Origin: a gamma proteobacterium NOR5-3
GTDB lineage: Bacteria; Pseudomonadota; Gammaproteobacteria; Pseudomonadales; Halieaceae
NCBI GenBank assembly: GCA_000158155.1
Contig: DS999405.1
Location: forward strand, 58,883-122,882
Direction of reading: 5' to 3'
Length of the DNA: 64,000 nt
Shown here: positions 1 to 64,000 of the stretch, one piece after another
How the letters are laid out: each line of letters starts with the position of its first letter
How positions within the stretch are numbered: position 1 is the stretch's first letter
Position numbers and translations under genes: made by a program
The notes under the pieces: generated by a model
Database searches by the model: none
Seen by the model: the letters and a program-made list of their open reading frames with translations, nothing else
What the model was told of the DNA's origin: nothing

Positions 1-778
1 CGATACTGGCTGGCAGACCTCCGCTGGGCACCTGTTTACCCGTCAATATCTCTATGAGCTGCTTTTCTCCGCCCGAGGGATATTTGGTGGGGAAAACGAT
101 CAGCTCCATATCCCGGCGGTCACCCAACGCGGCCGTGAAAGCGGCGATGGCTTCGGGTTTGTTGTCTTCGATGCCGATAAGGATTTCGCGGGGCCGGACG
201 ATATGCGCGAGGATCTCAGTGCCGCAGATGATGTCCGCCGCGCGCTCGCGCATCAACGCATCGTCTGCGGTGATGTAGGGCTCACACTCGGTACCGTTGA
301 TGATTAAGGTGTCGATGGTATTGTTTTGGTCGCTCGGTAGTTTCCGGGCAGTGGGAAAGCCCGCGCCACCAAGGCCTGCGATGCCCGCTTCAAAAAGCCG
401 CTGGATCAAATCCGTGGGAGCCAGGCTTCTGAAGTCCGCAACGGGCTCGAGTTCGATCCAGCGATCTTCGCCATCGCAATCGATGACAATACACAGGCCT
501 TTGAAGCCGGAAACATGGGGAATCGGACGATCTTCTATCGCTGTAACAACGCCGGACGTGGGCGCGTGAATCGGCAGGCTGCTCAGATCCGTGAGCCGCT
601 CGCCACCGAGTACGGTCTGGCCAGGTTGCACAATAGGCGATGCGGGCGCACCGATGTGCTGGGATAGCGGAAGAATCAATTGGTTTGGCAGCGCTGCCCT
701 GCGGATGGCGCCGCTATTGGAGAGTGATTTTCGCTCTGCTGGGTAGACGCCGCCATGAAAATCATAGACCCGCCTCAT
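1..778 (-). CDS. rnfC: RnfC, ion-translocating electron transport complex subunit C (partial, 3' end outside window)
   Basis: Peripheral subunit of the Rnf/Rsx membrane complex, which moves electrons between ferredoxin and NAD and can be coupled to ion transport. About 259 N-terminal residues are present. They begin [17 protein letters not shown] and include an early [13 protein letters not shown] stretch and the [14 protein letters not shown] glycine-rich nucleotide-binding loop, both typical of RnfC. The C-terminal ferredoxin-like cluster domain lies beyond the window edge. The ATG at 778 overlaps the rnfB stop (ATGA), showing translational coupling. Gene order rnfA-rnfB-rnfC runs off the left edge, where rnfD, rnfG and rnfE would be expected. 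Confidence 0.93.
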
Positions 779-1383
779 GCAGCGTGCTCCTGCGAGGCAT
801 CCGTGGCGATGATCATGGGGCGTATCTCTGCCGTGGGCAGGTCCCAATGCCAGTTTGCCAGCGTCTTGGGTAGCGGGAGCATCTCTATGCAGTCGACGGG
901 GCAGGGGTCTACGCAAAGATCACAGCCGGTGCATTCTGCAGCAATTACGGTGTGCATTTGTTTGGCGGCGCCGACGATCGCGTCTACCGGGCAAGCCTGA
1001 ATGCATTTGGTGCAGCCAATGCAGTCCTCTTCGATAATGAATGCCACGGTGGTTTCGGTCTCGGCGCCATGTTCGGCATCCAGCGGCGGGGCTTCTACGT
1101 CTAACAAATCGGCCAGGGCCTGAATACCCGCTTCGCCGCCCGGGGGGCATTTGTTGATGCCTTCGCCGGCTACGATGGCTTCTGCATAGGGGCGACAGCC
1201 GGGATAGCCACACTGTCCGCACTGGGTTTGGGGGAGAATGGCATTGATCTGATCCGCAATGGGATTGCCCTCGGCGCGAAAGCGGATCGAGGCAAAGCCC
1301 AGGATGGATCCGAAAACAAGCCCCAGCGCCAGCATGGCGACCAGCGCGGCAACAAATGGATAGCTACTGATGAGTTCGGACAT
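775..1383 (-). CDS. rnfB: RnfB, ferredoxin-type subunit of the Rnf complex
   Basis: Iron-sulfur subunit of the Rnf complex and probable electron entry point from soluble ferredoxin. An N-terminal membrane anchor ([20 protein letters not shown]) is followed by the CGQCGYPGC cluster motif of the Fe-S (4Fe-4S) domain. Two ferredoxin-type motifs follow, [16 protein letters not shown] and [16 protein letters not shown]. The start is placed at the ATG at 1383 (MSELISS), 4 bp after the rnfA stop; a TTG at 1404 would extend it but would overlap rnfA by 17 bp. About 202 residues, in the usual range. The stop overlaps the rnfC start. Confidence 0.95.
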
Positions 1384-1387
1384 GGCG

Positions 1388-1966
1388 CTATACCAACCCG
1401 GCAAAGCCCATGAATGCCAGAGACATCAGTCCGGCGGTGACCATGCCGATGGCGGCCCCGGAAAAGGGTTTGGGCACGTCGGCCACAGCGATGCGTTCGC
1501 GCATAGCCGCAAACAGAGTGAGGACCAGAGAGAAACCCAGCGCTGCACCAAACCCGTACAGCAGCGCCTCAATAAAGCTATGGCTCTTATTCGTATTGAT
1601 CAGAGCCACCCCCAGAACCGCGCAGTTGGTGGTGATGAGCGGCAGGTAAACGCCCAGCACGCGATGCAGCAGCGGGCTGGATTTGCGAACCACCATTTCA
1701 GTGAATTGCACGACCACGGCGATCACCAAAATAAAGGCTATGGTTTTCAGGTAACCCAGTCCCAGAGGCAGCAGCAGATAGTGATAGGTGAGATGGCTGC
1801 AGGCCGAGGCGAGGGTGAGTACAAAGGTGGTCGCCATGGACATGCCCATGGCAGTTTCCAGCTTATTTGAGACACCCATAAACGGGCACAATCCCAGGAA
1901 TTGAACCAGCACGAAATTGTTGACTAAAATGGCGCCAATCAACAGTAGCGAATAGTCCGCCAGCAT
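1388..1966 (-). CDS. rnfA: RnfA, membrane subunit of the Rnf complex
   Basis: Integral membrane subunit of the Rnf electron transport complex, 192 residues, normal for RnfA/RsxA. About six hydrophobic segments are visible, and recognisable family stretches include [18 protein letters not shown] near the N-terminus and [14 protein letters not shown] in the middle. It is the first gene of the visible rnf operon and begins about 160 bp after metG on the same strand. The intervening leader contains a strong inverted repeat, described separately. Confidence 0.95.
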
Positions 1967-2019
1967 TACCTCACCTGAAGCACCCGTGGATGCAAAAAGA
2001 ACTTATGCAAGGCCAGCCG

Positions 2020-2058
2020 GGAGACGAGCCTGTCGTCTACCCGGGCTGCCCCGTCTCC
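2020..2058 (-). promoter_or_regulatory. Inverted repeat (potential RNA hairpin) in the metG-rnfA intergenic leader
   Basis: A perfect 7-bp repeat, GGAGACG/CGTCTCC, is extended inward by AGCC/GGCT with a 4-nt bulge on one side. It lies about 55 bp upstream of the rnfA start codon in the 160-bp gap after metG. It is not followed by a T-run on the minus strand, so it does not look like an intrinsic terminator. A structured 5' leader, a processing site or a protein-binding palindrome are possible; function unknown. Confidence 0.4.
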
Positions 2059-2126
2059 GCCATGGTAGGCAGACTTTCCTTGATAAACAATGCGTTGGCG
2101 CGATATAGCCTGCGCCCCGACGATGC

Positions 2127-4181
2127 CTAGCTTACCTTCATTCCTGGAGTTGCGCCGCTATCCGGTGCCAATAGATAGATCTCTGTGTCGCCTTCTCCTG
2201 CAGCAAGCACCATGCCTTCGGACACGCCAAAGCGCATCTTGCGAGGCGCGAGATTGGCCACCACCACGGTGAGACGATCCACCAGGGCAGCCGGGTCGTA
2301 GGCGGCCTTGATGCCCGAGAACACCTGTCGCTTACCCAACTCACCCAGGTCGAGACTCAGAGCCAGCAGTTTGTCCGCGCCTTCCACGGCTTGTGCGGCC
2401 TCAATTCTGGCGACGCGCAAATCGACTTTCTGGAAGTCCCGAATATCCAGATACTCGCTATCGGATGCTGGCTCACGCTGGTTGGAAGCCTTGTCCTTTT
2501 TTGGGGCGGGCTTGCTCTGTGCAGGCGTGGCCGGCACTTCCTGCCGATTGCTCTCGACCATTTTGGTGACCAGCTTGGGGTCTACGCGCTGCACTAGCGG
2601 TTCAAAGGTCGCCAACTGATGATCCAAAAGGAGGCTGCTATTTTGCTCCCAATCGAGATTGCAGCGCAGGTAGTTTGCGGCGCGCTCTGCCATCTTCGGC
2701 AGGACGGGTTGCAGATAAATCATCAGCATACGAAAGCAGTTGATGCCGGTGGAGCACACGGCCTGAACCTGAGCGGCTTGCTCGGGATCTTTGGCCATCA
2801 CCCAGGGCTTGTGCTGGTCAATATACTGATTGGCCCGGTCGGCCAGCTCCATGATCAGGCGAACCGCTTTGCTGAACTCCCGGTCCTCATAGGCCTTAGC
2901 GATACCTTCTCCGGCTTCGGTAAAGGATTGCAGCAGCTCGGGTTCGCTGCAGCTTGAGGACATTTGATTGTCAAAGCCCTTGCGCAGAAACCCTGCGCAG
3001 CGACTGGCGATGTTGACGACCTTGCCTACTACATCGGAATTCACCCGCTGGACAAAATCCTCAAGGTTCAGGTCAATGTCATCCACGCCGGCGCCCAGTT
3101 TTGCGGCGAAGTAATAGCGCAGGTACTCGGCATCTAAATGGTCGAGGTAGTGCCGCGCGTTGATAAAGGTGCCGCGACTCTTGGACATCTTGGTGCCGTC
3201 AACAGTGAGGAAGCCGTGCACGAAAACGCCGGTAGGCGTGCGCAGGGCAGCGCTATGCAGCATGGCGGGCCAGAACAACCCGTGGAAATTGATAATGTCT
3301 TTGCCCACAAAGTGGTAGAGCTCGGTATCGCCTCCGGGCTGCCAGAAATCATCGAACGTCACGCCACTGCGCTCGCAGTAATTCTGGAAACTGCCCATGT
3401 AGCCGATGGGTGCGTCGAGCCAGACATAAAAGTATTTGTCCGTTTCTCCGGGAATGGTAAAGCCAAAGTAGGGCGCATCGCGGCTGATGTCCCACTCCTG
3501 AAGTTCCCCGTCGGTCCACTCCCGGAGCTTGTTGGCCACAGCGTCCTGCAGTGTGCCCGAGGCGATCCACTCCCGAAGCATCCCGGCGAACATCGGCAGG
3601 CGGAAGAAAAAGTGCCGGGACTGGCGTTCCACGGGCGTAGCGCCGGAAAGCGCCGATACGGGGTCAATGAGCTCGGTGGGTGAATAGGTTGCGCCGCAGG
3701 CTTCGCAATTGTCACCGTACTGGTCCGGTGTTTTGCACTTGGGGCAGCTGCCTTTGATAAAGCGATCTGCCAGAAAAAGCCCTTTTTCGGGGTCATAGGC
3801 CTGGGTGATTTCTCGCTCACTGATAGCGCCGGCGGCTTGTAAGCGCTGGTAGATGGTCTCAGCCCAGTGCCGGGTCTCATCGGAGTGGGTGCTGTAAAAG
3901 TTGTCAAAGCTGATGGCAAAGTCATTGGAAGCCGACAGATGGTCTTTATGGATCGCTTCTATCTGCTGCTCTGGCGTAATGCCCTGGCGTTCAGCGCTGA
4001 GCATAATCGCCGTGCCGTGGGCATCATCCGCGCAAATATAGTGGCACTCGTGGCCACGAGAGCGCTGAAAGCGCACCCAGATGTCGGTTTGCACCTGCTC
4101 TAGTATGTGACCCAGGTGAAGAGGGCCGTTGGCATAAGGTAAGGCGCTGGTTACCAGAATACGCCGCTTTGCTTGCGTCAT
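2127..4181 (-). CDS. metG: Methionine-tRNA ligase (MetRS)
   Basis: Charges initiator and elongator tRNA-Met with methionine in the cytoplasm. The class I HIGH-type motif is HLGH near residue 22 and the KMSKS motif is present in full (GTKMSKSRG) at about residue 330. A zinc knuckle of two CxxC pairs (CPKC, CEAC) sits near residues 145-160. The C-terminal 100 residues form a Trbp111-like tRNA-binding/dimerisation domain ([11 protein letters not shown] onward). The start is taken at the ATG at 4181 ([19 protein letters not shown]), which begins right at the conserved catalytic fold; the longer upstream frame is discarded. 684 residues. It diverges from mrp, a common gammaproteobacterial arrangement. 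Confidence 0.97.
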
Positions 4182-4250
4182 TGCGAATCTGTCCGGGTCG
4201 GGAAGGCGCGCTATGATAGCGACTGCCCTCGGGGATTTCACCTGCATTGA

Positions 4251-4279
4251 TTGAGTGCGTGACAGGCAGTACCTATACT
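4251..4279 (+). promoter_or_regulatory. Probable sigma70 promoter of mrp-dcd
   Basis: TTGAGT (-35 like) at 4251-4256 and TATACT (-10 like) at 4274-4279 are separated by exactly 17 bp and lie 34 bp before the mrp start codon, in the short divergent region between metG and mrp. Good consensus match and spacing; not experimentally supported here. Confidence 0.55.
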
Positions 4280-4313
4280 TGGCGCCTTTGTGACATCAGA
4301 GCGCTAAATTCGT

Positions 4314-5123
4314 ATGCAAGCGGCCAAGCATATTATTGCAGTTGCCTCCGGTAAGGGGGGCGTCGGGAAGTCCACGACAGCGGTTAATCTGGCGCTGGCC
4401 TTACAGTCTCTGGGAGCTCGCGTAGGGCTGCTGGACGCTGATATTTACGGTCCCAGCGTGGCGCTCATGCTGGGGGTAGCTGACGGCACGCGCCCGGACA
4501 CCCGAGACGGCAAGACCCTGGTTCCGGTGACGGCCCACGGTCTGGTGAGCATGTCTATGGCGTATCTTGCCAATGAGCGTACGCCGGTAGTTTGGCGTGG
4601 TCCCATGGCCGGTGGAGCATTGATTCAGATGCTTGAGCAAACCGACTGGGGAGAATTGGATTATCTGTTTATCGATATGCCGCCCGGAACTGGCGACATA
4701 CAGCTCACCCTGTCACAAAAGGTGACCCTGTCCGGCGCCGTGATTGTGACTACACCTCAGGACATCGCGCTGCTTGACGCCCGGAAGGGGATCGAAATGT
4801 TTCGCAAGGTGAATGTGCCGGTCTTGGGCGTGATCGAAAATATGGCAACGCACACCTGCAGTGAATGTGGCCACACCGAATCAATATTTGGCTCCGATGG
4901 TGGAGAGCGGATCTCGTCAGAGTATGGTGTGGAACTGCTGGCGAGTCTGCCTCTGGCAAGAACCATCCGGGAACATACCGACGCAGGTACACCGGTCGTG
5001 TTATCTGAACCGGGCAGCCCTGCGGGGCAGGCGTACCTGGCGGCAGCAAAAGCGCTGGTTCACGTGCTGGACGACCAGGAGTCCCCCGGGGATTTCCCGA
5101 CAATTAGCATTAGCGACGACTAA
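4314..5123 (+). CDS. mrp: Mrp/ApbC-type iron-sulfur cluster carrier ATPase (short form)
   Basis: P-loop scaffold ATPase of the Mrp/NBP35 family, which carries and delivers Fe-S clusters in the cytoplasm. The deviant Walker [11 protein letters not shown] lies at residues 12-21, the DMPPGTGD motif at about 122, and the C-terminal CxxC (CSEC) that binds the bridging cluster at about 182. At 269 residues it starts almost directly at the P-loop and lacks the roughly 100-residue N-terminal MIP18/DUF59 domain of the E. coli protein. No in-frame upstream extension encodes it: the divergent metG gene ends the space. dcd follows 11 bp downstream. Confidence 0.93.
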
Positions 5124-5134
5124 CGAGAGAGCTT

Positions 5135-5704
5135 ATGAGTATCAAATCTGACAGGTGGATTCGTCGCATGGCGGCTGAGCACGGCATGATCGAACCTTTC
5201 GAGGCGGGGCAGGTTCGCGGCGATAGCCAGAGCGGGCGAGTTATCTCCTACGGCACGTCCAGCTATGGATACGATGTTCGCTGCGCCGATGAGTTTCGCG
5301 TTTTTACCAATATCAATTCTGCAACGGTGGATCCCAAGGCCTTTGATGACAACAGCTTTGTGAACATCAGCAGTGATGTTTGCGTGATACCCCCGAACTC
5401 TTTCGCATTGGCCCGCACCGTGGAGTATTTTCGCATTCCACGCAACGTGTTGACGATCTGCCTGGGTAAGTCTACCTATGCCCGCTGCGGCATCATTGTG
5501 AATGTCACGCCCTTGGAGCCTGAATGGGAAGGGCACGTCACCCTGGAATTTTCTAACACCACGACGCTGCCTGCGAAGATCTATGCCAACGAAGGCGTTG
5601 CGCAGATGTTGTTCTTTGAATCTGACGAGGTCTGTGAGGTCAGCTACAAGGACCGCGGTGGGAAGTATCAAGGCCAGACCGGGGTGACACTTCCCCGCGC
5701 CTGA
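5135..5704 (+). CDS. dcd: dCTP deaminase
   Basis: Converts dCTP to dUTP, the main dTMP precursor route in gammaproteobacteria. The 189-residue protein shows the family's [13 protein letters not shown] motif near residue 40. Further conserved stretches are [20 protein letters not shown] at about 110-130, carrying the catalytic Glu, and the C-terminal [11 protein letters not shown]. It lies 11 bp after mrp in the same operon. Its stop abuts the stop of the convergent DUF3108 gene with no intergenic base. Confidence 0.97.
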
Positions 5705-6505
5705 TCAGCTGCTGGTGCCGCTCACGGGCTTGCCGTCCAGGGTGGCACTGATGAGATTGGCTTCGGTGGTTTTGCCGTCGTCGATATGCACTGTGCGTAC
5801 CATCAGATAATCCCACCGGGGGGCTATCCAAACGCCTGAGGTGCGCTCCGGGTCATCATGGTCGCGCTCAAAATGCAGGGTATCCACCCAGCCCATGGGC
5901 GTTTCCAATCGTTCCTCGCCTTTATACACCAGGCGATACTCTTTTACCTTACGACCGTCCGCTACGTGAAAGAGCATGTCATCCCGGGGGGTGGGGTCGT
6001 TCAGTAAAGAGAGACGAAGCTGTTCCTGTTGACTCATTCGATCCAAGGTATCTCCGGTCTTGGGCAACTCATACCACTCTTTTTTGTAAAGACTCCGAAT
6101 AACGTTTGAGCCCTCGTCAAAGTGCACTTCCCGACGGCGACTGACGGGACCGCTGAGCTGGTAGACGTAAGAGCGGGGCTGGATCAGATCGCCTTCAAGG
6201 CTGAAAACGCTGACTTCGCTAATGCCTGCCACCAGTAACTTGCCGTCACTGGTGAGTCGACAGTCGCCGTTTTCGTCCAACGATAAGCTGCGATGAAGCT
6301 TGATACTCAGACCGGATGTCGACGTCTTGTAAACCGCGTCGTAGGGCGTGAGTGTGCGATGTTCATGTTTCGCATCATCGTGCTGCGCGGGTGCTTTCTC
6401 GGCCTCTGCCGCCTGGGCGCTACCTATCAGCAGACCCGCTGCGACAAACAGGGATGCGGCCAGGGCTTTATGCCGTAGCGAAGGCCTGATGTCTGTGACT
6501 GTCAT
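5705..6505 (-). CDS. DUF3108 domain-containing exported protein
   Basis: Uncharacterised periplasmic or envelope protein with a DUF3108-like fold. The start MTVTDIRPS at 6505 is followed by a signal peptide (LAASLFVAAGLLIGSAQA) and then TLTPYDAVYKTSTSGLSIKL, the usual opening of the domain; the C-terminus reads TLHFERDHDDPERTSGVWIA. The ATG overlaps the purN stop by 4 bp, so it is the third gene of a purM-purN-DUF3108 unit, an association common in gammaproteobacteria. Function unknown; the operon position does not by itself imply a role in purine synthesis. Confidence 0.85.
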   Translation of the reverse strand: MTVTDIRPSLRHKALAASLFVAAGLLIGSAQAAEAEKAPAQHDDAKHEHRTLTPYDAVYKTSTSGLSIKLHRSLSLDENGDCRLTSDGKLLVAGISEVSVFSLEGDLIQPRSYVYQLSGPVSRRREVHFDEGSNVIRSLYKKEWYELPKTGDTLDRMSQQEQLRLSLLNDPTPRDDMLFHVADGRKVKEYRLVYKGEERLETPMGWVDTLHFERDHDDPERTSGVWIAPRWDYLMVRTVHIDDGKTTEANLISATLDGKPVSGTSS

Positions 6506-7143
6506 GCGTTTATCCCGTTGCTCATGATTGATTCGTCCTTCCAGATCTTCCCGTCGCGGAGCATGACGGTCCCTTCGATACACCACCTTACCGCCAACGG
6601 GTAGATGCGATGTTCCTGCTCCTGCACCCGTGCCGCGAGACTCGCTGCGTCGTCCTTCGGACCTATGTTTACCCGGGCCTGCACTATGGATGGGCCCGCA
6701 TCCAGCTCCGGTGTCACAAAGTGCACCGTAGCACCAGATTCGCGATCGCCCGCGTCCAGCGCTCGCTGGTGGGTGTTCAGGCCCGGGTATTTAGGCAACA
6801 GAGAGGGGTGAATGTTCAATAGCGATCCGTAATATTCCCCAATAAAGCGATCCGTGAGGATGCGCATGAACCCTGCGAGGACGACAAAGTCGATAGAGGC
6901 CTCCCGGAGTGCCCTGAGCATCTCCCGCTCAAACGCATCCCGGTCCTCAAATTGCCGATGATCGATACAGTAGTGGGGTATTCGGCGTCTTTCGGCCCGC
7001 TCCAGAACCATTGCCCCGGGTACGTTGGCGATGACAAGGCCTACCGTTGCGGGGATCACCCCCTGCTCACAGGCTGCGGCGATCGCCTCCATGTTGGAAC
7101 CCGCGCCAGACGCGAGAATAGCGATGCGCCTCAGAGCACTCAT
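6502..7143 (-). CDS. purN: Phosphoribosylglycinamide formyltransferase
   Basis: Transfers a formyl group from 10-formyl-THF to glycinamide ribonucleotide in purine synthesis. 213 residues with the [13 protein letters not shown] phosphate-binding loop at the N-terminus. The formyltransferase active site [10 protein letters not shown] with [14 protein letters not shown] sits at about 90-120, followed by a [14 protein letters not shown] stretch with the catalytic Asp. The start overlaps the purM stop (ATGA) and the stop overlaps the DUF3108 start. Confidence 0.97.
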
Positions 7144-8186
7144 TCGCTAACGGTGATGCCTTCGTTACCGCTGACAATGTCGCCGAGTTGCCAGGCGTAC
7201 AACTCATGCTTTTTCAATGCACTGATGGCTGTGGTCGCTTGATCTGCAGGCACGCACAGCACCATGCCCACACCACAGTTAAAGGTGCGAAACATCTCCA
7301 TGCGATCGATGTTGCCCGCGCTTTGTAGCCACTTGAAGACCGCGGGCCACTCCCAACTGCGGGTATTAATCTGCGCCGTTGCATGCTCCGGGAGTACGCG
7401 GGGAAGATTCTCTAATAAGCCGCCCCCTGTGATGTGGGCCATGGCGTGAATCTCTACCTGCTCGCGCAGTGACAGTAATGCTTTGCAATACAGGGTGGTG
7501 GGCTCCAGCAACAGGTCTCCCAGGCTTTTACCGCCGGGCTCCAGTGGAGCGCCGAGATCGGCGTCGCTGCGTTCAAGCACACTGCGAATCAGCGAGTAGC
7601 CATTGGCATGGGGCCCGCTACTGGCGATGGCAATCAAGCTGTCGCCCACGGCCACCGCGCTGCCATCAATGACCCGCTCGCGCTCGACTACACCCACGCA
7701 AAAGCCCGCCAGATCGTAGTCGCCTTCGCTGTACATGCCCGGCATTTCGGCGGTTTCGCCGCCTACCAGCGAGCAGCCGGAAAGTTCGCAGCCGGTGGCG
7801 ATGCCCCGCACGACGTCCGTAGCGACATCCAGATCAAGTTTCCCAGTGGCGTAATAGTCCAGGAAAAACAGCGGCTCTGCGCCGCTGACTGCGATGTCAT
7901 TGGCACACATGGCGACCAGATCGATGCCAATGTGCTTGTGGCGATTCAGCTCAATGGCCAGTCTCAGTTTAGTGCCCACGCCGTCGGTGCCGGACACCAG
8001 AAGCGGCTCACGGTAGCCCGCGGGCAGAGCGCAGAGAGCACCAAATCCTCCCAGACTGCCCAGGACCTCCGGACGCCGGGTCCGCTCCACGGCGTCGCGT
8101 ATACGGCCCACCAGGGCATTACCCTTGTCGATATCCACCCCCGCATCACGGTAGGTGAGAGGTCGGTTGTTTTCGTTTTCTGACAT
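7140..8186 (-). CDS. purM: Phosphoribosylformylglycinamidine cyclo-ligase (AIR synthetase)
   Basis: Closes the imidazole ring to give AIR in purine synthesis. Family signatures include [17 protein letters not shown] at the N-terminus, [16 protein letters not shown] at about 65-80, [34 protein letters not shown] and [13 protein letters not shown]. The start ATG at 8186 (MSENENN) gives 348 residues, the normal length; a longer upstream frame has no supporting homology. First gene of purM-purN-DUF3108, diverging from the DUF2066 gene. Confidence 0.97.
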
Positions 8187-8268
8187 CGTAGATTGGCCGG
8201 GATAAATACAGAGCGCGCAGTTTAGCGTCCCCGGCCCGTCAGTAAAGAGCGAGTACTGACGCTGGCGC

Positions 8269-8277
8269 TGATATAAT
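8269..8277 (+). promoter_or_regulatory. Perfect extended -10 promoter element (TGATATAAT)
   Basis: A TGn motif followed directly by a perfect TATAAT hexamer ends 6 bases before the ATG at 8284. No convincing -35 is visible at 16-18 bp, as expected for extended -10 promoters. The predicted transcription start falls on or next to the start codon. Confidence 0.55.
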
Positions 8278-8283
8278 GGCCCG

Positions 8284-9342
8284 ATGTCAACGTTATCCAT
8301 CCGTCAACTTGTCGCGACTTTGCTGTTTCTGCACTGGGCAGCCCTGTGGGCGGTGGGTACGCAGGCAGAGATTGTGGACGATATTTACAAAGCGCGCCTG
8401 GCTGTTGATGGGCGCGATACCCGGTCCCTGAGCGCGGCGCGCAAGGCCGGGCTTGCCGAAGTGCTGATCAAGGCTTCTGGTGATCCTCAGGCGCCTCTGA
8501 GTCCGGCGGCGGCCAAAGCCCTGGATGGGGCGCAGGCTTATCTTCTGGGCTACAGCTATGAAGAAGAGGAGCAGGGCGCGCTGCTGCTTCGCCTGGAATA
8601 CGATGAGCAGGCGGTGCAGCAGCTACTGCGGGAGTCGGGTCTGCGGCTGTGGACCGCGAACCGACCTTTGGTGCTCACCTGGCTGGTCATCAGTGATGAA
8701 AAGGGGCGACGGTTTGCATCAGTGGATGCGGCCCCCCAGGCGAATGATGTGCTCAGAGACAGCTTTAAACGCCGCGGCGTACCGCTGCAGATTCCCTTGT
8801 ACGATTTGTCGGATGCCGCGGCGATTTCACCGGGCGAGGCCTGGCGTCAATCTTCCTCCGCACTTATTGATGCCTCCCGCCGCTACCGCGGCGCAGAGCT
8901 GTTGGCTGGACGTGTGGCCCGACTGTCCGATGGCAGTTGGGTGGGGGACTGGCGCTATCTGGACAATGGACGCTGGCGAAGCCGCTCCAGCACTGCCGAT
9001 AGTCTGCAGGCCTTCACGGATGCGGGGGCAGAGCTGGTGGCCGCTACGCTGGTCGAGCAGTACGGCGTTAACCTTACCGCCGATACCGATGAGCGGTATC
9101 GTTTGACCTTGCGGGGCGTGCGCAGCTTTGAGGATTACACTGTCTTGCAGCAAGTGCTGGGCTCTCTCGAAGCAGTGCGCAGCGTGGTCCCCGAGAGCCT
9201 GCTGGGGGATCAGGTTAGCTTGCGCGTCGAGGCGGAAACCGACTTGCAACAGCTGGCGCGTATTATTGAGCTTGATAAGCGCTTTGTGCCGCTGCCTTTG
9301 GAGCCTGGACAGAACGGCTTGTCCTATGAGTGGATCCGATGA
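8284..9342 (+). CDS. DUF2066 domain-containing exported protein
   Basis: Uncharacterised exported protein with DUF2066 features. A signal peptide ([19 protein letters not shown]) is followed by the family's mature opening with [18 protein letters not shown], then [16 protein letters not shown] at about 120-135. This family characteristically sits next to purM and upstream of perM and hda, as here. No Shine-Dalgarno sequence is visible, and an extended -10 lies 6 bases before the ATG, suggesting a leaderless message. Its stop overlaps the start of the AI-2E/PerM gene. Function unknown. Confidence 0.85.
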
Positions 9343-10478
9343 GTAGCGACGCCCCGGAAGCCCAAATCAAGGCCGAGATACCGATCAATCGCTGGCCTCT
9401 TGTCTTCGCTGTTTTTGCGGGAATGGGGCTGCTGTTTTATCTGCTGCAACCCATTTTGTTGCCCTTTGTGTTGGGTGCGCTCATGGGTTATCTCGGGGAC
9501 CCCCTGGTGGACCGCGTGGAGGAGCGGGGGGGCAGTCGGACCTTCGGCGTTATCCTCGTATTCCTGTTTTTTACCACCCTGTCCTTGCTGGCCATGTTTT
9601 TTGCGGTACCGGTGCTTCTGCAGCAGTTGGACGGGCTGGTGGGGCGTATCCCCCTGGTTTACGCCTGGTTGCGTGATGTCGCCGTGCCCTGGTTGCAGTC
9701 GCGCACCCTGGTGACCGGCGCCAGGCTGCCGCAAATAGATTGGTCCGCGGAGTTGCTTCAGAACTGGCAATCGTTGGGCAAGGTGACGGCGACCACGGTG
9801 TCGAGTCTTACCGGCTCGGGCCTGGGTCTGCTGCTGGGTTTGGCCAATATCGCGCTGGTGCCGGTGGTGGCGTTTTACCTCATGCGGGATTGGGACGATA
9901 TTGCCGGGCGAATTTTGCATCTCATGCCCAAGGCCTGGCAGGCAGGCACCCTGCAGATGGTCAGCGAGGCTGATGAGGTCGTGGGCGCTTTTATTCGTGG
10001 TCAGTTCATCGTGATGTGCGCGCTGGGTGCTCTCTACGCGGTGGGTCTTTGGTTTGTGGGCCTGCAGCTTGCCTTGCTCCTGGGCTTTATTGCGGGACTG
10101 GCGAGTATCGTGCCGTATCTGGGTTTTATTGTGGGAATCTCTGCATCTCTGGCTGCTGCCTGGCTGCAGTTTCACGAGCCTTTGCCACTGCTGTATGTCG
10201 CAGCGGTTTTTGGGGTCGGCCAGTTGATCGAAAGCATGGTGCTCACACCTGTACTGGTGGGGAATCGCATCGGACTGCACCCTGTGGTGGTGATCTTCGC
10301 CTTGATGGCAGGAGGGCAGCTCGCCGGGTTTGTGGGAGTCGTGGTGGCTTTACCGGTCGCGGCTGTCATCAAAGTGTTTGCCAGCCACGCTCTGGTGCAT
10401 TATCGAAATAGTCAGATGTATGCCGGTGGTGATCATGAGAATGATTACGAGGGTGAGGGTGACGGCGATGACGCCTGA
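9339..10478 (+). CDS. AI-2E family (PerM-like) membrane transporter
   Basis: Polytopic inner-membrane protein of the AI-2 exporter/PerM family (379 residues, about eight predicted transmembrane segments). The PF01594-like pattern is clear: an N-terminal helical pair (LVFAVFAGMGLLFYLLQPIL), the middle FYLMRDWDDI segment and the GLQLALLLGFIAGLASIVPYLG region. The C-terminus is acidic (GDHENDYEGEGDGDDA). The ATG at 9339 overlaps the DUF2066 stop; a GTG at 9330 is a weaker alternative. The substrate cannot be told from sequence. The stop lies inside the start region of hda. Confidence 0.85.
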   Translation: MSSDAPEAQIKAEIPINRWPLVFAVFAGMGLLFYLLQPILLPFVLGALMGYLGDPLVDRVEERGGSRTFGVILVFLFFTTLSLLAMFFAVPVLLQQLDGLVGRIPLVYAWLRDVAVPWLQSRTLVTGARLPQIDWSAELLQNWQSLGKVTATTVSSLTGSGLGLLLGLANIALVPVVAFYLMRDWDDIAGRILHLMPKAWQAGTLQMVSEADEVVGAFIRGQFIVMCALGALYAVGLWFVGLQLALLLGFIAGLASIVPYLGFIVGISASLAAAWLQFHEPLPLLYVAAVFGVGQLIESMVLTPVLVGNRIGLHPVVVIFALMAGGQLAGFVGVVVALPVAAVIKVFASHALVHYRNSQMYAGGDHENDYEGEGDGDDA

Positions 10479-11175
10479 CTCTGCCACCGCCTCGAATCAG
10501 TCCCCGCAATTGCCGCTGCAGATAGGGCTGCAGGACGAGACGACCTTCGATAATTTTTTGGCCCGGGAGGCACTCGCACCGCTGCTTGATAGTATGTCCC
10601 GTCCCCACTGTGAGCCTCTGCAGTTTCTCCACGGCGCTGCGGGCGAGGGAAAGAGCCATCTGCTGCAGGCGCTTTGTCATGCGACGGACGGTGCCGTGTA
10701 TTTACCATTGGCTGTTTTGCTGGAATCCCCCCCCTCGGATTTGTTTCAGGATCTGGAATCTTCCTCGCTGCTGGCTTTGGATGACCTTGACGTGATCGCC
10801 GGGCGACGGGAATGGGAAGAAGCCTTGTTTCACCTCATCAATCGAGCTCGAGCGGCGCAGTGCCCGTTATGGATGGCCGCCCGACGCCCGGCCAATGATT
10901 TGGGCCTGCAGCTTGCCGATCTCAGTTCGCGGCTCGCCGGCGGTGTGACCTGGGCGCTCAGTGCCGCGGATGACAGCGACAAACAGGCAATATTGCAGTT
11001 TCGCGCGCGGCGTAAAGGTTTGGTACTTTCGGAGTCGGTCGCCCACTATGTGTGCTCCAGAGAAAGTCGGGCTCTTGCCGACCTCATGGAGACTTTGGAT
11101 CGTCTTGATCGGGCGTCCTTGCAACTCCAGCGTCCTCTTACCGTGCCGCTGATTCGGGAGGTTATGGCCTGGTAA
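10468..11175 (+). CDS. hda: Hda, DnaA regulatory inactivator
   Basis: DnaA-like AAA+ protein that, with the loaded sliding clamp, stimulates ATP hydrolysis by DnaA after initiation. At 235 residues it has an N-terminal clamp-binding-like motif (QLPLQI, about residues 11-16) and a Walker A-like loop GAAGEGKSHLLQA. A Walker B-type LLALDDLDVIAG and the C-terminal ADLMETLDRLDRASLQ helix follow. The start MTPDSATASN at 10468 overlaps the preceding gene by 11 bp; the longer frame upstream encodes no relevant sequence. perM-hda adjacency is conserved in related bacteria. Confidence 0.9.
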   Translation: MTPDSATASNQSPQLPLQIGLQDETTFDNFLAREALAPLLDSMSRPHCEPLQFLHGAAGEGKSHLLQALCHATDGAVYLPLAVLLESPPSDLFQDLESSSLLALDDLDVIAGRREWEEALFHLINRARAAQCPLWMAARRPANDLGLQLADLSSRLAGGVTWALSAADDSDKQAILQFRARRKGLVLSESVAHYVCSRESRALADLMETLDRLDRASLQLQRPLTVPLIREVMAW

Positions 11176-11192
11176 GGCCCGAAGTCTTTTGA

Positions 11193-11699
11193 TCAGCCCT
11201 GGGTCTGGAGTGGGAGTGCGGTGCTGTTTTTGATTTCTGTTACCGCCATATGAGAGTGTAATTCTCTGACGTCAGGATTGGCGCTGAGTGTCTCGCGCAC
11301 AAAACTTTCATAGTGACGGACGTCGCGGGTCACAATCTTGAGCATGTAGTCCCATATCCCGGTCATGGTGTAGCACTCCATGACCTCGGGGTAGCGGACG
11401 ATATCCCGCTCAAAGCTTAAGAGATTTTGCCGGCCCGTAGCGGTGAGATTGACCGTGGCGAAGACCACGACATCCATGCCCAGGGTTTCACGATTCAACA
11501 GCGCCACGCGTTCACGAATCAGTCCCTGTTGCTCCAAGCGACTGATTCGCCGCCAGCACGGTGACTGCGAAAGGTTTACCCGCTCCGCAATAGCGGCGGT
11601 GCTCAGACTGCAGTCGCTCTGAAGTAAATCCAGAATCGCTAAATCTGTACTATCGAGCTTTTCCGTCATGTTTATGTGCACATAGGCTTGTTTAGACAT
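11193..11699 (-). CDS. Lrp/AsnC family transcriptional regulator
   Basis: Small feast/famine regulator with an N-terminal winged helix (LDSTDLAILDLLQSDCSLST through SQSPCWRRISRLEQQGLI) and a C-terminal RAM/AsnC effector domain (VVVFATVNLT, VMECYTMTGIWDYMLKIV). Start at 11699 (MSKQAYVHIN); MTEKLDS at 11669 is an equally plausible start. It diverges across about 100 bp from the indolepyruvate oxidoreductase and amino-acid dehydrogenase genes. By analogy with similar pairs it probably senses an amino acid and controls them. The intergenic A/T-rich tract is a likely operator region, but no clear palindrome stands out. Confidence 0.9.
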   Translation of the reverse strand: MSKQAYVHINMTEKLDSTDLAILDLLQSDCSLSTAAIAERVNLSQSPCWRRISRLEQQGLIRERVALLNRETLGMDVVVFATVNLTATGRQNLLSFERDIVRYPEVMECYTMTGIWDYMLKIVTRDVRHYESFVRETLSANPDVRELHSHMAVTEIKNSTALPLQTQG

Positions 11700-11796
11700 A
11701 TTTTATCCAAATAGAGCTGAGATCGATAGATAAATAGCATAGTAAATCCCCTTGGCTCGTTTAGACTTTTCAAGCATAACAACGCGGGGTTTACCG

Positions 11797-14700
11797 ATGA
11801 GCAATAAGACCGTTCGCGGCATCGACGACATATCTCTGGACGATAAATATGCGTTAGACATTGATCGCGCGTACATGACCGGTATTGAGGCGCTCGTCCG
11901 TTTGCCCATGCTCCAGCACCAGCGCGACAAGCAGCGGGGCCTAAACACCGCAGCGTTTGTTTCAGGGTACCGCGGCTCACCGCTGGGGGGCGTTGATCAG
12001 GCGTTCTGGAAAGCCAAACGCTGGCTGGAGCCTCACAATGTGCATTTTCAGCCAGGCATTAATGAGGAACTCGCGGCAACGGCGGTGTGGGGGAGTCAGC
12101 AAACCAATCTGTTCAGCGGTGCACGATACGACGGTGTGTTTGCCATGTGGTATGGCAAGGGTCCCGGTGTCGATCGCAGTATGGATGTGTTTAAGCACGC
12201 CAACGCGGCAGGCACCTCCAAGTTTGGCGGTGTTCTTGCGGTAGCGGGGGACGATCATGCCTGCAAATCCTCAACCCTGCCGCATCAGTCCGAACACGAT
12301 TTTATTGCCGCATCCATCCCGGTTCTCAGTCCTTCCAATGTTCAGGAGGTGTTGGATCTGGGGGTCTATGGTTGGGAGTTGTCCCGATACTCGGGTTGCT
12401 GGGTTGCCCTTAAAGCGATCACCGAGAACATGGACTCCGCCATTTCTGCGGACCTTGATGCTTCGCGTATTCAGGTGGTGATTCCCGAAGGTTTCAAGCT
12501 TCCCGAAGGCGGTGTGCACGCCCGCTGGCCTGACCAGCCCATGGAGCAGGAAGAGCGGTTGAACCGCTACAAAATCTACGCGGCCCGGGAGTTCGCCCGG
12601 GCTAATGGCCTTAATAAGATCGTTCTGGATAGCCCCAATGCGCGCTTGGGCATTGTTACCTCGGGCAAGGCCTACCTTGATGTGATGCAGGCACTGGATG
12701 ACATGGGTATCACTGCCGGTGTTGCTGCTGAGATTGGCCTTAGGGTTTACAAGGTGGGCATGCCCTGGCCTCTTGAGCCTCAGGATACCCATGATTTTGC
12801 CGATGGCCTGGAGGAAATTCTGGTGGTGGAAGAAAAACGCTCCATCATTGAAGACCAGCTCACTGGTCAGCTTTACAACTACCCCGTCGCGGCTCGACCC
12901 AAGGTTATTGGTGAGTTCGACGAGCAGGGCCGCGATCTTTTGCCGAACCTGGGCGAGCTCACCCCCGCCAAGGTGGCCCTGGCGATTGCTTCGCGCATAA
13001 GGCGCTTCTATAAGTCCGAAGTGATGGAGCAGCGCATCACCTGGATAGAGAGCAAAGAGCTGTCTTTGGCGCGTCCTGCTGACGTCGCGGAGCGTGTACC
13101 GCATTTCTGCTCCGGCTGCCCGCATAACACCTCAACACAATTGCCTGACGGGAGTCGTGCTATGGGGGGCATCGGCTGTCACTACATGGCGACCTGGATG
13201 CCGGATCGACCGACACTGACCTTTACGCAGATGGGGGGTGAGGGTGCGACCTGGATTGGTCAGGCACCGTTTACCGATACCAAGCATGTTTTTCAGAATC
13301 TCGGCGACGGCACCTATTTTCATTCCGGGATTCTCGCTGTGCGTGCGGCGGTGGCATCCGGTGTCAATATTACCTATAAGATTCTTTACAACGATGCGGT
13401 AGCCATGACCGGCGGGCAGCCCATCGACGGATCCTTATCGATCCCGGACCTACTGCGTCAGCTTCAGGGCGAGGGTGTGCGTCGCATCGCTCTGGTCAGC
13501 GACGAGCCCGGGCAGTGGCGCGGTCATGTCCCGGCCATTGGTGGTCTGAGTATTCATCATCGCGATGAAATGGATGCCTTGCAGCGAGAGTTTCGTGAGA
13601 TTAGCGGTGCGACGGTGATCGTTTACCAGCAGACCTGCGCAGCCGAAAAGCGTCGGCGTCGTAAAAAAGGTATAGCGGAGGATCCCGCGAAGCGGCTGTT
13701 TATTAATGATGCGGTGTGTGAGGGCTGTGGAGACTGCTCGGTCAAGTCTAACTGTCTGTCCATTGTGCCCAAAGAAACCGAGCTGGGTCGCAAGCGGCAG
13801 ATTGATCAAAGTGCCTGTAACAAGGATTACAGCTGTAATCGCGGCTTTTGTCCAAGCTTTGTGACCGTCACGGGCGGTGACTTGCGCAAGCCCCGGCGTG
13901 TGAATACTGCGCAGATGGTCTTTGATCCCCTGCCGGAGCCGCAACTTCCGGATCTTGGTGACCGACCCTGGAATACTGTGGTGACCGGTGTGGGCGGTAC
14001 GGGCGTCCTTACCATTACGTCGCTGGTGGCGATGGCGGCGCATATCGAAGGTAAGGGCTGTGCAACCATGAACCAAACCGGCCTGGCTCAGAAGTTTGGT
14101 GCGGTGGTGTCTCATGTGCGCGTCGCAAAAGCCCAGGACGACATTATGGCCGTGCGAATTCCCGCAGGCGAAGCGGATTTGTTGTTGGGCTGCGATCTGG
14201 TTGTCACCACGACTTACGAAGCCATGGGTAAGGTAGCTCACGGGCGGACACACGCGGTGATTAACGATGCCGAGGTGCCCACGGCGAGTTTTATTCTCAA
14301 CCCCGACGCACGTTTTCCTACGAACACCATGAAGCAGCGCGTGCTGGAAGAAGTGGGCGACTCCGATTGCCATTTTCTGGACTCCAGCCGCATCGCGACA
14401 ACGCTCATGGGCGACTCCATTGCCAGCAATCTGTTTCTTCTGGGTTATGCCTGGCAGCGAGGCCTGGTGCCGGTGTCTGCTGCAGCGCTGGAGCGGGCTA
14501 TCGAGCTCAATGCCGTAGCCGTGGAGTTCAACAAGCAGGCGTTCCTGTACGGTCGTCGCTATGCCAATCGTCCCGATCAGGTGCTGGCGCTGCTACCTGA
14601 GTCAGTGGCGGTGGCGCAATTGACCACTGCCGAGCTCATTGAGGATCGTGCAGCCCGCCTGGTGGACTACCAGGACGCAGGCTACGCGCAGCGCTATCGA

Positions 14701-15297
14701 GACACCATGGCTGCTGTACAGACTGCGGATCCTCGTTCACAGGAGAGTGATTCGCTCACGGCTACCGTGGCGAAGTCGCTCTATAAGCTCATGGCTTACA
14801 AGGATGAGTACGAGGTCGCCAGACTCTACAGCGCGCCGGAGTTCCTGGAAAAAATCGCGGCAAAATTCGAAGGGGATTACAGTCTTCGTTTTAATCTGGC
14901 GCCGCCACTGTGGAGCAAACGAGATCCGCATTCTGGTGAATTGCAAAAAACTGAATTTGGTCCCTGGATGCTTTCAGCGTTTCGGCTGTTGGCACCGCTG
15001 CGCCGCCTTCGCGGAACCGCGTTGGATGTCTTTGGCTACACGGCCGAGCGACGGCAGGAGCGACAGGACATCAGTGACTATGAGCAACAGCTGGAGTCTC
15101 TGCGCAAGCGCATGACGACAGCTACGACGGACACGGAATATGCGCTGATTAAAGAACTATTGGCGCTGCCCCTGCAGCTCCGTGGTTTCGGGCATGTTAA
15201 GGATCGCAATCGTGAGCAACTCGCGCTCAGGCGGTCAACATTGATGAAGCGTCTGGAAGGACAGGAAGACGTGGTACAGATCGTCGAGGCGGCCTGA
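11797..15297 (+). CDS. Indolepyruvate ferredoxin oxidoreductase family protein (fused subunits)
   Basis: Oxidative decarboxylation of arylpyruvates or related 2-oxo acids to acyl-CoA with ferredoxin as electron acceptor. 1166 residues combine the alpha-type region (GYRGSPLGGVDQAFW near 55) and the TPP-binding half (CSGCPHNTST near 438; GGIGCHYMATWM; NDAVAMTGGQP). A Cys-rich 4Fe-4S-like block lies at about 638-685 (CEGCGDCSVKSNC, CNKDYSCNRGFC) and a C-terminal gamma-type domain begins with VVTGVGGTGVLTI near 728. The start MSNKTVRG at 11797 is preferred to an in-frame upstream TTG. The amino-acid dehydrogenase follows 33 bp downstream. The preferred substrate (aromatic versus branched) is not determined by the sequence I can read. 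Confidence 0.93.
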   Translation: MSNKTVRGIDDISLDDKYALDIDRAYMTGIEALVRLPMLQHQRDKQRGLNTAAFVSGYRGSPLGGVDQAFWKAKRWLEPHNVHFQPGINEELAATAVWGSQQTNLFSGARYDGVFAMWYGKGPGVDRSMDVFKHANAAGTSKFGGVLAVAGDDHACKSSTLPHQSEHDFIAASIPVLSPSNVQEVLDLGVYGWELSRYSGCWVALKAITENMDSAISADLDASRIQVVIPEGFKLPEGGVHARWPDQPMEQEERLNRYKIYAAREFARANGLNKIVLDSPNARLGIVTSGKAYLDVMQALDDMGITAGVAAEIGLRVYKVGMPWPLEPQDTHDFADGLEEILVVEEKRSIIEDQLTGQLYNYPVAARPKVIGEFDEQGRDLLPNLGELTPAKVALAIASRIRRFYKSEVMEQRITWIESKELSLARPADVAERVPHFCSGCPHNTSTQLPDGSRAMGGIGCHYMATWMPDRPTLTFTQMGGEGATWIGQAPFTDTKHVFQNLGDGTYFHSGILAVRAAVASGVNITYKILYNDAVAMTGGQPIDGSLSIPDLLRQLQGEGVRRIALVSDEPGQWRGHVPAIGGLSIHHRDEMDALQREFREISGATVIVYQQTCAAEKRRRRKKGIAEDPAKRLFINDAVCEGCGDCSVKSNCLSIVPKETELGRKRQIDQSACNKDYSCNRGFCPSFVTVTGGDLRKPRRVNTAQMVFDPLPEPQLPDLGDRPWNTVVTGVGGTGVLTITSLVAMAAHIEGKGCATMNQTGLAQKFGAVVSHVRVAKAQDDIMAVRIPAGEADLLLGCDLVVTTTYEAMGKVAHGRTHAVINDAEVPTASFILNPDARFPTNTMKQRVLEEVGDSDCHFLDSSRIATTLMGDSIASNLFLLGYAWQRGLVPVSAAALERAIELNAVAVEFNKQAFLYGRRYANRPDQVLALLPESVAVAQLTTAELIEDRAARLVDYQDAGYAQRYRDTMAAVQTADPRSQESDSLTATVAKSLYKLMAYKDEYEVARLYSAPEFLEKIAAKFEGDYSLRFNLAPPLWSKRDPHSGELQKTEFGPWMLSAFRLLAPLRRLRGTALDVFGYTAERRQERQDISDYEQQLESLRKRMTTATTDTEYALIKELLALPLQLRGFGHVKDRNREQLALRRSTLMKRLEGQEDVVQIVEAA

Positions 15298-15330
15298 GGG
15301 CCGCCCACTCATACTAATAAGGAATGAACC

Positions 15331-16401
15331 ATGAGCGTGTTTAGTGCTCCCTCTTTTGACAGCCATGAACAGGTGGTTTTTGGCGCGGATCGCAGCAGCG
15401 GGCTCCGTGCAATCATTGCGGTGCATGATACGCGCCTGGGCGCTGCCGTAGGCGGCTGTCGTATGTATCCCTATGCCACAGAGTCTGAGGCTATTGATGA
15501 TGTGCTTCGACTGTCCCGCGGGATGACCTACAAATCGGCCCTGGCGGGTTTGCCCCTGGGGGGCGGAAAGTCGGTGATTATCGGCGATCCTGCCCGGGAT
15601 AAAACCGGAGAGCTTTGGCGCGCCATGGCCAAATTTATTGACAGTCTTGGGGGGCGTTATGTGGCTGCGGAGGATTCAGGCACCTCGGTGGGGGACCTTC
15701 AGGCCATGAGCCATTACACAGATCATGTCAGTGGCTTTGCGGCCACAGAACATGGCGGTGATCCGTCACCCAGTACTGCACGGGGCGTGTTTGTCGCTAT
15801 TCGCACCGCGCTGGCCCATCGCCTGGGGGCCAGCGATTTTCACGGTGTTCGCGTTGCGATTCAGGGACTGGGTCATGTGGGGTTTTCCCTGGCCGGACTG
15901 CTGAAAAATGCCGGTGCCGAGGTGCTTGCCTCTGATATTAGTGCGGCCCATCTCGCCCGGGCGGTGGCTGAACTTGGGGTAACACCTGTGGCGTCTGAGA
16001 GCATTCTTTACGAGGATGTGGACGTGCTGGCGCCCTGCGCGCTGGGCGGGGCCTTGAACGCTGCCAGCATCGCGAGTCTCCGCGCGGGTATCATCGCCGG
16101 GGCTGCAAACAACCAGCTTCGAGAGGCTGCAGACGGGGGTCGATTGGCGGACCGGGGAATTCTTTACTGTCCTGATTTCCTCATAAACGCCGGAGGCATT
16201 ATCGATGTTCACTATCAGCGCAGTGGTCTTGATCGAGCGGACTTGAACGCTCATATCGAAAGCATTGGCGATCGACTGGCAGAGGTGCTGCAGCGTGCGG
16301 ACCGCTGTCACCGCCCAACGGGAGAGATAGCAGAAGAGCTGGCTGAGGAACTTCTGGACGCCCGGGCCCCTGTTCATGAACCGTTGCGCAGCGTAGCCTA
16401 G
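15331..16401 (+). CDS. Leu/Phe/Val-type NAD-dependent amino acid dehydrogenase
   Basis: Oxidative deamination of a branched-chain or aromatic amino acid to the 2-oxo acid, with NAD. 356 residues. The Glu/Leu/Phe/Val dehydrogenase dimerisation domain carries GGCRMYPYATESEA and the catalytic-lysine loop GLPLGGGKSVI at about 73-83. The Rossmann domain has VAIQGLGHVGFSLAGLL at about 174-190, and YVAAEDSGTSVGD is also present. A good ribosome binding site (AAGGAA) precedes the ATG. It follows the oxidoreductase in one operon, so the pair could convert an amino acid to its 2-oxo acid and then to an acyl-CoA. Leucine versus phenylalanine specificity is not resolved. Confidence 0.92.
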   Translation: MSVFSAPSFDSHEQVVFGADRSSGLRAIIAVHDTRLGAAVGGCRMYPYATESEAIDDVLRLSRGMTYKSALAGLPLGGGKSVIIGDPARDKTGELWRAMAKFIDSLGGRYVAAEDSGTSVGDLQAMSHYTDHVSGFAATEHGGDPSPSTARGVFVAIRTALAHRLGASDFHGVRVAIQGLGHVGFSLAGLLKNAGAEVLASDISAAHLARAVAELGVTPVASESILYEDVDVLAPCALGGALNAASIASLRAGIIAGAANNQLREAADGGRLADRGILYCPDFLINAGGIIDVHYQRSGLDRADLNAHIESIGDRLAEVLQRADRCHRPTGEIAEELAEELLDARAPVHEPLRSVA

Positions 16402-16415
16402 CGCTCACTGTTGAG

Positions 16416-17234
16416 TCAGGTGCTTGCTGAATCAGGGGCAAGCGCGTGCTCGGCCGCGGCGTAGCCCCCTTCCTCCAGGTGAAGATACCGACGCAGGTAG
16501 TACACCCCAAGATAGAAAGGGCCGGTATCCAGAAGCGCGACACAGGCTTTGAACAGGTAATTACTCCCTACCAATATCGCCAGTGCCTTGGTGGTGACAT
16601 CCCCTCGAAAGTAAGCGGCGCCAAACGTCACGCTGACGACCATCACGGAGTCCACCATTTGACTCATGAGCGTGCTGAAGTTGTTCCGGATCCACAGATG
16701 TTTGCCCCGCGTTACGCGTTTCCAGAAGTGAAAAAGCTGCACATCGCAATATTGCGCTGCGATGTAGGCAAGCATGGAGGCGAAGACCGCGCCCGAGGTG
16801 GTCGCATAGATTAGCTGGTAGAGCCCAATGCTGCTCTCCACGACCTCACCATTGGGGAGGGCTACGGGAGCTGCCAGCTGGATGATTTGCCAGGGCGGCA
16901 TGGCATCGGCGGGTACAGACGGGATGCTGTTTCCCAAAAAGAGCACAAATAGAATGAGAAAGTTCAGCCCCAGGCCTACGCTGACCAGAAAGTTGGCCCT
17001 GGCTTTTCCGTAGAGTTCGCAGATCAGGTCCGTGCATAAAAATGTCAGTGGGTAGGGCAGTACGCCCACTGCCAGAGCCATGGGTCCCAGCTGCACAAAT
17101 CGCGTAATGCCGATGACGTTCAACAGCGTCATGGCGCAAAGGAAGGTTCCGGCCAGCACCAGAAAAACGCGCTCGCGACGTTCCTGCAATACCGCTGGGC
17201 TCACCTTAGCTTTCCCGCTGACCGAGGTTGGCAT
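16416..17234 (-). CDS. VUT/YhhQ-family membrane protein, probable queuosine precursor transporter
   Basis: Polytopic membrane protein of the vitamin uptake transporter-like (YhhQ) family, whose E. coli member imports 7-cyano-7-deazaguanine/7-aminomethyl-deazaguanine. Diagnostic stretches: PYPLTFLCTDLICELYGKARA, then IYATTSGAVFASMLAYIAAQYCDVQLFHFWKR, and SQMVDSVMVVSVTFG. The start is uncertain: ATG 17249, ATG 17234 (used here) and GTG 17204 are all in frame. The first two overlap the 3' end of the upstream SDR gene; the GTG lies one base after the SDR stop. Either way it is coupled to the SDR. Ends 14 bp from the convergent dehydrogenase stop. Confidence 0.85.
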   Translation of the reverse strand: MPTSVSGKAKVSPAVLQERRERVFLVLAGTFLCAMTLLNVIGITRFVQLGPMALAVGVLPYPLTFLCTDLICELYGKARANFLVSVGLGLNFLILFVLFLGNSIPSVPADAMPPWQIIQLAAPVALPNGEVVESSIGLYQLIYATTSGAVFASMLAYIAAQYCDVQLFHFWKRVTRGKHLWIRNNFSTLMSQMVDSVMVVSVTFGAAYFRGDVTTKALAILVGSNYLFKACVALLDTGPFYLGVYYLRRYLHLEEGGYAAAEHALAPDSAST

Positions 17235-17907
17235 GCAGTACCGATCCATTAATTACCGGGTTGCGATGCGCCCAGTACAAAACGCCGGCGATTTCTTCGG
17301 GCTCGATGAGTCTTCCAAAACTGTTCATGCCGCCAATTTGCTGCAGCAAGGCTTCATCGTTGCCCAGGTGATTGCGTAGCATTTGTGTGTCGGTGAATCC
17401 CGGACAGATCATGGCGGTGTGAATCCCGGATCCCATGAGGTCCTGACAGGTCGCCCGCATCATGCCCAGCTGCGCGTGCTTGGAGACCACGTAGCTGAAG
17501 GTGCCGGGCACCGCCTTCTCAGCCAGTGTTGAGCCGACATAAAGCACGCTGCTCCCCGGACCCATGCCCGGCAGCAATGCGCGAGTAAGACGATTGACGG
17601 CGACCACGTTGGTTTCCAGCACCGAGCGCAGGCTGATGTCGTCACAGTCATCAGCACTGTCTTTGCGCATCTGGCTCGCGTTGTGGATCAGGCTGATCTC
17701 AGACAATCCGGAGACGCGACTCAATAAAGCGTCAATGGTGTCGCCGATGCTGTCGGGGTCTGCGAGGTCGCAAGGCAGATTGTGTACGCCGGGCACGTCG
17801 CAGAGCCGGCGCGAAAGGTTCACGACCTCATAGCCGCCATCCTGAAACGCCCGGGCCGTGGCTTCGCCGATGCCTACGCTGGCTCCGGTTATGATTGCTA
17901 TGGTCAT
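17206..17907 (-). CDS. Short-chain dehydrogenase/reductase
   Basis: NAD(P)-dependent SDR of 233 residues. The TGASVGIG cofactor loop is at residues 7-14, a VGS stretch supplies the catalytic Ser, and the active-site Tyr/Lys pair lies in SYVVSKHA near 150. The Asn of the usual NNAG is in a variant IHNASQ. The start MTIAIITG at 17907 is right before the Rossmann fold. It diverges from a PTPS-fold gene across 74 bp and precedes a YhhQ-like transporter. Because sepiapterin and dihydropterin reductases are SDRs, a pterin substrate is possible, but that is guilt by association only. Confidence 0.85.
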   Translation of the reverse strand: MTIAIITGASVGIGEATARAFQDGGYEVVNLSRRLCDVPGVHNLPCDLADPDSIGDTIDALLSRVSGLSEISLIHNASQMRKDSADDCDDISLRSVLETNVVAVNRLTRALLPGMGPGSSVLYVGSTLAEKAVPGTFSYVVSKHAQLGMMRATCQDLMGSGIHTAMICPGFTDTQMLRNHLGNDEALLQQIGGMNSFGRLIEPEEIAGVLYWAHRNPVINGSVLHANLGQRES

Positions 17908-17981
17908 GCTATTCTCCCTCGGAATTTTGTGATCATACGCCACTCGCTAGTGAACAGAATACGCGATAAGGAAGGGATCGG

Positions 17982-18479
17982 ATGGAACGTCTTGCCACAC
18001 TTTACATTGACAAAGAAAGCCACAAGTTTTCTGCCGCGCATTACACGATTTTTTCTGCGAGCGAGAGAGAGCGCCTCCACGGACACAATTACTCTGTATC
18101 AGCCATGATTGTTGCGCCCATGGGGGAGAATGGCTTTGCGGCGGACTACAATGTGTATAAACGCCGCATCAAAGCACTCTGTGATGAGCTTGATGAATAT
18201 ATGGTGTTGCCCGATCGCTCCCCTTATCAGACTGTGGAAGAAGACGGCGACAATTACCGCGTGGTTTTTAATGGCGAGGAAATGCGTTTTCTTCGCTCGG
18301 ACACGCTGCTGCTCCCCATAACGAACGCAACGGTAGAGGAGTTTGCGCATTACCTGCTCGGCCGCATGCTTGACGCCTCTGCCGGTGAGGCTATTGCGGA
18401 AATTCAGCTGTGTGTGGCCTCCGGGCCGGGGCAGAAGGGCTGCGCAAGCTGGTCAGCGATGGACGAGGCGATAGCCTGA
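17982..18479 (+). CDS. 6-pyruvoyl-tetrahydropterin synthase-fold protein, atypical (PTPS-III-like motif)
   Basis: T-fold pterin/deazapurine enzyme of 165 residues. Zinc ligands are conserved: His20 in FSAAH and His33/His35 in LHGHNY. The QueD/PTPS catalytic Cys, expected about four residues before the HGH, is absent. Instead the sequence is ERLHGH, fitting the ExxHGH pattern of PTPS-III proteins that can replace dihydroneopterin aldolase. The His of the usual LDH is replaced by Glu (ELDEYMVLPD). A long segment before LLPITNATVEEFAHYLL resembles archaeal-type members. QueD function is therefore doubtful; a folate/pterin role is an inference. The 74-bp divergent region is shared with the SDR. 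Confidence 0.8.
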   Translation: MERLATLYIDKESHKFSAAHYTIFSASERERLHGHNYSVSAMIVAPMGENGFAADYNVYKRRIKALCDELDEYMVLPDRSPYQTVEEDGDNYRVVFNGEEMRFLRSDTLLLPITNATVEEFAHYLLGRMLDASAGEAIAEIQLCVASGPGQKGCASWSAMDEAIA

Positions 18480-18573
18480 CCGGGTCGGTAAACCATGGGG
18501 AATCACCTGGGTAACGCCGGGTGTCGCGCTGTCTGGTTTGCCTTACGTGCTGCGAAAAAATGAGGACTTAGTG

Positions 18574-19545
18574 ATGGTCAAGACGGTACAAATTGAGGAA
18601 GTCGGTGGACCCGAGGTTATGAGGCTCGTCGACAGGGACCTGGCGGCGCCGGGGCCGGGAATGGTGCGCGTTGCCAACCGCGCTGTGGGCTTGAATTACA
18701 TCGACACCTATCATCGCAGTGGTCTTTATCCCTTGCCGCTGCCTACGGGCATCGGGCTCGAAGGCGCTGGCGTAGTGGAAGCCGTGGGAGAGGGCGCGGA
18801 TCTTTCTGTCGGTGATCGAGTCGCCTATTGCGCAGCGGGGTTTGGCGCCTACAGCGAGGCGATATTGTTGCCTGCAGAGCGACTCGTTCCGTTACCCGAG
18901 GGAATCGACTTTGATACGGCCGCTGCGGTGCTTCTGAAGGGCGCTACGGTGGAGTATTTACTGCAGCGACTCTATGCCTTGCAGCCCGGGCAGCAGACCC
19001 TGTTTCCTGCGGCCGCAGGTGGGGTGGGGCTGATTTTCGGACAGTGGGCATCGGCGCTGGGTGTCGACGTTATCGGTACCGTGAGCAGTGAAGCTAAACG
19101 TGAACTGGCTCTGGCCAATGGCTACGCGCACTGCTTTGTGAATGATGATGTCAATATTGTCGAAAAAGTTCGCGAGATCAGCGGCGGCAAGATGTTGCCG
19201 GTAGTCTACGATGGCGTTGGCGCAGCGACCTTTCAGGATTCCCTTGACTGTCTGGCGCCCCGGGGGCTCATGGTGAGTTTTGGCAATGCATCGGGTAATC
19301 CCCCGGCTTTTGATTTACAGCAGCTGTCGGCTCGGGGCTCGCTGTTCATCACTCGCCCCAGCCTGATGAGTTATGTGGCGACCAAAGAAGAGATGCGTGA
19401 TAGTGCGGCGGCGGTGTTTGAGCGTGTTTTGGATGGCCGGCTAAAGGTGACTATCGCCCAGCGCTACCCGCTGGCGGAAGTGCAACGGGCCCATGCGGAG
19501 CTGGAAGCGAGGCGTACTGTCGGTTCCTCGTTACTCATTCCCTGA
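18574..19545 (+). CDS. NADPH:quinone oxidoreductase (zinc-free MDR family)
   Basis: Medium-chain dehydrogenase/reductase of the Qor type: one-electron or two-electron reduction of quinones or enals with NADPH. 323 residues. Signatures: VGLNYIDTYHRSGLYPLPLP near 45-65, GLEGAGVVEAVGEGA, and the Rossmann loop AAAGGVGLIFGQWA near 150. There is no structural zinc Cys cluster. The start is the ATG at 18574 (MVKTVQIEEVGGP), matching the family N-terminus; an upstream in-frame TTG is rejected. Its last 15 bases overlap the 3' end of the convergent TlpA-like gene. Confidence 0.93.
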   Translation: MVKTVQIEEVGGPEVMRLVDRDLAAPGPGMVRVANRAVGLNYIDTYHRSGLYPLPLPTGIGLEGAGVVEAVGEGADLSVGDRVAYCAAGFGAYSEAILLPAERLVPLPEGIDFDTAAAVLLKGATVEYLLQRLYALQPGQQTLFPAAAGGVGLIFGQWASALGVDVIGTVSSEAKRELALANGYAHCFVNDDVNIVEKVREISGGKMLPVVYDGVGAATFQDSLDCLAPRGLMVSFGNASGNPPAFDLQQLSARGSLFITRPSLMSYVATKEEMRDSAAAVFERVLDGRLKVTIAQRYPLAEVQRAHAELEARRTVGSSLLIP

Positions 19546-20031
19546 CGTGGTGCCGGGCTCGTCGCTATGGTCACCCGCGTTAGCCAGACCGGCGACTTTC
19601 AGCAGAGAATGTTCCGTTTGCGGGCCCACGAGCACAGCTTTCAGCGTCCCGTCGGGAGCGATGACCAGCGTAGTGGGTAGCACTTCCGGGCGGTCAATGC
19701 CGTAGCGGGCAGCCGGATCCGCGGTGAGGGTAGGAAACTGCACATCAAGACTGGCTAACTGGGACTGAAGGTCGTCGCCCTGCGCGCCATCGTAATTGAC
19801 GCCCAGTACTCTGACGCCATCACGTTTGTGCAACAGGTTGAGCTCTGGAATCTCTTTAATGCAGGGTTTGCACCACTTGGCCCAGTAGTTCACGAAGGTC
19901 CAGCTCCCCTTGTCATCAAGGCTCGCCGAATCCTCTGATATCGGATTGTCGCAAGCCGTCATTCCCGCAACGAGTATCAGCAAGGCGGCGCCGCGAAGCC
20001 ATCGACTCATGTTGTGAGTGGTTTTTGTCAT
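19531..20031 (-). CDS. TlpA-like thioredoxin-fold lipoprotein
   Basis: Probable periplasmic thiol-disulfide oxidoreductase anchored as a lipoprotein. The N-terminal signal ends in a lipobox with Cys27 (VAGMTAC), and the thioredoxin active site WCKPC lies near 53-57 in NYWAKWCKPCIKEIPE. The cis-Pro context LPTTLVI is near 118. 166 residues; an alternative start at the internal MSRWLRG would leave the lipobox intact. Located 4 bp after yihY on the same strand, an adjacency seen in related gammaproteobacteria. Substrate unknown. Confidence 0.88.
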   Translation of the reverse strand: MTKTTHNMSRWLRGAALLILVAGMTACDNPISEDSASLDDKGSWTFVNYWAKWCKPCIKEIPELNLLHKRDGVRVLGVNYDGAQGDDLQSQLASLDVQFPTLTADPAARYGIDRPEVLPTTLVIAPDGTLKAVLVGPQTEHSLLKVAGLANAGDHSDEPGTTSGNE

Positions 20032-20035
20032 AGCG

Positions 20036-21256
20036 TTAATGCTCGAATAGGGTGGCTAGAGGTATGCTCATGTGTTCCCGAACGCCTTTCTGCTGTTCAC
20101 CCAGAAGGGTGATTGCGTGCTGTTCCCAGCTTGGCATGCTGTCCTTTGCGTGAACAGAGAGCTCGCCTTCTGCATCCAGCCACTGTTGCAGTTGCCACAG
20201 AGGCACGCTGTGCAGGTCTCTTGCGAGAAGAAAATGACCGCGTTCGTCCTGAGCGATGACGCGATGCTTTAAAAAACAGTCCCGCAAAGTCTGCCAGCTT
20301 TCCGCATCCACGCTGAGTTGGCGTCCTTTTAAAAGATCCAGTTCCTTCAGTGGTAATCCCTTTGCCTGTCGCTGCCACAGGGTTTCCAGAATTTCCAATC
20401 CCTTGAGGAGCAGAGGCCGTCGTGCCTGCGCTTCACTTTGATAGGCTGACAGGCTGTGTACCACGATGGCTGAGACAAGCACGATGATCCAGGATATGTA
20501 AATCCACAGGAGGAACAAGGGTACCGCGGCAAACGCCCCATAGATAAAAGTGATGCTGGAGCCGGCTACGAGCTTGGTGAACAGCGCCCGGGCAATATTA
20601 AAGCTGCTTGCGGCAATAACCCCACCGACCAGCGCATGTTTCAGCGGTACCCGGCAGTTGGGAACTGCTGCGTAGACCAGGGTAAAGCCGACTATTTGCA
20701 GCAGGTAGGGCAGCATGCGCAGTAGCAGGGCGCCTACGCCGATGATGTCCCACTGCTCAAGCTGGCCGGCGAAGGAGGCAAGAAAGGTGCTCACACCCAG
20801 GCCCAGGCCGATAGTGATGGGCGCCAGCGATAGAATCGCCCAGTACAGAAGAAAGCTCGATACCGTTCCACGGTTGCCCCGGGTGCGCCAGATGAGATTG
20901 AAAGCCTGTTCAATGTTGCGCAGCATCAACACGGCGGTAGCCATCAAAAAGGCAATACCAAAGCCGGTGAGATTTTTCGCCTGCCGGGAAAAGTCAGAGA
21001 CGTATTCTTCGATGCCCGCGGAGGTTTCCGGTAACAGGTTCTCAAAAAGCAGTCCCTGAATACTCGATTCAAGACCCTGAAAAGCGGGTACTGCCGAGGC
21101 CATGGTGTACAACACGGTGAGCAGGGGAACCAGCGCAAACAGCGACATATAGGTCAGCGCTGCCGCGGTGTCTCTGCAGCGATCTGATTTATAACGCGCA
21201 GCGAGATATAGCGCCCGGCGCCATAACTTCTGTAAAGCAGCCATAAGTAGGTCCAT
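20036..21256 (-). CDS. YihY family inner-membrane protein
   Basis: Uncharacterised six-helix membrane protein of the YihY/virulence factor BrkB family (formerly RNase BN). Family landmarks: RDTAAALTYMSLFALVPLLTVLYT at about 35-60, the RNIEQAFNLIWRTRGNR amphipathic segment at about 115-130, and GSSITFIYGAFAAVPLFLLWIYISW at about 230-255. A cytoplasmic C-terminal winged-helix-like region extends to residue 406. Start at ATG 21256 (MDLLMAALQKLW). The tlpA-like gene follows after 4 bp. It diverges from wrbA. Confidence 0.9.
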   Translation of the reverse strand: MDLLMAALQKLWRRALYLAARYKSDRCRDTAAALTYMSLFALVPLLTVLYTMASAVPAFQGLESSIQGLLFENLLPETSAGIEEYVSDFSRQAKNLTGFGIAFLMATAVLMLRNIEQAFNLIWRTRGNRGTVSSFLLYWAILSLAPITIGLGLGVSTFLASFAGQLEQWDIIGVGALLLRMLPYLLQIVGFTLVYAAVPNCRVPLKHALVGGVIAASSFNIARALFTKLVAGSSITFIYGAFAAVPLFLLWIYISWIIVLVSAIVVHSLSAYQSEAQARRPLLLKGLEILETLWQRQAKGLPLKELDLLKGRQLSVDAESWQTLRDCFLKHRVIAQDERGHFLLARDLHSVPLWQLQQWLDAEGELSVHAKDSMPSWEQHAITLLGEQQKGVREHMSIPLATLFEH

Positions 21257-21315
21257 GGCCGGATTATCGCAGAAACCGCGGGCGGTTAGCACAAGGCCAG
21301 TGACTGTGGGCAGTT

Positions 21316-21324
21316 TGCTATACT
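21316..21324 (+). promoter_or_regulatory. Extended -10 promoter element upstream of wrbA
   Basis: TGC followed by TATACT (5 of 6 consensus) lies 38 bp before the wrbA ATG, with no good -35 at standard spacing. It likely drives wrbA-DUF2069-sppA. Confidence 0.45.
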
Positions 21325-21355
21325 GTGCGCCTTCCTACATCCCAGCAAAGCCTGA

Positions 21356-22359
<1,004 letters not shown>

Positions 22360-22365
22360 CAGAGC

Positions 22366-24180
22366 GTGATTAAGCGATTTTTTTTGGCACTGTGGCGTGG
22401 ACTTACAATCCTGCGATTGGCCCTCGCGAATGTGGTTTTTCTGGCGATACTCGTGGTGTTGTGGGTGACCTTTTCGGGCAAACCGGAGCCTTTGCCGGAG
22501 CGGGCCGCTCTGGTTCTGGACCTGGCCGGGCGCGTAGTGGATGAGCGTAGTCAGATTGAGGCGGCTAGCCTGATTTTTGCGCAGGAGCCCTCAAGTCGGG
22601 AAATTCTCCTCATGGATCTTATCGACAGCGTAGATATCGCGAGCTCTGATGAGCGTATATCGGCGCTGGTGCTTCAGTTAGACGGTTTGGTGTCCATTGG
22701 CCAGAGCAAGACTACGGAACTGGGCGAAGCCATTGCGCGTTTTCGCGAAACGGGCAAGCCCGTGGTTGCGATTGGCGATTACTACAGTCAGGACCAGTAT
22801 CGCCTCGCCGTTGAGGCGGATGCCGTGTTGATGCACCCCTTCGGTGCTGTGGCCCTGGAAGGCTATAGCGTTTACTCGAATTACTTTGCCGATGCGCTGG
22901 AAAAGCTATCGGTCACCATGCATGTGTTTCGTGCAGGTGAGTACAAATCCATCGCTGAACCTCTGCAGCGCAATGACATGTCTGACGGAGAGCGTGCGAT
23001 AACCAAAGAATGGCTGCAGGACCTGTGGTCTGCCTATGCTGCGGCGGTGGAAGAGCGGCGGGGGCTGGAGACCGGCGCGCTTGACGCCTTACTGAATAAT
23101 TTCCCGCAGCGACTGCGCGATGAGGGAGGTAATGCCGGGCGGCTGGCTTTGCAGGCCGGTCTTGTGGATGAGTTGTTGGATCGTGCTCAACAAAATGAAT
23201 ACCTGACTTCTTTGGTGGGTGCGCGGGATGAAGACGGATCCTTCGCAGGCTTACCCTTTGCCCGATACCTGTCGCGCATGCGGCCGACGGCGCTTTCCCC
23301 GGACCTGCCGACGGTCTCTATTGTGACCGCGCAAGGCAATATGCTGCCGGGCGAGCAGCCGCCGGGTACCATCGGGGGGGACACCCTCTCTCGACTGCTT
23401 CGTAACACCGCACAGCGAGCGGACACGAAAGCTATTGTTTTACGGGTGAATACCGGCGGGGGAAGCGTGTTTGCGTCGGAAATCATTCGCGCCGAAATCG
23501 CGCGGATCCGACAGGCGGGTACCCCGGTGGTGGTGAGTATGGGGAGCGTCGCCGCTTCCGGGGGCTATTACATTGCAACTGCCGCCGATCGCATTATTGC
23601 CACGCCCACAACGATTACCGGCAGTATCGGTGTTTTTGCGGCGTTTCCTACCGTGGAGCGTTTGTTGGCAAAGGGCGGCATTCACACGGACGGCGTCGGT
23701 ACGACGGGTCTTGCGGGAGGCTTAAGACCTGATCGAGCCCTGGATCCAGCGGTATCCGATGTGTTGCAGCAGTCTGTCGACGATTTGTATGCCCAGTTTC
23801 TTCAGTTGGTTTCCCAGGGGCGATCCATCGACATGGAAACCCTCGATAGTATTGCCCAGGGACGAGTGTTGAGTGCCCGGGACGCGCTCGAAGCGGGTCT
23901 CGTCGATGGATTGGGTAGTCTGGATTATGCGGTGCAGGAGGCAGCAACACTGGCCGGATTCAGTCAAGATGACTATAACGTCATCAGTATCATGCCGGAG
24001 TTTTCTTCCCGGGATCTGTTGTTACAGCAGTTGAGCGAGCGTATGGGCGTGAGCCGGCTGCTCGCAGTGCCCGGTTTAGCGTTGTTGTGGGGACCGGTCC
24101 AGCAAAGTGTCGATCTTCTTGAGAGCTTTGCTGATCCCGGTCACATGTACATGCGCTGTATGGGTTGCGCTCCACAGTAG
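22366..24180 (+). CDS. sppA: Signal peptide peptidase SppA (67-kDa type)
   Basis: Membrane-anchored serine protease that degrades cleaved signal peptides. 604 residues: an N-terminal membrane anchor (LALANVVFLAILVVLWVTF), then two tandem S49/ClpP-like domains. The catalytic Lys is in the first domain (RAGEYKSIAEPL, about 190-201) and the nucleophilic Ser in the second (GSVAASGGYYIA, about 390-400), the usual split dyad of the long form. The start codon is GTG at 22366, 6 bp after the DUF2069 stop. Ends 13 bp from the convergent mscS stop. Confidence 0.95.
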   Translation: MIKRFFLALWRGLTILRLALANVVFLAILVVLWVTFSGKPEPLPERAALVLDLAGRVVDERSQIEAASLIFAQEPSSREILLMDLIDSVDIASSDERISALVLQLDGLVSIGQSKTTELGEAIARFRETGKPVVAIGDYYSQDQYRLAVEADAVLMHPFGAVALEGYSVYSNYFADALEKLSVTMHVFRAGEYKSIAEPLQRNDMSDGERAITKEWLQDLWSAYAAAVEERRGLETGALDALLNNFPQRLRDEGGNAGRLALQAGLVDELLDRAQQNEYLTSLVGARDEDGSFAGLPFARYLSRMRPTALSPDLPTVSIVTAQGNMLPGEQPPGTIGGDTLSRLLRNTAQRADTKAIVLRVNTGGGSVFASEIIRAEIARIRQAGTPVVVSMGSVAASGGYYIATAADRIIATPTTITGSIGVFAAFPTVERLLAKGGIHTDGVGTTGLAGGLRPDRALDPAVSDVLQQSVDDLYAQFLQLVSQGRSIDMETLDSIAQGRVLSARDALEAGLVDGLGSLDYAVQEAATLAGFSQDDYNVISIMPEFSSRDLLLQQLSERMGVSRLLAVPGLALLWGPVQQSVDLLESFADPGHMYMRCMGCAPQ

Positions 24181-24193
24181 TGGGGCGGGGAAC

Positions 24194-25027
24194 TCAGGCC
24201 GCTTTGGGTGTTTCCTCGGGTCGCTGCATATGCAGTTCCATTTGCGGAAAGGGAATGGATATGCCCGCTTCGTCAAAGCGCAATTTAACCGCTTCTGTTG
24301 TGTCCCAAAGAACAGCCCAGTAGTCCGACGACTTCACCCAGGGTCGAACCAGGAAGTTAACACTGGAATCTGCCAGGGCACCTACGGTAATCACCGGCGC
24401 AGGCTCTGCGAGCACGCGCGAGTCGTTCTTGATAATGTCTTCGAGAATGGTTTTAGCGTCATGAAGATTGTCGCCGTAGGAAATGCCAAAGACCATGTCC
24501 ACACGACGGGTAGGCCTGGCAGAGAAATTCGTGATGTTGCCGCCGATGATTCCGCCATTGGGGACGATGATTTCTTTGTTATCCGGGGTGGTCATGGTGG
24601 TTGTGAAAATACCGATGCTCTCTACAACACCCATGGTACCGGCGGCCTCCACAAAGTCGCCTTTTTTGAAGGGCTTGAAAATAATCAGCATGACGCCCGC
24701 GGCGAAGTTGCCTAAAGAGCTCTGCAGCGACAGACCGATTGCCAGTCCCGCGGCACCTAAAAGAGCAACCAGAGAGGTGGTGTCAACGCCCAGTCGACTG
24801 AGCGCAGCAATCGTTACAAATAGCAGGCCAACCCAGCGCAGGATAGAGCATACAAAGTTAACCAGTGTTTCGTCGGTGCCGCGGCTGAGCATCACTTTGT
24901 GGCAAACGCTGACAATGCGTCCCACCACCATGCGGCCAACGTAAAAAATCACAATGGCAAGCGCCAAAGCCGTTCCGTATTCGATAGCCAGTGGCAGCCA
25001 CTGTGCGGGGTCTTTCAAGAGTTCCAT
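24194..25027 (-). CDS. mscS: Small-conductance mechanosensitive channel (MscS family)
   Basis: Osmotic safety valve of the inner membrane. 277 residues, close to the E. coli MscS length. The pore helix TM3 is recognisable (LLGAAGLAIGLSLQSSLGNF, about 95-115), followed by the beta domain (FKKGDFVEAAGTMGVVESIG) and the VPNGGIIGGNITN loop. The start ATG at 25027 (MELLKDPAQ) is supported by AAAGGA just upstream. A TTAACCC-type heptamer repeat lies directly upstream of that site. Confidence 0.93.
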   Translation of the reverse strand: MELLKDPAQWLPLAIEYGTALALAIVIFYVGRMVVGRIVSVCHKVMLSRGTDETLVNFVCSILRWVGLLFVTIAALSRLGVDTTSLVALLGAAGLAIGLSLQSSLGNFAAGVMLIIFKPFKKGDFVEAAGTMGVVESIGIFTTTMTTPDNKEIIVPNGGIIGGNITNFSARPTRRVDMVFGISYGDNLHDAKTILEDIIKNDSRVLAEPAPVITVGALADSSVNFLVRPWVKSSDYWAVLWDTTEAVKLRFDEAGISIPFPQMELHMQRPEETPKAA

Positions 25028-25043
25028 GTCCAGGTCCTTTAAA

Positions 25044-25076
25044 GGGTTAAGGGTTAAGGGTTGAGGGTTAAGGGTT
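25044..25076 (-). repeat. Tandem heptanucleotide repeat, TTAACCC type, about 4.7 copies
   Basis: On the plus strand, GGGTTAA is repeated four times in perfect register (third copy GGGTTGA), plus a 5-base partial copy. On the mscS message it falls about 17-49 nt before the start codon, immediately upstream of the AAAGGA ribosome binding site. Heptamer units would change the leader length, not the protein, if copy number varied. Confidence 0.85.
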
Positions 25077-25136
25077 GTAGTTACCGGTGGGTGGTCACGA
25101 GCGTCACATTGCAACCCAGACGGGCAGATTGTATCG

Positions 25137-25769
25137 CTAGGGGCGTGTTGTTTGAATCTCGATAGTTTGCTTGGCAGCAGTACCGTCAGATATACGCGGC
25201 TGCTTCGGGATTGCGGCGGCGAGCTCCTCGGCGAATTGCCAAAGCAACTGGCTCATGATCCTGGCGATGTCCGTGCTGTCACCGCTGCGCAGCGGCAGAG
25301 AGTCTTCAAAGACCACCGACTCTACGGTCCGCGTGTCTGCATTGCTTTGCTCCCAGCGACCCTGGGCTGCGATTTTCACACTGGAACCGCTGGCTTCAAA
25401 ATGACTGATGGTGACCCTGAGCTGCCAATCTGCAGGCGCAGAGGGCGCATCGGGAAACAGAATCACTCGCTGGGTGTCCAGCCCGGTTTGCAGTCTTTGA
25501 CCAATCACCCGTTGAATGCCCAGGTCCAGAGGTTCTGCCCAGCGCCGCGTCGAGTCGTAACGTAGACTGACATCACTCTGGCGATAAAGTAGCTCGTCCC
25601 TCAGCAGATAGTCCGGAAGTTCAATCGCGTCCAGTACCACCACCGGGTTGTCCCCGCGAGGCGGCGGTTCATCCCCCGCCGAGAGTTGCAGGTGCTGGAT
25701 TTGCAGAGATTGACCGGCGCAGCCAAATAAACACAGAGCGGCAACGATGATCAGGGTTTGGCGGATCAT
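25137..25769 (-). CDS. PqiC-like ABC transport auxiliary lipoprotein
   Basis: Probable periplasm-facing outer-membrane lipoprotein of the PqiC/DUF330 family, partner of MCE proteins in lipid transport between membranes. Signal peptide with lipobox LFGC (Cys17), then QIQHLQLSAG and the ELPDYLLRDELLYRQSD strand pattern typical of this family. 210 residues. The start overlaps the stop of the MlaD-like gene by 4 bp; last gene of the MCE operon. Confidence 0.85.
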   Translation of the reverse strand: MIRQTLIIVAALCLFGCAGQSLQIQHLQLSAGDEPPPRGDNPVVVLDAIELPDYLLRDELLYRQSDVSLRYDSTRRWAEPLDLGIQRVIGQRLQTGLDTQRVILFPDAPSAPADWQLRVTISHFEASGSSVKIAAQGRWEQSNADTRTVESVVFEDSLPLRSGDSTDIARIMSQLLWQFAEELAAAIPKQPRISDGTAAKQTIEIQTTRP

Positions 25770-26734
25770 GGGCTATCTCCCTGCCTGCCGCGAAGCAACG
25801 CCTCAGGGTGCTCTTCGAGGCTGCGGGCCAGTGAACGCAAAGCGCGGGCCGCCAGGGTGACTTCCTGCATTGCTTCGCTAAGCTGCCGACGAGGAGGTGA
25901 GTTGGGGGCGACGGTCTGCTCCAGGCCTTTGAGGCTGGTGTTGGCTGAGACCAGTGCCTCATCCAGACGGGCCAGAGAGCTCTGTATAGAGCCGGTAATA
26001 GCAGGCAATTGGTCGTTTAGTGTGCGAATGGTGGTCGTGCCCTCGTCAAGAAACTCGGCGAGAGCCGGAGAGTTGGCGTCCAGGGTGGTGGTGAGACTGT
26101 TGCTGGCTTTCTCCAGCGCAGCGAGGCTGCTGCGCATGGAGCCCGGAAGTTCCTGCATGTCTGTACTGTTGAGTAAGGTGTCCAGGCCCGTGGCAATTCG
26201 CTCAACATCGTCGGCGATGGCAGCGTAATCAATAGACTCGAGGGAGCGACGAATCTGTTCCAACTCTGTAGGGATTGTCGGGATCTGCGGATGCGGGGAG
26301 TTGATGCTGCTAACACTGGATTCCTTGTCGGGCTGAAAATCGAGTTGGATGTATAGAAGACCCGTGAGCAGGCTCTGGGTGTTCAGTTGCGCCGCCAGAC
26401 CACGGCTAACCAGTTCATCCAGAATGGATTCAGTCACACTGCCGACCAGCTGCATAGAGGCCGGATCTATTTCCGCCTCAACAATCATGGTCACACTGGC
26501 GCGGTCCGAATCGAGGATGAGGTCGATATCGGTGACCTGGCCGATGGTCACACCGCGCAATGCTACGGGGGCTCCGATGGTCAGTCCGCGCAGTGATCCA
26601 TCAAACACCATGACCACTTTGCTGCGTTCGCTTCCCAAACCGCCGCCGGCAAAGAACAGCGCGCCGGCCGCTGCGATAATCAATGCACCCACGACAAAGG
26701 CGCCTACGAGAATACTGCTCTTGCGTTCGCTCAT
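25766..26734 (-). CDS. MlaD-like MCE domain protein
   Basis: Substrate-binding MCE protein of a lipid ABC transporter. A single N-terminal transmembrane helix (ILVGAFVVGALIIAAAGALFF) is followed by one MCE domain (VVMVFDGSLRGLTIGAPVALRGV, about 40-62), then a long helical, coiled-coil-like tail to residue 322. This tail is much longer than in E. coli MlaD. Flanked with 4-bp overlaps by the ATPase gene upstream and the PqiC-like lipoprotein downstream. Located in the inner membrane facing the periplasm. Confidence 0.9.
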   Translation of the reverse strand: MSERKSSILVGAFVVGALIIAAAGALFFAGGGLGSERSKVVMVFDGSLRGLTIGAPVALRGVTIGQVTDIDLILDSDRASVTMIVEAEIDPASMQLVGSVTESILDELVSRGLAAQLNTQSLLTGLLYIQLDFQPDKESSVSSINSPHPQIPTIPTELEQIRRSLESIDYAAIADDVERIATGLDTLLNSTDMQELPGSMRSSLAALEKASNSLTTTLDANSPALAEFLDEGTTTIRTLNDQLPAITGSIQSSLARLDEALVSANTSLKGLEQTVAPNSPPRRQLSEAMQEVTLAARALRSLARSLEEHPEALLRGRQGDSP

Positions 26735-27504
26735 GAGTCTCCGCCTGCCGCTGCCTGCTCTGCCGCCCGGTTGAGAAACTGGCGCACTACGGCATGTTCG
26801 CTATGCTCGCGCATCCAGGATGGATTGCCGGATTCAATCATTCGTTTACTGTCCGCATCGAGGTAAATCGCATTGTTGGCGATGGCAAAAATACTAGGAA
26901 GCTCATGAGTTACCATCACCACAGAGGCCCCGGTGGACTCTTTGAGCTGCAGGATCAGGTCATCAAGCCTGCGTGAGCTAATGGGGTCGAGTCCCGCGGA
27001 GGGCTCATCAAAAAAGAGGATATCAGGGTCCAGCGCAATTGCACGCGCCAGGGCCGCCCGCTTGCGCATGCCACCGGAAATCTCGGCCGGTAGGAACTCC
27101 TGATAACCGTCCAGACCCACCAGCGCCAGTTTCAGTGCGACGATATCGCGGATGTCAGCCTTACTGTAGTTACTGTATTGCTCCAACGGCAGAGCGACAT
27201 TGTCTGCAAGGGACATGGCACTGATGAGTCCACCGGACTGGTAGGTAATTCCCCAGTTTTGCCGAAGCTTTTGCCGCTCGCCGGGTCCTGAGCGGGTAAA
27301 GTTCTGCTCACCATACACAATCTCGCCTTTGGCGGGCTCCAGCAATCCCAGCAGATGTTTCAAAAGGGTGCTTTTGCCGCAGCCGGAACCACCCATGATC
27401 ACAAAGATATCGCCGCGCATGACATCGAAGCTGACATCCTGCTGAATCAGCCGGCTCCCATAGGCCATGGTGAGTTCACGTACGCTGATGACGGCCTCAG
27501 TCAC
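26731..27504 (-). CDS. MlaF-like ABC transporter ATP-binding protein
   Basis: ATPase of an MCE-type lipid transporter. 257 residues with Walker A GGSGCGKST at about 37-45, signature ISGGMRKRAALARAIA near 144, Walker B DILFFDEPSAGLDP near 162 and the switch His in VTHEL. The ISGGMRKR signature is characteristic of MlaF/Mkl-type ATPases. It lies 2 bp after the permease gene and overlaps the MCE gene by 4 bp. Confidence 0.93.
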   Translation of the reverse strand: MTEAVISVRELTMAYGSRLIQQDVSFDVMRGDIFVIMGGSGCGKSTLLKHLLGLLEPAKGEIVYGEQNFTRSGPGERQKLRQNWGITYQSGGLISAMSLADNVALPLEQYSNYSKADIRDIVALKLALVGLDGYQEFLPAEISGGMRKRAALARAIALDPDILFFDEPSAGLDPISSRRLDDLILQLKESTGASVVMVTHELPSIFAIANNAIYLDADSKRMIESGNPSWMREHSEHAVVRQFLNRAAEQAAAGGDS

Positions 27505-27506
27505 GG

Positions 27507-28616
27507 TTAAATACCCAGCAACTGACAGAGAATGTTGATGGCAGCGTCCGCGACAATCAGATAAACCACCGCCGTTACCACGGCCTCTGTGGTAGCACGA
27601 CCCACCGCTTCGGAGTTTCGACCTGCGTTCATGCCTGCGCGGCAGCCTGCTATGGCGATAAGCAGCGCAAATATCAGGCCTTTGACAACGCCGACCAGAA
27701 AGTGGGTGATGGTAATGGCAGAGTCCAGTTGGCTGATGTACTGCAGGGGGGTGACTCCCATGCCGCCGGCGACCACGGCTCCGCCGACGATACCCAGAGC
27801 GTCAGCATAAACCACCAGTAGCGGCATCATGAGTAACAGAGCGAGCATTCTGGGTACCACCAGAAACTCCAGGGGGTTGATGCCCAGTGTGGTGATGGCA
27901 TCGATTTCCTCGTTGGTCTGCATGGTACTGAGCTGTGCTGCGTAGGCAGCGCCGGTGCGTCCCGCCATGACGATTGCGGTCATGAGTGCGCCCATTTCTC
28001 GAAGCATGCCGATCGCAACGAGGTCCGCGACAAACACCGCGGCACCAAACTGTTGAAGCTGAGCCGCCCCAAGATACGCCAGAATCATGCCCACAAGTAC
28101 GCTGGTGAGCGTGATGATGCCCATAGCCTGGGGCCCGGCCTGCGCCAGGCTCTCGATAAACTCACGACGGCGCATACCGGAGCGGCCCAGCAAAGTGCGC
28201 AACACCGCGCTGGTCGTTGCACCCAGAAACTCCAGAGACTCCAGTAAGTCATCACCGATGTCCGCCAGTGTGCTGCGCAGGTTCTTCAGTGTGAATAGGC
28301 CGGAGCTCGTTGCTGCCGTGCCCGCATAGGGCGCTACTGCGGTGGCCAACTTGAATAATTGGGTTTGCGAGTCAGGGGTGCCCAATAGTTCCAGCTGTCG
28401 CTGACCGGCGTAAGCAAGTCGCTGCAGGTGCAGAAGCTTTGCTTCCAGCCGCGGGTCCCAGACGGTGACCGATGTGACGTCCACCTTAAGAGGGCCTTCG
28501 GTCTCAAGGAGTGTTGTGAAGAGCGAGTCGAGGGTCGGCAGCACAGCTGCGCTCCAGTCGCCGGCGATGAGCAGCTGATCATCAGCGCTTAAAGATGCTG
28601 TGGCTGACTCACTCAT
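27507..28616 (-). CDS. MlaE-like ABC transporter permease with N-terminal STAS-like domain
   Basis: Permease of the MCE transporter. 369 residues: about 110 residues of STAS/anti-sigma-antagonist-like sequence (LLIAGDWSAAVLP onward) followed by an MlaE permease domain. Permease landmarks are TLLGRSGMRRREFIESLAQAG, ALMTAIVMAGRTGAAYAAQLS and NEEIDAITTLGINPLEFLV. The STAS fusion takes the place of a separate MlaB. The rest of the transporter follows on the same strand. This set lacks an MlaC-type periplasmic carrier and uses a PqiC-like lipoprotein, so it is a paralogue of the classical mla operon. Confidence 0.92.
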   Translation of the reverse strand: MSESATASLSADDQLLIAGDWSAAVLPTLDSLFTTLLETEGPLKVDVTSVTVWDPRLEAKLLHLQRLAYAGQRQLELLGTPDSQTQLFKLATAVAPYAGTAATSSGLFTLKNLRSTLADIGDDLLESLEFLGATTSAVLRTLLGRSGMRRREFIESLAQAGPQAMGIITLTSVLVGMILAYLGAAQLQQFGAAVFVADLVAIGMLREMGALMTAIVMAGRTGAAYAAQLSTMQTNEEIDAITTLGINPLEFLVVPRMLALLLMMPLLVVYADALGIVGGAVVAGGMGVTPLQYISQLDSAITITHFLVGVVKGLIFALLIAIAGCRAGMNAGRNSEAVGRATTEAVVTAVVYLIVADAAINILCQLLGI

Positions 28617-28663
28617 GCGCTGTCGCGCCGCGCCAGCTTATTGCAAAGATAGAACACGGTCGG

Positions 28664-29188
28664 CTATTGAAACGGCAAGGGTGGACGCACGTTCTCGATG
28701 GCTTCGTAAGCCTTTTGATAAATCTCTTGTATCGGCGTCTTGTCGCCGCCTTCATAGCGCCGGGCAATCATGGTTACAGGGAACAGATAGTTCTCGGTTT
28801 CCCCAAGGCGCAGCGCCCGGCTACGGCCCTGTATGTCTTCATACACAACCCAGTGCATATCGAGCTCCGTGGCAAGAAGATCACCCAGAGCGACGCCCAT
28901 GGCCTGGAGCTCTCGGGTTTGATCCGGGCGTACATGACCGTCATCGAGTAAGCGCTGCAGATAGTCAAGCTCAGTCTGGCTCCGGCAGCAGCGACCGCCG
29001 TAGTAGCGCAGCGTGAGCTCGTTGAGTGATTCGCGCTGCACATCCATATATTGGCGGTCCAGGGGGTTGAGGGCCGTCACCCGCTTGTCCAGCAATTGGG
29101 CTGAGGCTCCGGGACTGAGCAGGAGTCCCAGGAGGAGTGCGAGAACGGCCGGAGCCTGCGCGCCCGAGGGACGCTTCGCAGACCCCAC
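28664..29188 (-). CDS. DUF3806-type exported protein, uncharacterised
   Basis: Exported protein of unknown function. From the GTG at 29188 the product opens with a good signal peptide (VLALLLGLLLSPGASAQ). It then shows a DUF3806-like pattern: GVALGDLLATELDMHWVVYE followed by LFPVTMIARRYEGGD. The frame stays open upstream to 29299, but those extra residues are not signal-like, so the GTG with an upstream GAGAAG is preferred. It ends 47 bp before the MlaE-like permease gene on the same strand and may be cotranscribed. Confidence 0.72.
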   Translation of the reverse strand: MGSAKRPSGAQAPAVLALLLGLLLSPGASAQLLDKRVTALNPLDRQYMDVQRESLNELTLRYYGGRCCRSQTELDYLQRLLDDGHVRPDQTRELQAMGVALGDLLATELDMHWVVYEDIQGRSRALRLGETENYLFPVTMIARRYEGGDKTPIQEIYQKAYEAIENVRPPLPFQ

Positions 29189-29360
29189 GGGGCTTCTCAG
29201 GATTGTTAAAAGTCGCGTTTGTAACGCTCGAAACTGCTTGTAAAACGAAATCAAGTCGCCTATTCCCCTCAGCTTTGCTTGTGTTCGGCATATTGTCATG
29301 GATAATTGCTGGCCTTCAACGGCACATTAGCCACTTAACCGCAGCGGTACTCTTAAGACT

Positions 29361-30233
29361 ATGATCACAGGCAGCATTGTCGCCCTCGTTACACCCATGC
29401 ACCCGGATGGTCAGATTGACTATTCGGCGCTCGATGGTTTGCTCGACTGGCACGTGGCCGCGGGCACCTCAGCGATCGTCGCGGTGGGTACAACCGGCGA
29501 AAGTGCGACACTTGATGTCCATGAACATCTTGATCTTATCAGGCATTGCGTAAAATACCTCGCCGGTCGCTTGCCGGTAATTGCAGGCACTGGCGCCAAC
29601 TCTACGCGAGAGGCCATCGAACTCACGCGCGGGGCTGCATCGGTAGGCGTTGACGCCTGCCTACTCGTGACGCCTTATTATAATCGTCCCTCCCAGCGCG
29701 GGCTCTATGAGCACTTCAAAGCGGTGGCCGAAGCGGTGAGGGTCCCGCAAATCCTTTACAACGTGCCTTCACGTACCGCCGTCGATATGAGCAATGAAAC
29801 GACGCAGCGACTCTGCGCCGTCGAAAATATTGTGGGCATCAAGGATGCGACCGGGGATTTGGGTCGGGGCAAGCAACTTCTTAGCATGGTCCCCGAAGAC
29901 TTTGCGGTCTATTCCGGCGATGATGCGACCGCAGCCAACCTGATACTTGCCGGGGCAAAGGGAAACATTTCTGTCACAGCCAACGTGGTACCTGAGCGTG
30001 TAGCGGCACTGTGCGCCGCAGCCCTGGCAGGTGATGAGGCAACGGTGCGGGAACTTGATGAGAGCCTTAAGGGTCTCAACGCCGCGATGTTTGTAGAAGC
30101 CAATCCCATGCCGGTGAAGTATGCGCTTTCGAAGCTGGGTCGTATGCAGCAGGGCATTCGACTGCCGCTGACCTTCCCCGAAGGGGATGCTGCGGCCTTG
30201 ATTGACGCGGCACTGGAGAGCATGGGCGTATGA
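29361..30233 (+). CDS. dapA: 4-hydroxy-tetrahydrodipicolinate synthase
   Basis: First committed step of lysine/diaminopimelate synthesis: condensation of pyruvate and aspartate semialdehyde. 290 residues with the class I aldolase pattern: VGTTGESATL at about 42-51, the catalytic Tyr in PYYNRPSQRG and a second in LYNVPSRTAVD, and the Schiff-base Lys in GIKDATGDLGR near 161. The stop overlaps the bamC start (ATGA), the classic dapA-bamC pairing. Confidence 0.97.
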   Translation: MITGSIVALVTPMHPDGQIDYSALDGLLDWHVAAGTSAIVAVGTTGESATLDVHEHLDLIRHCVKYLAGRLPVIAGTGANSTREAIELTRGAASVGVDACLLVTPYYNRPSQRGLYEHFKAVAEAVRVPQILYNVPSRTAVDMSNETTQRLCAVENIVGIKDATGDLGRGKQLLSMVPEDFAVYSGDDATAANLILAGAKGNISVTANVVPERVAALCAAALAGDEATVRELDESLKGLNAAMFVEANPMPVKYALSKLGRMQQGIRLPLTFPEGDAAALIDAALESMGV

Positions 30234-31267
30234 AGGCTCTGAAGCTTGGTGCCCTGTTACTCGTTCTGGCGCCGCTTGGCGCATGCGGCTATCTTTTTGG
30301 CGACAATGGCGTATTTCGCGACTCTGCGGGAGATTATCGCGAAGCGCGGGAAATGCCGCCCATCAGTCTCCCCCCGGGCACGCAAACCGACGAGTTTGTG
30401 GATATATATCCCATCCCCAAGGTGGAGAGTGACCCGCAGTTTGGCGATCCCAACAAGGTTCCCCGGCCGGCGCCGTTAGTGTCTGCCAGTGCGGATCAGT
30501 TGGTGCGAATTCAAAAGCTGGGCGAAGACACCTGGGCATTGGTTGCCATCGCGCCGGGTCAGCTTTGGCCACAACTGCGGAGCTTTCTGTCTGCCGCCAA
30601 CATTGATATCGCCCGCATGGATGCTCGCGCCGGAATCATTGAGTCCACCTATCTGGTGCTCGAAGAAGACCCCAGGCCTACGCGCTTCCGTTTTCGGGTG
30701 GAGCGCGGCGTGCAGCGCGGCAACAGTGAGTTGCATGTCCTGCAGATGTTTCAGACCAGCGACGGCGATGTCTGGCCCGAACAGTCAGACGACTTATTTA
30801 TCGAATCGGAGCTGTTGCGCGGCGTTGCGCAGTATGTCGCCAACAGTGCTGACACGGCACCGGTCTCTATGATGGCTGAGCAGTCCATCAGTGCCGGTGG
30901 GAAAGTCTCCCTGGGTGATGATGACCTGGGGAGCTTTATTGCCCTGGAGCTGCCTTTTGATCGCGCCTGGGCGTCTATAGCGCGCTCCCTGGAACTGTCA
31001 GGTTTCGATATTATGGATCGCAATCGTAGTGAAGGCCGCTACTATTTGCGTTACGTTGGCGATGACGACGAAGAAGGTTCGGGCTGGTTTGCCTGGTTGG
31101 GTGATGACGACAAGCATCCTGCCGATGGAGTGCCCCTGATTCTGGATGTGGAAGCCCAGGCTCCCCAGCGCATGATCATTCGTATGTCTTTTGAAGAAGG
31201 TGGGGCCTCGCTTACTCGAGAACAGATCGAAGCGCTGTTGGTATTGGTCAAGGGCAATATCAGCTAG
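30230..31267 (+). CDS. bamC: Outer membrane protein assembly factor BamC
   Basis: Lipoprotein of the BAM complex that inserts beta-barrel proteins into the outer membrane. Signal peptide with lipobox ending at Cys19 (PLGAC), an unstructured N-terminal segment (DYREAREMPPISLPPG, the conserved BamD-contacting part), and two helix-grip domains (from about 90 and about 225). 345 residues. Translationally coupled to dapA and sharing its TAG with the next gene's start. Confidence 0.93.
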   Translation: MKALKLGALLLVLAPLGACGYLFGDNGVFRDSAGDYREAREMPPISLPPGTQTDEFVDIYPIPKVESDPQFGDPNKVPRPAPLVSASADQLVRIQKLGEDTWALVAIAPGQLWPQLRSFLSAANIDIARMDARAGIIESTYLVLEEDPRPTRFRFRVERGVQRGNSELHVLQMFQTSDGDVWPEQSDDLFIESELLRGVAQYVANSADTAPVSMMAEQSISAGGKVSLGDDDLGSFIALELPFDRAWASIARSLELSGFDIMDRNRSEGRYYLRYVGDDDEEGSGWFAWLGDDDKHPADGVPLILDVEAQAPQRMIIRMSFEEGGASLTREQIEALLVLVKGNIS

Positions 31268-32064
31268 TGAGAATGGCTTCTCTGGGCAGCGGTAGCCGAG
31301 GCAACGCGACCCTGATTCAAACACAGCAAAGCTGTGTCATGGTCGATTGCGGTTTTACCCTCAAAGAGATTCAGCGCCGCGCCGCACAGCGTCAGGTGGA
31401 TCTGGGTAGTCTCGACGCTATTTTGGTGACCCACGAACACAGTGATCACAGCAGCGGTGTCGCCGCTCTCGCCCGGTGCTATCACATCCCTGTGTATCTC
31501 ACTCACGGAACCTTTGCCAGCGGCCGCATTGGTCGCTGTCCTCAAATCCAGGTATTCAACGGCGATACCCAATTGCATATTGGCGCGTTTACCGTGCGGG
31601 CGGTAACCGTACCGCATGATGCGCGAGAACCCGTTCAGTATTGCTTCGAGTCCGCCGGGCATCGCGCCGGGGTTCTCACCGATTTAGGTTCAGTGACCTC
31701 GCATGTTCGGGATGCCTTTGACCATTGCGATCTTTTGCTTTTGGAGTTCAATCATGACCGCCAGCTTCTGGCTGAGGGCCCATATCCTGCATCCCTGAAG
31801 CGTCGCGTCGGCGGTGACTGGGGACACTTGTCCAATGCCCAGGCGGCGAAGTTGCTCGGACAGCTGAATTTACAGCGGTTGGAGCACCTTGTGATTGCGC
31901 ACATCAGCGAGAAGAACAATAGTCGGGACGCTGTGGAGGAGCAGTTGCGACAAACCGACCCGGAACTGCTGGCGAAAACGATTTGGGCTTCCCAGGCCCA
32001 TGGCTTTGACTGGATCGAGGCGTCTCGCAAAAGCGTTTTGCAGGCATCGTGTGAACGGGTTTAG
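31267..32064 (+). CDS. MBL-fold metallo-hydrolase (YycJ/WalJ-like)
   Basis: Metallo-beta-lactamase-fold hydrolase, 265 residues. SLGSGSRGNATLI at the N-terminus, the metal site THEHSDHSSGV at about 56-66, LTDLGSVTSHV near 142, LLEFNHD near 159 and a C-terminal HISEKNN. These match phosphodiesterase/nuclease-like MBL proteins found after bamC in Pseudomonas-type genomes. The GTG at 31267 shares one base with the bamC stop; ATG at 31273 is an alternative. Substrate unknown; possibly a nuclease or cyclic phosphate hydrolase. Confidence 0.87.
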   Translation: MRMASLGSGSRGNATLIQTQQSCVMVDCGFTLKEIQRRAAQRQVDLGSLDAILVTHEHSDHSSGVAALARCYHIPVYLTHGTFASGRIGRCPQIQVFNGDTQLHIGAFTVRAVTVPHDAREPVQYCFESAGHRAGVLTDLGSVTSHVRDAFDHCDLLLLEFNHDRQLLAEGPYPASLKRRVGGDWGHLSNAQAAKLLGQLNLQRLEHLVIAHISEKNNSRDAVEEQLRQTDPELLAKTIWASQAHGFDWIEASRKSVLQASCERV

Positions 32065-32132
32065 CATGATCCACTGGCAGGGAGCGCCGGCAAAAGGGCA
32101 TACTGTGGCCGCCCACTTTTTACGAGGTGCCT

Positions 32133-33302
32133 GTGTCTAAAGACCCCATCAGTATCGTGCAGCGGGGAAACCTGCAAAACCTTGAGAAGACTCTGCGTAA
32201 GCAGTGGCGTCTTGGTCAAAGTATTGTGTTGTGCTGGTGCTGGGATGAGCGTGGCCTGCTGGTTATTTTTGTCCCGCATTATTTTCTGGGTAACTACTGC
32301 GCTCACCGCGATGATCCTGAGGTTGCCAATGAAAACGAAAACTATATACGGGCATTGATCTCAGGACGGCGCCGCAAGAGCCGCGATGAACTTTTTGCCG
32401 TCGCCGTCCGGCTGGGAGTATCTCCAACGTTTATCAAGTTGGAAAATCCCCTGGATGAATCGATCTCGGTGATGAGTGGTGTGGAAGAGATTATTCGTCG
32501 CTATGGACTGAGCTTTGTGGAGCGGCGCGGCGTATTGCTGTTTGATATTGCGGATTTTTCCCTGTTCAGCTCCTTTGAGCAGGCGAGCCAGCTCAATAGT
32601 CTGTCCTACTCTATGAACTCTGTGTACAACAAGCTCGCCGCGCGGGGTATGGAGATCAATTTTGCGCGCACCACCACCGGTGACGGATATTATGTCTGGA
32701 ATCGTGACAATCACCCCCAGTCAGATCAGGAGCTGTTTCTTTTTCTACAGCTTGTGCTGGCCGACAACGCTCTGGCGCGGGCAGCCTCCCGGGGAAACAC
32801 GGTACCTGTGGTACGTGCGGCCTTCCATATTGGCAGCCACTACGAGCTGTATCAGGCTGAGGGTGTTAACCCAACGGTGTTTAGTTACATCGTCGGAGAT
32901 GTGACCATTGAGCTGGCCCGTATTCTGGATAAAACCCTGCCGGGGCAGGTGATGCTGGGTGACTTTGGTGCCTGTGCGGGACAGGAGCACGGGAGTGCGG
33001 AATTCGTTCAGGGCTGTGCAGAGGCCGCCAAGGCCCTGGAAGGTCTGACGCTCATGGGCAAGCCACTGCGCGCCTTGCGTAGCTGGCTGTCGCGGGATGC
33101 CTCGGCGGACGGCGCAGGGCAGCCTCTGGATGTGACCATTACCGACAAGCACGGCCTCAAGCATCACGCTTTCAATTTGCAGGGAGAGCTGGAGTTTGAA
33201 GACACCAGTATCACGCTGGGAATGACCCCGGAAGAGTTCCATGAGGCACGGGAAAAGTATCAGCCGCGAGGGAATGGAAAATCCGATTCCTGGTGGGTGT
33301 AG
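32133..33302 (+). CDS. Class III nucleotide cyclase-like protein, uncharacterised
   Basis: No characterised gene recognised. About 130 residues of unfamiliar N-terminal sequence are followed by a region resembling a class III adenylyl/guanylyl cyclase domain. Visible there are LLFDIADFS (136-143, first metal Asp), TTTGDGYYVW (second metal Asp in GDG, about 184) and AAFHIGSHYELY (about 229-240, as the family's HxG strand). VGDVTIELARIL (about 254-265) matches the Asn/Arg catalytic helix by eye, with Arg kept but Asn replaced by Ile. No membrane segment. GTG at 32133 is preferred over GTG 32127 because ACGAGG fits it as ribosome binding site. Overlaps rsmJ by 10 bp. Confidence 0.65.
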   Translation: MSKDPISIVQRGNLQNLEKTLRKQWRLGQSIVLCWCWDERGLLVIFVPHYFLGNYCAHRDDPEVANENENYIRALISGRRRKSRDELFAVAVRLGVSPTFIKLENPLDESISVMSGVEEIIRRYGLSFVERRGVLLFDIADFSLFSSFEQASQLNSLSYSMNSVYNKLAARGMEINFARTTTGDGYYVWNRDNHPQSDQELFLFLQLVLADNALARAASRGNTVPVVRAAFHIGSHYELYQAEGVNPTVFSYIVGDVTIELARILDKTLPGQVMLGDFGACAGQEHGSAEFVQGCAEAAKALEGLTLMGKPLRALRSWLSRDASADGAGQPLDVTITDKHGLKHHAFNLQGELEFEDTSITLGMTPEEFHEAREKYQPRGNGKSDSWWV

Positions 33303-34123
33303 TCGCGCCGTCTTTGCAAGACAGGCAGCGCGCGACGGAGATTGCCGGGCAGTTCGACATTCCCCTTTTGGACGCGTCCTGCCGCCCCCGGGACCTGGAA
33401 GCAGGGCGCGGGGTATTGCAGCTGATCGACGGTGTCCCTTCGATTGCGCTCACCGGACGTGACGTTCCGGGCGCCGTTACCATTGATTTTGCAGATAAAT
33501 CTATGGCCCGCCGTCGCCGCGGCGGGCACAACGAACTGCTGGGAAAGGCGGTAGGCTGGAAACAGGCGCACGCTCCGGGGGTTCTGGATGCCACCGGTGG
33601 CTATGGTCGTGATGCGTTTCTACTTGCGGACCTGGGCTGTCAGGTAACGGTGTGCGAGCGCGACCCTGTGATGGCGCTGTTGTTTGGGGATGCCTTGATG
33701 CGAGCCTCGGCCTCCGGCGATGAATGGCTTGCGTCAGTGGTGGCCAGAATGCGTCTGCTTGATCGTGATGCGGTAGATCTGGAGGCGTCTGTATTGACTG
33801 CAGTAGACGTAATTTATCTTGATCCCATGTTTCCCCTTGACCGACGTGCAGCGCCCGCCAAGGAAATGCAGGTTCTGCATCAGCTTCTGGCCTTTGAAGC
33901 GGCAAATAGACACCCTGAGGCTGAAGCACAGCAGGCAAAATCGGCGTCAGAAGAACAGGCCCGCAATGCTCAGGATGCAGCGCTTCTGGCCTGGGCCAGA
34001 GCTCAGGATGTGCGTCGTGTGGTGGTAAAGCGGCCTCGTCGTGCACCAGCGATTCCCGGCCCCGCTGTGGGCCATTGCCTCACAGGAAAATCTGTACGCT
34101 TTGATGTTTATCCCGTTTCCTAG
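33293..34123 (+). CDS. rsmJ: 16S rRNA (guanine1516-N2)-methyltransferase RsmJ
   Basis: SAM-dependent methyltransferase modifying G1516 of 16S rRNA. 276 residues with the RsmJ-type core: VLDATGGYGRDAFLLADLG (SAM loop, about 99-117), VTVCERDPVMALL, YLDPMFPLDRRAA (catalytic motif, about 177-189), and VVVKRPRRAPAIPG. The region before the C-terminus carries an Ala/Gln/Glu-rich insert (EAEAQQAKSASEEQARNA) not seen in E. coli. The GTG start lies within the end of the cyclase-like gene. Confidence 0.9.
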   Translation: MGVVAPSLQDRQRATEIAGQFDIPLLDASCRPRDLEAGRGVLQLIDGVPSIALTGRDVPGAVTIDFADKSMARRRRGGHNELLGKAVGWKQAHAPGVLDATGGYGRDAFLLADLGCQVTVCERDPVMALLFGDALMRASASGDEWLASVVARMRLLDRDAVDLEASVLTAVDVIYLDPMFPLDRRAAPAKEMQVLHQLLAFEAANRHPEAEAQQAKSASEEQARNAQDAALLAWARAQDVRRVVVKRPRRAPAIPGPAVGHCLTGKSVRFDVYPVS

Positions 34124-34139
34124 AGGCGGGGACTTTTTT
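34111..34139 (+). terminator. Weak intrinsic terminator-like hairpin after rsmJ
   Basis: TCCCG and CGGGGA can pair across the rsmJ stop codon, followed shortly by a run of six T (34134-34139). The stem is only 4-5 bp, so efficiency is doubtful. Confidence 0.35.
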
Positions 34140-34164
34140 ACAGTGACGATAAGGAAGAATAATC

Positions 34165-34932
34165 GTGAGTGATAGTTTTCGTGCGTTGATCACCGGTGCA
34201 TCGGCCGGTCTCGGAGAGTCCTACGTAAAGCAGCTTGCCGAGCGCTGCGACAGTATGTTGGTGGTCGCCCGGCGGGGCGACAGACTGCGGGAGCTGGCCG
34301 ATGCCCTGGCCGGTCAATGTGCTGTAGACATACTGGAGGCGGATCTTGCTACCGTCGAGGGGCAGGCGCGCGTGGTGGAGGCTATCCGTCAGGGGCCGGC
34401 GCTGGACTTGCTGGTGAACAATGCGGGGTACTCCACCATTGGACCTTATGCCGCGAGCGATCTGGATGATGAGCTTGGAATGCTGCGTCTGCATAACGAA
34501 GCTCCCATGGTGCTTACCCGGGCGGCGCTCCCGGCCATGATTGAACGCGGTACAGGCGCCGTGATTAATGTTGCCTCCATAGCGGGGCTGGTGAGCACGC
34601 CTAATGTTGCAGTCTACGGTGCGACAAAAGCGTTTCTGGTGAGCTTTACACGCGCGCTGCGTCAGGAACTCAAAGATAGCGGGATTCGCATGCAGTGCCT
34701 CTGCCCGGGCTATACGCGATCAGAAATCCATAGTCGCGAGACCATGAAGGGGTTTGACGTAAACATCGTGCCAGAGAAGCTCTGGATGGATGCGGATACC
34801 GTGGTCGCACAAAGCCTGGCGGCCATCATCGATAATGCGGATCAGTGGCTCCTGGTCAGTGGGGATCACAACCGAAAGGTCGTGGCGCGGGAGATGGATG
34901 CACTGCGGTCCGATTTACATTACCCGGCCTAG
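34165..34932 (+). CDS. Short-chain dehydrogenase/reductase
   Basis: SDR of 255 residues with the cofactor motif TGASAGLG at 10-17, [10 protein letters not shown] near 86-95, catalytic Ser in [10 protein letters not shown] and the YGATKAF active-site pair near 151-157. The [10 protein letters not shown] stretch and C-terminal pattern resemble the DltE/YqjQ-like SDRs. Start GTG at 34165 with AAGGAAG upstream. Its TAG and the convergent dapE stop share the palindrome CTAG. Substrate unknown. Confidence 0.88.
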
Positions 34933-36071
34933 GTCTCCCCTAGCAAACGCCTGAGGATACCTTCGTACATGGCGGCAAGCTTTGGGAGGTCGGCTACCCG
35001 AACGTGTTCGTTGACACGATGGATGCTGGCGTTGATCGGACCCAGCTCCACGAGCTGGGCACCATAGGGCGCAATAAAGCGACCGTCCGAGGTGCCGCCG
35101 CTGGTGGAGAGCCGGGTTTCGACGCCGGTAACTTCCAGAACGGCGGCGTGACAGGCCCGGGTTAGCTCGCCTTCAGCGGTGATAAAGGGCTCTCCGCTGA
35201 GGTTCCACTGAATATCCGCCGTGACCGAGTGGGCCGCCAGAGTCTCCTGGACGGCTTTTCGCAGGCTTTCTGACGTTTGTTCCGTAGAAAAGCGGAAGTT
35301 AAGCAGCAGGTCGACGTGTCCGGGAATGACATTCGTGGCACCGGTACCCGTGTGTAAATTGGTGATCTGGAAACTGGTAGCGGGAAAATACGCGTTACCC
35401 TGATCCCACTGCCGGGTGATGAGTTCTCCCAGCGCTGGCAGTGCGCGGTGCAGGGGGTTGTCAGCATGTTGGGGATAGGCCACATGACCCTGGCGTCCGT
35501 GGATTTTGAGCGCGCCGTTTAAAGACCCCCGGCGGCCATTCTTAATGGTATCTCCCAGCACTTCGTTGCTCGAGGGCTCACCTACTATGCAATAGTCGAT
35601 GTTGATGTCTTGCTCTGCTAACCATTCCATAACCTTGACGGTGCCGTGCGTGGCAGGTCCTTCTTCGTCCGAGGTGATAAGAAAGCCAATGCGCCCCTCC
35701 TGCGGCCTGTGGTTTGCCAGGAAGTCCTCGCAGGCAACAATCATTGCGGCCAGGCTGCCCTTCATATCAGCGGCGCCTCGCCCGTAAAGTAGTCCGTCGC
35801 GAATGCTCGGAACAAAGGGATCGCTGGCCCATTCGCTGTCCGGCCCCGGTGGCACTACGTCAGTGTGCCCGGCAAATGCCAGCAGCGGACCGCCTGTTCC
35901 CCACTGGGCCCAAAAGTTTTGCGTGTCACCGAAGGGCAGGGGAGTGCAGTGAAAGCCCAGAGCCTCCAGGCGCTGCATCATCAGCGTCTGACAGCCGGCA
36001 TCTTCCGGCGTGACCGAGGCCCGGGTGATGAGTTCGCAGGCCAGTGCCAGTGTTCGTTCCGTGTCGCTCAT
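34929..36071 (-). CDS. dapE: Succinyl-diaminopimelate desuccinylase
   Basis: Di-zinc M20 hydrolase releasing LL-diaminopimelate from its N-succinyl form. 380 residues with metal ligands in [12 protein letters not shown] (His) and [13 protein letters not shown] (bridging Asp), the catalytic/bridging Glu pair in ITSDEEGPA, and a C-terminal [14 protein letters not shown] His motif. Start ATG at 36071 ([14 protein letters not shown]), 1 bp after the dapD stop; the longer frame reads into dapD and is rejected. Last gene of the dapC-dapD-dapE run. Confidence 0.97.
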
Positions 36072-36072
36072 A

Positions 36073-37086
36073 TCAGTCGTTGGCGTGGAGGGCGGCGTTG
36101 AGCTGCACCGAAGTTTTGTTGGTGAGGCATTCCACCGCTCCATTGAGACTGTTGCGCCGAAACAACAGGTCGGACATGCCTTGAAGCTGCCGCGCAGCCA
36201 GTGTCTCTGTGACGGTACCGCTGGCATCGAGCATGGTGACCTTGGTGCCGGCAGTCACATAGAGACCAGACTCGACGGTGCAACGATCGCCCAGGGGAAT
36301 GCCGATACCCGCATTGGCGCCGATGAGACACTGCCGACCCACAGAAATAATGATATTGCCGCCACCGGAGAGGGTGCCCATGGTGGAGCTACCACCACCG
36401 AGGTCCGAGTCGGCGCCCACCAGAACGCCGGCAGACACCCGGCCTTCGATCATGCCGGGCCCCATAGTGCCGGCATTGAAGTTGATGAAGCCTTCATGCA
36501 TCACCGTAGTGCCTTCACCGACATAGGCGCCCAGGCGCACTCGGGCGGTGTGAGCAATGCGCACGCCGCCAGGCACCACGTAGTTGGTCATCTTGGGGAA
36601 TTTATCGACACAGCTGACTTCCAGCACTTCGCCGCGCAGGCGGGCATCAAGCTGCCGTTGGGCCAGCTCGTTGAGCGCCACGGCGCCGCGATCTGTCCAC
36701 GCTACATTGGGAAGCACGCCAAAAACACCGTCGAGCACGGTTTCCTGAGGCAGTACGAGTCTGTGGGATAGAAGGTGCAGTTTCAGGTAGGCGGCGGGAA
36801 CCGTTTTAGGGGCTGAGTCGTCCTGTAGGCACACGGCTACGGCGGGCTGCTCGCTCTGTGCCATTTTGCGCGCCAGTGCAGCGGCATCGGCATGACCTGC
36901 CGCATCACACTCGCCTGCTATGGCCAGCAATTCCTGGGCGGTGAGCAACTGGTCTGATGCATGTGTGCCGAAACAGGCGACCAGAGACGCCTCTGGATTG
37001 AGAATGGGCGTGGGGAAAAACACCTCCAGCCAGTTCCCGGCCTGATCCCGGGTTCCCAGTCCTAATCCCAATGCATATGCATCCAT
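36073..37086 (-). CDS. dapD: 2,3,4,5-tetrahydropyridine-2,6-dicarboxylate N-succinyltransferase
   Basis: Succinylates the cyclic intermediate of the lysine/DAP pathway. The 337-residue length fits the Pseudomonas-type DapD rather than the shorter E. coli enzyme. A unique N-terminal half is followed by a left-handed beta-helix ([20 protein letters not shown] through [19 protein letters not shown], then [19 protein letters not shown]). The C-terminus is [20 protein letters not shown]. dapE begins 1 bp downstream. Confidence 0.95.
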
Positions 37087-37119
37087 GCTCAGTCTTCCTT
37101 TATCCTTAGACGGCCAGCG

Positions 37120-37467
37120 CTAGCTCAACAGCGTTGCGTAGCGCGATTCATTAAAACCAAATTCAAGCAGGTCATCGCCTTCCAGAACAGGTCGCTTGAT
37201 CAGCGTTGGTGCGGCAAGGGCGGCCAGGGCCGCGCTGCGTGCATCCATGGCATCTCTGTCTTTTGGTGTCAGCGCTTTCCAACTGGTGCTGCGGCGGTTG
37301 ATGACGGCGTCCCAGTCCCGGGATTCCAGCCATCGGTTTACGGTGGCACTATCGAGACCGTCCTGACGAAAGTCATGAAAACGGTACTCGATCTTAGCCG
37401 CATCCAGCCAGCGCCGGGCTTTACGCACGGTGTCGCAGTTGCTGATGCCGTAGAGCGTGAGAGCCAT
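37120..37467 (-). CDS. ArsC/Spx-family protein (YffB-like)
   Basis: Small thioredoxin-fold protein of the ArsC/Spx superfamily, 115 residues. It has a single N-terminal cysteine (LYGISNCDTVRKARRWLD, Cys11) and IKRPVLEGDD near the C-terminus, matching YffB-like proteins found beside dapC/dapD/dapE in many gammaproteobacteria. Start ATG at 37467; a longer frame upstream is not homologous. Arsenate reduction is unlikely; glutathione-dependent thiol reductase activity has been suggested for the family. Confidence 0.88.
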   Translation of the reverse strand: MALTLYGISNCDTVRKARRWLDAAKIEYRFHDFRQDGLDSATVNRWLESRDWDAVINRRSTSWKALTPKDRDAMDARSAALAALAAPTLIKRPVLEGDDLLEFGFNESRYATLLS

Positions 37468-37510
37468 ATTGATCACCCCTGCAAAAGGGCGGGGAATATA
37501 GCAAATATCC

Positions 37511-38164
37511 TCAGGCTTTGCGGGTGCGCTTCGGATTCTTTCGTTGGGGGTAGCAATATCTGCAGATTTCGCACACACGACCATCGCACCCCCGGGCGCT
37601 GCAAAATTCCCGGCCATAGAAAATGATTTGTAGGTGCAGGCGGTTCCAGTGTTCCCGCGGGAACAGTTTTTTGAGGTCCCGCTCGGTCTGGGTGACGTTT
37701 TTTCCGCTGCTTAAGCCCCAGCGCTGTGCCAGTCGATGGATGTGCGTGTCGACGGGGAATGCGGGCACACCGAAGGCCTGGGACATCACCACACTGGCGG
37801 TTTTGTGCCCCACGCCGGGCAGGCGCTCCAGGGCATCCATATCTTGCGGGACCATTCCTGCGTGTTCCTCGATGAGTATTTTCGAAAGTCCGGCGATGGC
37901 CTTGGCTTTTTGCGGCGATAGTCCACAGGGGCGAATGTATTCGCGGATCTCTTCAACAGAGAGTTCCAGCATGGCCATGGGCGTTGCCGCTCGGGCAAAC
38001 AGAGCCGGAGTCACCTGGTTCACGCGTTCGTCCGTGCACTGCGCGCTGAGGAGAACGGCGACAAGCAGGGTAAATGGATCGCTATGATCCAGAGGGACCG
38101 GTGTTTCGGGGTAGAGCTCCTGCAGTCTTTGCAGGATATAGCGGGCGCGCTCGGCTTTTAACAT
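37511..38164 (-). CDS. nth: Endonuclease III (DNA glycosylase/AP lyase)
   Basis: Base-excision repair glycosylase for oxidised pyrimidines. 217 residues with the helix-hairpin-helix LPGVGHKTASV carrying the catalytic Lys121 and the catalytic Asp139 in FPVDTHIHR. The C-terminal iron-sulfur region contains Cys at 188, 193, 198, 201 and 204. The canonical C-x6-C-x2-C-x5-C spacing is not met, since the second ligand position is Gly. It lies between dapC and the ArsC-like gene in the minus-strand run. Confidence 0.93.
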   Translation of the reverse strand: MLKAERARYILQRLQELYPETPVPLDHSDPFTLLVAVLLSAQCTDERVNQVTPALFARAATPMAMLELSVEEIREYIRPCGLSPQKAKAIAGLSKILIEEHAGMVPQDMDALERLPGVGHKTASVVMSQAFGVPAFPVDTHIHRLAQRWGLSSGKNVTQTERDLKKLFPREHWNRLHLQIIFYGREFCSARGCDGRVCEICRYCYPQRKNPKRTRKA

Positions 38165-38205
38165 GTGCTGATGAGGGTCGCAGGATTACATTGAAAGAAC
38201 GGTTG

Positions 38206-39393
38206 TCACAGCCTGTGAACAAAGGCTGCGATGCGTTCGGCGGCTTCTACGCAGTCCGCCAGTTCGGCAACGAGCGCCATGCGTACTCGGCCGCTGCCGG
38301 GATTGCCTGCGTCGACGTCTCGTCCCAGATAGCTGCCCGGGAGCACCAATACGCCGGCTTCTGCATACAGGCGGCGGGTAAAGGTTTCGTCATCTATGGG
38401 TACCTTGGGCCATAGATAAAAGGCGCCGCCGGGATCATTCAGCGCCAGTACCGGCGCGAGAATATCGCGCACGGCGGAAAATTTTTCCCGGTAACGCTGC
38501 CGGTTCTCAAGGACATGACTCTCGTCATCCCAGGCCACGGTGCTGGCAAGCTGGTGATGGGGCGGCATGGCGGAGCCGTGATAACCGCGATAGCGCAGAA
38601 ACTGGGCCATGATGCGCGCGTCCCCGGCGGCAAAACCCGAGCGCATGCCCGGCAGATTGGAGCGTTTTGACAGGGAGTGCATGCTGATGCAATTGCGATA
38701 GTCCTTCAGACCCATAGCATCACAGGCGGCCAGCAGACCGGTAGGGGGCGTCGATTCGTCCGGATAAATTTCTGAATAGCATTCATCAGACACCAGCACC
38801 ACATTATGGCGCTGCGCTTTCTCGATGAAGCGCTGTAACAGCCGTTTGTCCATCACTGCACCGGTGGGGTTGCCCGGGGAGCACAGATAGAGCAACTGCA
38901 TGGCGTCCCAGTGCTCGTCGCTAACGGCGTCGGGATCGGGGAGAAAACCGCCGCTTTCCTCTGTGTTGAGCAATACCGTTTGCGCGCCGGCCAGCAGTGC
39001 TGCGCCTTCATAGATTTGATAAAACGGATTGGGGCAGCCCACCAGTGCGCCCTGCTGGCGTCCCACGCAAGTTTGGGCGATGGCGAACAGGGCTTCTCGC
39101 GTGCCGTTAACCGGTAGCACCTGGTTATTGGCGTTGATGGTCACGCCATGGCGCTTTTTCAGCCAGCGGGCCTGCGCCTCCCGCAGCTGCAGGTCCCCGC
39201 GGGTCACGGGATACTTTGCCAGGAGGTCGAGATTTTCCGCAATCGCAGTCATCACGATCTCTGGCGGTGCATGCTGGGGCTCACCCACAGACAGCTTGAG
39301 TAGGGGAAGGTCCCCGGGCGGCGTCACGCCGTCCAGCAGTGTGGCTAGGCGCTCAAAGGGGTAGGGCTTTAACAGGTCAAGATCCGGATTCAT
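38206..39393 (-). CDS. dapC: Succinyldiaminopimelate transaminase (class I/II aminotransferase)
   Basis: PLP-dependent aminotransferase giving N-succinyl-LL-DAP. 395 residues starting MNPDLDLLKPYPFERL, the DapC-type N-terminus, with KLSVGEPQHAPP. The PLP Asp/Tyr loop is VLVSDECYSEIYPD and the Schiff-base Lys is in SMHSLSKRSNLPGMRSGF at about 238. Start ATG at 39393, 1 bp from the glnD stop. The surrounding dapD and dapE support DapC over other aminotransferases. Confidence 0.93.
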   Translation of the reverse strand: MNPDLDLLKPYPFERLATLLDGVTPPGDLPLLKLSVGEPQHAPPEIVMTAIAENLDLLAKYPVTRGDLQLREAQARWLKKRHGVTINANNQVLPVNGTREALFAIAQTCVGRQQGALVGCPNPFYQIYEGAALLAGAQTVLLNTEESGGFLPDPDAVSDEHWDAMQLLYLCSPGNPTGAVMDKRLLQRFIEKAQRHNVVLVSDECYSEIYPDESTPPTGLLAACDAMGLKDYRNCISMHSLSKRSNLPGMRSGFAAGDARIMAQFLRYRGYHGSAMPPHHQLASTVAWDDESHVLENRQRYREKFSAVRDILAPVLALNDPGGAFYLWPKVPIDDETFTRRLYAEAGVLVLPGSYLGRDVDAGNPGSGRVRMALVAELADCVEAAERIAAFVHRL

Positions 39394-39394
39394 G

Positions 39395-42064
39395 TCAGGC
39401 CGCTTCCGGGGCATCGAGCTTGTTGCGAATGGCCACTTGAATCTGTTGGGCCAGCGCTTCGTCCACTATGGGTTGTTGCTGCATATCGGTGATAAAAAAG
39501 ACGTCTTCTACGCGCTCCCCCAGGGTCTGAATTTTGGCGGCTTCGCAAATCACCCCAAATTCGACGAAAACTTCGCCGATACGCGCCAGTAACCCCGGAC
39601 GATCCAGGGAGATAACTTCTAACACTGACACTTTGCGCGCCGCATCCACCCGCATGTTGGTTTCGGTGTCCAGTCGGAACGAGCGCACCCGGCGCGGCGT
39701 CAGCCGCGATGTGATAGCCGTTGTGTTTGTTTCTGGCGACAACTTATCGCTCAGGTACCGTGTGATGTGACGCAGGCGATCGATATCGTCTACGGACTCG
39801 CCACTGGAGTCCAGGACATAGTAAGTATCCAGGCTCATACCATCCCGGCCGTGGTAAATACGCGCATCGTGAACGCTGAGGTTCAGCTGTTCGAGTCGCG
39901 AGCAGGTACGCGAGAATGCACCGATATCAAACCTGGCGTAGATAAAGATCTGCGTGGTGTTTGCGACGCTGGACTCTACGCCGTTGCGCACCAGTACCAA
40001 TGGATGGCTTCGATCCTGGTGGCCCGCAATGGCTTCGGTATGCCAGGCGATATCTTCGGCTCTTTCCCGAAGAAAATAATCCTCGCCGCGCTCCGCCCAC
40101 AGGGCGCGGAGCTCGCCGTCGGTAAAGCCGCGATATTCGAGCATCTTCTCTGCCGCCTCGCGGGTTTCCTGTATCCACTCCTGCTTGTCCACCGGGTTTT
40201 CCAGTCCCCGACGAAGGGCGCGTTTACTCTCGGTATACAGCTGGCGCAGCAGGCTGCCGCGCCAGGCGTTCCAGAGTTTGGGGTTGGTGCCATTGATGTC
40301 AGCCACCGTCAGGGCAAACAGGTAGTCAAGACGGTTCTGATCGCCCACGTGTTGCGCAAATTCCTGCACCACATCGGGATCCGAAATGTCTTTGCGCTGG
40401 GATACCGCGGACATCAACAAATGATTGCGCACCAACCATTCCACCAGATTGGTGTCCCGGCGACCGAGACCGTGCTCCTCGCAAAAGATCCTGGCGTCCA
40501 CTGCGCCGAGTTCCGAGTGATCCCCGCCCCGACCTTTGCCGATGTCGTGAAACAAACCGGCGATATACAGCAGTTCTATTTTGGGCAGGCGCCGCGCCAC
40601 GCGACTGGTGACGGGGAAACGCTCATCGTTTTCTGGCTTTAGAAAACGACGTATGTTCTCAATGACTTGCAGCGTATGCGCATCCACCGTGTAGCTGTGA
40701 AACAGATCGTGCTGCATCTGCCCGACAATTTGGCCATAGGCGGGGAGGTAGCGCCCCAATATGCCATAGCGCGACATTCGCCGAAGCTGCCGGGTAAGTC
40801 GATTATTGGAGCGCAGGACTTCCAGAAAAAGTTGTTTGTTCTGCGTATTGCGCCGAAAGTCATCATCGATGCGATGTCGATTCTCGCGAATCAGCCGGAT
40901 GGTTTCAGCGGCAATACCCAGCGCCTGGGGATTGTTTCCCGCGTGCAGGAATACCTCCAGCAGCGCGCCGGGATACTCCTGAAAAATGCTCTCGCGTTTG
41001 GCGCTGAGGTAGCCATTCCTCAGTTCAAACCAATTGTTGATATCAACGACTACATCAGCGGTTCCCGCCTGGAGCACGGCCTGATCAAAGCTGAGCATCA
41101 GGACCTCATTAAGCTGTGATAATGCCAGCGCCCAGCGATAGTAGAGCTGCATGAATTGCTCTACCGCGAGTCTGTCTCCGTCTACAAAACCCCAAATTCG
41201 TGCCAGCTCTCTCTGATGGTCGAACAACAGGCGATCTTCCTCCCGGCCGGTGATCATGTGCAGGGCATAGCGAACACGCCAGAGAAACTCCTGACCGTGA
41301 ATAATGGTGGTTGCCTCTGCCTCGGTGAGGAACTGATTGTCGGTAAGCTCCGCAGCGGATTTCCAGCCGAAGTGCCTTTGGGCTAACCAGCCAATTAACT
41401 GAAGATCCCGCAGTCCGCCCGGAGAGCCCTTTACGTTCGGCTCCAGGCTATATTCTGTGTCGCCGAACTTGGCGTGCCGCGCTTCCTGCTCGCTGAGTTT
41501 GGCGCGAAAAAAAGCTTCCGGTGGCCACATGGCGCTGGCCTGCGTGCCGGCCGCTACAGCGTCCAGGAGGGGCTGCTCGCCCAGGAGCAGCCGAGCCTCA
41601 ATGAGGTTGGTGAGCACCGTCACATCGTCCTGAGCCACCGCTATACATTCATCGACGCTGCGAACGCTATGGCCAATCTGTAGCCCCAGATCCCAAAGCA
41701 GTGTCAGGAAGTTTTCCAGACGTTTGTTGATCGCGTCATCGTGATCACTGCGAAGTATCAGCAGGTCGATATCTGAATGCGGGTGCAGTTCGCCGCGCCC
41801 GTAACCGCCCACTGCAACGAGTGCTATGCCGGCGCTGGGCAGTTCAAGCGCTTCCCAGCTGTAGCGCAGTACCTCATCAATGAGTGCGGCTCGAGCGCGG
41901 AGTAAGTCTCCGGCGCCGCGTCCGTCGCGAAAATCCTTGTCCAGTTGCTCAGAGGCTTGCTGCAGAGCGTCGCGAAGTGCAGGAATCAGGCTTTTTTCGG
42001 CCTGCCCCTCGAGCAGTTCCGAGAGTTTGAATGGCGAGGGGTTTTCCACGACTGCAGCGTCCAC
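39395..42064 (-). CDS. glnD: Bifunctional PII uridylyltransferase/uridylyl-removing enzyme
   Basis: Nitrogen sensor that uridylylates PII when glutamine is low and removes UMP when it is high. 889 residues: nucleotidyltransferase domain with GGYGRGELHPHSDIDLL at 86-102, GlnD linker (NVKGSPGGLRDLQLIGWLAQ), HD domain with LFHDIGKGRGGDHSELGA around 500-520, and two C-terminal ACT domains (from about 705 and 815, the last with VLEVISLDRPGLLARIGEVF). 6 bp after map, as in most gammaproteobacteria. Confidence 0.97.
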   Translation of the reverse strand: MDAAVVENPSPFKLSELLEGQAEKSLIPALRDALQQASEQLDKDFRDGRGAGDLLRARAALIDEVLRYSWEALELPSAGIALVAVGGYGRGELHPHSDIDLLILRSDHDDAINKRLENFLTLLWDLGLQIGHSVRSVDECIAVAQDDVTVLTNLIEARLLLGEQPLLDAVAAGTQASAMWPPEAFFRAKLSEQEARHAKFGDTEYSLEPNVKGSPGGLRDLQLIGWLAQRHFGWKSAAELTDNQFLTEAEATTIIHGQEFLWRVRYALHMITGREEDRLLFDHQRELARIWGFVDGDRLAVEQFMQLYYRWALALSQLNEVLMLSFDQAVLQAGTADVVVDINNWFELRNGYLSAKRESIFQEYPGALLEVFLHAGNNPQALGIAAETIRLIRENRHRIDDDFRRNTQNKQLFLEVLRSNNRLTRQLRRMSRYGILGRYLPAYGQIVGQMQHDLFHSYTVDAHTLQVIENIRRFLKPENDERFPVTSRVARRLPKIELLYIAGLFHDIGKGRGGDHSELGAVDARIFCEEHGLGRRDTNLVEWLVRNHLLMSAVSQRKDISDPDVVQEFAQHVGDQNRLDYLFALTVADINGTNPKLWNAWRGSLLRQLYTESKRALRRGLENPVDKQEWIQETREAAEKMLEYRGFTDGELRALWAERGEDYFLRERAEDIAWHTEAIAGHQDRSHPLVLVRNGVESSVANTTQIFIYARFDIGAFSRTCSRLEQLNLSVHDARIYHGRDGMSLDTYYVLDSSGESVDDIDRLRHITRYLSDKLSPETNTTAITSRLTPRRVRSFRLDTETNMRVDAARKVSVLEVISLDRPGLLARIGEVFVEFGVICEAAKIQTLGERVEDVFFITDMQQQPIVDEALAQQIQVAIRNKLDAPEAA

Positions 42065-42070
42065 GGGAGA

Positions 42071-42844
42071 TCAGATGGTTTCGTCACTGCGGCGAGTGAA
42101 AATCTCGCAGCCGTCTTCGGTGACACCCAGCGTATGTTCCCACTGGGCTGACAGGCGTCCATCCCGTGTGGTTACCGTCCAGCCATCCCGGGCGTTAAGC
42201 TTGGTGTGACGTTTGCCGGCATTGATCATCGGTTCGATGGTAAAGGTCATACCCGGCTGAAGAACTAGGCCGGTATTAGCGCGTCCGTAATGCAGCACCT
42301 GCGGGTCTTCGTGAAACACTTTGCCAATACCGTGGCCACAGTATTCCCGAACCACAGAGTAATAGTTGCTCTCGGCATACTGCTGAATGACGCTGCCGAT
42401 GTCACCAAGGCGCGCGCCCGGTCGCACCAGCGCTATTGCCTTGTACAGGCATTCCTGAGTGATCTGCATGAGCCGCTCGGCATGCGGTGGTACATCGCCC
42501 ACACCGACCATAATGCTGGTGTCGCCGTGATAGCCATCCTTAATGACGGTGACATCGATGTTGATAATGTCGCCGCTGCGGAGTTTTTTGCTATCTGATG
42601 GTATGCCGTGACAGACGACCTCATTGACCGACGTGCAAATCGATTTAGGAAAGCCGTTGTAGTTGAGGGGGGCGGGAATCGCGTCCAGCTTGCCGGTAAT
42701 GTACTCGTGGCAAATCCTGTCCAGTTCACCGGTGGTCACGCCCACAACGGCGTGGGGGCGGATCATTTCGAGCACTTCGGCGGCCATAGCGCCGGCGACC
42801 CGCATTTTAGCGAACTCTTCTTCGCTTTTGATCGATACAGACAT
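42071..42844 (-). CDS. map: Type I methionine aminopeptidase
   Basis: Removes the initiator methionine from nascent proteins. 257 residues with all five metal ligands in recognisable contexts: two Asp (INIDVTVIKDGYHGDTS), His in YCGHGIGKVFHEDP, and Glu in FTIEPMINAG and QWEHTLGV. Diverges from rpsB across 294 bp. First gene of the map-glnD-dapC minus-strand run. Confidence 0.97.
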   Translation of the reverse strand: MSVSIKSEEEFAKMRVAGAMAAEVLEMIRPHAVVGVTTGELDRICHEYITGKLDAIPAPLNYNGFPKSICTSVNEVVCHGIPSDSKKLRSGDIINIDVTVIKDGYHGDTSIMVGVGDVPPHAERLMQITQECLYKAIALVRPGARLGDIGSVIQQYAESNYYSVVREYCGHGIGKVFHEDPQVLHYGRANTGLVLQPGMTFTIEPMINAGKRHTKLNARDGWTVTTRDGRLSAQWEHTLGVTEDGCEIFTRRSDETI

Positions 42845-42973
42845 TGGTGGCTCTTTAATGTTGGACGGCCGTCGATGTGCTAACCAGCCGGGAAGCAGAA
42901 ACGCGGCATTGTAGCCTAACTCTGGCTTGGGAGCACCCGAACAACGGTTTTTCTGGAGTTGCGCAGCTGTCTA

Positions 42974-42982
42974 TGCTATAAA
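42974..42982 (+). promoter_or_regulatory. Extended -10 promoter element upstream of rpsB
   Basis: TGC followed by TATAAA (5 of 6) lies about 155 bp before rpsB. No strong -35 is seen (TTCTGG at 42951 has 20-bp spacing). The long leader this predicts is consistent with the autoregulated rpsB leaders known in enteric bacteria. Confidence 0.45.
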
Positions 42983-43138
42983 GCGCGCCGCCGTATTTGG
43001 GGCGTTACCCAAGCGGCTAATGACGCCCGCATGCCACAACCTTCTGCAGGGTGCCCTCGCTTCACGTCCAAACGCGTGTTTCAAGGGTTTGCAGCTGGGG
43101 TGTGCGGAAGACTAACCCGTTAAAAAATCAGGTAATTT
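42983..43138 (+). promoter_or_regulatory. Probable structured 5' leader of rpsB (candidate S2-responsive element)
   Basis: The stretch between the predicted promoter and rpsB contains no gene and has an inverted repeat GGGCGT (43000-43005)/ACGCCC (43023-43028) with further GC-rich segments downstream, ending in an A/T-rich run before the start codon. In gammaproteobacteria ribosomal protein S2 represses its own operon through the rpsB leader. Equivalence here is inferred from position and folding potential only. Confidence 0.4.
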
Positions 43139-43933
43139 ATGTCACAGGTAAGCATGCGCGACCTGCTCCAGGCTGGAGCACACTTTGGTCACCAAACCCG
43201 CTACTGGAACCCCAAAATGGGCCAGTACATTTTTGGCGATCGAAATAAAATTCACATCATCAACCTTGAGTACACCGTGCCCGCGTTCAATGAAGCGCTG
43301 GACATGGTGAAGCGCCTGGCTGCATCCAAAAACAAGATCATGTTTGTCGGCACCAAGCGTGCGGCAGGCAAGATCATGAAAGAGCAGGCTGAGCGCGCGG
43401 GTATGCCCTACGTCAGCCACCGCTGGTTGGGCGGCATGCTCACGAACTACAAAACTATCCGTGCTTCTATTAAGCGTCTGCGTGAGCTTGAGGCTCAGCA
43501 GTCAGATGGCACTTTCGCCGCGCTGACCAAGAAAGAAGCCCTGATGCGTGCCCGTCAGATGGAAAAGCTGGAGCGCAGCATCGGCGGTATCAAGGATATG
43601 GGCGGTCTGCCCGACGCGCTGTTCGTTATCGATGTTGATCACGAGCGTATTGCGATCACGGAAGCTAACAAACTGGGTATTCCCGTTATCGGTGTCGTTG
43701 ATACCAATAGCGACCCGGACGGCGTTGACTACGTCATTCCAGGCAATGACGACGCAATCCGCGCTATCAAGCTCTACGTGACCGCCGTGGCTGATGCCTG
43801 CATTGCGGGCAAGGTCGAGGCGGGTGGCGCTGTGCCGGTGGCGAAGGATGAGTTTGTTGAGGAAGCTGCGGCCGTTGAGCCTGCTGCTGCCGAGGCAGCT
43901 CCTGCGGAAGAAGCCGCGGCCACCGACGCCTGA
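43139..43933 (+). CDS. rpsB: 30S ribosomal protein S2
   Basis: Small-subunit ribosomal protein needed for S1 binding. 264 residues opening [20 protein letters not shown], with [28 protein letters not shown], and [16 protein letters not shown]. An Ala/Glu-rich tail ([19 protein letters not shown]) extends beyond the E. coli end. Followed by a hairpin and tsf, the universal rpsB-tsf pair. Confidence 0.98.
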
Positions 43934-43979
43934 TTACTGGCCCCGGTCAGATCATCCATCGTTAATTGAAGATCCAACC

Positions 43980-44003
43980 GGGCGCCGTCAGACGGCGCCC
44001 TTT
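43980..44003 (+). terminator. rpsB-tsf intergenic hairpin (attenuator-like)
   Basis: A 9-bp perfect stem, GGGCGCCGT/ACGGCGCCC with a 3-base loop, is followed by only TTT. Such a strong stem with a short T-run between rpsB and tsf fits a partial terminator or mRNA-processing/stability element tuning tsf relative to rpsB. Confidence 0.6.
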
Positions 44004-44017
44004 CGGGAGAATATTGC

Positions 44018-44875
44018 ATGTCAGCTTCACAGGTTAAGGAACTCCGTGAGCGCACAGGCCTCGGCCTACTCGAGTGCAAAAAAGCACTGAGCGCCGCTAA
44101 TGGTGATATTGATGCGGCTATCGAAGAGCTGCGGAAGTCCAGTGGTATGAAAGCCGCCAAGAAAGCGGGCCGAACCGCAGCAGACGGGATTGTTGCGGCA
44201 CGCGTTGCCGATGACGGCAGCTACGGTGTTTTGGTAGAAGTTAATAGCGAAACCGACTTTGTCGCCCGAGACGCAAGCTTTTTGGCTTTTGTTTCTCAGG
44301 TGGTTGATCGCGCTTTTGAGACTCGCGAGACAGACGTGGCGACGTTGATGTCCGAAGGACTGGAGCAGGCTCGTGAAGCCCTGGTTCAGAAAATCGGCGA
44401 GAACATTGGCGTTCGACGTATCGCTTTGACCAGCGCCGATAACGGCGTGGTGGGTGCTTACGTCCACGGTAACAGCCGCATCGCTGTGTTGGTGGAGCTG
44501 CAGTCTGGCGATCAGGACCTGGCCCGCGATGTTGCTATGCACGTTGCTGCGGTCAATCCACAGGTCGTGCAGCCGTCTGATATGCCGGCGGAGCTCGTGG
44601 AAAAAGAGAAAGAGATCTACACAGCTCAGGCGCTGGATTCAGGTAAGCCTGCGGAAATCGTCGAGAAGATGATCGGTGGTCGAATCAAGAAGTTCCTTGC
44701 GGAAAATAGTTTGATTGATCAAGCCTTTGTAAAAGACCCTGATGTGACCGTGGGCAAACTCGTAAGTAGCGCTGGTGCGGCAGTGGTTTCATTCTCTCGC
44801 TTCGAAGTGGGCGAGGGTATAGAGGTCGAAAATGTGGACTTTGCTGCTGAAGTTGCAGCGCAGCTGAAAGGCTGA
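44018..44875 (+). CDS. tsf: Elongation factor Ts
   Basis: Guanine nucleotide exchange factor for EF-Tu. 285 residues with the UBA-like N-terminus [20 protein letters not shown], the TDFVARD motif that contacts EF-Tu (about 79-85), and a coiled-coil/dimerisation C-terminal region. It begins 14 bp after the intergenic hairpin and ends at a strong terminator. Confidence 0.98.
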
Positions 44876-44892
44876 TTGAAATCCAGAACATC

Positions 44893-44918
44893 AAAACGGG
44901 GCTCAGGCCCCGTTTTTT
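44893..44918 (+). terminator. Intrinsic terminator after tsf
   Basis: A 10-bp perfect stem, AAAACGGGGC/GCCCCGTTTT with loop TCAG, runs into TTTTTT. It ends the rpsB-tsf unit and separates it from pyrH. Confidence 0.9.
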
Positions 44919-44990
44919 GTATCTGCGAGGCGGATTGAGCACCGCGCAGGTCAGGATTTTTAGTAGACTTGCGCGCTGGGAGGAACATCC

Positions 44991-45716
44991 ATGAGTAAGA
45001 CAAGCGTCGAGAAAAAGTACAAGCGGATATTGCTGAAGTTGAGCGGCGAGGCCCTTACGGGCAGTGAGCGCTTTGGTATAGACCCTAAGATACTCGATCA
45101 GATGGCCCTGGAGATTGGGCAATTGGTCGGTATCGGTGTACAGATAGGCCTGGTGGTGGGTGGCGGAAACCTGTTTCGTGGTGCGGCCTTGCAGGCGGCA
45201 GGACTGGATCGCGTTACCGGAGACCACATGGGAATGCTGGCGACGGTAATGAACGCGCTTGCGCTGCGTGATGCGCTGGAGCGATCCAATATTGCTACGC
45301 AGGTTATGTCGTCCATTCCCATGAGTGGGGTGGTGGATCACTACGATCGCAGAAAGGCGATCCGAGCGCTGTCTAACGGCGATGTGGTTATTTTCTGCGC
45401 GGGCACCGGTAATCCCATGTTTACTACGGACTCTGCGGCCTGCCTGCGTGGTATCGAGGTAGAGGCGGAAGTGGTGCTCAAGGCGACCAAGGTGGATGGC
45501 GTGTATTCCGCCGACCCTATGAAGGACCCGGATGCTGTGCGCTATGACCGCTTAAGTTACGACGAGGTGCTGGATCGCAAGCTGGAAGTGATGGACCTTA
45601 CCGCTATCTGTCTGTGTCGTGATCATCGCATTCCCCTGCGGGTCTTTAAGATGGATAAAGCCGGTGCTTTACTCAATATCGTCCGCGGGGGCGATGATGG
45701 AACGCTGGTAGAATAG
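44991..45716 (+). CDS. pyrH: UMP kinase
   Basis: Phosphorylates UMP to UDP. 241 residues of the amino-acid-kinase fold: [10 protein letters not shown] at about 11-20, [11 protein letters not shown] near 55, [15 protein letters not shown], and [16 protein letters not shown] near 140. A strong GGAGGA ribosome binding site precedes the ATG. Starts the pyrH-frr-uppS-cdsA run downstream of the tsf terminator. Confidence 0.98.
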
Positions 45717-45742
45717 ATCATTGGTTTTTGGGAGGAGCAGCA

Positions 45743-46300
45743 GTGCTCGAAGATATTCGTAAAGAAGCCGATTCCCGGATGAAGAACAGCCTGGAAGCCC
45801 TCGGCACTAATTTCAACAAAATCAGAACTGGCCGGGCACACCCGAGTCTGCTCGACGGAATTAAGGTGTCCTATTACGGCGCTGATACACCGCTGAGCCA
45901 GGTTGCCAATGTGAATGTCGAGGATGCGCGAACCCTGTCGCTCACCGCCTGGGATCGTTCCATGATTCCGGATATCGAGCGCGCCATCATGAAGTCGGAT
46001 CTGGGTTTGAATCCCGCGACGGCAGGGGAGGTTATTCGTATTCCCATGCCGGCTCTGACCGAAGAGACGCGCAAGGGCTATATCAAGCAGGCCCGCAGTG
46101 AGGCCGAGGCGGCTCGGGTGTCAGTACGCAATGCTCGCCGGGACGCCATGGGTATGCTGAAAGAACTGGTGAAAGATAAAGAGATAGGGGAAGACGATGA
46201 GCGTCGGGGTCAGGATCAGATCCAGAAGCTCACGGATAGTTTTGTCGCACGCGTTGATGAAATGCTGACGGCAAAAGAAGCGGATCTCCTCGAAATCTAA
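45743..46300 (+). CDS. frr: Ribosome recycling factor
   Basis: Splits post-termination ribosomes with EF-G. 185 residues, the standard length, from the GTG at 45743 ([13 protein letters not shown]), supported by a GGGAGGAG site. An in-frame start at 45728 would place that ribosome binding site inside the gene. Family core [19 protein letters not shown] at about 28-46 and the C-terminal helix pattern are intact. Confidence 0.97.
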
Positions 46301-46306
46301 GCGCCC

Positions 46307-47095
46307 ATGGTTGCTAAGAGCGAAACAGCAGAGCCTGGCTCGCGGTCGTCAACGACTCAGACGCCGCGACACGTTGCTATCATCATGGATGGCAACAACC
46401 GCTGGGCCCGGCAGCGATCGCTACCGGGTGTAGCGGGGCATCGTGCAGGGGTGGAAGCTGTGCGCGGGGTGATGCGCGCCTGTCGTGAGCACGGGGTCGA
46501 AGTGCTCACGTTGTTTGCCTTTAGCTCCGAGAATTGGTCTCGACCACTGCCTGAGGTCCGCGCTTTGTTGGCGCTGCTGTCGCGCTATCTGCGCACTGAA
46601 GTAAAGCAACTGCATGAAGATAATGTTCGTTTACGCTTTATTGGCAAGCGGAGCCGTTTTAGTGCGGGTCTTCAACGACTCATAACCCATGCAGAGACGG
46701 TGACTGCGGGCAACACCGCGGCGACGGTCATTATCGCAGTAGATTATGGCGGGCAATGGGATATCACCCGTGCCGCCCGGGAGCTTGCCAGTCGTTGTCA
46801 GCAGGGCGAACTCAAGCCGGAAGATATCACTGCCCAGCTCCTGCAAAATACGCTCTCTTTGGGTGATTTTCCGCGTCCGGACCTGTGTATCAGAACCGGC
46901 GGCGATGCCCGTATCAGCAACTTTTTACTGTGGGACTTTGCCTACAGTGAGTTCTATTTTACGCCGGTGCTTTGGCCGGATTTTGGTGAGTTGGAATTTG
47001 CCCGGGCACTGGCTGATTACGGCAAGCGGGAGCGACGCTTCGGCGGACGGGGTGAACCCGACGGCATCGTGTCTGGCGGGTCGCTGGATGCTTAA
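46307..47095 (+). CDS. uppS: Undecaprenyl diphosphate synthase
   Basis: Cis-prenyltransferase making the C55 lipid carrier for peptidoglycan and O-antigen. 262 residues with IIMDGNNRWA (catalytic Asp, about 26-35), GHRAGVEAVR, FAFSSENWSRP near 68-78 and the C-terminal RTGGDARISNFLLWDFAYSE. ATG at 46307 lies 6 bp after frr; the 3' end overlaps cdsA by 8 bp. Confidence 0.97.
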   Translation: MVAKSETAEPGSRSSTTQTPRHVAIIMDGNNRWARQRSLPGVAGHRAGVEAVRGVMRACREHGVEVLTLFAFSSENWSRPLPEVRALLALLSRYLRTEVKQLHEDNVRLRFIGKRSRFSAGLQRLITHAETVTAGNTAATVIIAVDYGGQWDITRAARELASRCQQGELKPEDITAQLLQNTLSLGDFPRPDLCIRTGGDARISNFLLWDFAYSEFYFTPVLWPDFGELEFARALADYGKRERRFGGRGEPDGIVSGGSLDA

Positions 47096-47924
47096 ACAGC
47101 GTATTTTGACCGCCGTGCCCATGGCTGGATTGTTTTTGGCCGGTGCGTATTGGCTCCCCTCGTCGGTGCTGGCCGCCCTGTTCGCCGTGATTATTGCGCT
47201 TGGCGCCTGGGAGTGGGCGCAGCTTGCGGGACTGAGCCATATACGCTCAAAAATCCTGTACGTGATCCTCGTGATTTCCTGCGCCTTTGCTCTGCACCGC
47301 TATGCGGGCGATGGCCGTGATTTTTCCAGAGAGTTGGTTCAACCCGTGGTTGGGCTTGCTTGCCTGTGGTGGTGTTTTGCCTTGCTTTGGGTGAAGTCTT
47401 ATCCCGCCAGCGCCGGGCTCTGGAACAGCCGTTTGGGACGCTCTTTGATGGGGGTGCTGATTTTAGTGCCTGCCTGGTTTGCGGCGGTGTACCTGCTGAA
47501 TATTGAAGCCCGCAGCGCAGTGATGGTCGTGTTGGTGCTTATCGTTGCGGCAGCGGATATCGGTGCATACTTCACAGGCAAGTCCTTTGGTCGGCATGCA
47601 TTGTCCCCGCGAGTGAGCCCGGGGAAAACCTGGGAGGGTTTCTGGGGTGGCGTGCTGGCGGTAGCGGTGTTGAGCGTGGTGATCTGGAGCTTGCTGCCCG
47701 AACGCTTTGATCACCTCAGCCTTATGGCCATTCTGGTGGTGGCCCTGGTCACGGCATTTGCCTCCGTCCTGGGCGATTTAACCGTCAGTATGGTGAAGCG
47801 AGTGGGTGGCGTGAAAGATTCCAGCAGCATGCTACCCGGTCATGGCGGCCTTCTGGATCGTCTCGACAGCCTCTGCGCAGCCACGCCGACCTTTGCACTT
47901 GGCCTACTCATGGTTGGCTTTTAA
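47088..47924 (+). CDS. cdsA: Phosphatidate cytidylyltransferase
   Basis: Makes CDP-diacylglycerol, the phospholipid branch-point intermediate. 278 residues, about eight membrane segments. The C-terminal CDS signature GGVKDSSSMLPGHGGLLDRLDS is complete, and SFGRHALSPRVSPGKTWEGF is the conserved cytoplasmic loop. The ATG at 47088 lies inside the end of uppS; a longer upstream frame only shadows uppS. The stop shares a base with the dxr start (TAATG). Confidence 0.96.
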   Translation: MLKQRILTAVPMAGLFLAGAYWLPSSVLAALFAVIIALGAWEWAQLAGLSHIRSKILYVILVISCAFALHRYAGDGRDFSRELVQPVVGLACLWWCFALLWVKSYPASAGLWNSRLGRSLMGVLILVPAWFAAVYLLNIEARSAVMVVLVLIVAAADIGAYFTGKSFGRHALSPRVSPGKTWEGFWGGVLAVAVLSVVIWSLLPERFDHLSLMAILVVALVTAFASVLGDLTVSMVKRVGGVKDSSSMLPGHGGLLDRLDSLCAATPTFALGLLMVGF

Positions 47925-49189
47925 TGAGCTCCGGTAGTACTTCGACAAGACAAAAGGTTGCAGTGCTGGGCTCCAGTGGGTCCATTGGCGTGAACACGCT
48001 TGACGTGCTGGCACGTCATCCTGACAAATACGAGGTTTTTGCCCTTGCTGCGCGCAGTTCTGTCGACACGCTGTTTGAGCAGTGCCTCGAATTTCATCCC
48101 CGCTATGCGCTGCTTACCGATGACGCTGCGGCGGCGTCTTTAGCCAAACGCCTGGCGTCCAGTGCGGCGTCAGACACCGAGGTGCTGGCCGGTACACAGG
48201 CGTTGGAGGACATCGCCGCCCACGCTGACGTGGATATTGTCATGGCGGCTATCGTCGGATCTGCGGGTATGGCCTCAGCCATGGCGGCGGCGCGTGCCGG
48301 CAAGCGTTTGCTTTTGGCCAACAAAGAGGCGCTCGTCACCGCGGGAAACCTGCTGATGCGGGCAGTGGAAGATGGGGGCGCGACATTGCTGCCGGTGGAT
48401 TCAGAGCACAACGCGATTTTTCAGTGCTTGCCCGCCGATTCCCGGGCGCGACCACAGCTGGCGGGAGTTTCGGGACTGATTCTTACGGCCTCAGGTGGAC
48501 CGTTTCGCGGCAAGAACCGCGAGTTCCTGGCACAGGTTACGCCCGAGCAAGCCTGCGCACATCCCAACTGGGATATGGGGCGCAAGATTTCTGTGGATTC
48601 AGCCAGTTTGATGAACAAGGGACTTGAACTGGCAGAGGCCTGCTGGCTCTTTGGCTTACCTGAAGATCAGGTTGAAGTGGTGGTGCATCCCCAGAGTATT
48701 GTGCACTCACTGGTGCGTTACGCAGACGGGTCTGTGCTGGCGCAACTCGGCGAACCGGATATGCGTACTCCCATCGCCTGTTGCCTGGCGTGGCCTGAGC
48801 GCATTGACGGTGGCGTTAAGGCCCTGGACCTGTTGGCCGCCGCGCGCCTCGACTTTGAGCCTCCGGATATGGAGCTTTTTCCCTGCCTGCGCATCGCCCG
48901 GGAGTGTATAGCCAGCGGCGGGAGTGCCATGGCGGTCTGTAATGCTGCGAATGAGATAGCTGTGGCAGCTTTTTTGGACGGTCAGATTGGTTTTGTTGAT
49001 ATTGCGGCGGTGATCGAGGCAAGCCTGGCGGGATTGCCTCTCATTGAACCCCGGAGCCTCGCTGAGGTCGAAGACATTGATCGGCAGGCTCGTGCTTTTG
49101 CAACGCAGTATGTGAAGGATCATCGCCAGGCAAAGAACCGCCAACAGGCAGGTAGCGCCGGGTTGAGCGCAGGAGTAGTAAAGGTTTGA
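47924..49189 (+). CDS. dxr: 1-deoxy-D-xylulose-5-phosphate reductoisomerase
   Basis: NADPH-dependent enzyme of the MEP isoprenoid pathway forming MEP. 421 residues: LGSSGSIGVNTLDVL (Rossmann loop, about 15-29), LLANKEALVTAGNLL near 127, PVDSEHNAIFQCL with metal Asp/Glu, and SASLMNKGLELAEACWLF near 225. Overlaps cdsA by one base and rseP by four. Confidence 0.97.
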   Translation: MSSGSTSTRQKVAVLGSSGSIGVNTLDVLARHPDKYEVFALAARSSVDTLFEQCLEFHPRYALLTDDAAAASLAKRLASSAASDTEVLAGTQALEDIAAHADVDIVMAAIVGSAGMASAMAAARAGKRLLLANKEALVTAGNLLMRAVEDGGATLLPVDSEHNAIFQCLPADSRARPQLAGVSGLILTASGGPFRGKNREFLAQVTPEQACAHPNWDMGRKISVDSASLMNKGLELAEACWLFGLPEDQVEVVVHPQSIVHSLVRYADGSVLAQLGEPDMRTPIACCLAWPERIDGGVKALDLLAAARLDFEPPDMELFPCLRIARECIASGGSAMAVCNAANEIAVAAFLDGQIGFVDIAAVIEASLAGLPLIEPRSLAEVEDIDRQARAFATQYVKDHRQAKNRQQAGSAGLSAGVVKV

Positions 49190-50547
49190 TAGATATTCTA
49201 TACAGCGTGGGCATTACCTTGGCAACGCTGGCCGTGCTTGTTGCGGTGCATGAGTTCGGCCATTTTTGGGTCGCCCGTCGCTGCGGCGTCAAGGTGCTGC
49301 GCTTTTCCATTGGCTTTGGCACGCCGTTGCTGCGCTGGCGCGATTCCCTCGATACGGAGTACGCCATTGCCGCCATTCCGCTGGGTGGCTACGTCAAGAT
49401 GCTCGACGAGCGCGAGGGTGAGGTGGGCCCCGATGAGCTGCATCTGGCGTTCAATAGAAAGCCTGTTTTGTCCCGCATTGCTGTGGTGGCCGCCGGTCCT
49501 GTGGCGAACTTTGTCCTGGCTATCGTGGCCTACTGGGCTCTGTTTATGGCAGGTGAGAGTGGCTATGCCCCGGTCATTGGCGCGGTGGAGACCGGATCAG
49601 TCGCTGAAGTGGCGGGACTGGAGCCCGGACAGGAGATTGTTTCTATTGATGGACGCGAAACGCCCACCTGGCAGGCGGTGTCTTTTCGATTACTGGAGCG
49701 TATCGGTGATACGGGCCCCATCCTGTTCTCGGTTCGTTATCCTGACTCGGATGTTGTCTATGAGTCTCAGGGGCAGTTGAATCGTTGGCTGGCGGGAGAC
49801 GATGAGCCTGATCTGCTGGGTGGCCTGGGTCTGACCCTGTATATGCCCCCCATAGTGCCGCTGCTGGATGAGATTGTGCCCGATAGTCCTGCGGACCGAG
49901 CCGGGCTGCAAACCGGTGACAGAATCCTGTCTACGGACGGTGTGCCCATGACGCTCTGGGAAAACTGGGTGGACTACGTACGCTCACGACCCGGTGAGAA
50001 CATGACGGTGCTCCTCGAGCGCGATGGCCGCGAGCTGGAAGTCATGCTTACCCCGGAGGCATCCACCACGCCCGACGGTGAGATTATCGGACGGGTCGGC
50101 GTGGGAGTTGCCATACCCGACATGCCCGAGAGCCAGCGTCGGGAGTTTCATCGAGGCCCCCTGGAAGCCCTGGTGGCCGGCGGGCAGCGCACCGGTGAAA
50201 TGGTGAGCTTCACCCTCAACTCCATGGTCAAGATGGTGCAGGGTTTAATCTCGCCGAAAAACTTGAGTGGCCCCATTACCATTGCTAAAGTGGCGACCGC
50301 TTCGGCCAAGTCAGGTCTGGAGTCCTACATCGGTTTTCTTGCGCTGCTGAGTATCAGTCTTGGCGTACTGAATCTTTTGCCTATACCCGTGCTGGATGGT
50401 GGTCATTTGCTGTATTACAGCATAGAGCTCGTGGTGGGTAAGCCGGTGCCGGAGCGGGTGCAGATGGTGGGTTATCAGGTTGGACTGTTGTTGGTGGTCA
50501 GTCTCATGGTATTCGCGCTTTATAACGATTTTTCGCGCCTTTCCTAG
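49186..50547 (+). CDS. rseP: Site-2 protease RseP
   Basis: Inner-membrane zinc metalloprotease that cleaves anti-sigma factors (sigma E pathway) and signal peptide remnants. 453 residues: HEFGH at 22-26, two PDZ domains in the middle, and the second metal motif LLPIPVLDGGHLLYY near 390. TTG start overlapping the dxr stop. The 21 residues before HEFGH match the E. coli protein length exactly, which supports the TTG. Confidence 0.96.
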   Translation: MIDILYSVGITLATLAVLVAVHEFGHFWVARRCGVKVLRFSIGFGTPLLRWRDSLDTEYAIAAIPLGGYVKMLDEREGEVGPDELHLAFNRKPVLSRIAVVAAGPVANFVLAIVAYWALFMAGESGYAPVIGAVETGSVAEVAGLEPGQEIVSIDGRETPTWQAVSFRLLERIGDTGPILFSVRYPDSDVVYESQGQLNRWLAGDDEPDLLGGLGLTLYMPPIVPLLDEIVPDSPADRAGLQTGDRILSTDGVPMTLWENWVDYVRSRPGENMTVLLERDGRELEVMLTPEASTTPDGEIIGRVGVGVAIPDMPESQRREFHRGPLEALVAGGQRTGEMVSFTLNSMVKMVQGLISPKNLSGPITIAKVATASAKSGLESYIGFLALLSISLGVLNLLPIPVLDGGHLLYYSIELVVGKPVPERVQMVGYQVGLLLVVSLMVFALYNDFSRLS

Positions 50548-50595
50548 TGCGCAACGGGAGATTCGCTGAGCGTCAAGGCGCGCGGCAGATATAAA

Positions 50596-53316
50596 TTGAC
50601 GAAAGCTGATAACAAGAGTTTGGGAGTGTTCGCTTCCGGGAACAGGTTTGCCCCAGGCAAGTCGCCAGTGCATAGGGGCGGCCGGTCGGGGCTGGCCCTT
50701 ATCTTTTGCTGGTGCCTTGCGCTCGTGTCTGGCGCTGCCGCCGCGCAGGCGCCCGCTGCCGGCACGCCGCAACCCGTATCTGCTGCGGGTTTTGTCATAT
50801 CCGATATTCGTGTTGAGGGCCTCCAGCGTATTGCAGCAGGTTCCGTGTTTGCGTCCATGCCTATCGGTGTGGGCGATTTCGCTAACAGCGCATCCATTCG
50901 CAGTGCGGCGCGTTCACTCTTTGCCACGGGCAATTTTGACGATATTCGCATCGGCCGCGATGGCAGCGTGCTGGTGGTGGTCGTCGCGGAGCGACCCAGC
51001 ATCAGTGAAATCACCATTGACGGTAACAAGGCTATTGAAACCGAAGCCTTGCTCGACGGATTGAAGGGCGCGGGTCTGGCTGTAGGTCAGGTGTTTCAGC
51101 GTTCTACTTTGGAAGGTATGCAGCTTGAGCTTCAGCGTCAGTATGTGATTCAGGGACGTTACGACGCGGCTATTGACGCAGAAGTGATTCCCGAGCCCAG
51201 AAATAGGGTGTCTATTAACATTGATGTGGATGAGGGCACCGTGGCGGCTATCAAGCACGTAAACGTCGTGGGCAACAAGGTGTTTTCGGATGAAGAGCTT
51301 AAGGACTTCTTTGAGCTCAAGACGACCGGATTACTGTCCTTCTTCACCAATGACGATAAGTACTCCCGGGAAAAACTCACTGGCGATCTGGAGAAACTGA
51401 CGTCTTACTACATGGATCGCGGTTACCTGCAGTTCGAGATCGAGTCTACACAGGTGTCGGTCTCGCCTAACAAAGAAGAGGTCTACATTACCGCCAATGT
51501 GATCGAGGGTGAGAAGTTCACGGTGAGCGATGTAGACCTGTCCGGTGATCTGGTGTTGCCCGAGTCCGATTTGCGGCGCTTTGTTCTGGTGCGCGACGGA
51601 CAGACTTTTTCCCAGCAATTGGTGACCTCTACCGAGGATTACCTGACTCGCCGACTGGGGAATGAGGGCTATAACTTTGCCAAGGTTACCGGCATTCCCG
51701 AGATGAACGAAGAGGACAACACGGTAGCAATTAAATTCTTCGTCGACCCCGGGAAGCGAACCTATGTGCGGCGTATTAGTTTCAAGGGCAATACGCGCAC
51801 CGCTGACAACGTGCTCCGGCGCGAGATGCGTCAAATGGAGAGCGCTCCCGCTTCCGCAGCTGCGATTGAGCAGTCGCGTATTCGACTCCAGCGTCTGGGC
51901 TTTTTTAGCAAGGCAGAGGTAGAAACGCCGGAAGTGCCCGGGCATGACGACCTTATTGACGTTGAATTTACCGTAGAGGAACAGACCTCCGGAAGTATCG
52001 GCGCAAGCCTGGGCTTTGCGCAGCAGGCGGGTCTCATTCTGAGTCTTAATTTACAGCAGAATAACTTTCTCGGTACCGGCAAGCGGGTGGGCATCAACCT
52101 GTCATCGTCACAGTTCCAGGATCTGTATAACTTCAGTTACACCAACCCGTACTTCACAGAGGACGGCGTGAGCCGGGGTTTCAATGTGTTCTTCCGGTCT
52201 ACTGATCTGGCTGAAGTGAACGTAGCAAGTTACACCACAGACACCTGGGGAGGCGCCATTAATTTTGGCTACCCCATCAAGGAAACTGCGCGGCTGGGCT
52301 TTAGTTTTGGTCTGGCAAAGACTGACATAACAGCGGGACGCTTTGCGGTGCAGGAGATCAAGGCCAGCCCGCGTTTGCTTCAAGGTGTAGACAGCTTCTA
52401 TGAAAGCACCCGGCTGGCCGATGGTAGCTTTGCCGCGCCGGAGGTGATCCGGCCCCTGGAAGATTTGCCGCTCAGCGCCCTGACCATACCGCCGGAGCTT
52501 GGATTTCTGGACGAGAACGGCGATTCGTACCTGAACTGGACCATTACCAGCAGCTGGAGTTCGTCGACCCTTAACCGCGGACAGATGGCAACTCGCGGTG
52601 CCGCGCAGTCTGTGGCGCTGGAGGTGTCGATGCCCGGTTCGGATCTTGAATTCTACAAGCTGACCTATCGCGGCGAGGTGTTCTACCCCATCAAGAACGA
52701 TTGGATTCTGCATTTTCGCTCGGAGCTGGGTTACGGCGATGGTTACGGCAAGACCACTGAGCTGCCATTCTACGAACACTTTTTCGCCGGTGGCTTTGGT
52801 TCCGTGCGGGGGTTTGAGGTGAACACCCTGGGGCCGCGCAGTACGCCGCCGAGCATTTATACCGTGGACCAGCCGACCACTGCGATTGATGAAAACGGGG
52901 CGCCTACGGAAATCGGTGGTCCCGATGGCCGACAGTTTGGCTACCAGTTGAATCCGGAAACGGGCAAGATCGATTTCGAGACCTTCCAGCAAAACCGCCG
53001 TGCGGCGCCCTTTGGCGGCAACGTACTGGTTGAGGGCAGTGCCGAGCTGTTGTTTCCCCTGCCGTTCCTGAAGGACCGCAGTCGCGTTCGCTCAGCGTTC
53101 TTTATTGATGTGGGTAATGTGTTTAACAATCGTTGCGGTATTAATCAGCCCAATTGTTTTGATTTCGATGCAGCGGAACTGCGCTATTCTGCCGGTGTAG
53201 GCGTAACGTGGCTCAGCGGTTTTGGCCCGTTGACCTTTGCCATTGCCAAGCCGCTGAATGCGTCAGAAATCGATCGTGAAGAAGTATTCCAGTTCACGCT
53301 GGGACAGAGTTTCTAG
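50596..53316 (+). CDS. bamA: Outer membrane protein assembly factor BamA
   Basis: Central Omp85 channel of the BAM complex. 906 residues from a TTG: signal sequence, five POTRA domains from about residue 70 (FVISDIRVEGLQRI is POTRA1), then a 16-strand barrel containing FAGGFGSVRGFEVNTLGPR (VRGF lid motif) and ending in QFTLGQSF with terminal Phe. An internal GTG at 50668 would give a tighter signal peptide (HRGGRSGLALIFCWCLALVS) and is a serious alternative start. Longer than E. coli BamA (810), with extra barrel-loop sequence near 590-645. Confidence 0.95.
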   Translation: MTKADNKSLGVFASGNRFAPGKSPVHRGGRSGLALIFCWCLALVSGAAAAQAPAAGTPQPVSAAGFVISDIRVEGLQRIAAGSVFASMPIGVGDFANSASIRSAARSLFATGNFDDIRIGRDGSVLVVVVAERPSISEITIDGNKAIETEALLDGLKGAGLAVGQVFQRSTLEGMQLELQRQYVIQGRYDAAIDAEVIPEPRNRVSINIDVDEGTVAAIKHVNVVGNKVFSDEELKDFFELKTTGLLSFFTNDDKYSREKLTGDLEKLTSYYMDRGYLQFEIESTQVSVSPNKEEVYITANVIEGEKFTVSDVDLSGDLVLPESDLRRFVLVRDGQTFSQQLVTSTEDYLTRRLGNEGYNFAKVTGIPEMNEEDNTVAIKFFVDPGKRTYVRRISFKGNTRTADNVLRREMRQMESAPASAAAIEQSRIRLQRLGFFSKAEVETPEVPGHDDLIDVEFTVEEQTSGSIGASLGFAQQAGLILSLNLQQNNFLGTGKRVGINLSSSQFQDLYNFSYTNPYFTEDGVSRGFNVFFRSTDLAEVNVASYTTDTWGGAINFGYPIKETARLGFSFGLAKTDITAGRFAVQEIKASPRLLQGVDSFYESTRLADGSFAAPEVIRPLEDLPLSALTIPPELGFLDENGDSYLNWTITSSWSSSTLNRGQMATRGAAQSVALEVSMPGSDLEFYKLTYRGEVFYPIKNDWILHFRSELGYGDGYGKTTELPFYEHFFAGGFGSVRGFEVNTLGPRSTPPSIYTVDQPTTAIDENGAPTEIGGPDGRQFGYQLNPETGKIDFETFQQNRRAAPFGGNVLVEGSAELLFPLPFLKDRSRVRSAFFIDVGNVFNNRCGINQPNCFDFDAAELRYSAGVGVTWLSGFGPLTFAIAKPLNASEIDREEVFQFTLGQSF

Positions 53317-53340
53317 TTTTTTCTCCAAGGAGTAATTGTT

Positions 53341-53862
53341 GTGATCAAGAAGACTTTAGCCATTCTTGCCCTCGGTATCGCGATGACGCCACTGGGTGCA
53401 CTTGCCCAGGGTAAGGTTGCTGTGGTGGATCTTCAGGCGGCTATCCTGCAGTCCGATGCCGCGCAGCAGCGTCTGGATGCCGTTCGTAATGAAGAAGGTT
53501 ACAAGGCCGATAAAGAAGAGTTTGATCGGCTTCGGGAAGAGCTGGACAAGCTCGTGCGGGAGTTTCAAAAAGACGCAGCGGTTATGAGTCAGGAGCAGCA
53601 GGACACCTCGCGCCGACGTCTGGCGAGCAAGCAGGCTGATCTGGAGCACGTGGGCGGTAAGTTGCAGCAGGCTGAGCAGGCAACGGGACAGGCTCTGTTG
53701 CAGGAAATGTCACCCATGGTGCAGGAAGTTCTCCGCGAACTGATTGCCACGGAAGGTATTGGTTTGTTGCTGCAGCGGACGTCGGTTATCCACGCCGATC
53801 CGGGCTACAGCATTACTGCTAAGGTGACAGACAAGCTCAATCAGCTTTCCGCGGCTAACTAG
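53341..53862 (+). CDS. skp: Periplasmic chaperone Skp/OmpH
   Basis: Trimeric jellyfish-like chaperone that holds unfolded outer-membrane proteins. 173 residues: signal peptide (LAILALGIAMTPLGALAQ), VAVVDLQAAILQSDAAQ opening strand, long charged coiled-coil arms in the middle, and a C-terminal strand pattern. GTG start at 53341 after AAGGAG. The position between bamA and lpxD is conserved. Confidence 0.93.
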   Translation: MIKKTLAILALGIAMTPLGALAQGKVAVVDLQAAILQSDAAQQRLDAVRNEEGYKADKEEFDRLREELDKLVREFQKDAAVMSQEQQDTSRRRLASKQADLEHVGGKLQQAEQATGQALLQEMSPMVQEVLRELIATEGIGLLLQRTSVIHADPGYSITAKVTDKLNQLSAAN

Positions 53863-53877
53863 AAGAACTGATTAGCC

Positions 53878-54921
53878 ATGGTAACCCTCGGCGAAGTGGC
53901 GGCACATTTAGGATGTGAGCCTGGAACCGTCGATGCGACTATGGAGTTTGATGGCATAGCCCCGCTGGACCGGGCAGGTCCGCGGGAGCTGGCGTTTATC
54001 TCTGAGTCGCGTTATCTGGACGCTTTGCGGTCTTGTAAGGCTGGCTGCGTATTGTTGAAGCCAGAGTGGCAGGCTGAAAGTCCCGTACCGAGCCTGTGTG
54101 TTGTCGATCCCTATCTTGCTTATGCGCGCATATCGGCGCTTTTCGATCCTTTACCCAAGCCGACCGCGGGGATTCATCCCGGCGCATTTGTAGACGCTAC
54201 GGCCACAGTCCCCGCTTCGGCCAGCGTTGGCCCCGGGGTCTGTATCGAGGCTGATGCGGTGCTCGGTGAGCACGTTGTACTGAGTCATGGCGCTCACGTC
54301 GGTCGGGGAGCTAGGTTAGGCAATAATTGCCGTGTGTGGCCCGGGGTCGTGTTGTACCACGGGGTCGTTCTGGGTGATGACTGCATTGTGCACGCTAACA
54401 GCATCATTGGGGCCGACGGTTTTGGCTTCGCTCGTCGGGCGGATGGTTGGGAAAAAATCAGTCAGTTGGGTAGCGTGCGCATCGGTGATCGCGTTGATAT
54501 TGGTGCGGGAGTGACTATTGACCGGGGTGCTCTGGACGATACGGTAATCGCAGATGACGTGATCATCGACGATCAGGTGCATATCGCTCACAACTGTGTC
54601 ATTGGTCGCCGCACAGCCATTGCCGGTTGTGTGGGAATGGCGGGGAGCTCCATAGTCGGCGAAGATTGTACATTTGCCGGACAGGTCGGAGTATCCGGTC
54701 ATCTCAAGATTTGCGACAATGTGCACTTTCAGGGACAGGCGCGGGTGACCGGCTCTGTAACTGAACCTGGCGCTTATTCTTCGGGTACTGCGCTGCAGTC
54801 ATCGGCTAAGTGGCGCAAGAACGCCGTTCGCTTTACCCAGCTTGACGCTATGCAGCGCCGCCTTGTAAAGCTCGAAGCAAGGCTGAATGCGCTTGGTGAG
54901 GCAGTTAGCGAAGACGATTAA
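53878..54921 (+). CDS. lpxD: UDP-3-O-(3-hydroxyacyl)glucosamine N-acyltransferase
   Basis: Third step of lipid A synthesis. 347 residues: uridine-binding N-terminal domain (GIAPLDRAGPRELAFISESRY at about 26-46) and a left-handed beta-helix of hexad repeats with VHANSIIGADGFGFAR and the catalytic His in HIAHNCVIG near 240. A short C-terminal helix follows. ATG 15 bp after skp. Confidence 0.97.
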   Translation: MVTLGEVAAHLGCEPGTVDATMEFDGIAPLDRAGPRELAFISESRYLDALRSCKAGCVLLKPEWQAESPVPSLCVVDPYLAYARISALFDPLPKPTAGIHPGAFVDATATVPASASVGPGVCIEADAVLGEHVVLSHGAHVGRGARLGNNCRVWPGVVLYHGVVLGDDCIVHANSIIGADGFGFARRADGWEKISQLGSVRIGDRVDIGAGVTIDRGALDDTVIADDVIIDDQVHIAHNCVIGRRTAIAGCVGMAGSSIVGEDCTFAGQVGVSGHLKICDNVHFQGQARVTGSVTEPGAYSSGTALQSSAKWRKNAVRFTQLDAMQRRLVKLEARLNALGEAVSEDD

Positions 54922-54948
54922 CGATTGATTACATGAGGGACTACGGAC

Positions 54949-55401
54949 TTGAATAATGACTGTCTAATGGACATATCGGACATCCGTGAGCTCCTCCCGC
55001 ATCGTTACCCCTTTTTGCTGGTCGATCGCGTCGTTGAATTGGTTCCCGGTGAATCCATCGTTGCCTATAAAAACCTTAGCATCAATGAGCCGTTCTTTGA
55101 TGGCCACTTTCCCGGTAATCCGGTTTTTCCCGGTGTGTTGACGCTTGAGGCGATGGCGCAGGCGGCCGGATTACTCGGCTTTAAAACCATGCAAAAAACC
55201 CCGGCGGACGGTTCTATTTATATGTTAGTTGGCGCCGATAATGTGCGCTTCAAGCGACCATGTGTTCCCGGGGATCGCGTTTACCTTCACGCCCAGATCA
55301 TTGGCGAGAAGCGCGGTATCTGGAAATTTGCGGTACAGGCCGAAGTCGATGGCAAGCGCTGCGCTTCCGCCACAATTCTTTGCGCTGACCGTCCCGCATG
55401 A
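54949..55401 (+). CDS. fabZ: 3-hydroxyacyl-[acyl-carrier-protein] dehydratase FabZ
   Basis: Dehydrates 3-hydroxyacyl-ACP in fatty acid elongation, competing with lipid A synthesis for substrate. 150 residues with [14 protein letters not shown], the hot-dog catalytic motif [16 protein letters not shown] (His and the later Glu in LEAMAQAAG). TTG at 54949 has GAGGGA at good spacing and matches family length; ATG at 54967 would be six residues shorter. The stop overlaps the lpxA start. Confidence 0.97.
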
Positions 55402-56168
55402 TTCATCCGCAGGCCATCGTTGAGCCTGGGGCGAAAGTCGCCGAGGGGGTCCATATCGGCCCCTGGTCCTATATTGGCGCCGAGGTGGAAATCGAGCACG
55501 GCTGTATAATCGAGCCGCATGTGGTGATCAAAGGCCCGACGAAAATTGGGGCCGGAAACCACATATACCAGTTTGCTTCCGTAGGAGAGGCAACGCCGGA
55601 CCTAAAGTACCGTGATGAGCCTACAAGCTTGATCATCGGTGAGCGCAACACCATCCGCGAAGGTGTCACAATTCATCGCGGGACTGTGCAGGATCGCGGT
55701 GAGACGGTGATTGGCAACGATAATTTGATCATGGCCTATGCGCATATCGGGCATGACAGCGTCATTGGCAATCACACGATTTTGGTCAACAACGTCGCCT
55801 TGGCGGGACACGTGTATGTCGACGATTGGGCCATTCTTAGCGGCTATACGCTGGTGCATCAGTTCTGCCGTATTGGCCAGCACAGTTTTAGTGGTATGCA
55901 AACGGCTATTGGCAAGGATGTCCCTGCCTACGTGACGGTTTCTGGTTCGCCAGCCGAAGCAAAGACTATCAATACCGAAGGCCTGCGCCGCCGGGGTTTT
56001 TCGGACTCCGCGGTTAGTCAGTTACGTCGCGCCTTCAAGATCCTCTATCGGCAGAACCTCACTCTGGATATAGCGATACAGCGTCTTGAGACTATGTTGA
56101 GCGACACGCCGGAGGTGAAAGTCCTCATTGATTCTATTCGCGCTTCCGAGCGCGGTATTGTTCGCTAA
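55398..56168 (+). CDS. lpxA: UDP-N-acetylglucosamine O-acyltransferase
   Basis: First step of lipid A synthesis. 256 residues of left-handed beta-helix starting [21 protein letters not shown], with catalytic His in [12 protein letters not shown] near 120, QMQ/H-type acyl-length region, and a C-terminal helical domain. Its ATG overlaps the fabZ stop, and its end overlaps the lpxB start. Confidence 0.97.
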
Positions 56169-57372
56169 CACCCTGAACGATTTCGACCCAGATTCACTCT
56201 CACGCCCGGGCGATATCCTGCGTATTGCCATGGTCGCCGGGGAGAGCTCCGGTGATCTGTTAGGTAGCCGGGTTATTCGCTCTTTGCACGCTCAGTTCCC
56301 GGACCGGGAGTTGGTGATCGAGGGTATCGGGGGTGAAGCGATGCAGGCCGAAGGTTTTCACAGTCTGTTCCCCATGGAACGCCTTGCGGTCATGGGTTTA
56401 ATCGAGCCTCTGGGACGGTTGCCGGAACTGCTGCGTATTCGTCGCGAGCTGTATACCCGCTGGAGCGAATCTCCTCCGGCCTTTTTTCTGGGTATTGATG
56501 CCCCGGATTTTAATCTGGGTCTGGCCCGGCGTTTACGTAAGGGCGGTCTGCGCACAGCGCAGTTGGTAAGCCCCACAGTGTGGGCGTGGCGCCAGGGGCG
56601 GGTGCACACCGTAGCTGATTCGGTGCATAGCCTGCTGTGTCTTTTTCCTTTTGAACCGCCTCTTTATGACCAGGTAGCGCTGTCCGCGACCTTTGTCGGA
56701 CATCCACTGGTGGCTGAGCTTCGGGACGCTCCCGACAAAGCGTCCGTGCGACGCGATTTGGGGATTGATGCCGATGCCGTTGTGGTGGCGCTGCTGCCGG
56801 GCAGTCGTGCCAGTGAAGTGGCGCAGCTGGGGCCCTGTCTCATTGAAGCGGGGCGACTGCTGCGCAGCCGGGATCCCCGGCGTCAGCTGCTCATGCCGGC
56901 GGCCAACGATGAACGCATGGAGCAGTGCAGTGAGCTTCTTCGGATCGCGGGGGCCGAATCTGAAGTGCGCCTCCTCAAACGTTGCTCCCGCGAGGCCATG
57001 ATCGCAGCAGACGTTGTGGTGCTTGCATCGGGAACAGCCACTCTGGAGGCTATGCTCCTTAAGCGCCCTATGGTGATCGCCTATCGCGTGGCTAAGACAT
57101 CCTGGGCACTTATGTCCCGACTCGCGGTGACGCCGTATGTGGGACTCCCGAATATTCTTGCCGGCGACGCTGTGGTACCCGAGTTGCTGCAGGACGCATT
57201 GACACCGGCTGCGCTTGCGCTGGAAGCCGAGATTCTACTGTCGCAGGGAAGCGAGCAGGTGGCTGCGTTACAACCGTCTTTGCGGGCGCTGGAACGCGAC
57301 TTCGACGCTGCGGTGGGTCAGGCGTTGGCAACATTACTCAGCCCCGAGAGTGCGTCTGATGCCGCTGAGTGA
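56158..57372 (+). CDS. lpxB: Lipid A disaccharide synthase
   Basis: GT19 glycosyltransferase joining two lipid A precursors. About 404 residues with [14 protein letters not shown] near the N-terminus, [39 protein letters not shown] near 140 and [11 protein letters not shown] near 208. The start is uncertain: TTG at 56158 (used here), just before the lpxA stop, or a TTG at 56128. The ATG at 56230 is too close to the core. Confidence 0.93.
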
Positions 57373-57973
57373 CTGGGAAGCCGCTTTGGGAGACCTGCCC
57401 GAAGAGGCCTGTATCGTTGGCGTCGATGAGGTGGGTCGTGGTCCTCTGGCCGGTGACGTAGTTGCCGCGGCGGTAGTGCTCAACAGTGCGGACCCCATAG
57501 ACGGTCTGGCGGATTCCAAAAAGCTCACTGCCAGGCGCCGGGAGGCATTGTCAGAGCAGCTACATCTGCGGGCTCACGGCGTTGCTCTGGGGCTTGCTAC
57601 CCCTGAAGAGATCGACGATCTTAATATACTGCAGGCCAGTTTACTGGCGATGTGGCGGGCGGTGGATGCACTGGGAATGACTCCCGATCTGGTATTGGTT
57701 GACGGGAGGCAGCTCCCGCGCTGGAATCATCCGAGCATTGCGGTGATCAAAGGTGACTCACGGGTTCCGCAGATAGCCGCGGCGTCTATCGTTGCCAAGG
57801 TGGCCCGGGATCGTTACATGTGCGAACAGCACCTGCGGTGGCCCATGTACGGCTTTGATGCTCACAAGGGCTATCCTACGGCCGCGCACCTGGCAGCGCT
57901 ACGGGAGCATGGCGTGAGCCCCCTGCATCGTCGCAGCTTTGCGCCCGTGCGTGCCGTGATGAAAGGAGTCTGA
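57359..57973 (+). CDS. rnhB: Ribonuclease HII
   Basis: Removes ribonucleotides from DNA. 204 residues with the [12 protein letters not shown] active-site loop at about 21-32 (Asp/Glu), [13 protein letters not shown], and VLVDGRQLP with the third acidic residue. The ATG at 57359 overlaps lpxB by 14 bp. dnaE follows after 3 bp. Confidence 0.97.
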
Positions 57974-57976
57974 GGT

Positions 57977-60900
57977 TTGTCCGAATTTGTGCATCTACGC
58001 GTTCACAGTGAGTATTCGCTGAAGGACGGCCTTGTTCGAATCAAGAGTCTTGCGGCACGGGTTGCAGAGCTGGAAATGCCCGCCGTGGCAGTCACCGACG
58101 TGTGCAACTTTTACGGTCTTATAAAGTTCCACAAGGCCGCGGTCAGTGCCGGGGTAAAGCCTATTTTTGGTGCGGACGTTTGGGTGACTGACAGCTTAAA
58201 GAGTGACGATGCCTATCCTTTGTGTCTGCTCGTGATGAACCCTGAGGGCTATCTGAATCTTACCCGTCTGCTGTCGCGCGCGTATCGTGAGGGGCAGACG
58301 CTTGATGGTCCGCGGGTGCTCTGGGAGTGGTTAAGCGAAGCTGGAGAAGGTCTTCTGGCACTGTCCTGCGGCGCCGCCGGTGAAGTAGGGCAGGCGCTGG
58401 TGAACGAAAAGATGGATCTGGCCAGGCAGCGTATGGAGCGCTGCCTGGCGGTATTCCCCGGTCGTTTCTATCTGGAGTTACATCGCACGGGGCGTGTGGG
58501 TGACGAGGAACACGTGCATGCCGCGCTGGATCTTGCCACACAGTTCAACTGCCCGGTGGTTGCTACCAATGACGTACGTTTTATTGACGCGAGCGAATTC
58601 GAGGCGCATGAAGCGCGGGTGTGTATCGCGGAGAGTCGCGTGTTGGATGACCCCCGTCGCCAGCGTCGTTACAGCCAAGAGCAATACCTGCGTTCCAGCG
58701 AGGAGATGCAGGAACTGTTTGAAGATATCCCGGAAGCATTGGAGAACACCCTGGCGATCGCCAGACGTTGCTCCATGGAGATGGAGCTTGGCCGGGTGTG
58801 TTTGCCGGAGTATCCCGTTCCCGATGGAATGACCATGGATACGTTCTTTCGAGAGAGCGCGCACCGGGGTTTGGATGAGCGCTTGCAAACACTGCAGATC
58901 CATCGTCGTGAAAATGCACAGGCGCTTGAGCGGGAGTACCGGGAGCGTCTGGACTTTGAGCTCGACACGATTATTGCCATGGGGTTCCCCGGCTACTTCC
59001 TCATCGTTATGGATTTCATCCGCTGGGCCAAGGAGCACGGTATTCCCGTGGGTCCGGGTCGAGGTTCGGGCGCCGGTTCACTGGTGGCGTACTCATTGTC
59101 GATCACGGATCTTGATCCCATTGAATATGAGCTGCTGTTTGAGCGGTTTCTGAATCCTGAGCGGGTGTCCATGCCTGACTTTGATGTCGACTTTTGTATG
59201 GAACGTCGGGACGAGGTGATCGATTACGTTGCCGACCTGTACGGCCGAGAGGCAGTGTCCCAGATTATTACCTTTGGAACCCTGGCGGCCAAGGCGGTGG
59301 TTCGCGACGTGGCGCGGGTGCAGGGCAAGTCCTACGGTCTTGGGGATCGCCTGTCCAAAATGATTCCTTTTGAAGTGGGGATGACCCTCCAAAAAGCGAT
59401 TGAGCAGGAGGAGAGTCTCCAGCAGTTTCTGCGCGACGATGGCGAAGCTCAGGAAATCTGGGACATGGCTGTTCAACTCGAGGGCATAACCCGCAACGTG
59501 GGCAAGCACGCCGGTGGTGTTGTCATCGCACCTTCAGAGCTTACGGATTTCTCCGCGCTTTACTGTGATGGTGAGGGCGCCGGACTGGTCACCCAGTTTG
59601 ATAAGAATGATGTGGAAGATGCGGGGCTTGTGAAGTTCGATTTTCTGGGCCTGCGTACGCTCACGATTATTGACTGGGCCCAGGGCATGATTAACGAGAT
59701 TCGAGCCCGGCAGGATGAGCCGCCTCTGGATATCAATCAGATCCCCCTGGATGATCACGCGTCCTTTGAGCTACTGCGTTCGGCAGAGACCACCGCGGTT
59801 TTTCAGCTCGAATCCCGAGGTATGAAAGAGCTTATTGCACGGCTCAGACCTGATTGTTTTGAAGACATTATCGCGCTGGTAGCCCTGTATCGGCCGGGGC
59901 CCCTGCAGTCAGGCATGGTGGACAACTTTATTGATCGCAAGCACGGCCGGGAGAAAGTGTCCTATCCGGATGCGGAATATCAGCACGAACTTTTAAAGCC
60001 GGTGCTGGAGCCCACCTACGGCATTATTCTGTATCAGGAACAGGTGATGCAGATCGCGCAGATACTTGCCGGATACACCCTAGGTGGCGCGGATCTTTTA
60101 CGCCGGGCTATGGGTAAAAAGAAACCCGAGGAGATGGCCAAACAGCGTTCGGTGTTTGCGGCGGGTGCGGCGGCGAAAGGTGTTGATGCCGACCTGGCGA
60201 CCAAGCTGTTTGATCTGGTGGAGAAATTCGCCGGCTACGGTTTTAACAAATCGCATTCCGCAGCCTATGCCCTGGTGTCCTATCAGACGGCATGGTTAAA
60301 GAGCCATTACCCCGCTGCATTTATGGCGGCGGTGATGAGTTCCGAATTGGATAATACCGACAAAATTGTCGTGTTTATCGAAGAATGTCGCCGCATGGGT
60401 CTCACCGTGCGTCTACCGGACGTGAATGAAGGACGGTACATGTTTACCGTCAGCGAGGCGGGTGAGATCGTCTACGGCCTGGGTGCGATCAAGGGTCTGG
60501 GTGAGGGGCCGGTCTCGGGTCTGTTGGAGAGTCGCGAAGAGCACGGACCTTTTCATGACCTGTTTGATTTCTGCGCCAGGACGGATCCCAGAAAACTGAA
60601 TCGCAAGGCTTTGGAAGCTCTGGTGCGCAGTGGGGCTTTTGATTCATTGGGCACAGATCGTTGGATATTGCTGGCAGGGATTGATGATGCGCTGCGCGCC
60701 GCGGAGCAGAACGCCGCGAACCGTGATGCAGGCATGGTGGATCTTTTTGGGGAAACCGTTCAGGCCAGCCGGGAGCAGGGCGACCCCTATGCGGAACTGC
60801 GACATATCCGTCCCTGGACTGATCGTGAGCGACTTCAGGGAGAGCGCGATACGCTTGGCCTGTATGTCACAGGCCATCCCATAGACAGCTGTGAGGACGA

Positions 60901-61483
60901 GATACGACGCTTCGTGCCTCAGCGTTTGGCGGATCTGCGCCCAGATAACCGCGGCAACTGCCGTGTAGCGGGCTTGATTTTGAGCATGCGAGCCATGAAG
61001 AGTGCCCGGGGTTCCATGGCGGTCTTTGTCCTGGATGATCGCAGTGCACGACTGGAGGCTACGGCGTATTCAGAGGTGTATCAGCAATACCGCGAGTTGC
61101 TGGTCAAGGATCAGATTGTGATTGCGGAGGGTCGTCTCTCTCAGGATGATCGCAGCGGCGCCACGGTGATGCGGGTGTCGGCTTTGTACAGCCTTGCCGA
61201 AGAACGCGAAAGGTTGGCGTCGGGTCTTACGCTCCACGTGGATGCATCGGAGGTGAACGACCGTTTTCGGGAGTTTCTTCGCGAGCTATTATCCAGAGCG
61301 CCCGGCCAGTGCCCCGTACGGTTACGTTATCACCAGGGTCGGCAGAGTGCGTCGTTGCTATTGGGGCAGCGCTGGCGTGTGTCACCCAGCGAAGAGTTGC
61401 TGGAAGAATTGCGCCGGGAACTGGGGGGCGACCGGGTTAAGCTCGCTTTTGATCAAAAACACAGCATAGGAGAAACACATTGA
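57977..61483 (+). CDS. dnaE: DNA polymerase III alpha subunit
   Basis: Replicative DNA polymerase. 1168 residues: PHP domain (FVHLRVHSEYSLKDGL at 4-19), palm with the two catalytic Asp in MPDFDVDFCMERRDEVIDY near 399-417, third Asp in VKFDFLGLRTL near 555, and FNKSHSAAYALVSYQTAWL near 755. Helix-hairpin-helix, clamp-binding and OB regions occupy the C-terminal third. TTG start gives MSEFVHLRVH, aligned with the E. coli N-terminus. accA, often next in related genomes, is not here. Confidence 0.98.
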   Translation: MSEFVHLRVHSEYSLKDGLVRIKSLAARVAELEMPAVAVTDVCNFYGLIKFHKAAVSAGVKPIFGADVWVTDSLKSDDAYPLCLLVMNPEGYLNLTRLLSRAYREGQTLDGPRVLWEWLSEAGEGLLALSCGAAGEVGQALVNEKMDLARQRMERCLAVFPGRFYLELHRTGRVGDEEHVHAALDLATQFNCPVVATNDVRFIDASEFEAHEARVCIAESRVLDDPRRQRRYSQEQYLRSSEEMQELFEDIPEALENTLAIARRCSMEMELGRVCLPEYPVPDGMTMDTFFRESAHRGLDERLQTLQIHRRENAQALEREYRERLDFELDTIIAMGFPGYFLIVMDFIRWAKEHGIPVGPGRGSGAGSLVAYSLSITDLDPIEYELLFERFLNPERVSMPDFDVDFCMERRDEVIDYVADLYGREAVSQIITFGTLAAKAVVRDVARVQGKSYGLGDRLSKMIPFEVGMTLQKAIEQEESLQQFLRDDGEAQEIWDMAVQLEGITRNVGKHAGGVVIAPSELTDFSALYCDGEGAGLVTQFDKNDVEDAGLVKFDFLGLRTLTIIDWAQGMINEIRARQDEPPLDINQIPLDDHASFELLRSAETTAVFQLESRGMKELIARLRPDCFEDIIALVALYRPGPLQSGMVDNFIDRKHGREKVSYPDAEYQHELLKPVLEPTYGIILYQEQVMQIAQILAGYTLGGADLLRRAMGKKKPEEMAKQRSVFAAGAAAKGVDADLATKLFDLVEKFAGYGFNKSHSAAYALVSYQTAWLKSHYPAAFMAAVMSSELDNTDKIVVFIEECRRMGLTVRLPDVNEGRYMFTVSEAGEIVYGLGAIKGLGEGPVSGLLESREEHGPFHDLFDFCARTDPRKLNRKALEALVRSGAFDSLGTDRWILLAGIDDALRAAEQNAANRDAGMVDLFGETVQASREQGDPYAELRHIRPWTDRERLQGERDTLGLYVTGHPIDSCEDEIRRFVPQRLADLRPDNRGNCRVAGLILSMRAMKSARGSMAVFVLDDRSARLEATAYSEVYQQYRELLVKDQIVIAEGRLSQDDRSGATVMRVSALYSLAEERERLASGLTLHVDASEVNDRFREFLRELLSRAPGQCPVRLRYHQGRQSASLLLGQRWRVSPSEELLEELRRELGGDRVKLAFDQKHSIGETH

Positions 61484-61800
61484 GCCATACCGATGAGCCG
61501 TCAGATCTTGTCCCGGAAGGCGTTCGCGCAGATATTGAGGCAGCTGTATTCAGGCGCCTGCTGGAGCATTTAGATGCAAACAAGCAGGCACAGAATATCG
61601 ACCTCATGAATCTTGCTGGTTTTTGTCGTAACTGTTTATCCAAGTGGTATGTGACTGCGGCCGAAGAGAAGGGCGTCAGCGTGGACTATGAGGCTGCGCG
61701 GGAACGTGTCTACGGCATGCCTTATGCGCAATGGAAGTCGATGCACCAAAGGGAAGCTAGTCCGGAGCAGCTGGCGCAGTTTCAATCGCAACAGAAGTAA
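61480..61800 (+). CDS. DUF1244 domain-containing protein
   Basis: Small uncharacterised cytoplasmic protein (106 residues) with the hallmark NLAGFCRNCLSKWY motif at about 46-59 and YGMPYAQWKSMHQ further on. TTG start overlapping the dnaE stop, with AGGAGA at ideal spacing. The CRNC pair could bind a metal, but no function is established. Confidence 0.88.
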   Translation: MSHTDEPSDLVPEGVRADIEAAVFRRLLEHLDANKQAQNIDLMNLAGFCRNCLSKWYVTAAEEKGVSVDYEAARERVYGMPYAQWKSMHQREASPEQLAQFQSQQK

Positions 61801-61875
61801 GCATCAGCAGGTTCTGCAGATTCCGAACACGATGTAGTCACACTGCACTAAAACTTAATAAGAAAGGAGAGGTTT

Positions 61876-63408
61876 ATGTACAGGTCTGCGAGGATTCGCG
61901 CCTTATTGGGAGTCGCTGCCCTATGGGGCTTTGCGAGCGCTAGTCAGGCAGCGGAGCAGCCGAATATTCTGGTCATTTGGGGCGATGATATTGGCATTAC
62001 CAATATCAGTGCCTACGGTGACGGCATCATGGGATACCGAACCCCGAATATCGATCGCATCGCCGATGAGGGCGTGCGCTTTACCGATTACTACGGTGAT
62101 CAGAGCTGTACCGCGGGACGCTCCAGCTTTATTACCGGTCAGTCACCGCTGCGTACGGGATTGTCCAAGGTTGGGCAGCCCGGCGCTACGCTGGGACTGC
62201 AGGACCGCGACATTACTATCGCTGAAGTATTGAAGACCAAGGGCTATGCCACCGGTCAGTTTGGTAAAAATCATTTAGGCGATAAAGATGAGTTTTTGCC
62301 TACGAACCACGGCTTTGATGAATTTTTTGGCAACCTTTATCACTTAAATGCAGAGGAAGAGCCAGAAGACGAGGACTACCCGGAGCAGGAGTGGTTCAAG
62401 CAGCGTTTCAGCCCTCGAGGCGTGATTCGCTCCTACGTCGATGGACGTATCGAAGATACCGGGCCGCTCACGCGTAAGCGTATGGAAACCGCTGACGAGG
62501 AGTTTGTGGGTGCAGCACGTAACTTTATCGACCGCAGTGTTGCCGATGACAAGCCGTTTTTTGTCTGGGTAAATACCACCGGCATGCATTTCAGGACGCA
62601 TCGTGCCGACAAGCATAAAGGTAAGTCGGGACAGGGCTTTTACAACGATGTCATGGTTGCTCATGACGAGTTGGTGGGCTCGTTGCTGGATCAGCTGGAT
62701 ACTCTTGGCATAGCAGAAAACACCATTGTCATGTATTCAACGGACAATGGCGTGCATTACAACACCTGGCCCGACGCAGGCATTACGCCGTTTAGAAGCG
62801 AGAAAAACTCCAACTGGGAGGGCGCGTATCGCGTGCCTGCGATGGTTCGATGGCCTAAAGAAATACCGGCGGGACAGGTATCGACAGAAATCATGTCGCA
62901 TCTGGACTGGATGCCTACTTTGGCTGCCGCAGCAGGAGAGGCTGATCTGAAAGAGCGCCTGCTCAAAGGCGCGCGCATTGGTAGTAAAACGGCGACGCTG
63001 CACCTGGATGGCTATAACTTCTTACCGTATTTAACTGGAGACGAAGAGCAGGGCCCGCGAAAGAGCTTTATTTATATCAATGATATCGGAGCACCGGTGG
63101 CCGTTCGCTTTGGCGACTGGAAGTCGGTCTATGCTGAAAACCGCGCAAAAACCCTGGCGCTTTGGGCGGAGCCCTTTGTAACGCTGCGGCTGCCTAAGTT
63201 GTTCCATCTTCGTCGCGATCCTTATGAGCGTGCGGATCACAATTCCAACACCTATTGGGACTGGTACGTCGATAAAGCGGCACAGATGTATATGGGGGGC
63301 GCAGTCATGCAGCAGTTCCTCATGACCTTTGAGAAGTATCCGCCCAGTCAGCGACCGGACTCCTGGTCCATTGATAAACTCACAGACATGTACCTGAAGT
63401 TTGAATAG
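61876..63408 (+). CDS. Secreted arylsulfatase family protein (Cys-type)
   Basis: Sulfate ester hydrolase of the S1 family, likely periplasmic. Signal peptide (LLGVAALWGFASASQA), calcium-site ILVIWGDDIG near 31-40, and the sulfatase signature CTAGRSSFITG at 78-88, whose Cys would become formylglycine. GKNHLGDKDEFLPTNHGFDEFFG near 130-155 and YSTDNGVHYNTWPD near 286 complete the metal site. 510 residues. Preceded by GGAGAGG at a good distance from the ATG; ends at a strong terminator. No maturase or sulfate transporter gene is visible nearby. Substrate unknown. Confidence 0.92.
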   Translation: MYRSARIRALLGVAALWGFASASQAAEQPNILVIWGDDIGITNISAYGDGIMGYRTPNIDRIADEGVRFTDYYGDQSCTAGRSSFITGQSPLRTGLSKVGQPGATLGLQDRDITIAEVLKTKGYATGQFGKNHLGDKDEFLPTNHGFDEFFGNLYHLNAEEEPEDEDYPEQEWFKQRFSPRGVIRSYVDGRIEDTGPLTRKRMETADEEFVGAARNFIDRSVADDKPFFVWVNTTGMHFRTHRADKHKGKSGQGFYNDVMVAHDELVGSLLDQLDTLGIAENTIVMYSTDNGVHYNTWPDAGITPFRSEKNSNWEGAYRVPAMVRWPKEIPAGQVSTEIMSHLDWMPTLAAAAGEADLKERLLKGARIGSKTATLHLDGYNFLPYLTGDEEQGPRKSFIYINDIGAPVAVRFGDWKSVYAENRAKTLALWAEPFVTLRLPKLFHLRRDPYERADHNSNTYWDWYVDKAAQMYMGGAVMQQFLMTFEKYPPSQRPDSWSIDKLTDMYLKFE

Positions 63409-63412
63409 CTAG

Positions 63413-63445
63413 AAAAAAACCGCGCCAAGAGGCGCGGTTTTTTTT
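63413..63445. terminator. Bidirectional intrinsic terminator
   Basis: A CCGCGCC/GGCGCGG stem with AAGA loop is flanked by seven A on the left and eight T on the right, so it forms a proper terminator in both directions. It lies 4 bp after the sulfatase stop and 16 bp after the stop of the convergent RND permease gene. Confidence 0.93.
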
Positions 63446-63461
63446 AGTCAGCCTGAATCGT

Positions 63462-64000
63462 TCAGGGTGTGCTCTCACTCACCGCCGGCGTGTTGCCACC
63501 GGGCCAGAAGCGTTGCCGCGCGGTGCGCATGCCTCGTCTCACGTCTTCGCCAATCAGATATAGAGAGGGCACGAGAAGCAGCGTCACAAACAGCGCAAAG
63601 AGCACGCCAAAGGACAGCGAGAGTACCGCAGGCTTGAGAAACTGTGCGTTGGTGCTTCGCTCAGCCATGATGGGTATGAGGCCCACAAAGGTAGTTACCG
63701 TGGTCAGCAGGATCGGTCTGAAGCGATTTACGCCGGCATCGACAACGGCATCGAAACTGCTTTTTCCCTGATCCCGAAGTCGCCCGATGTAATCCACTAG
63801 TACCAGGTTGTCATTGACGACGACCCCGGCTGCCGCTCCGATCCCGAAATAGGAGAACAATGCCAGAGGTGTGGCAAAGATCAGGTGTCCGAATATGGCG
63901 CCCATAAAGCCAAAGGGGATCGCGGTCATGATCAGTAAGGGGAGCCAGTAGGATCGAAACGCAATGGCAATGAGCGCGTACATCGCAAACAAGGCGATGG
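63462..64000 (-). CDS. RND efflux permease, C-terminal part (5' end outside window)
   Basis: Last roughly 179 residues of an AcrB/HAE-type RND transporter permease, truncated by the right edge of the window. The final transmembrane helices are clear: IAIAFRSYWLPLLIMTAIPFG, GAAAGVVVNDNLVLVDYI with the conserved VVND region, RFRPILLTTVTTFVGLIPI, and LSFGVLFALFVTLLLVPSLY. A short cytoplasmic tail follows. Substrate class cannot be told from this fragment. Confidence 0.9.
   Translation of the reverse strand, partial: IALFAMYALIAIAFRSYWLPLLIMTAIPFGFMGAIFGHLIFATPLALFSYFGIGAAAGVVVNDNLVLVDYIGRLRDQGKSSFDAVVDAGVNRFRPILLTTVTTFVGLIPIMAERSTNAQFLKPAVLSLSFGVLFALFVTLLLVPSLYLIGEDVRRGMRTARQRFWPGGNTPAVSESTP

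Follow-up and report, generated by a model that had tools for sequence, protein, structure and literature searches.

A conserved class III cyclase-like protein upstream of rsmJ in Halieaceae and its phosphodiesterase-like neighbour

Introduction

The gene directly upstream of rsmJ in the gamma proteobacterium NOR5-3 raises the question of whether its product, a protein with class III nucleotidyl cyclase motifs and an altered catalytic residue, makes a cyclic nucleotide. A first-pass annotation of the window (the whole 64,000-nucleotide stretch of DNA that was analysed) had called the protein undescribed and coupled to rsmJ, and had proposed either an active cyclase or a degenerate sensor. We followed the gene through its relatives, its predicted structure and its neighbourhood. 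The protein probably makes a cyclic nucleotide, since it has a predicted cyclase fold and since the next gene in many relatives resembles a signal-destroying enzyme.

Results

The cyclase-like gene is intact and strongly constrained

The cyclase-like gene forms an intact open reading frame on the + strand, running from GTG 32133 (or GTG 32127) to the stop at 33302. It follows dapA, bamC and an MBL-fold gene and precedes rsmJ (Table 1). The rsmJ product also matches NF008012 (E 1.2e-37), yet it stays under the equivalog cut-off of that model. It had been remarked from the sequence alone that purC stands at this bamC-MBL site elsewhere. Indeed, we found the order dapA-bamC-mbl-purC at two loci (L188 and L189), where purC was named from its sequence. 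The sole SAICAR synthetase (PurC) match of the NOR5-3 genome (G000:C6:446445-447176, in a 379-aa open frame) is outside the window; it sits away from the bamC-MBL site, where some related families have purC.

Searching a collection of 84,980 genomes, we obtained 206 matched stretches encoding a relative of the cyclase-like protein. Homologues were single-copy in 23 of 38 relatives, namely in 22 of the 25 that belong to the gene's own family and in a single one from a different family. The own family is Halieaceae, with UBA6060, Chromatocurvus, Haliea and Parahaliea among the close relatives. Distant homologues, at about 30-42% identity, are scattered thinly over the rest of the class and phylum. 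Phage and plasmid records gave zero matches to cyclase-like homologues, and the gene behaves as a core chromosomal gene. Comparing the window gene with that of G002, a genome of the same genus, we obtained a dN of 0.055 and a dS of 1.43; this dN was the lowest among the neighbouring genes compared. The gene is real, intact and strongly constrained.

The surroundings of some distant homologues may be recorded here. The most divergent ones lie tail-to-tail with apparent pentapeptide-repeat genes, at L127 (G048:C9, 1219-3676) and L131 (G667:C72, 5083-8905). At L125 (G398:C49, 5042-7227), ~23 bp separate the cyclase-like gene from a canonical class III cyclase gene in tail-to-tail orientation.

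Table 1. Features of the cyclase-like locus, in window coordinates. Fractions refer to two sets of the cyclase-like protein, 77 close homologues and 18 diverse homologues.
Feature	Position	Strand	Basis
bamC, upstream syntenic neighbour	30230..31267	+	own sequence, dapA-bamC-mbl order, conserved synteny
MBL-fold hydrolase, upstream syntenic neighbour	31267..32064	+	PF12706 E 1.8e-20, synteny
Cyclase-like gene, 389 aa	32133..33302	+	start GTG 32133; GTG 32127 possible alternative
N-terminal region, ~residues 1-121, alpha-beta-beta-alpha	32133..32495	+	confident model; fold matches mainly cover residues 122-356
Predicted class III nucleotidyl cyclase homology domain, residues 122-356	32496..33200	+	VIA and Foldseek on model
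Putative metal Asp 1 (D138)	32544..32546	+	invariant 77/77 and 18/18; aligns to canonical first metal Asp
Thr180, position of purine-specifying Lys	32670..32672	+	hhalign (weak alignment); T 77/77; T/S/L in 18 diverse members
Putative metal Asp 2 (D184), in TTTGDGYYVW	32682..32684	+	invariant 77/77 and 18/18
Tyr252, position of purine-specifying Asp	32886..32888	+	hhalign (weak alignment); Y 77/77; Y/F/D in 18 diverse members
Ile259, position of transition-state Asn	32907..32909	+	I 77/77; I or V 18/18
Putative transition-state Arg (R263)	32919..32921	+	invariant 77/77 and 18/18
rsmJ, 16S rRNA m2G1516 methyltransferase	33293..34123	+	PF04445 E 3.4e-53

The predicted structure is a class III cyclase fold

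The cyclase-like protein had no match in Pfam, NCBIfam or PADLOC, and searching the PDB by sequence, with the single protein as well as with the family profile, gave nothing significant. PF00211, the class III cyclase family, matched neither the window protein (E 10) nor 18 family members (E 1). We also did not find a description of the family, or of the cyclase/phosphodiesterase pair reported below, in an open-access library. To this extent, the family deserves the label undescribed that it was first given.

In comparison, the structure prediction was clear. The AlphaFold (AF2) model built from 77 sequences has a pLDDT of 89.9 and a pTM of 0.88. Its top Foldseek matches were class III cyclases (E 1.4e-7 to 3et6_A), and VIA-align gave, over residues 122-356, a best Z of 15.4 against 8hbh_B (rmsd 3.2 over 186 residues). 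Thus, model, Foldseek and VIA all give the predicted protein a class III fold, in line with the cyclase/GGDEF-like palm anticipated from the sequence. From the model, we infer that D138 and D184 are close together.

Aligning the family with 21 genuine PF00211 cyclases by hhalign, we got one colinear match, over residues 133-280, which is weak (probability only 13-16%, E 0.002). This match sets D138, G183-D184, I259 and R263 on both metal Asp residues, the Asn and the Arg of the canonical cyclases. Such marginal sequence similarity, with no PF00211 match, is a point against reading the protein as an active cyclase. In the N-terminal region, HTH_3 matched weakly over residues 69-100 (E 0.042, below cut-off; 4 of 18 members). 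This candidate helix-turn-helix falls where the model has helix 84-94 and then a strand, and we took it as chance.

The active site keeps the metal-binding residues and replaces the Asn

The motifs first noticed by eye, LLFDIADFS (D138), TTTGDGYYVW (D184) and GDVTIELAR (I259, R263), are all present. Across both sets of homologues (77 + 18 sequences), the family retains the two metal-binding Asp residues and the transition-state Arg of class III cyclases and is devoid of the transition-state Asn. The reported change of Asn to Ile is therefore correct, and it is a feature of the family and not a local mutation, because Ile stands there in all 77 close homologues and Ile or Val in all 18 diverse ones. 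The positions of the base-recognition pair, which usually carry Lys and Asp, hold Thr180 and Tyr252, an assignment that depends on the weak hhalign alignment. Judged from the sequences, this conservation looks like that of a working enzyme with an unusual pocket and not of a decaying one.

Losing a transition-state residue could nevertheless abolish activity, and the missing Asn counts against an active cyclase. However, established cyclases without an Asn equivalent have been reported, such as the active Rv1900c, and DUF2652 proteins, probable class III cyclases, keep the Arg and have Ile for Asn in their mycobacterial members (Ramakrishnan et al. 2016, PMC4886424). Since the Asn is missing in both, it is not strictly defining for a class III cyclase. 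The Asn-to-Ile change is itself not new; in this respect the word undescribed went too far, the substitution having been published for DUF2652.

A phosphodiesterase-like gene follows the cyclase-like gene in many relatives

At 34 of 80 loci from named genomes (one copy being cut by a contig end), an extra gene stands directly after the cyclase-like gene and before rsmJ. It encodes an HD protein whose model has a pLDDT of 91.4. All 43 best Foldseek matches of this model were class I PDEs (best E 1e-3, prob 1.00), and the best VIA match (Z 18.2) was to PDE10A. PDEase_I (PF00233) matched 30 of 32 members (best E 3e-6), and the reference member scored 18.9 against a cut-off of 24.8. The residues H71, H75, H115, D116 and D196, which represent the HxxxH, the HD and the final Asp of class I PDEs, are invariant in the 32 members. 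No PDB sequence aligned to the profile of the HD family when the purine-recognising Gln of class I PDEs was looked for in it. By its model, the HD protein looks like a class I cyclic-nucleotide phosphodiesterase.

We then checked how the two genes occur together. Among 294 genomes of the order, 18 have both genes, 10 have the cyclase-like gene only and 12 have a strong HD match only (Fisher p 3e-14, a value that ignores relatedness). In 16 of the 18 genomes with both, the genes are directly adjacent; in G819 and G869, ~3 kb separates the two genes, which share a strand. The HD gene is a more telling partner of the cyclase-like gene than rsmJ. The genomes with one gene only, together with the relatedness left out of the Fisher p, speak against a cyclase/phosphodiesterase module. 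So do the distant homologues in other families (L119-L131), where no phosphodiesterase gene adjoins the cyclase-like gene, and the NOR5-3 genome and its genus, from which the HD gene is absent. Because the genus lacks the gene, a reading of the window by itself could not reveal this neighbour. In the HD-only loci read, no class III cyclase stands beside the HD gene; therefore, signals from other sources may also be among the substrates of the phosphodiesterase.

Some single loci add observations on the HD gene. At L132 (G035:C8, 3958-7933), it stands beside a lipoprotein gene resembling the upstream one of Halieaceae, without the cyclase-like gene. It is followed there by what reads as a gene for a cyclic-nucleotide-binding protein, which may be chance; a coupled cNMP-binding receptor was sought as a candidate and not found in Halieaceae. 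In G918 (C5:418079-418947), the HD phosphodiesterase-like gene is apparently split into two reading frames.

The rsmJ link is probably inherited synteny

Surveying the conservation of the gene pair, as the first-pass annotation had suggested, we found the order cyclase-like gene then rsmJ across Halieaceae, with or without the HD gene, while the 10-bp overlap was seen in the window's genus only. There, rsmJ starts at GTG 33293 within the end of the cyclase-like gene, as had been noted, and G002 and G003 of the same genus have the same arrangement. The proposed coupling holds inasmuch as rsmJ is the downstream syntenic neighbour across the family; it is loosened by the phosphodiesterase-like gene that often stands between. 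In other families (L119-L131), the homologues have neighbours other than rsmJ. Moreover, rsmJ diverges much faster, at 47-65% identity against 83-91% for the cyclase-like protein. We read the link as inherited synteny.

Discussion

We consider an active class III cyclase, acting in a cyclase/phosphodiesterase module, the best explanation of these results, and a reasonably probable one. Starting from the predicted fold, the invariant residues, the gene pairing and the constraint, catalysis, dimerisation, product and removal of the product may be pictured as follows. The protein would be a soluble and highly divergent member of the class III nucleotidyl cyclases that, by analogy with the other enzymes of this class, should act as a homodimer. 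D138 and D184 would bind two divalent metals and R263 would stabilise the transition state. Ile stands for the usual Asn, as in DUF2652 proteins, and Thr180 and Tyr252 would form the base pocket in place of Lys and Asp. These replacements make the product unpredictable, and it may be something other than cAMP. The class I (PDE-type) HD phosphodiesterase that the next gene encodes in many relatives would degrade this product. The partner is missing in the window's genus, where the cyclase-like gene passes directly into rsmJ.

Should the cyclase be active, an entire conserved family would dispense with the transition-state Asn and with the customary pair for base recognition, and the abundant marine Halieaceae would have an unassigned second messenger. 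The phosphodiesterase neighbour offers a direct route to the product, through the cyclic nucleotide that it hydrolyses.

Of the two possibilities originally offered, the active cyclase is thus the one now favoured and the degenerate sensor becomes its main rival, which we regard as rather unlikely. Such a protein would keep the fold and bind NTP and metals in the old active site but turn nothing over, serving as a nucleotide sensor or scaffold. The replacement of the transition-state Asn and of both purine-specifying residues would suit it, as would the strong constraint in a genus that has no phosphodiesterase. However, a sensor would have no need to retain both metal Asp residues and the Arg throughout the close and the diverse homologues, active cyclases such as Rv1900c dispense with the Asn, and the association with a phosphodiesterase gene fits a producer better.

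A bolder form of the active-cyclase reading strikes us as unlikely as a whole. It would make the family a new, sparse but widespread class III branch with a rebuilt active site, a product other than cAMP or cGMP and a dedicated bacterial class I phosphodiesterase, together a core signalling module of marine Gammaproteobacteria.

Still more doubtful is an enzyme of this fold that catalyses another reaction, with, for instance, a modified nucleotide or cyclic dinucleotide as product, or that is a cyclase strictly for pyrimidines. The pocket residues fit neither the adenine type (Lys/Asp) nor the guanine type, and the pockets of uridylate and cytidylate cyclases, which accept pyrimidines, are built from quite different residues (PMC11224242); both agree with this idea. 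Against it, at the loci read we recognised neither a Pycsar-type effector nor a cNMP-binding protein coupled to the gene, the GGDEF motif is absent, and the lack of PADLOC, phage and plasmid matches goes with core chromosomal behaviour.

It is very improbable that the protein is functionally tied to rsmJ and ribosome maturation with an incidental cyclase fold: the overlap in the window's genus and the gene order conserved across Halieaceae would agree, but rsmJ is not beside the homologues of other families, diverges faster and is often separated by another gene.

Comparison with known systems

The canonical cyclases (PF00211) share with our protein the predicted fold over residues 122-356, both metal Asp residues, the Arg and the order of motifs. 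It differs from them by the missing PF00211 match, the Ile for Asn, the Thr/Tyr for Lys/Asp and an N-terminal region of its own; the segment GSHYELYQAEGVNPTVFSY between the fourth and fifth strands is also unlike canonical cyclases. The NOR5-3 genome has one canonical PF00211 cyclase, outside the window (G000:C6:269712-271687), ~1.2 kb from an opposite-strand CRP-like cNMP_binding gene, and most relatives have this pair. The cNMP_binding genes of the relatives lie away from the cyclase-like loci.

The Pycsar pyrimidine cyclases demonstrate that the class III fold accepts other bases through different pocket residues (PMC11224242), and PycC resembles our protein in fold and in its altered base-recognition residues. 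In contrast to Pycsar, the cyclase-like gene has no recognised defence effector as neighbour at the loci read and no phage, plasmid or PADLOC match, and shows core chromosomal synteny. No PycTM/PycTIR-type effector was recognised at the loci read, where not all neighbours were scanned with effector profiles. Since PADLOC gave no match, phages and plasmids no homologue and the loci read no recognised effector, we rejected Pycsar or another defence system as an assignment.

DUF2652 (PF10851) is similar in its predicted class III fold, in the metal Asp residues and Arg and in the change of Asn to Ile. The CxxAC that is invariant among the aligned DUF2652 members is missing from our family. Whereas hhalign connects DUF2652 to the canonical cyclases with 94% probability, the cyclase-like family and DUF2652 (5 members) aligned at E 0.3 over 17 columns, and PF10851 matched neither the window protein nor 18 family members. 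We therefore rejected membership in DUF2652, the shared Asn-to-Ile change notwithstanding.

XC_0250 of Xanthomonas campestris (PMC3770947) is likewise a class III cyclase from a proteobacterium, and a signalling gene is linked to it; it differs in having been shown to make cGMP. Finally, the HD protein differs from class I PDEs (PF00233) in being a stand-alone bacterial protein with ~12% identity to PDE10A and Pfam scores near the cut-off, and resembles them in its predicted fold, in its metal and catalytic residues and in the PDEase_I match of most members.
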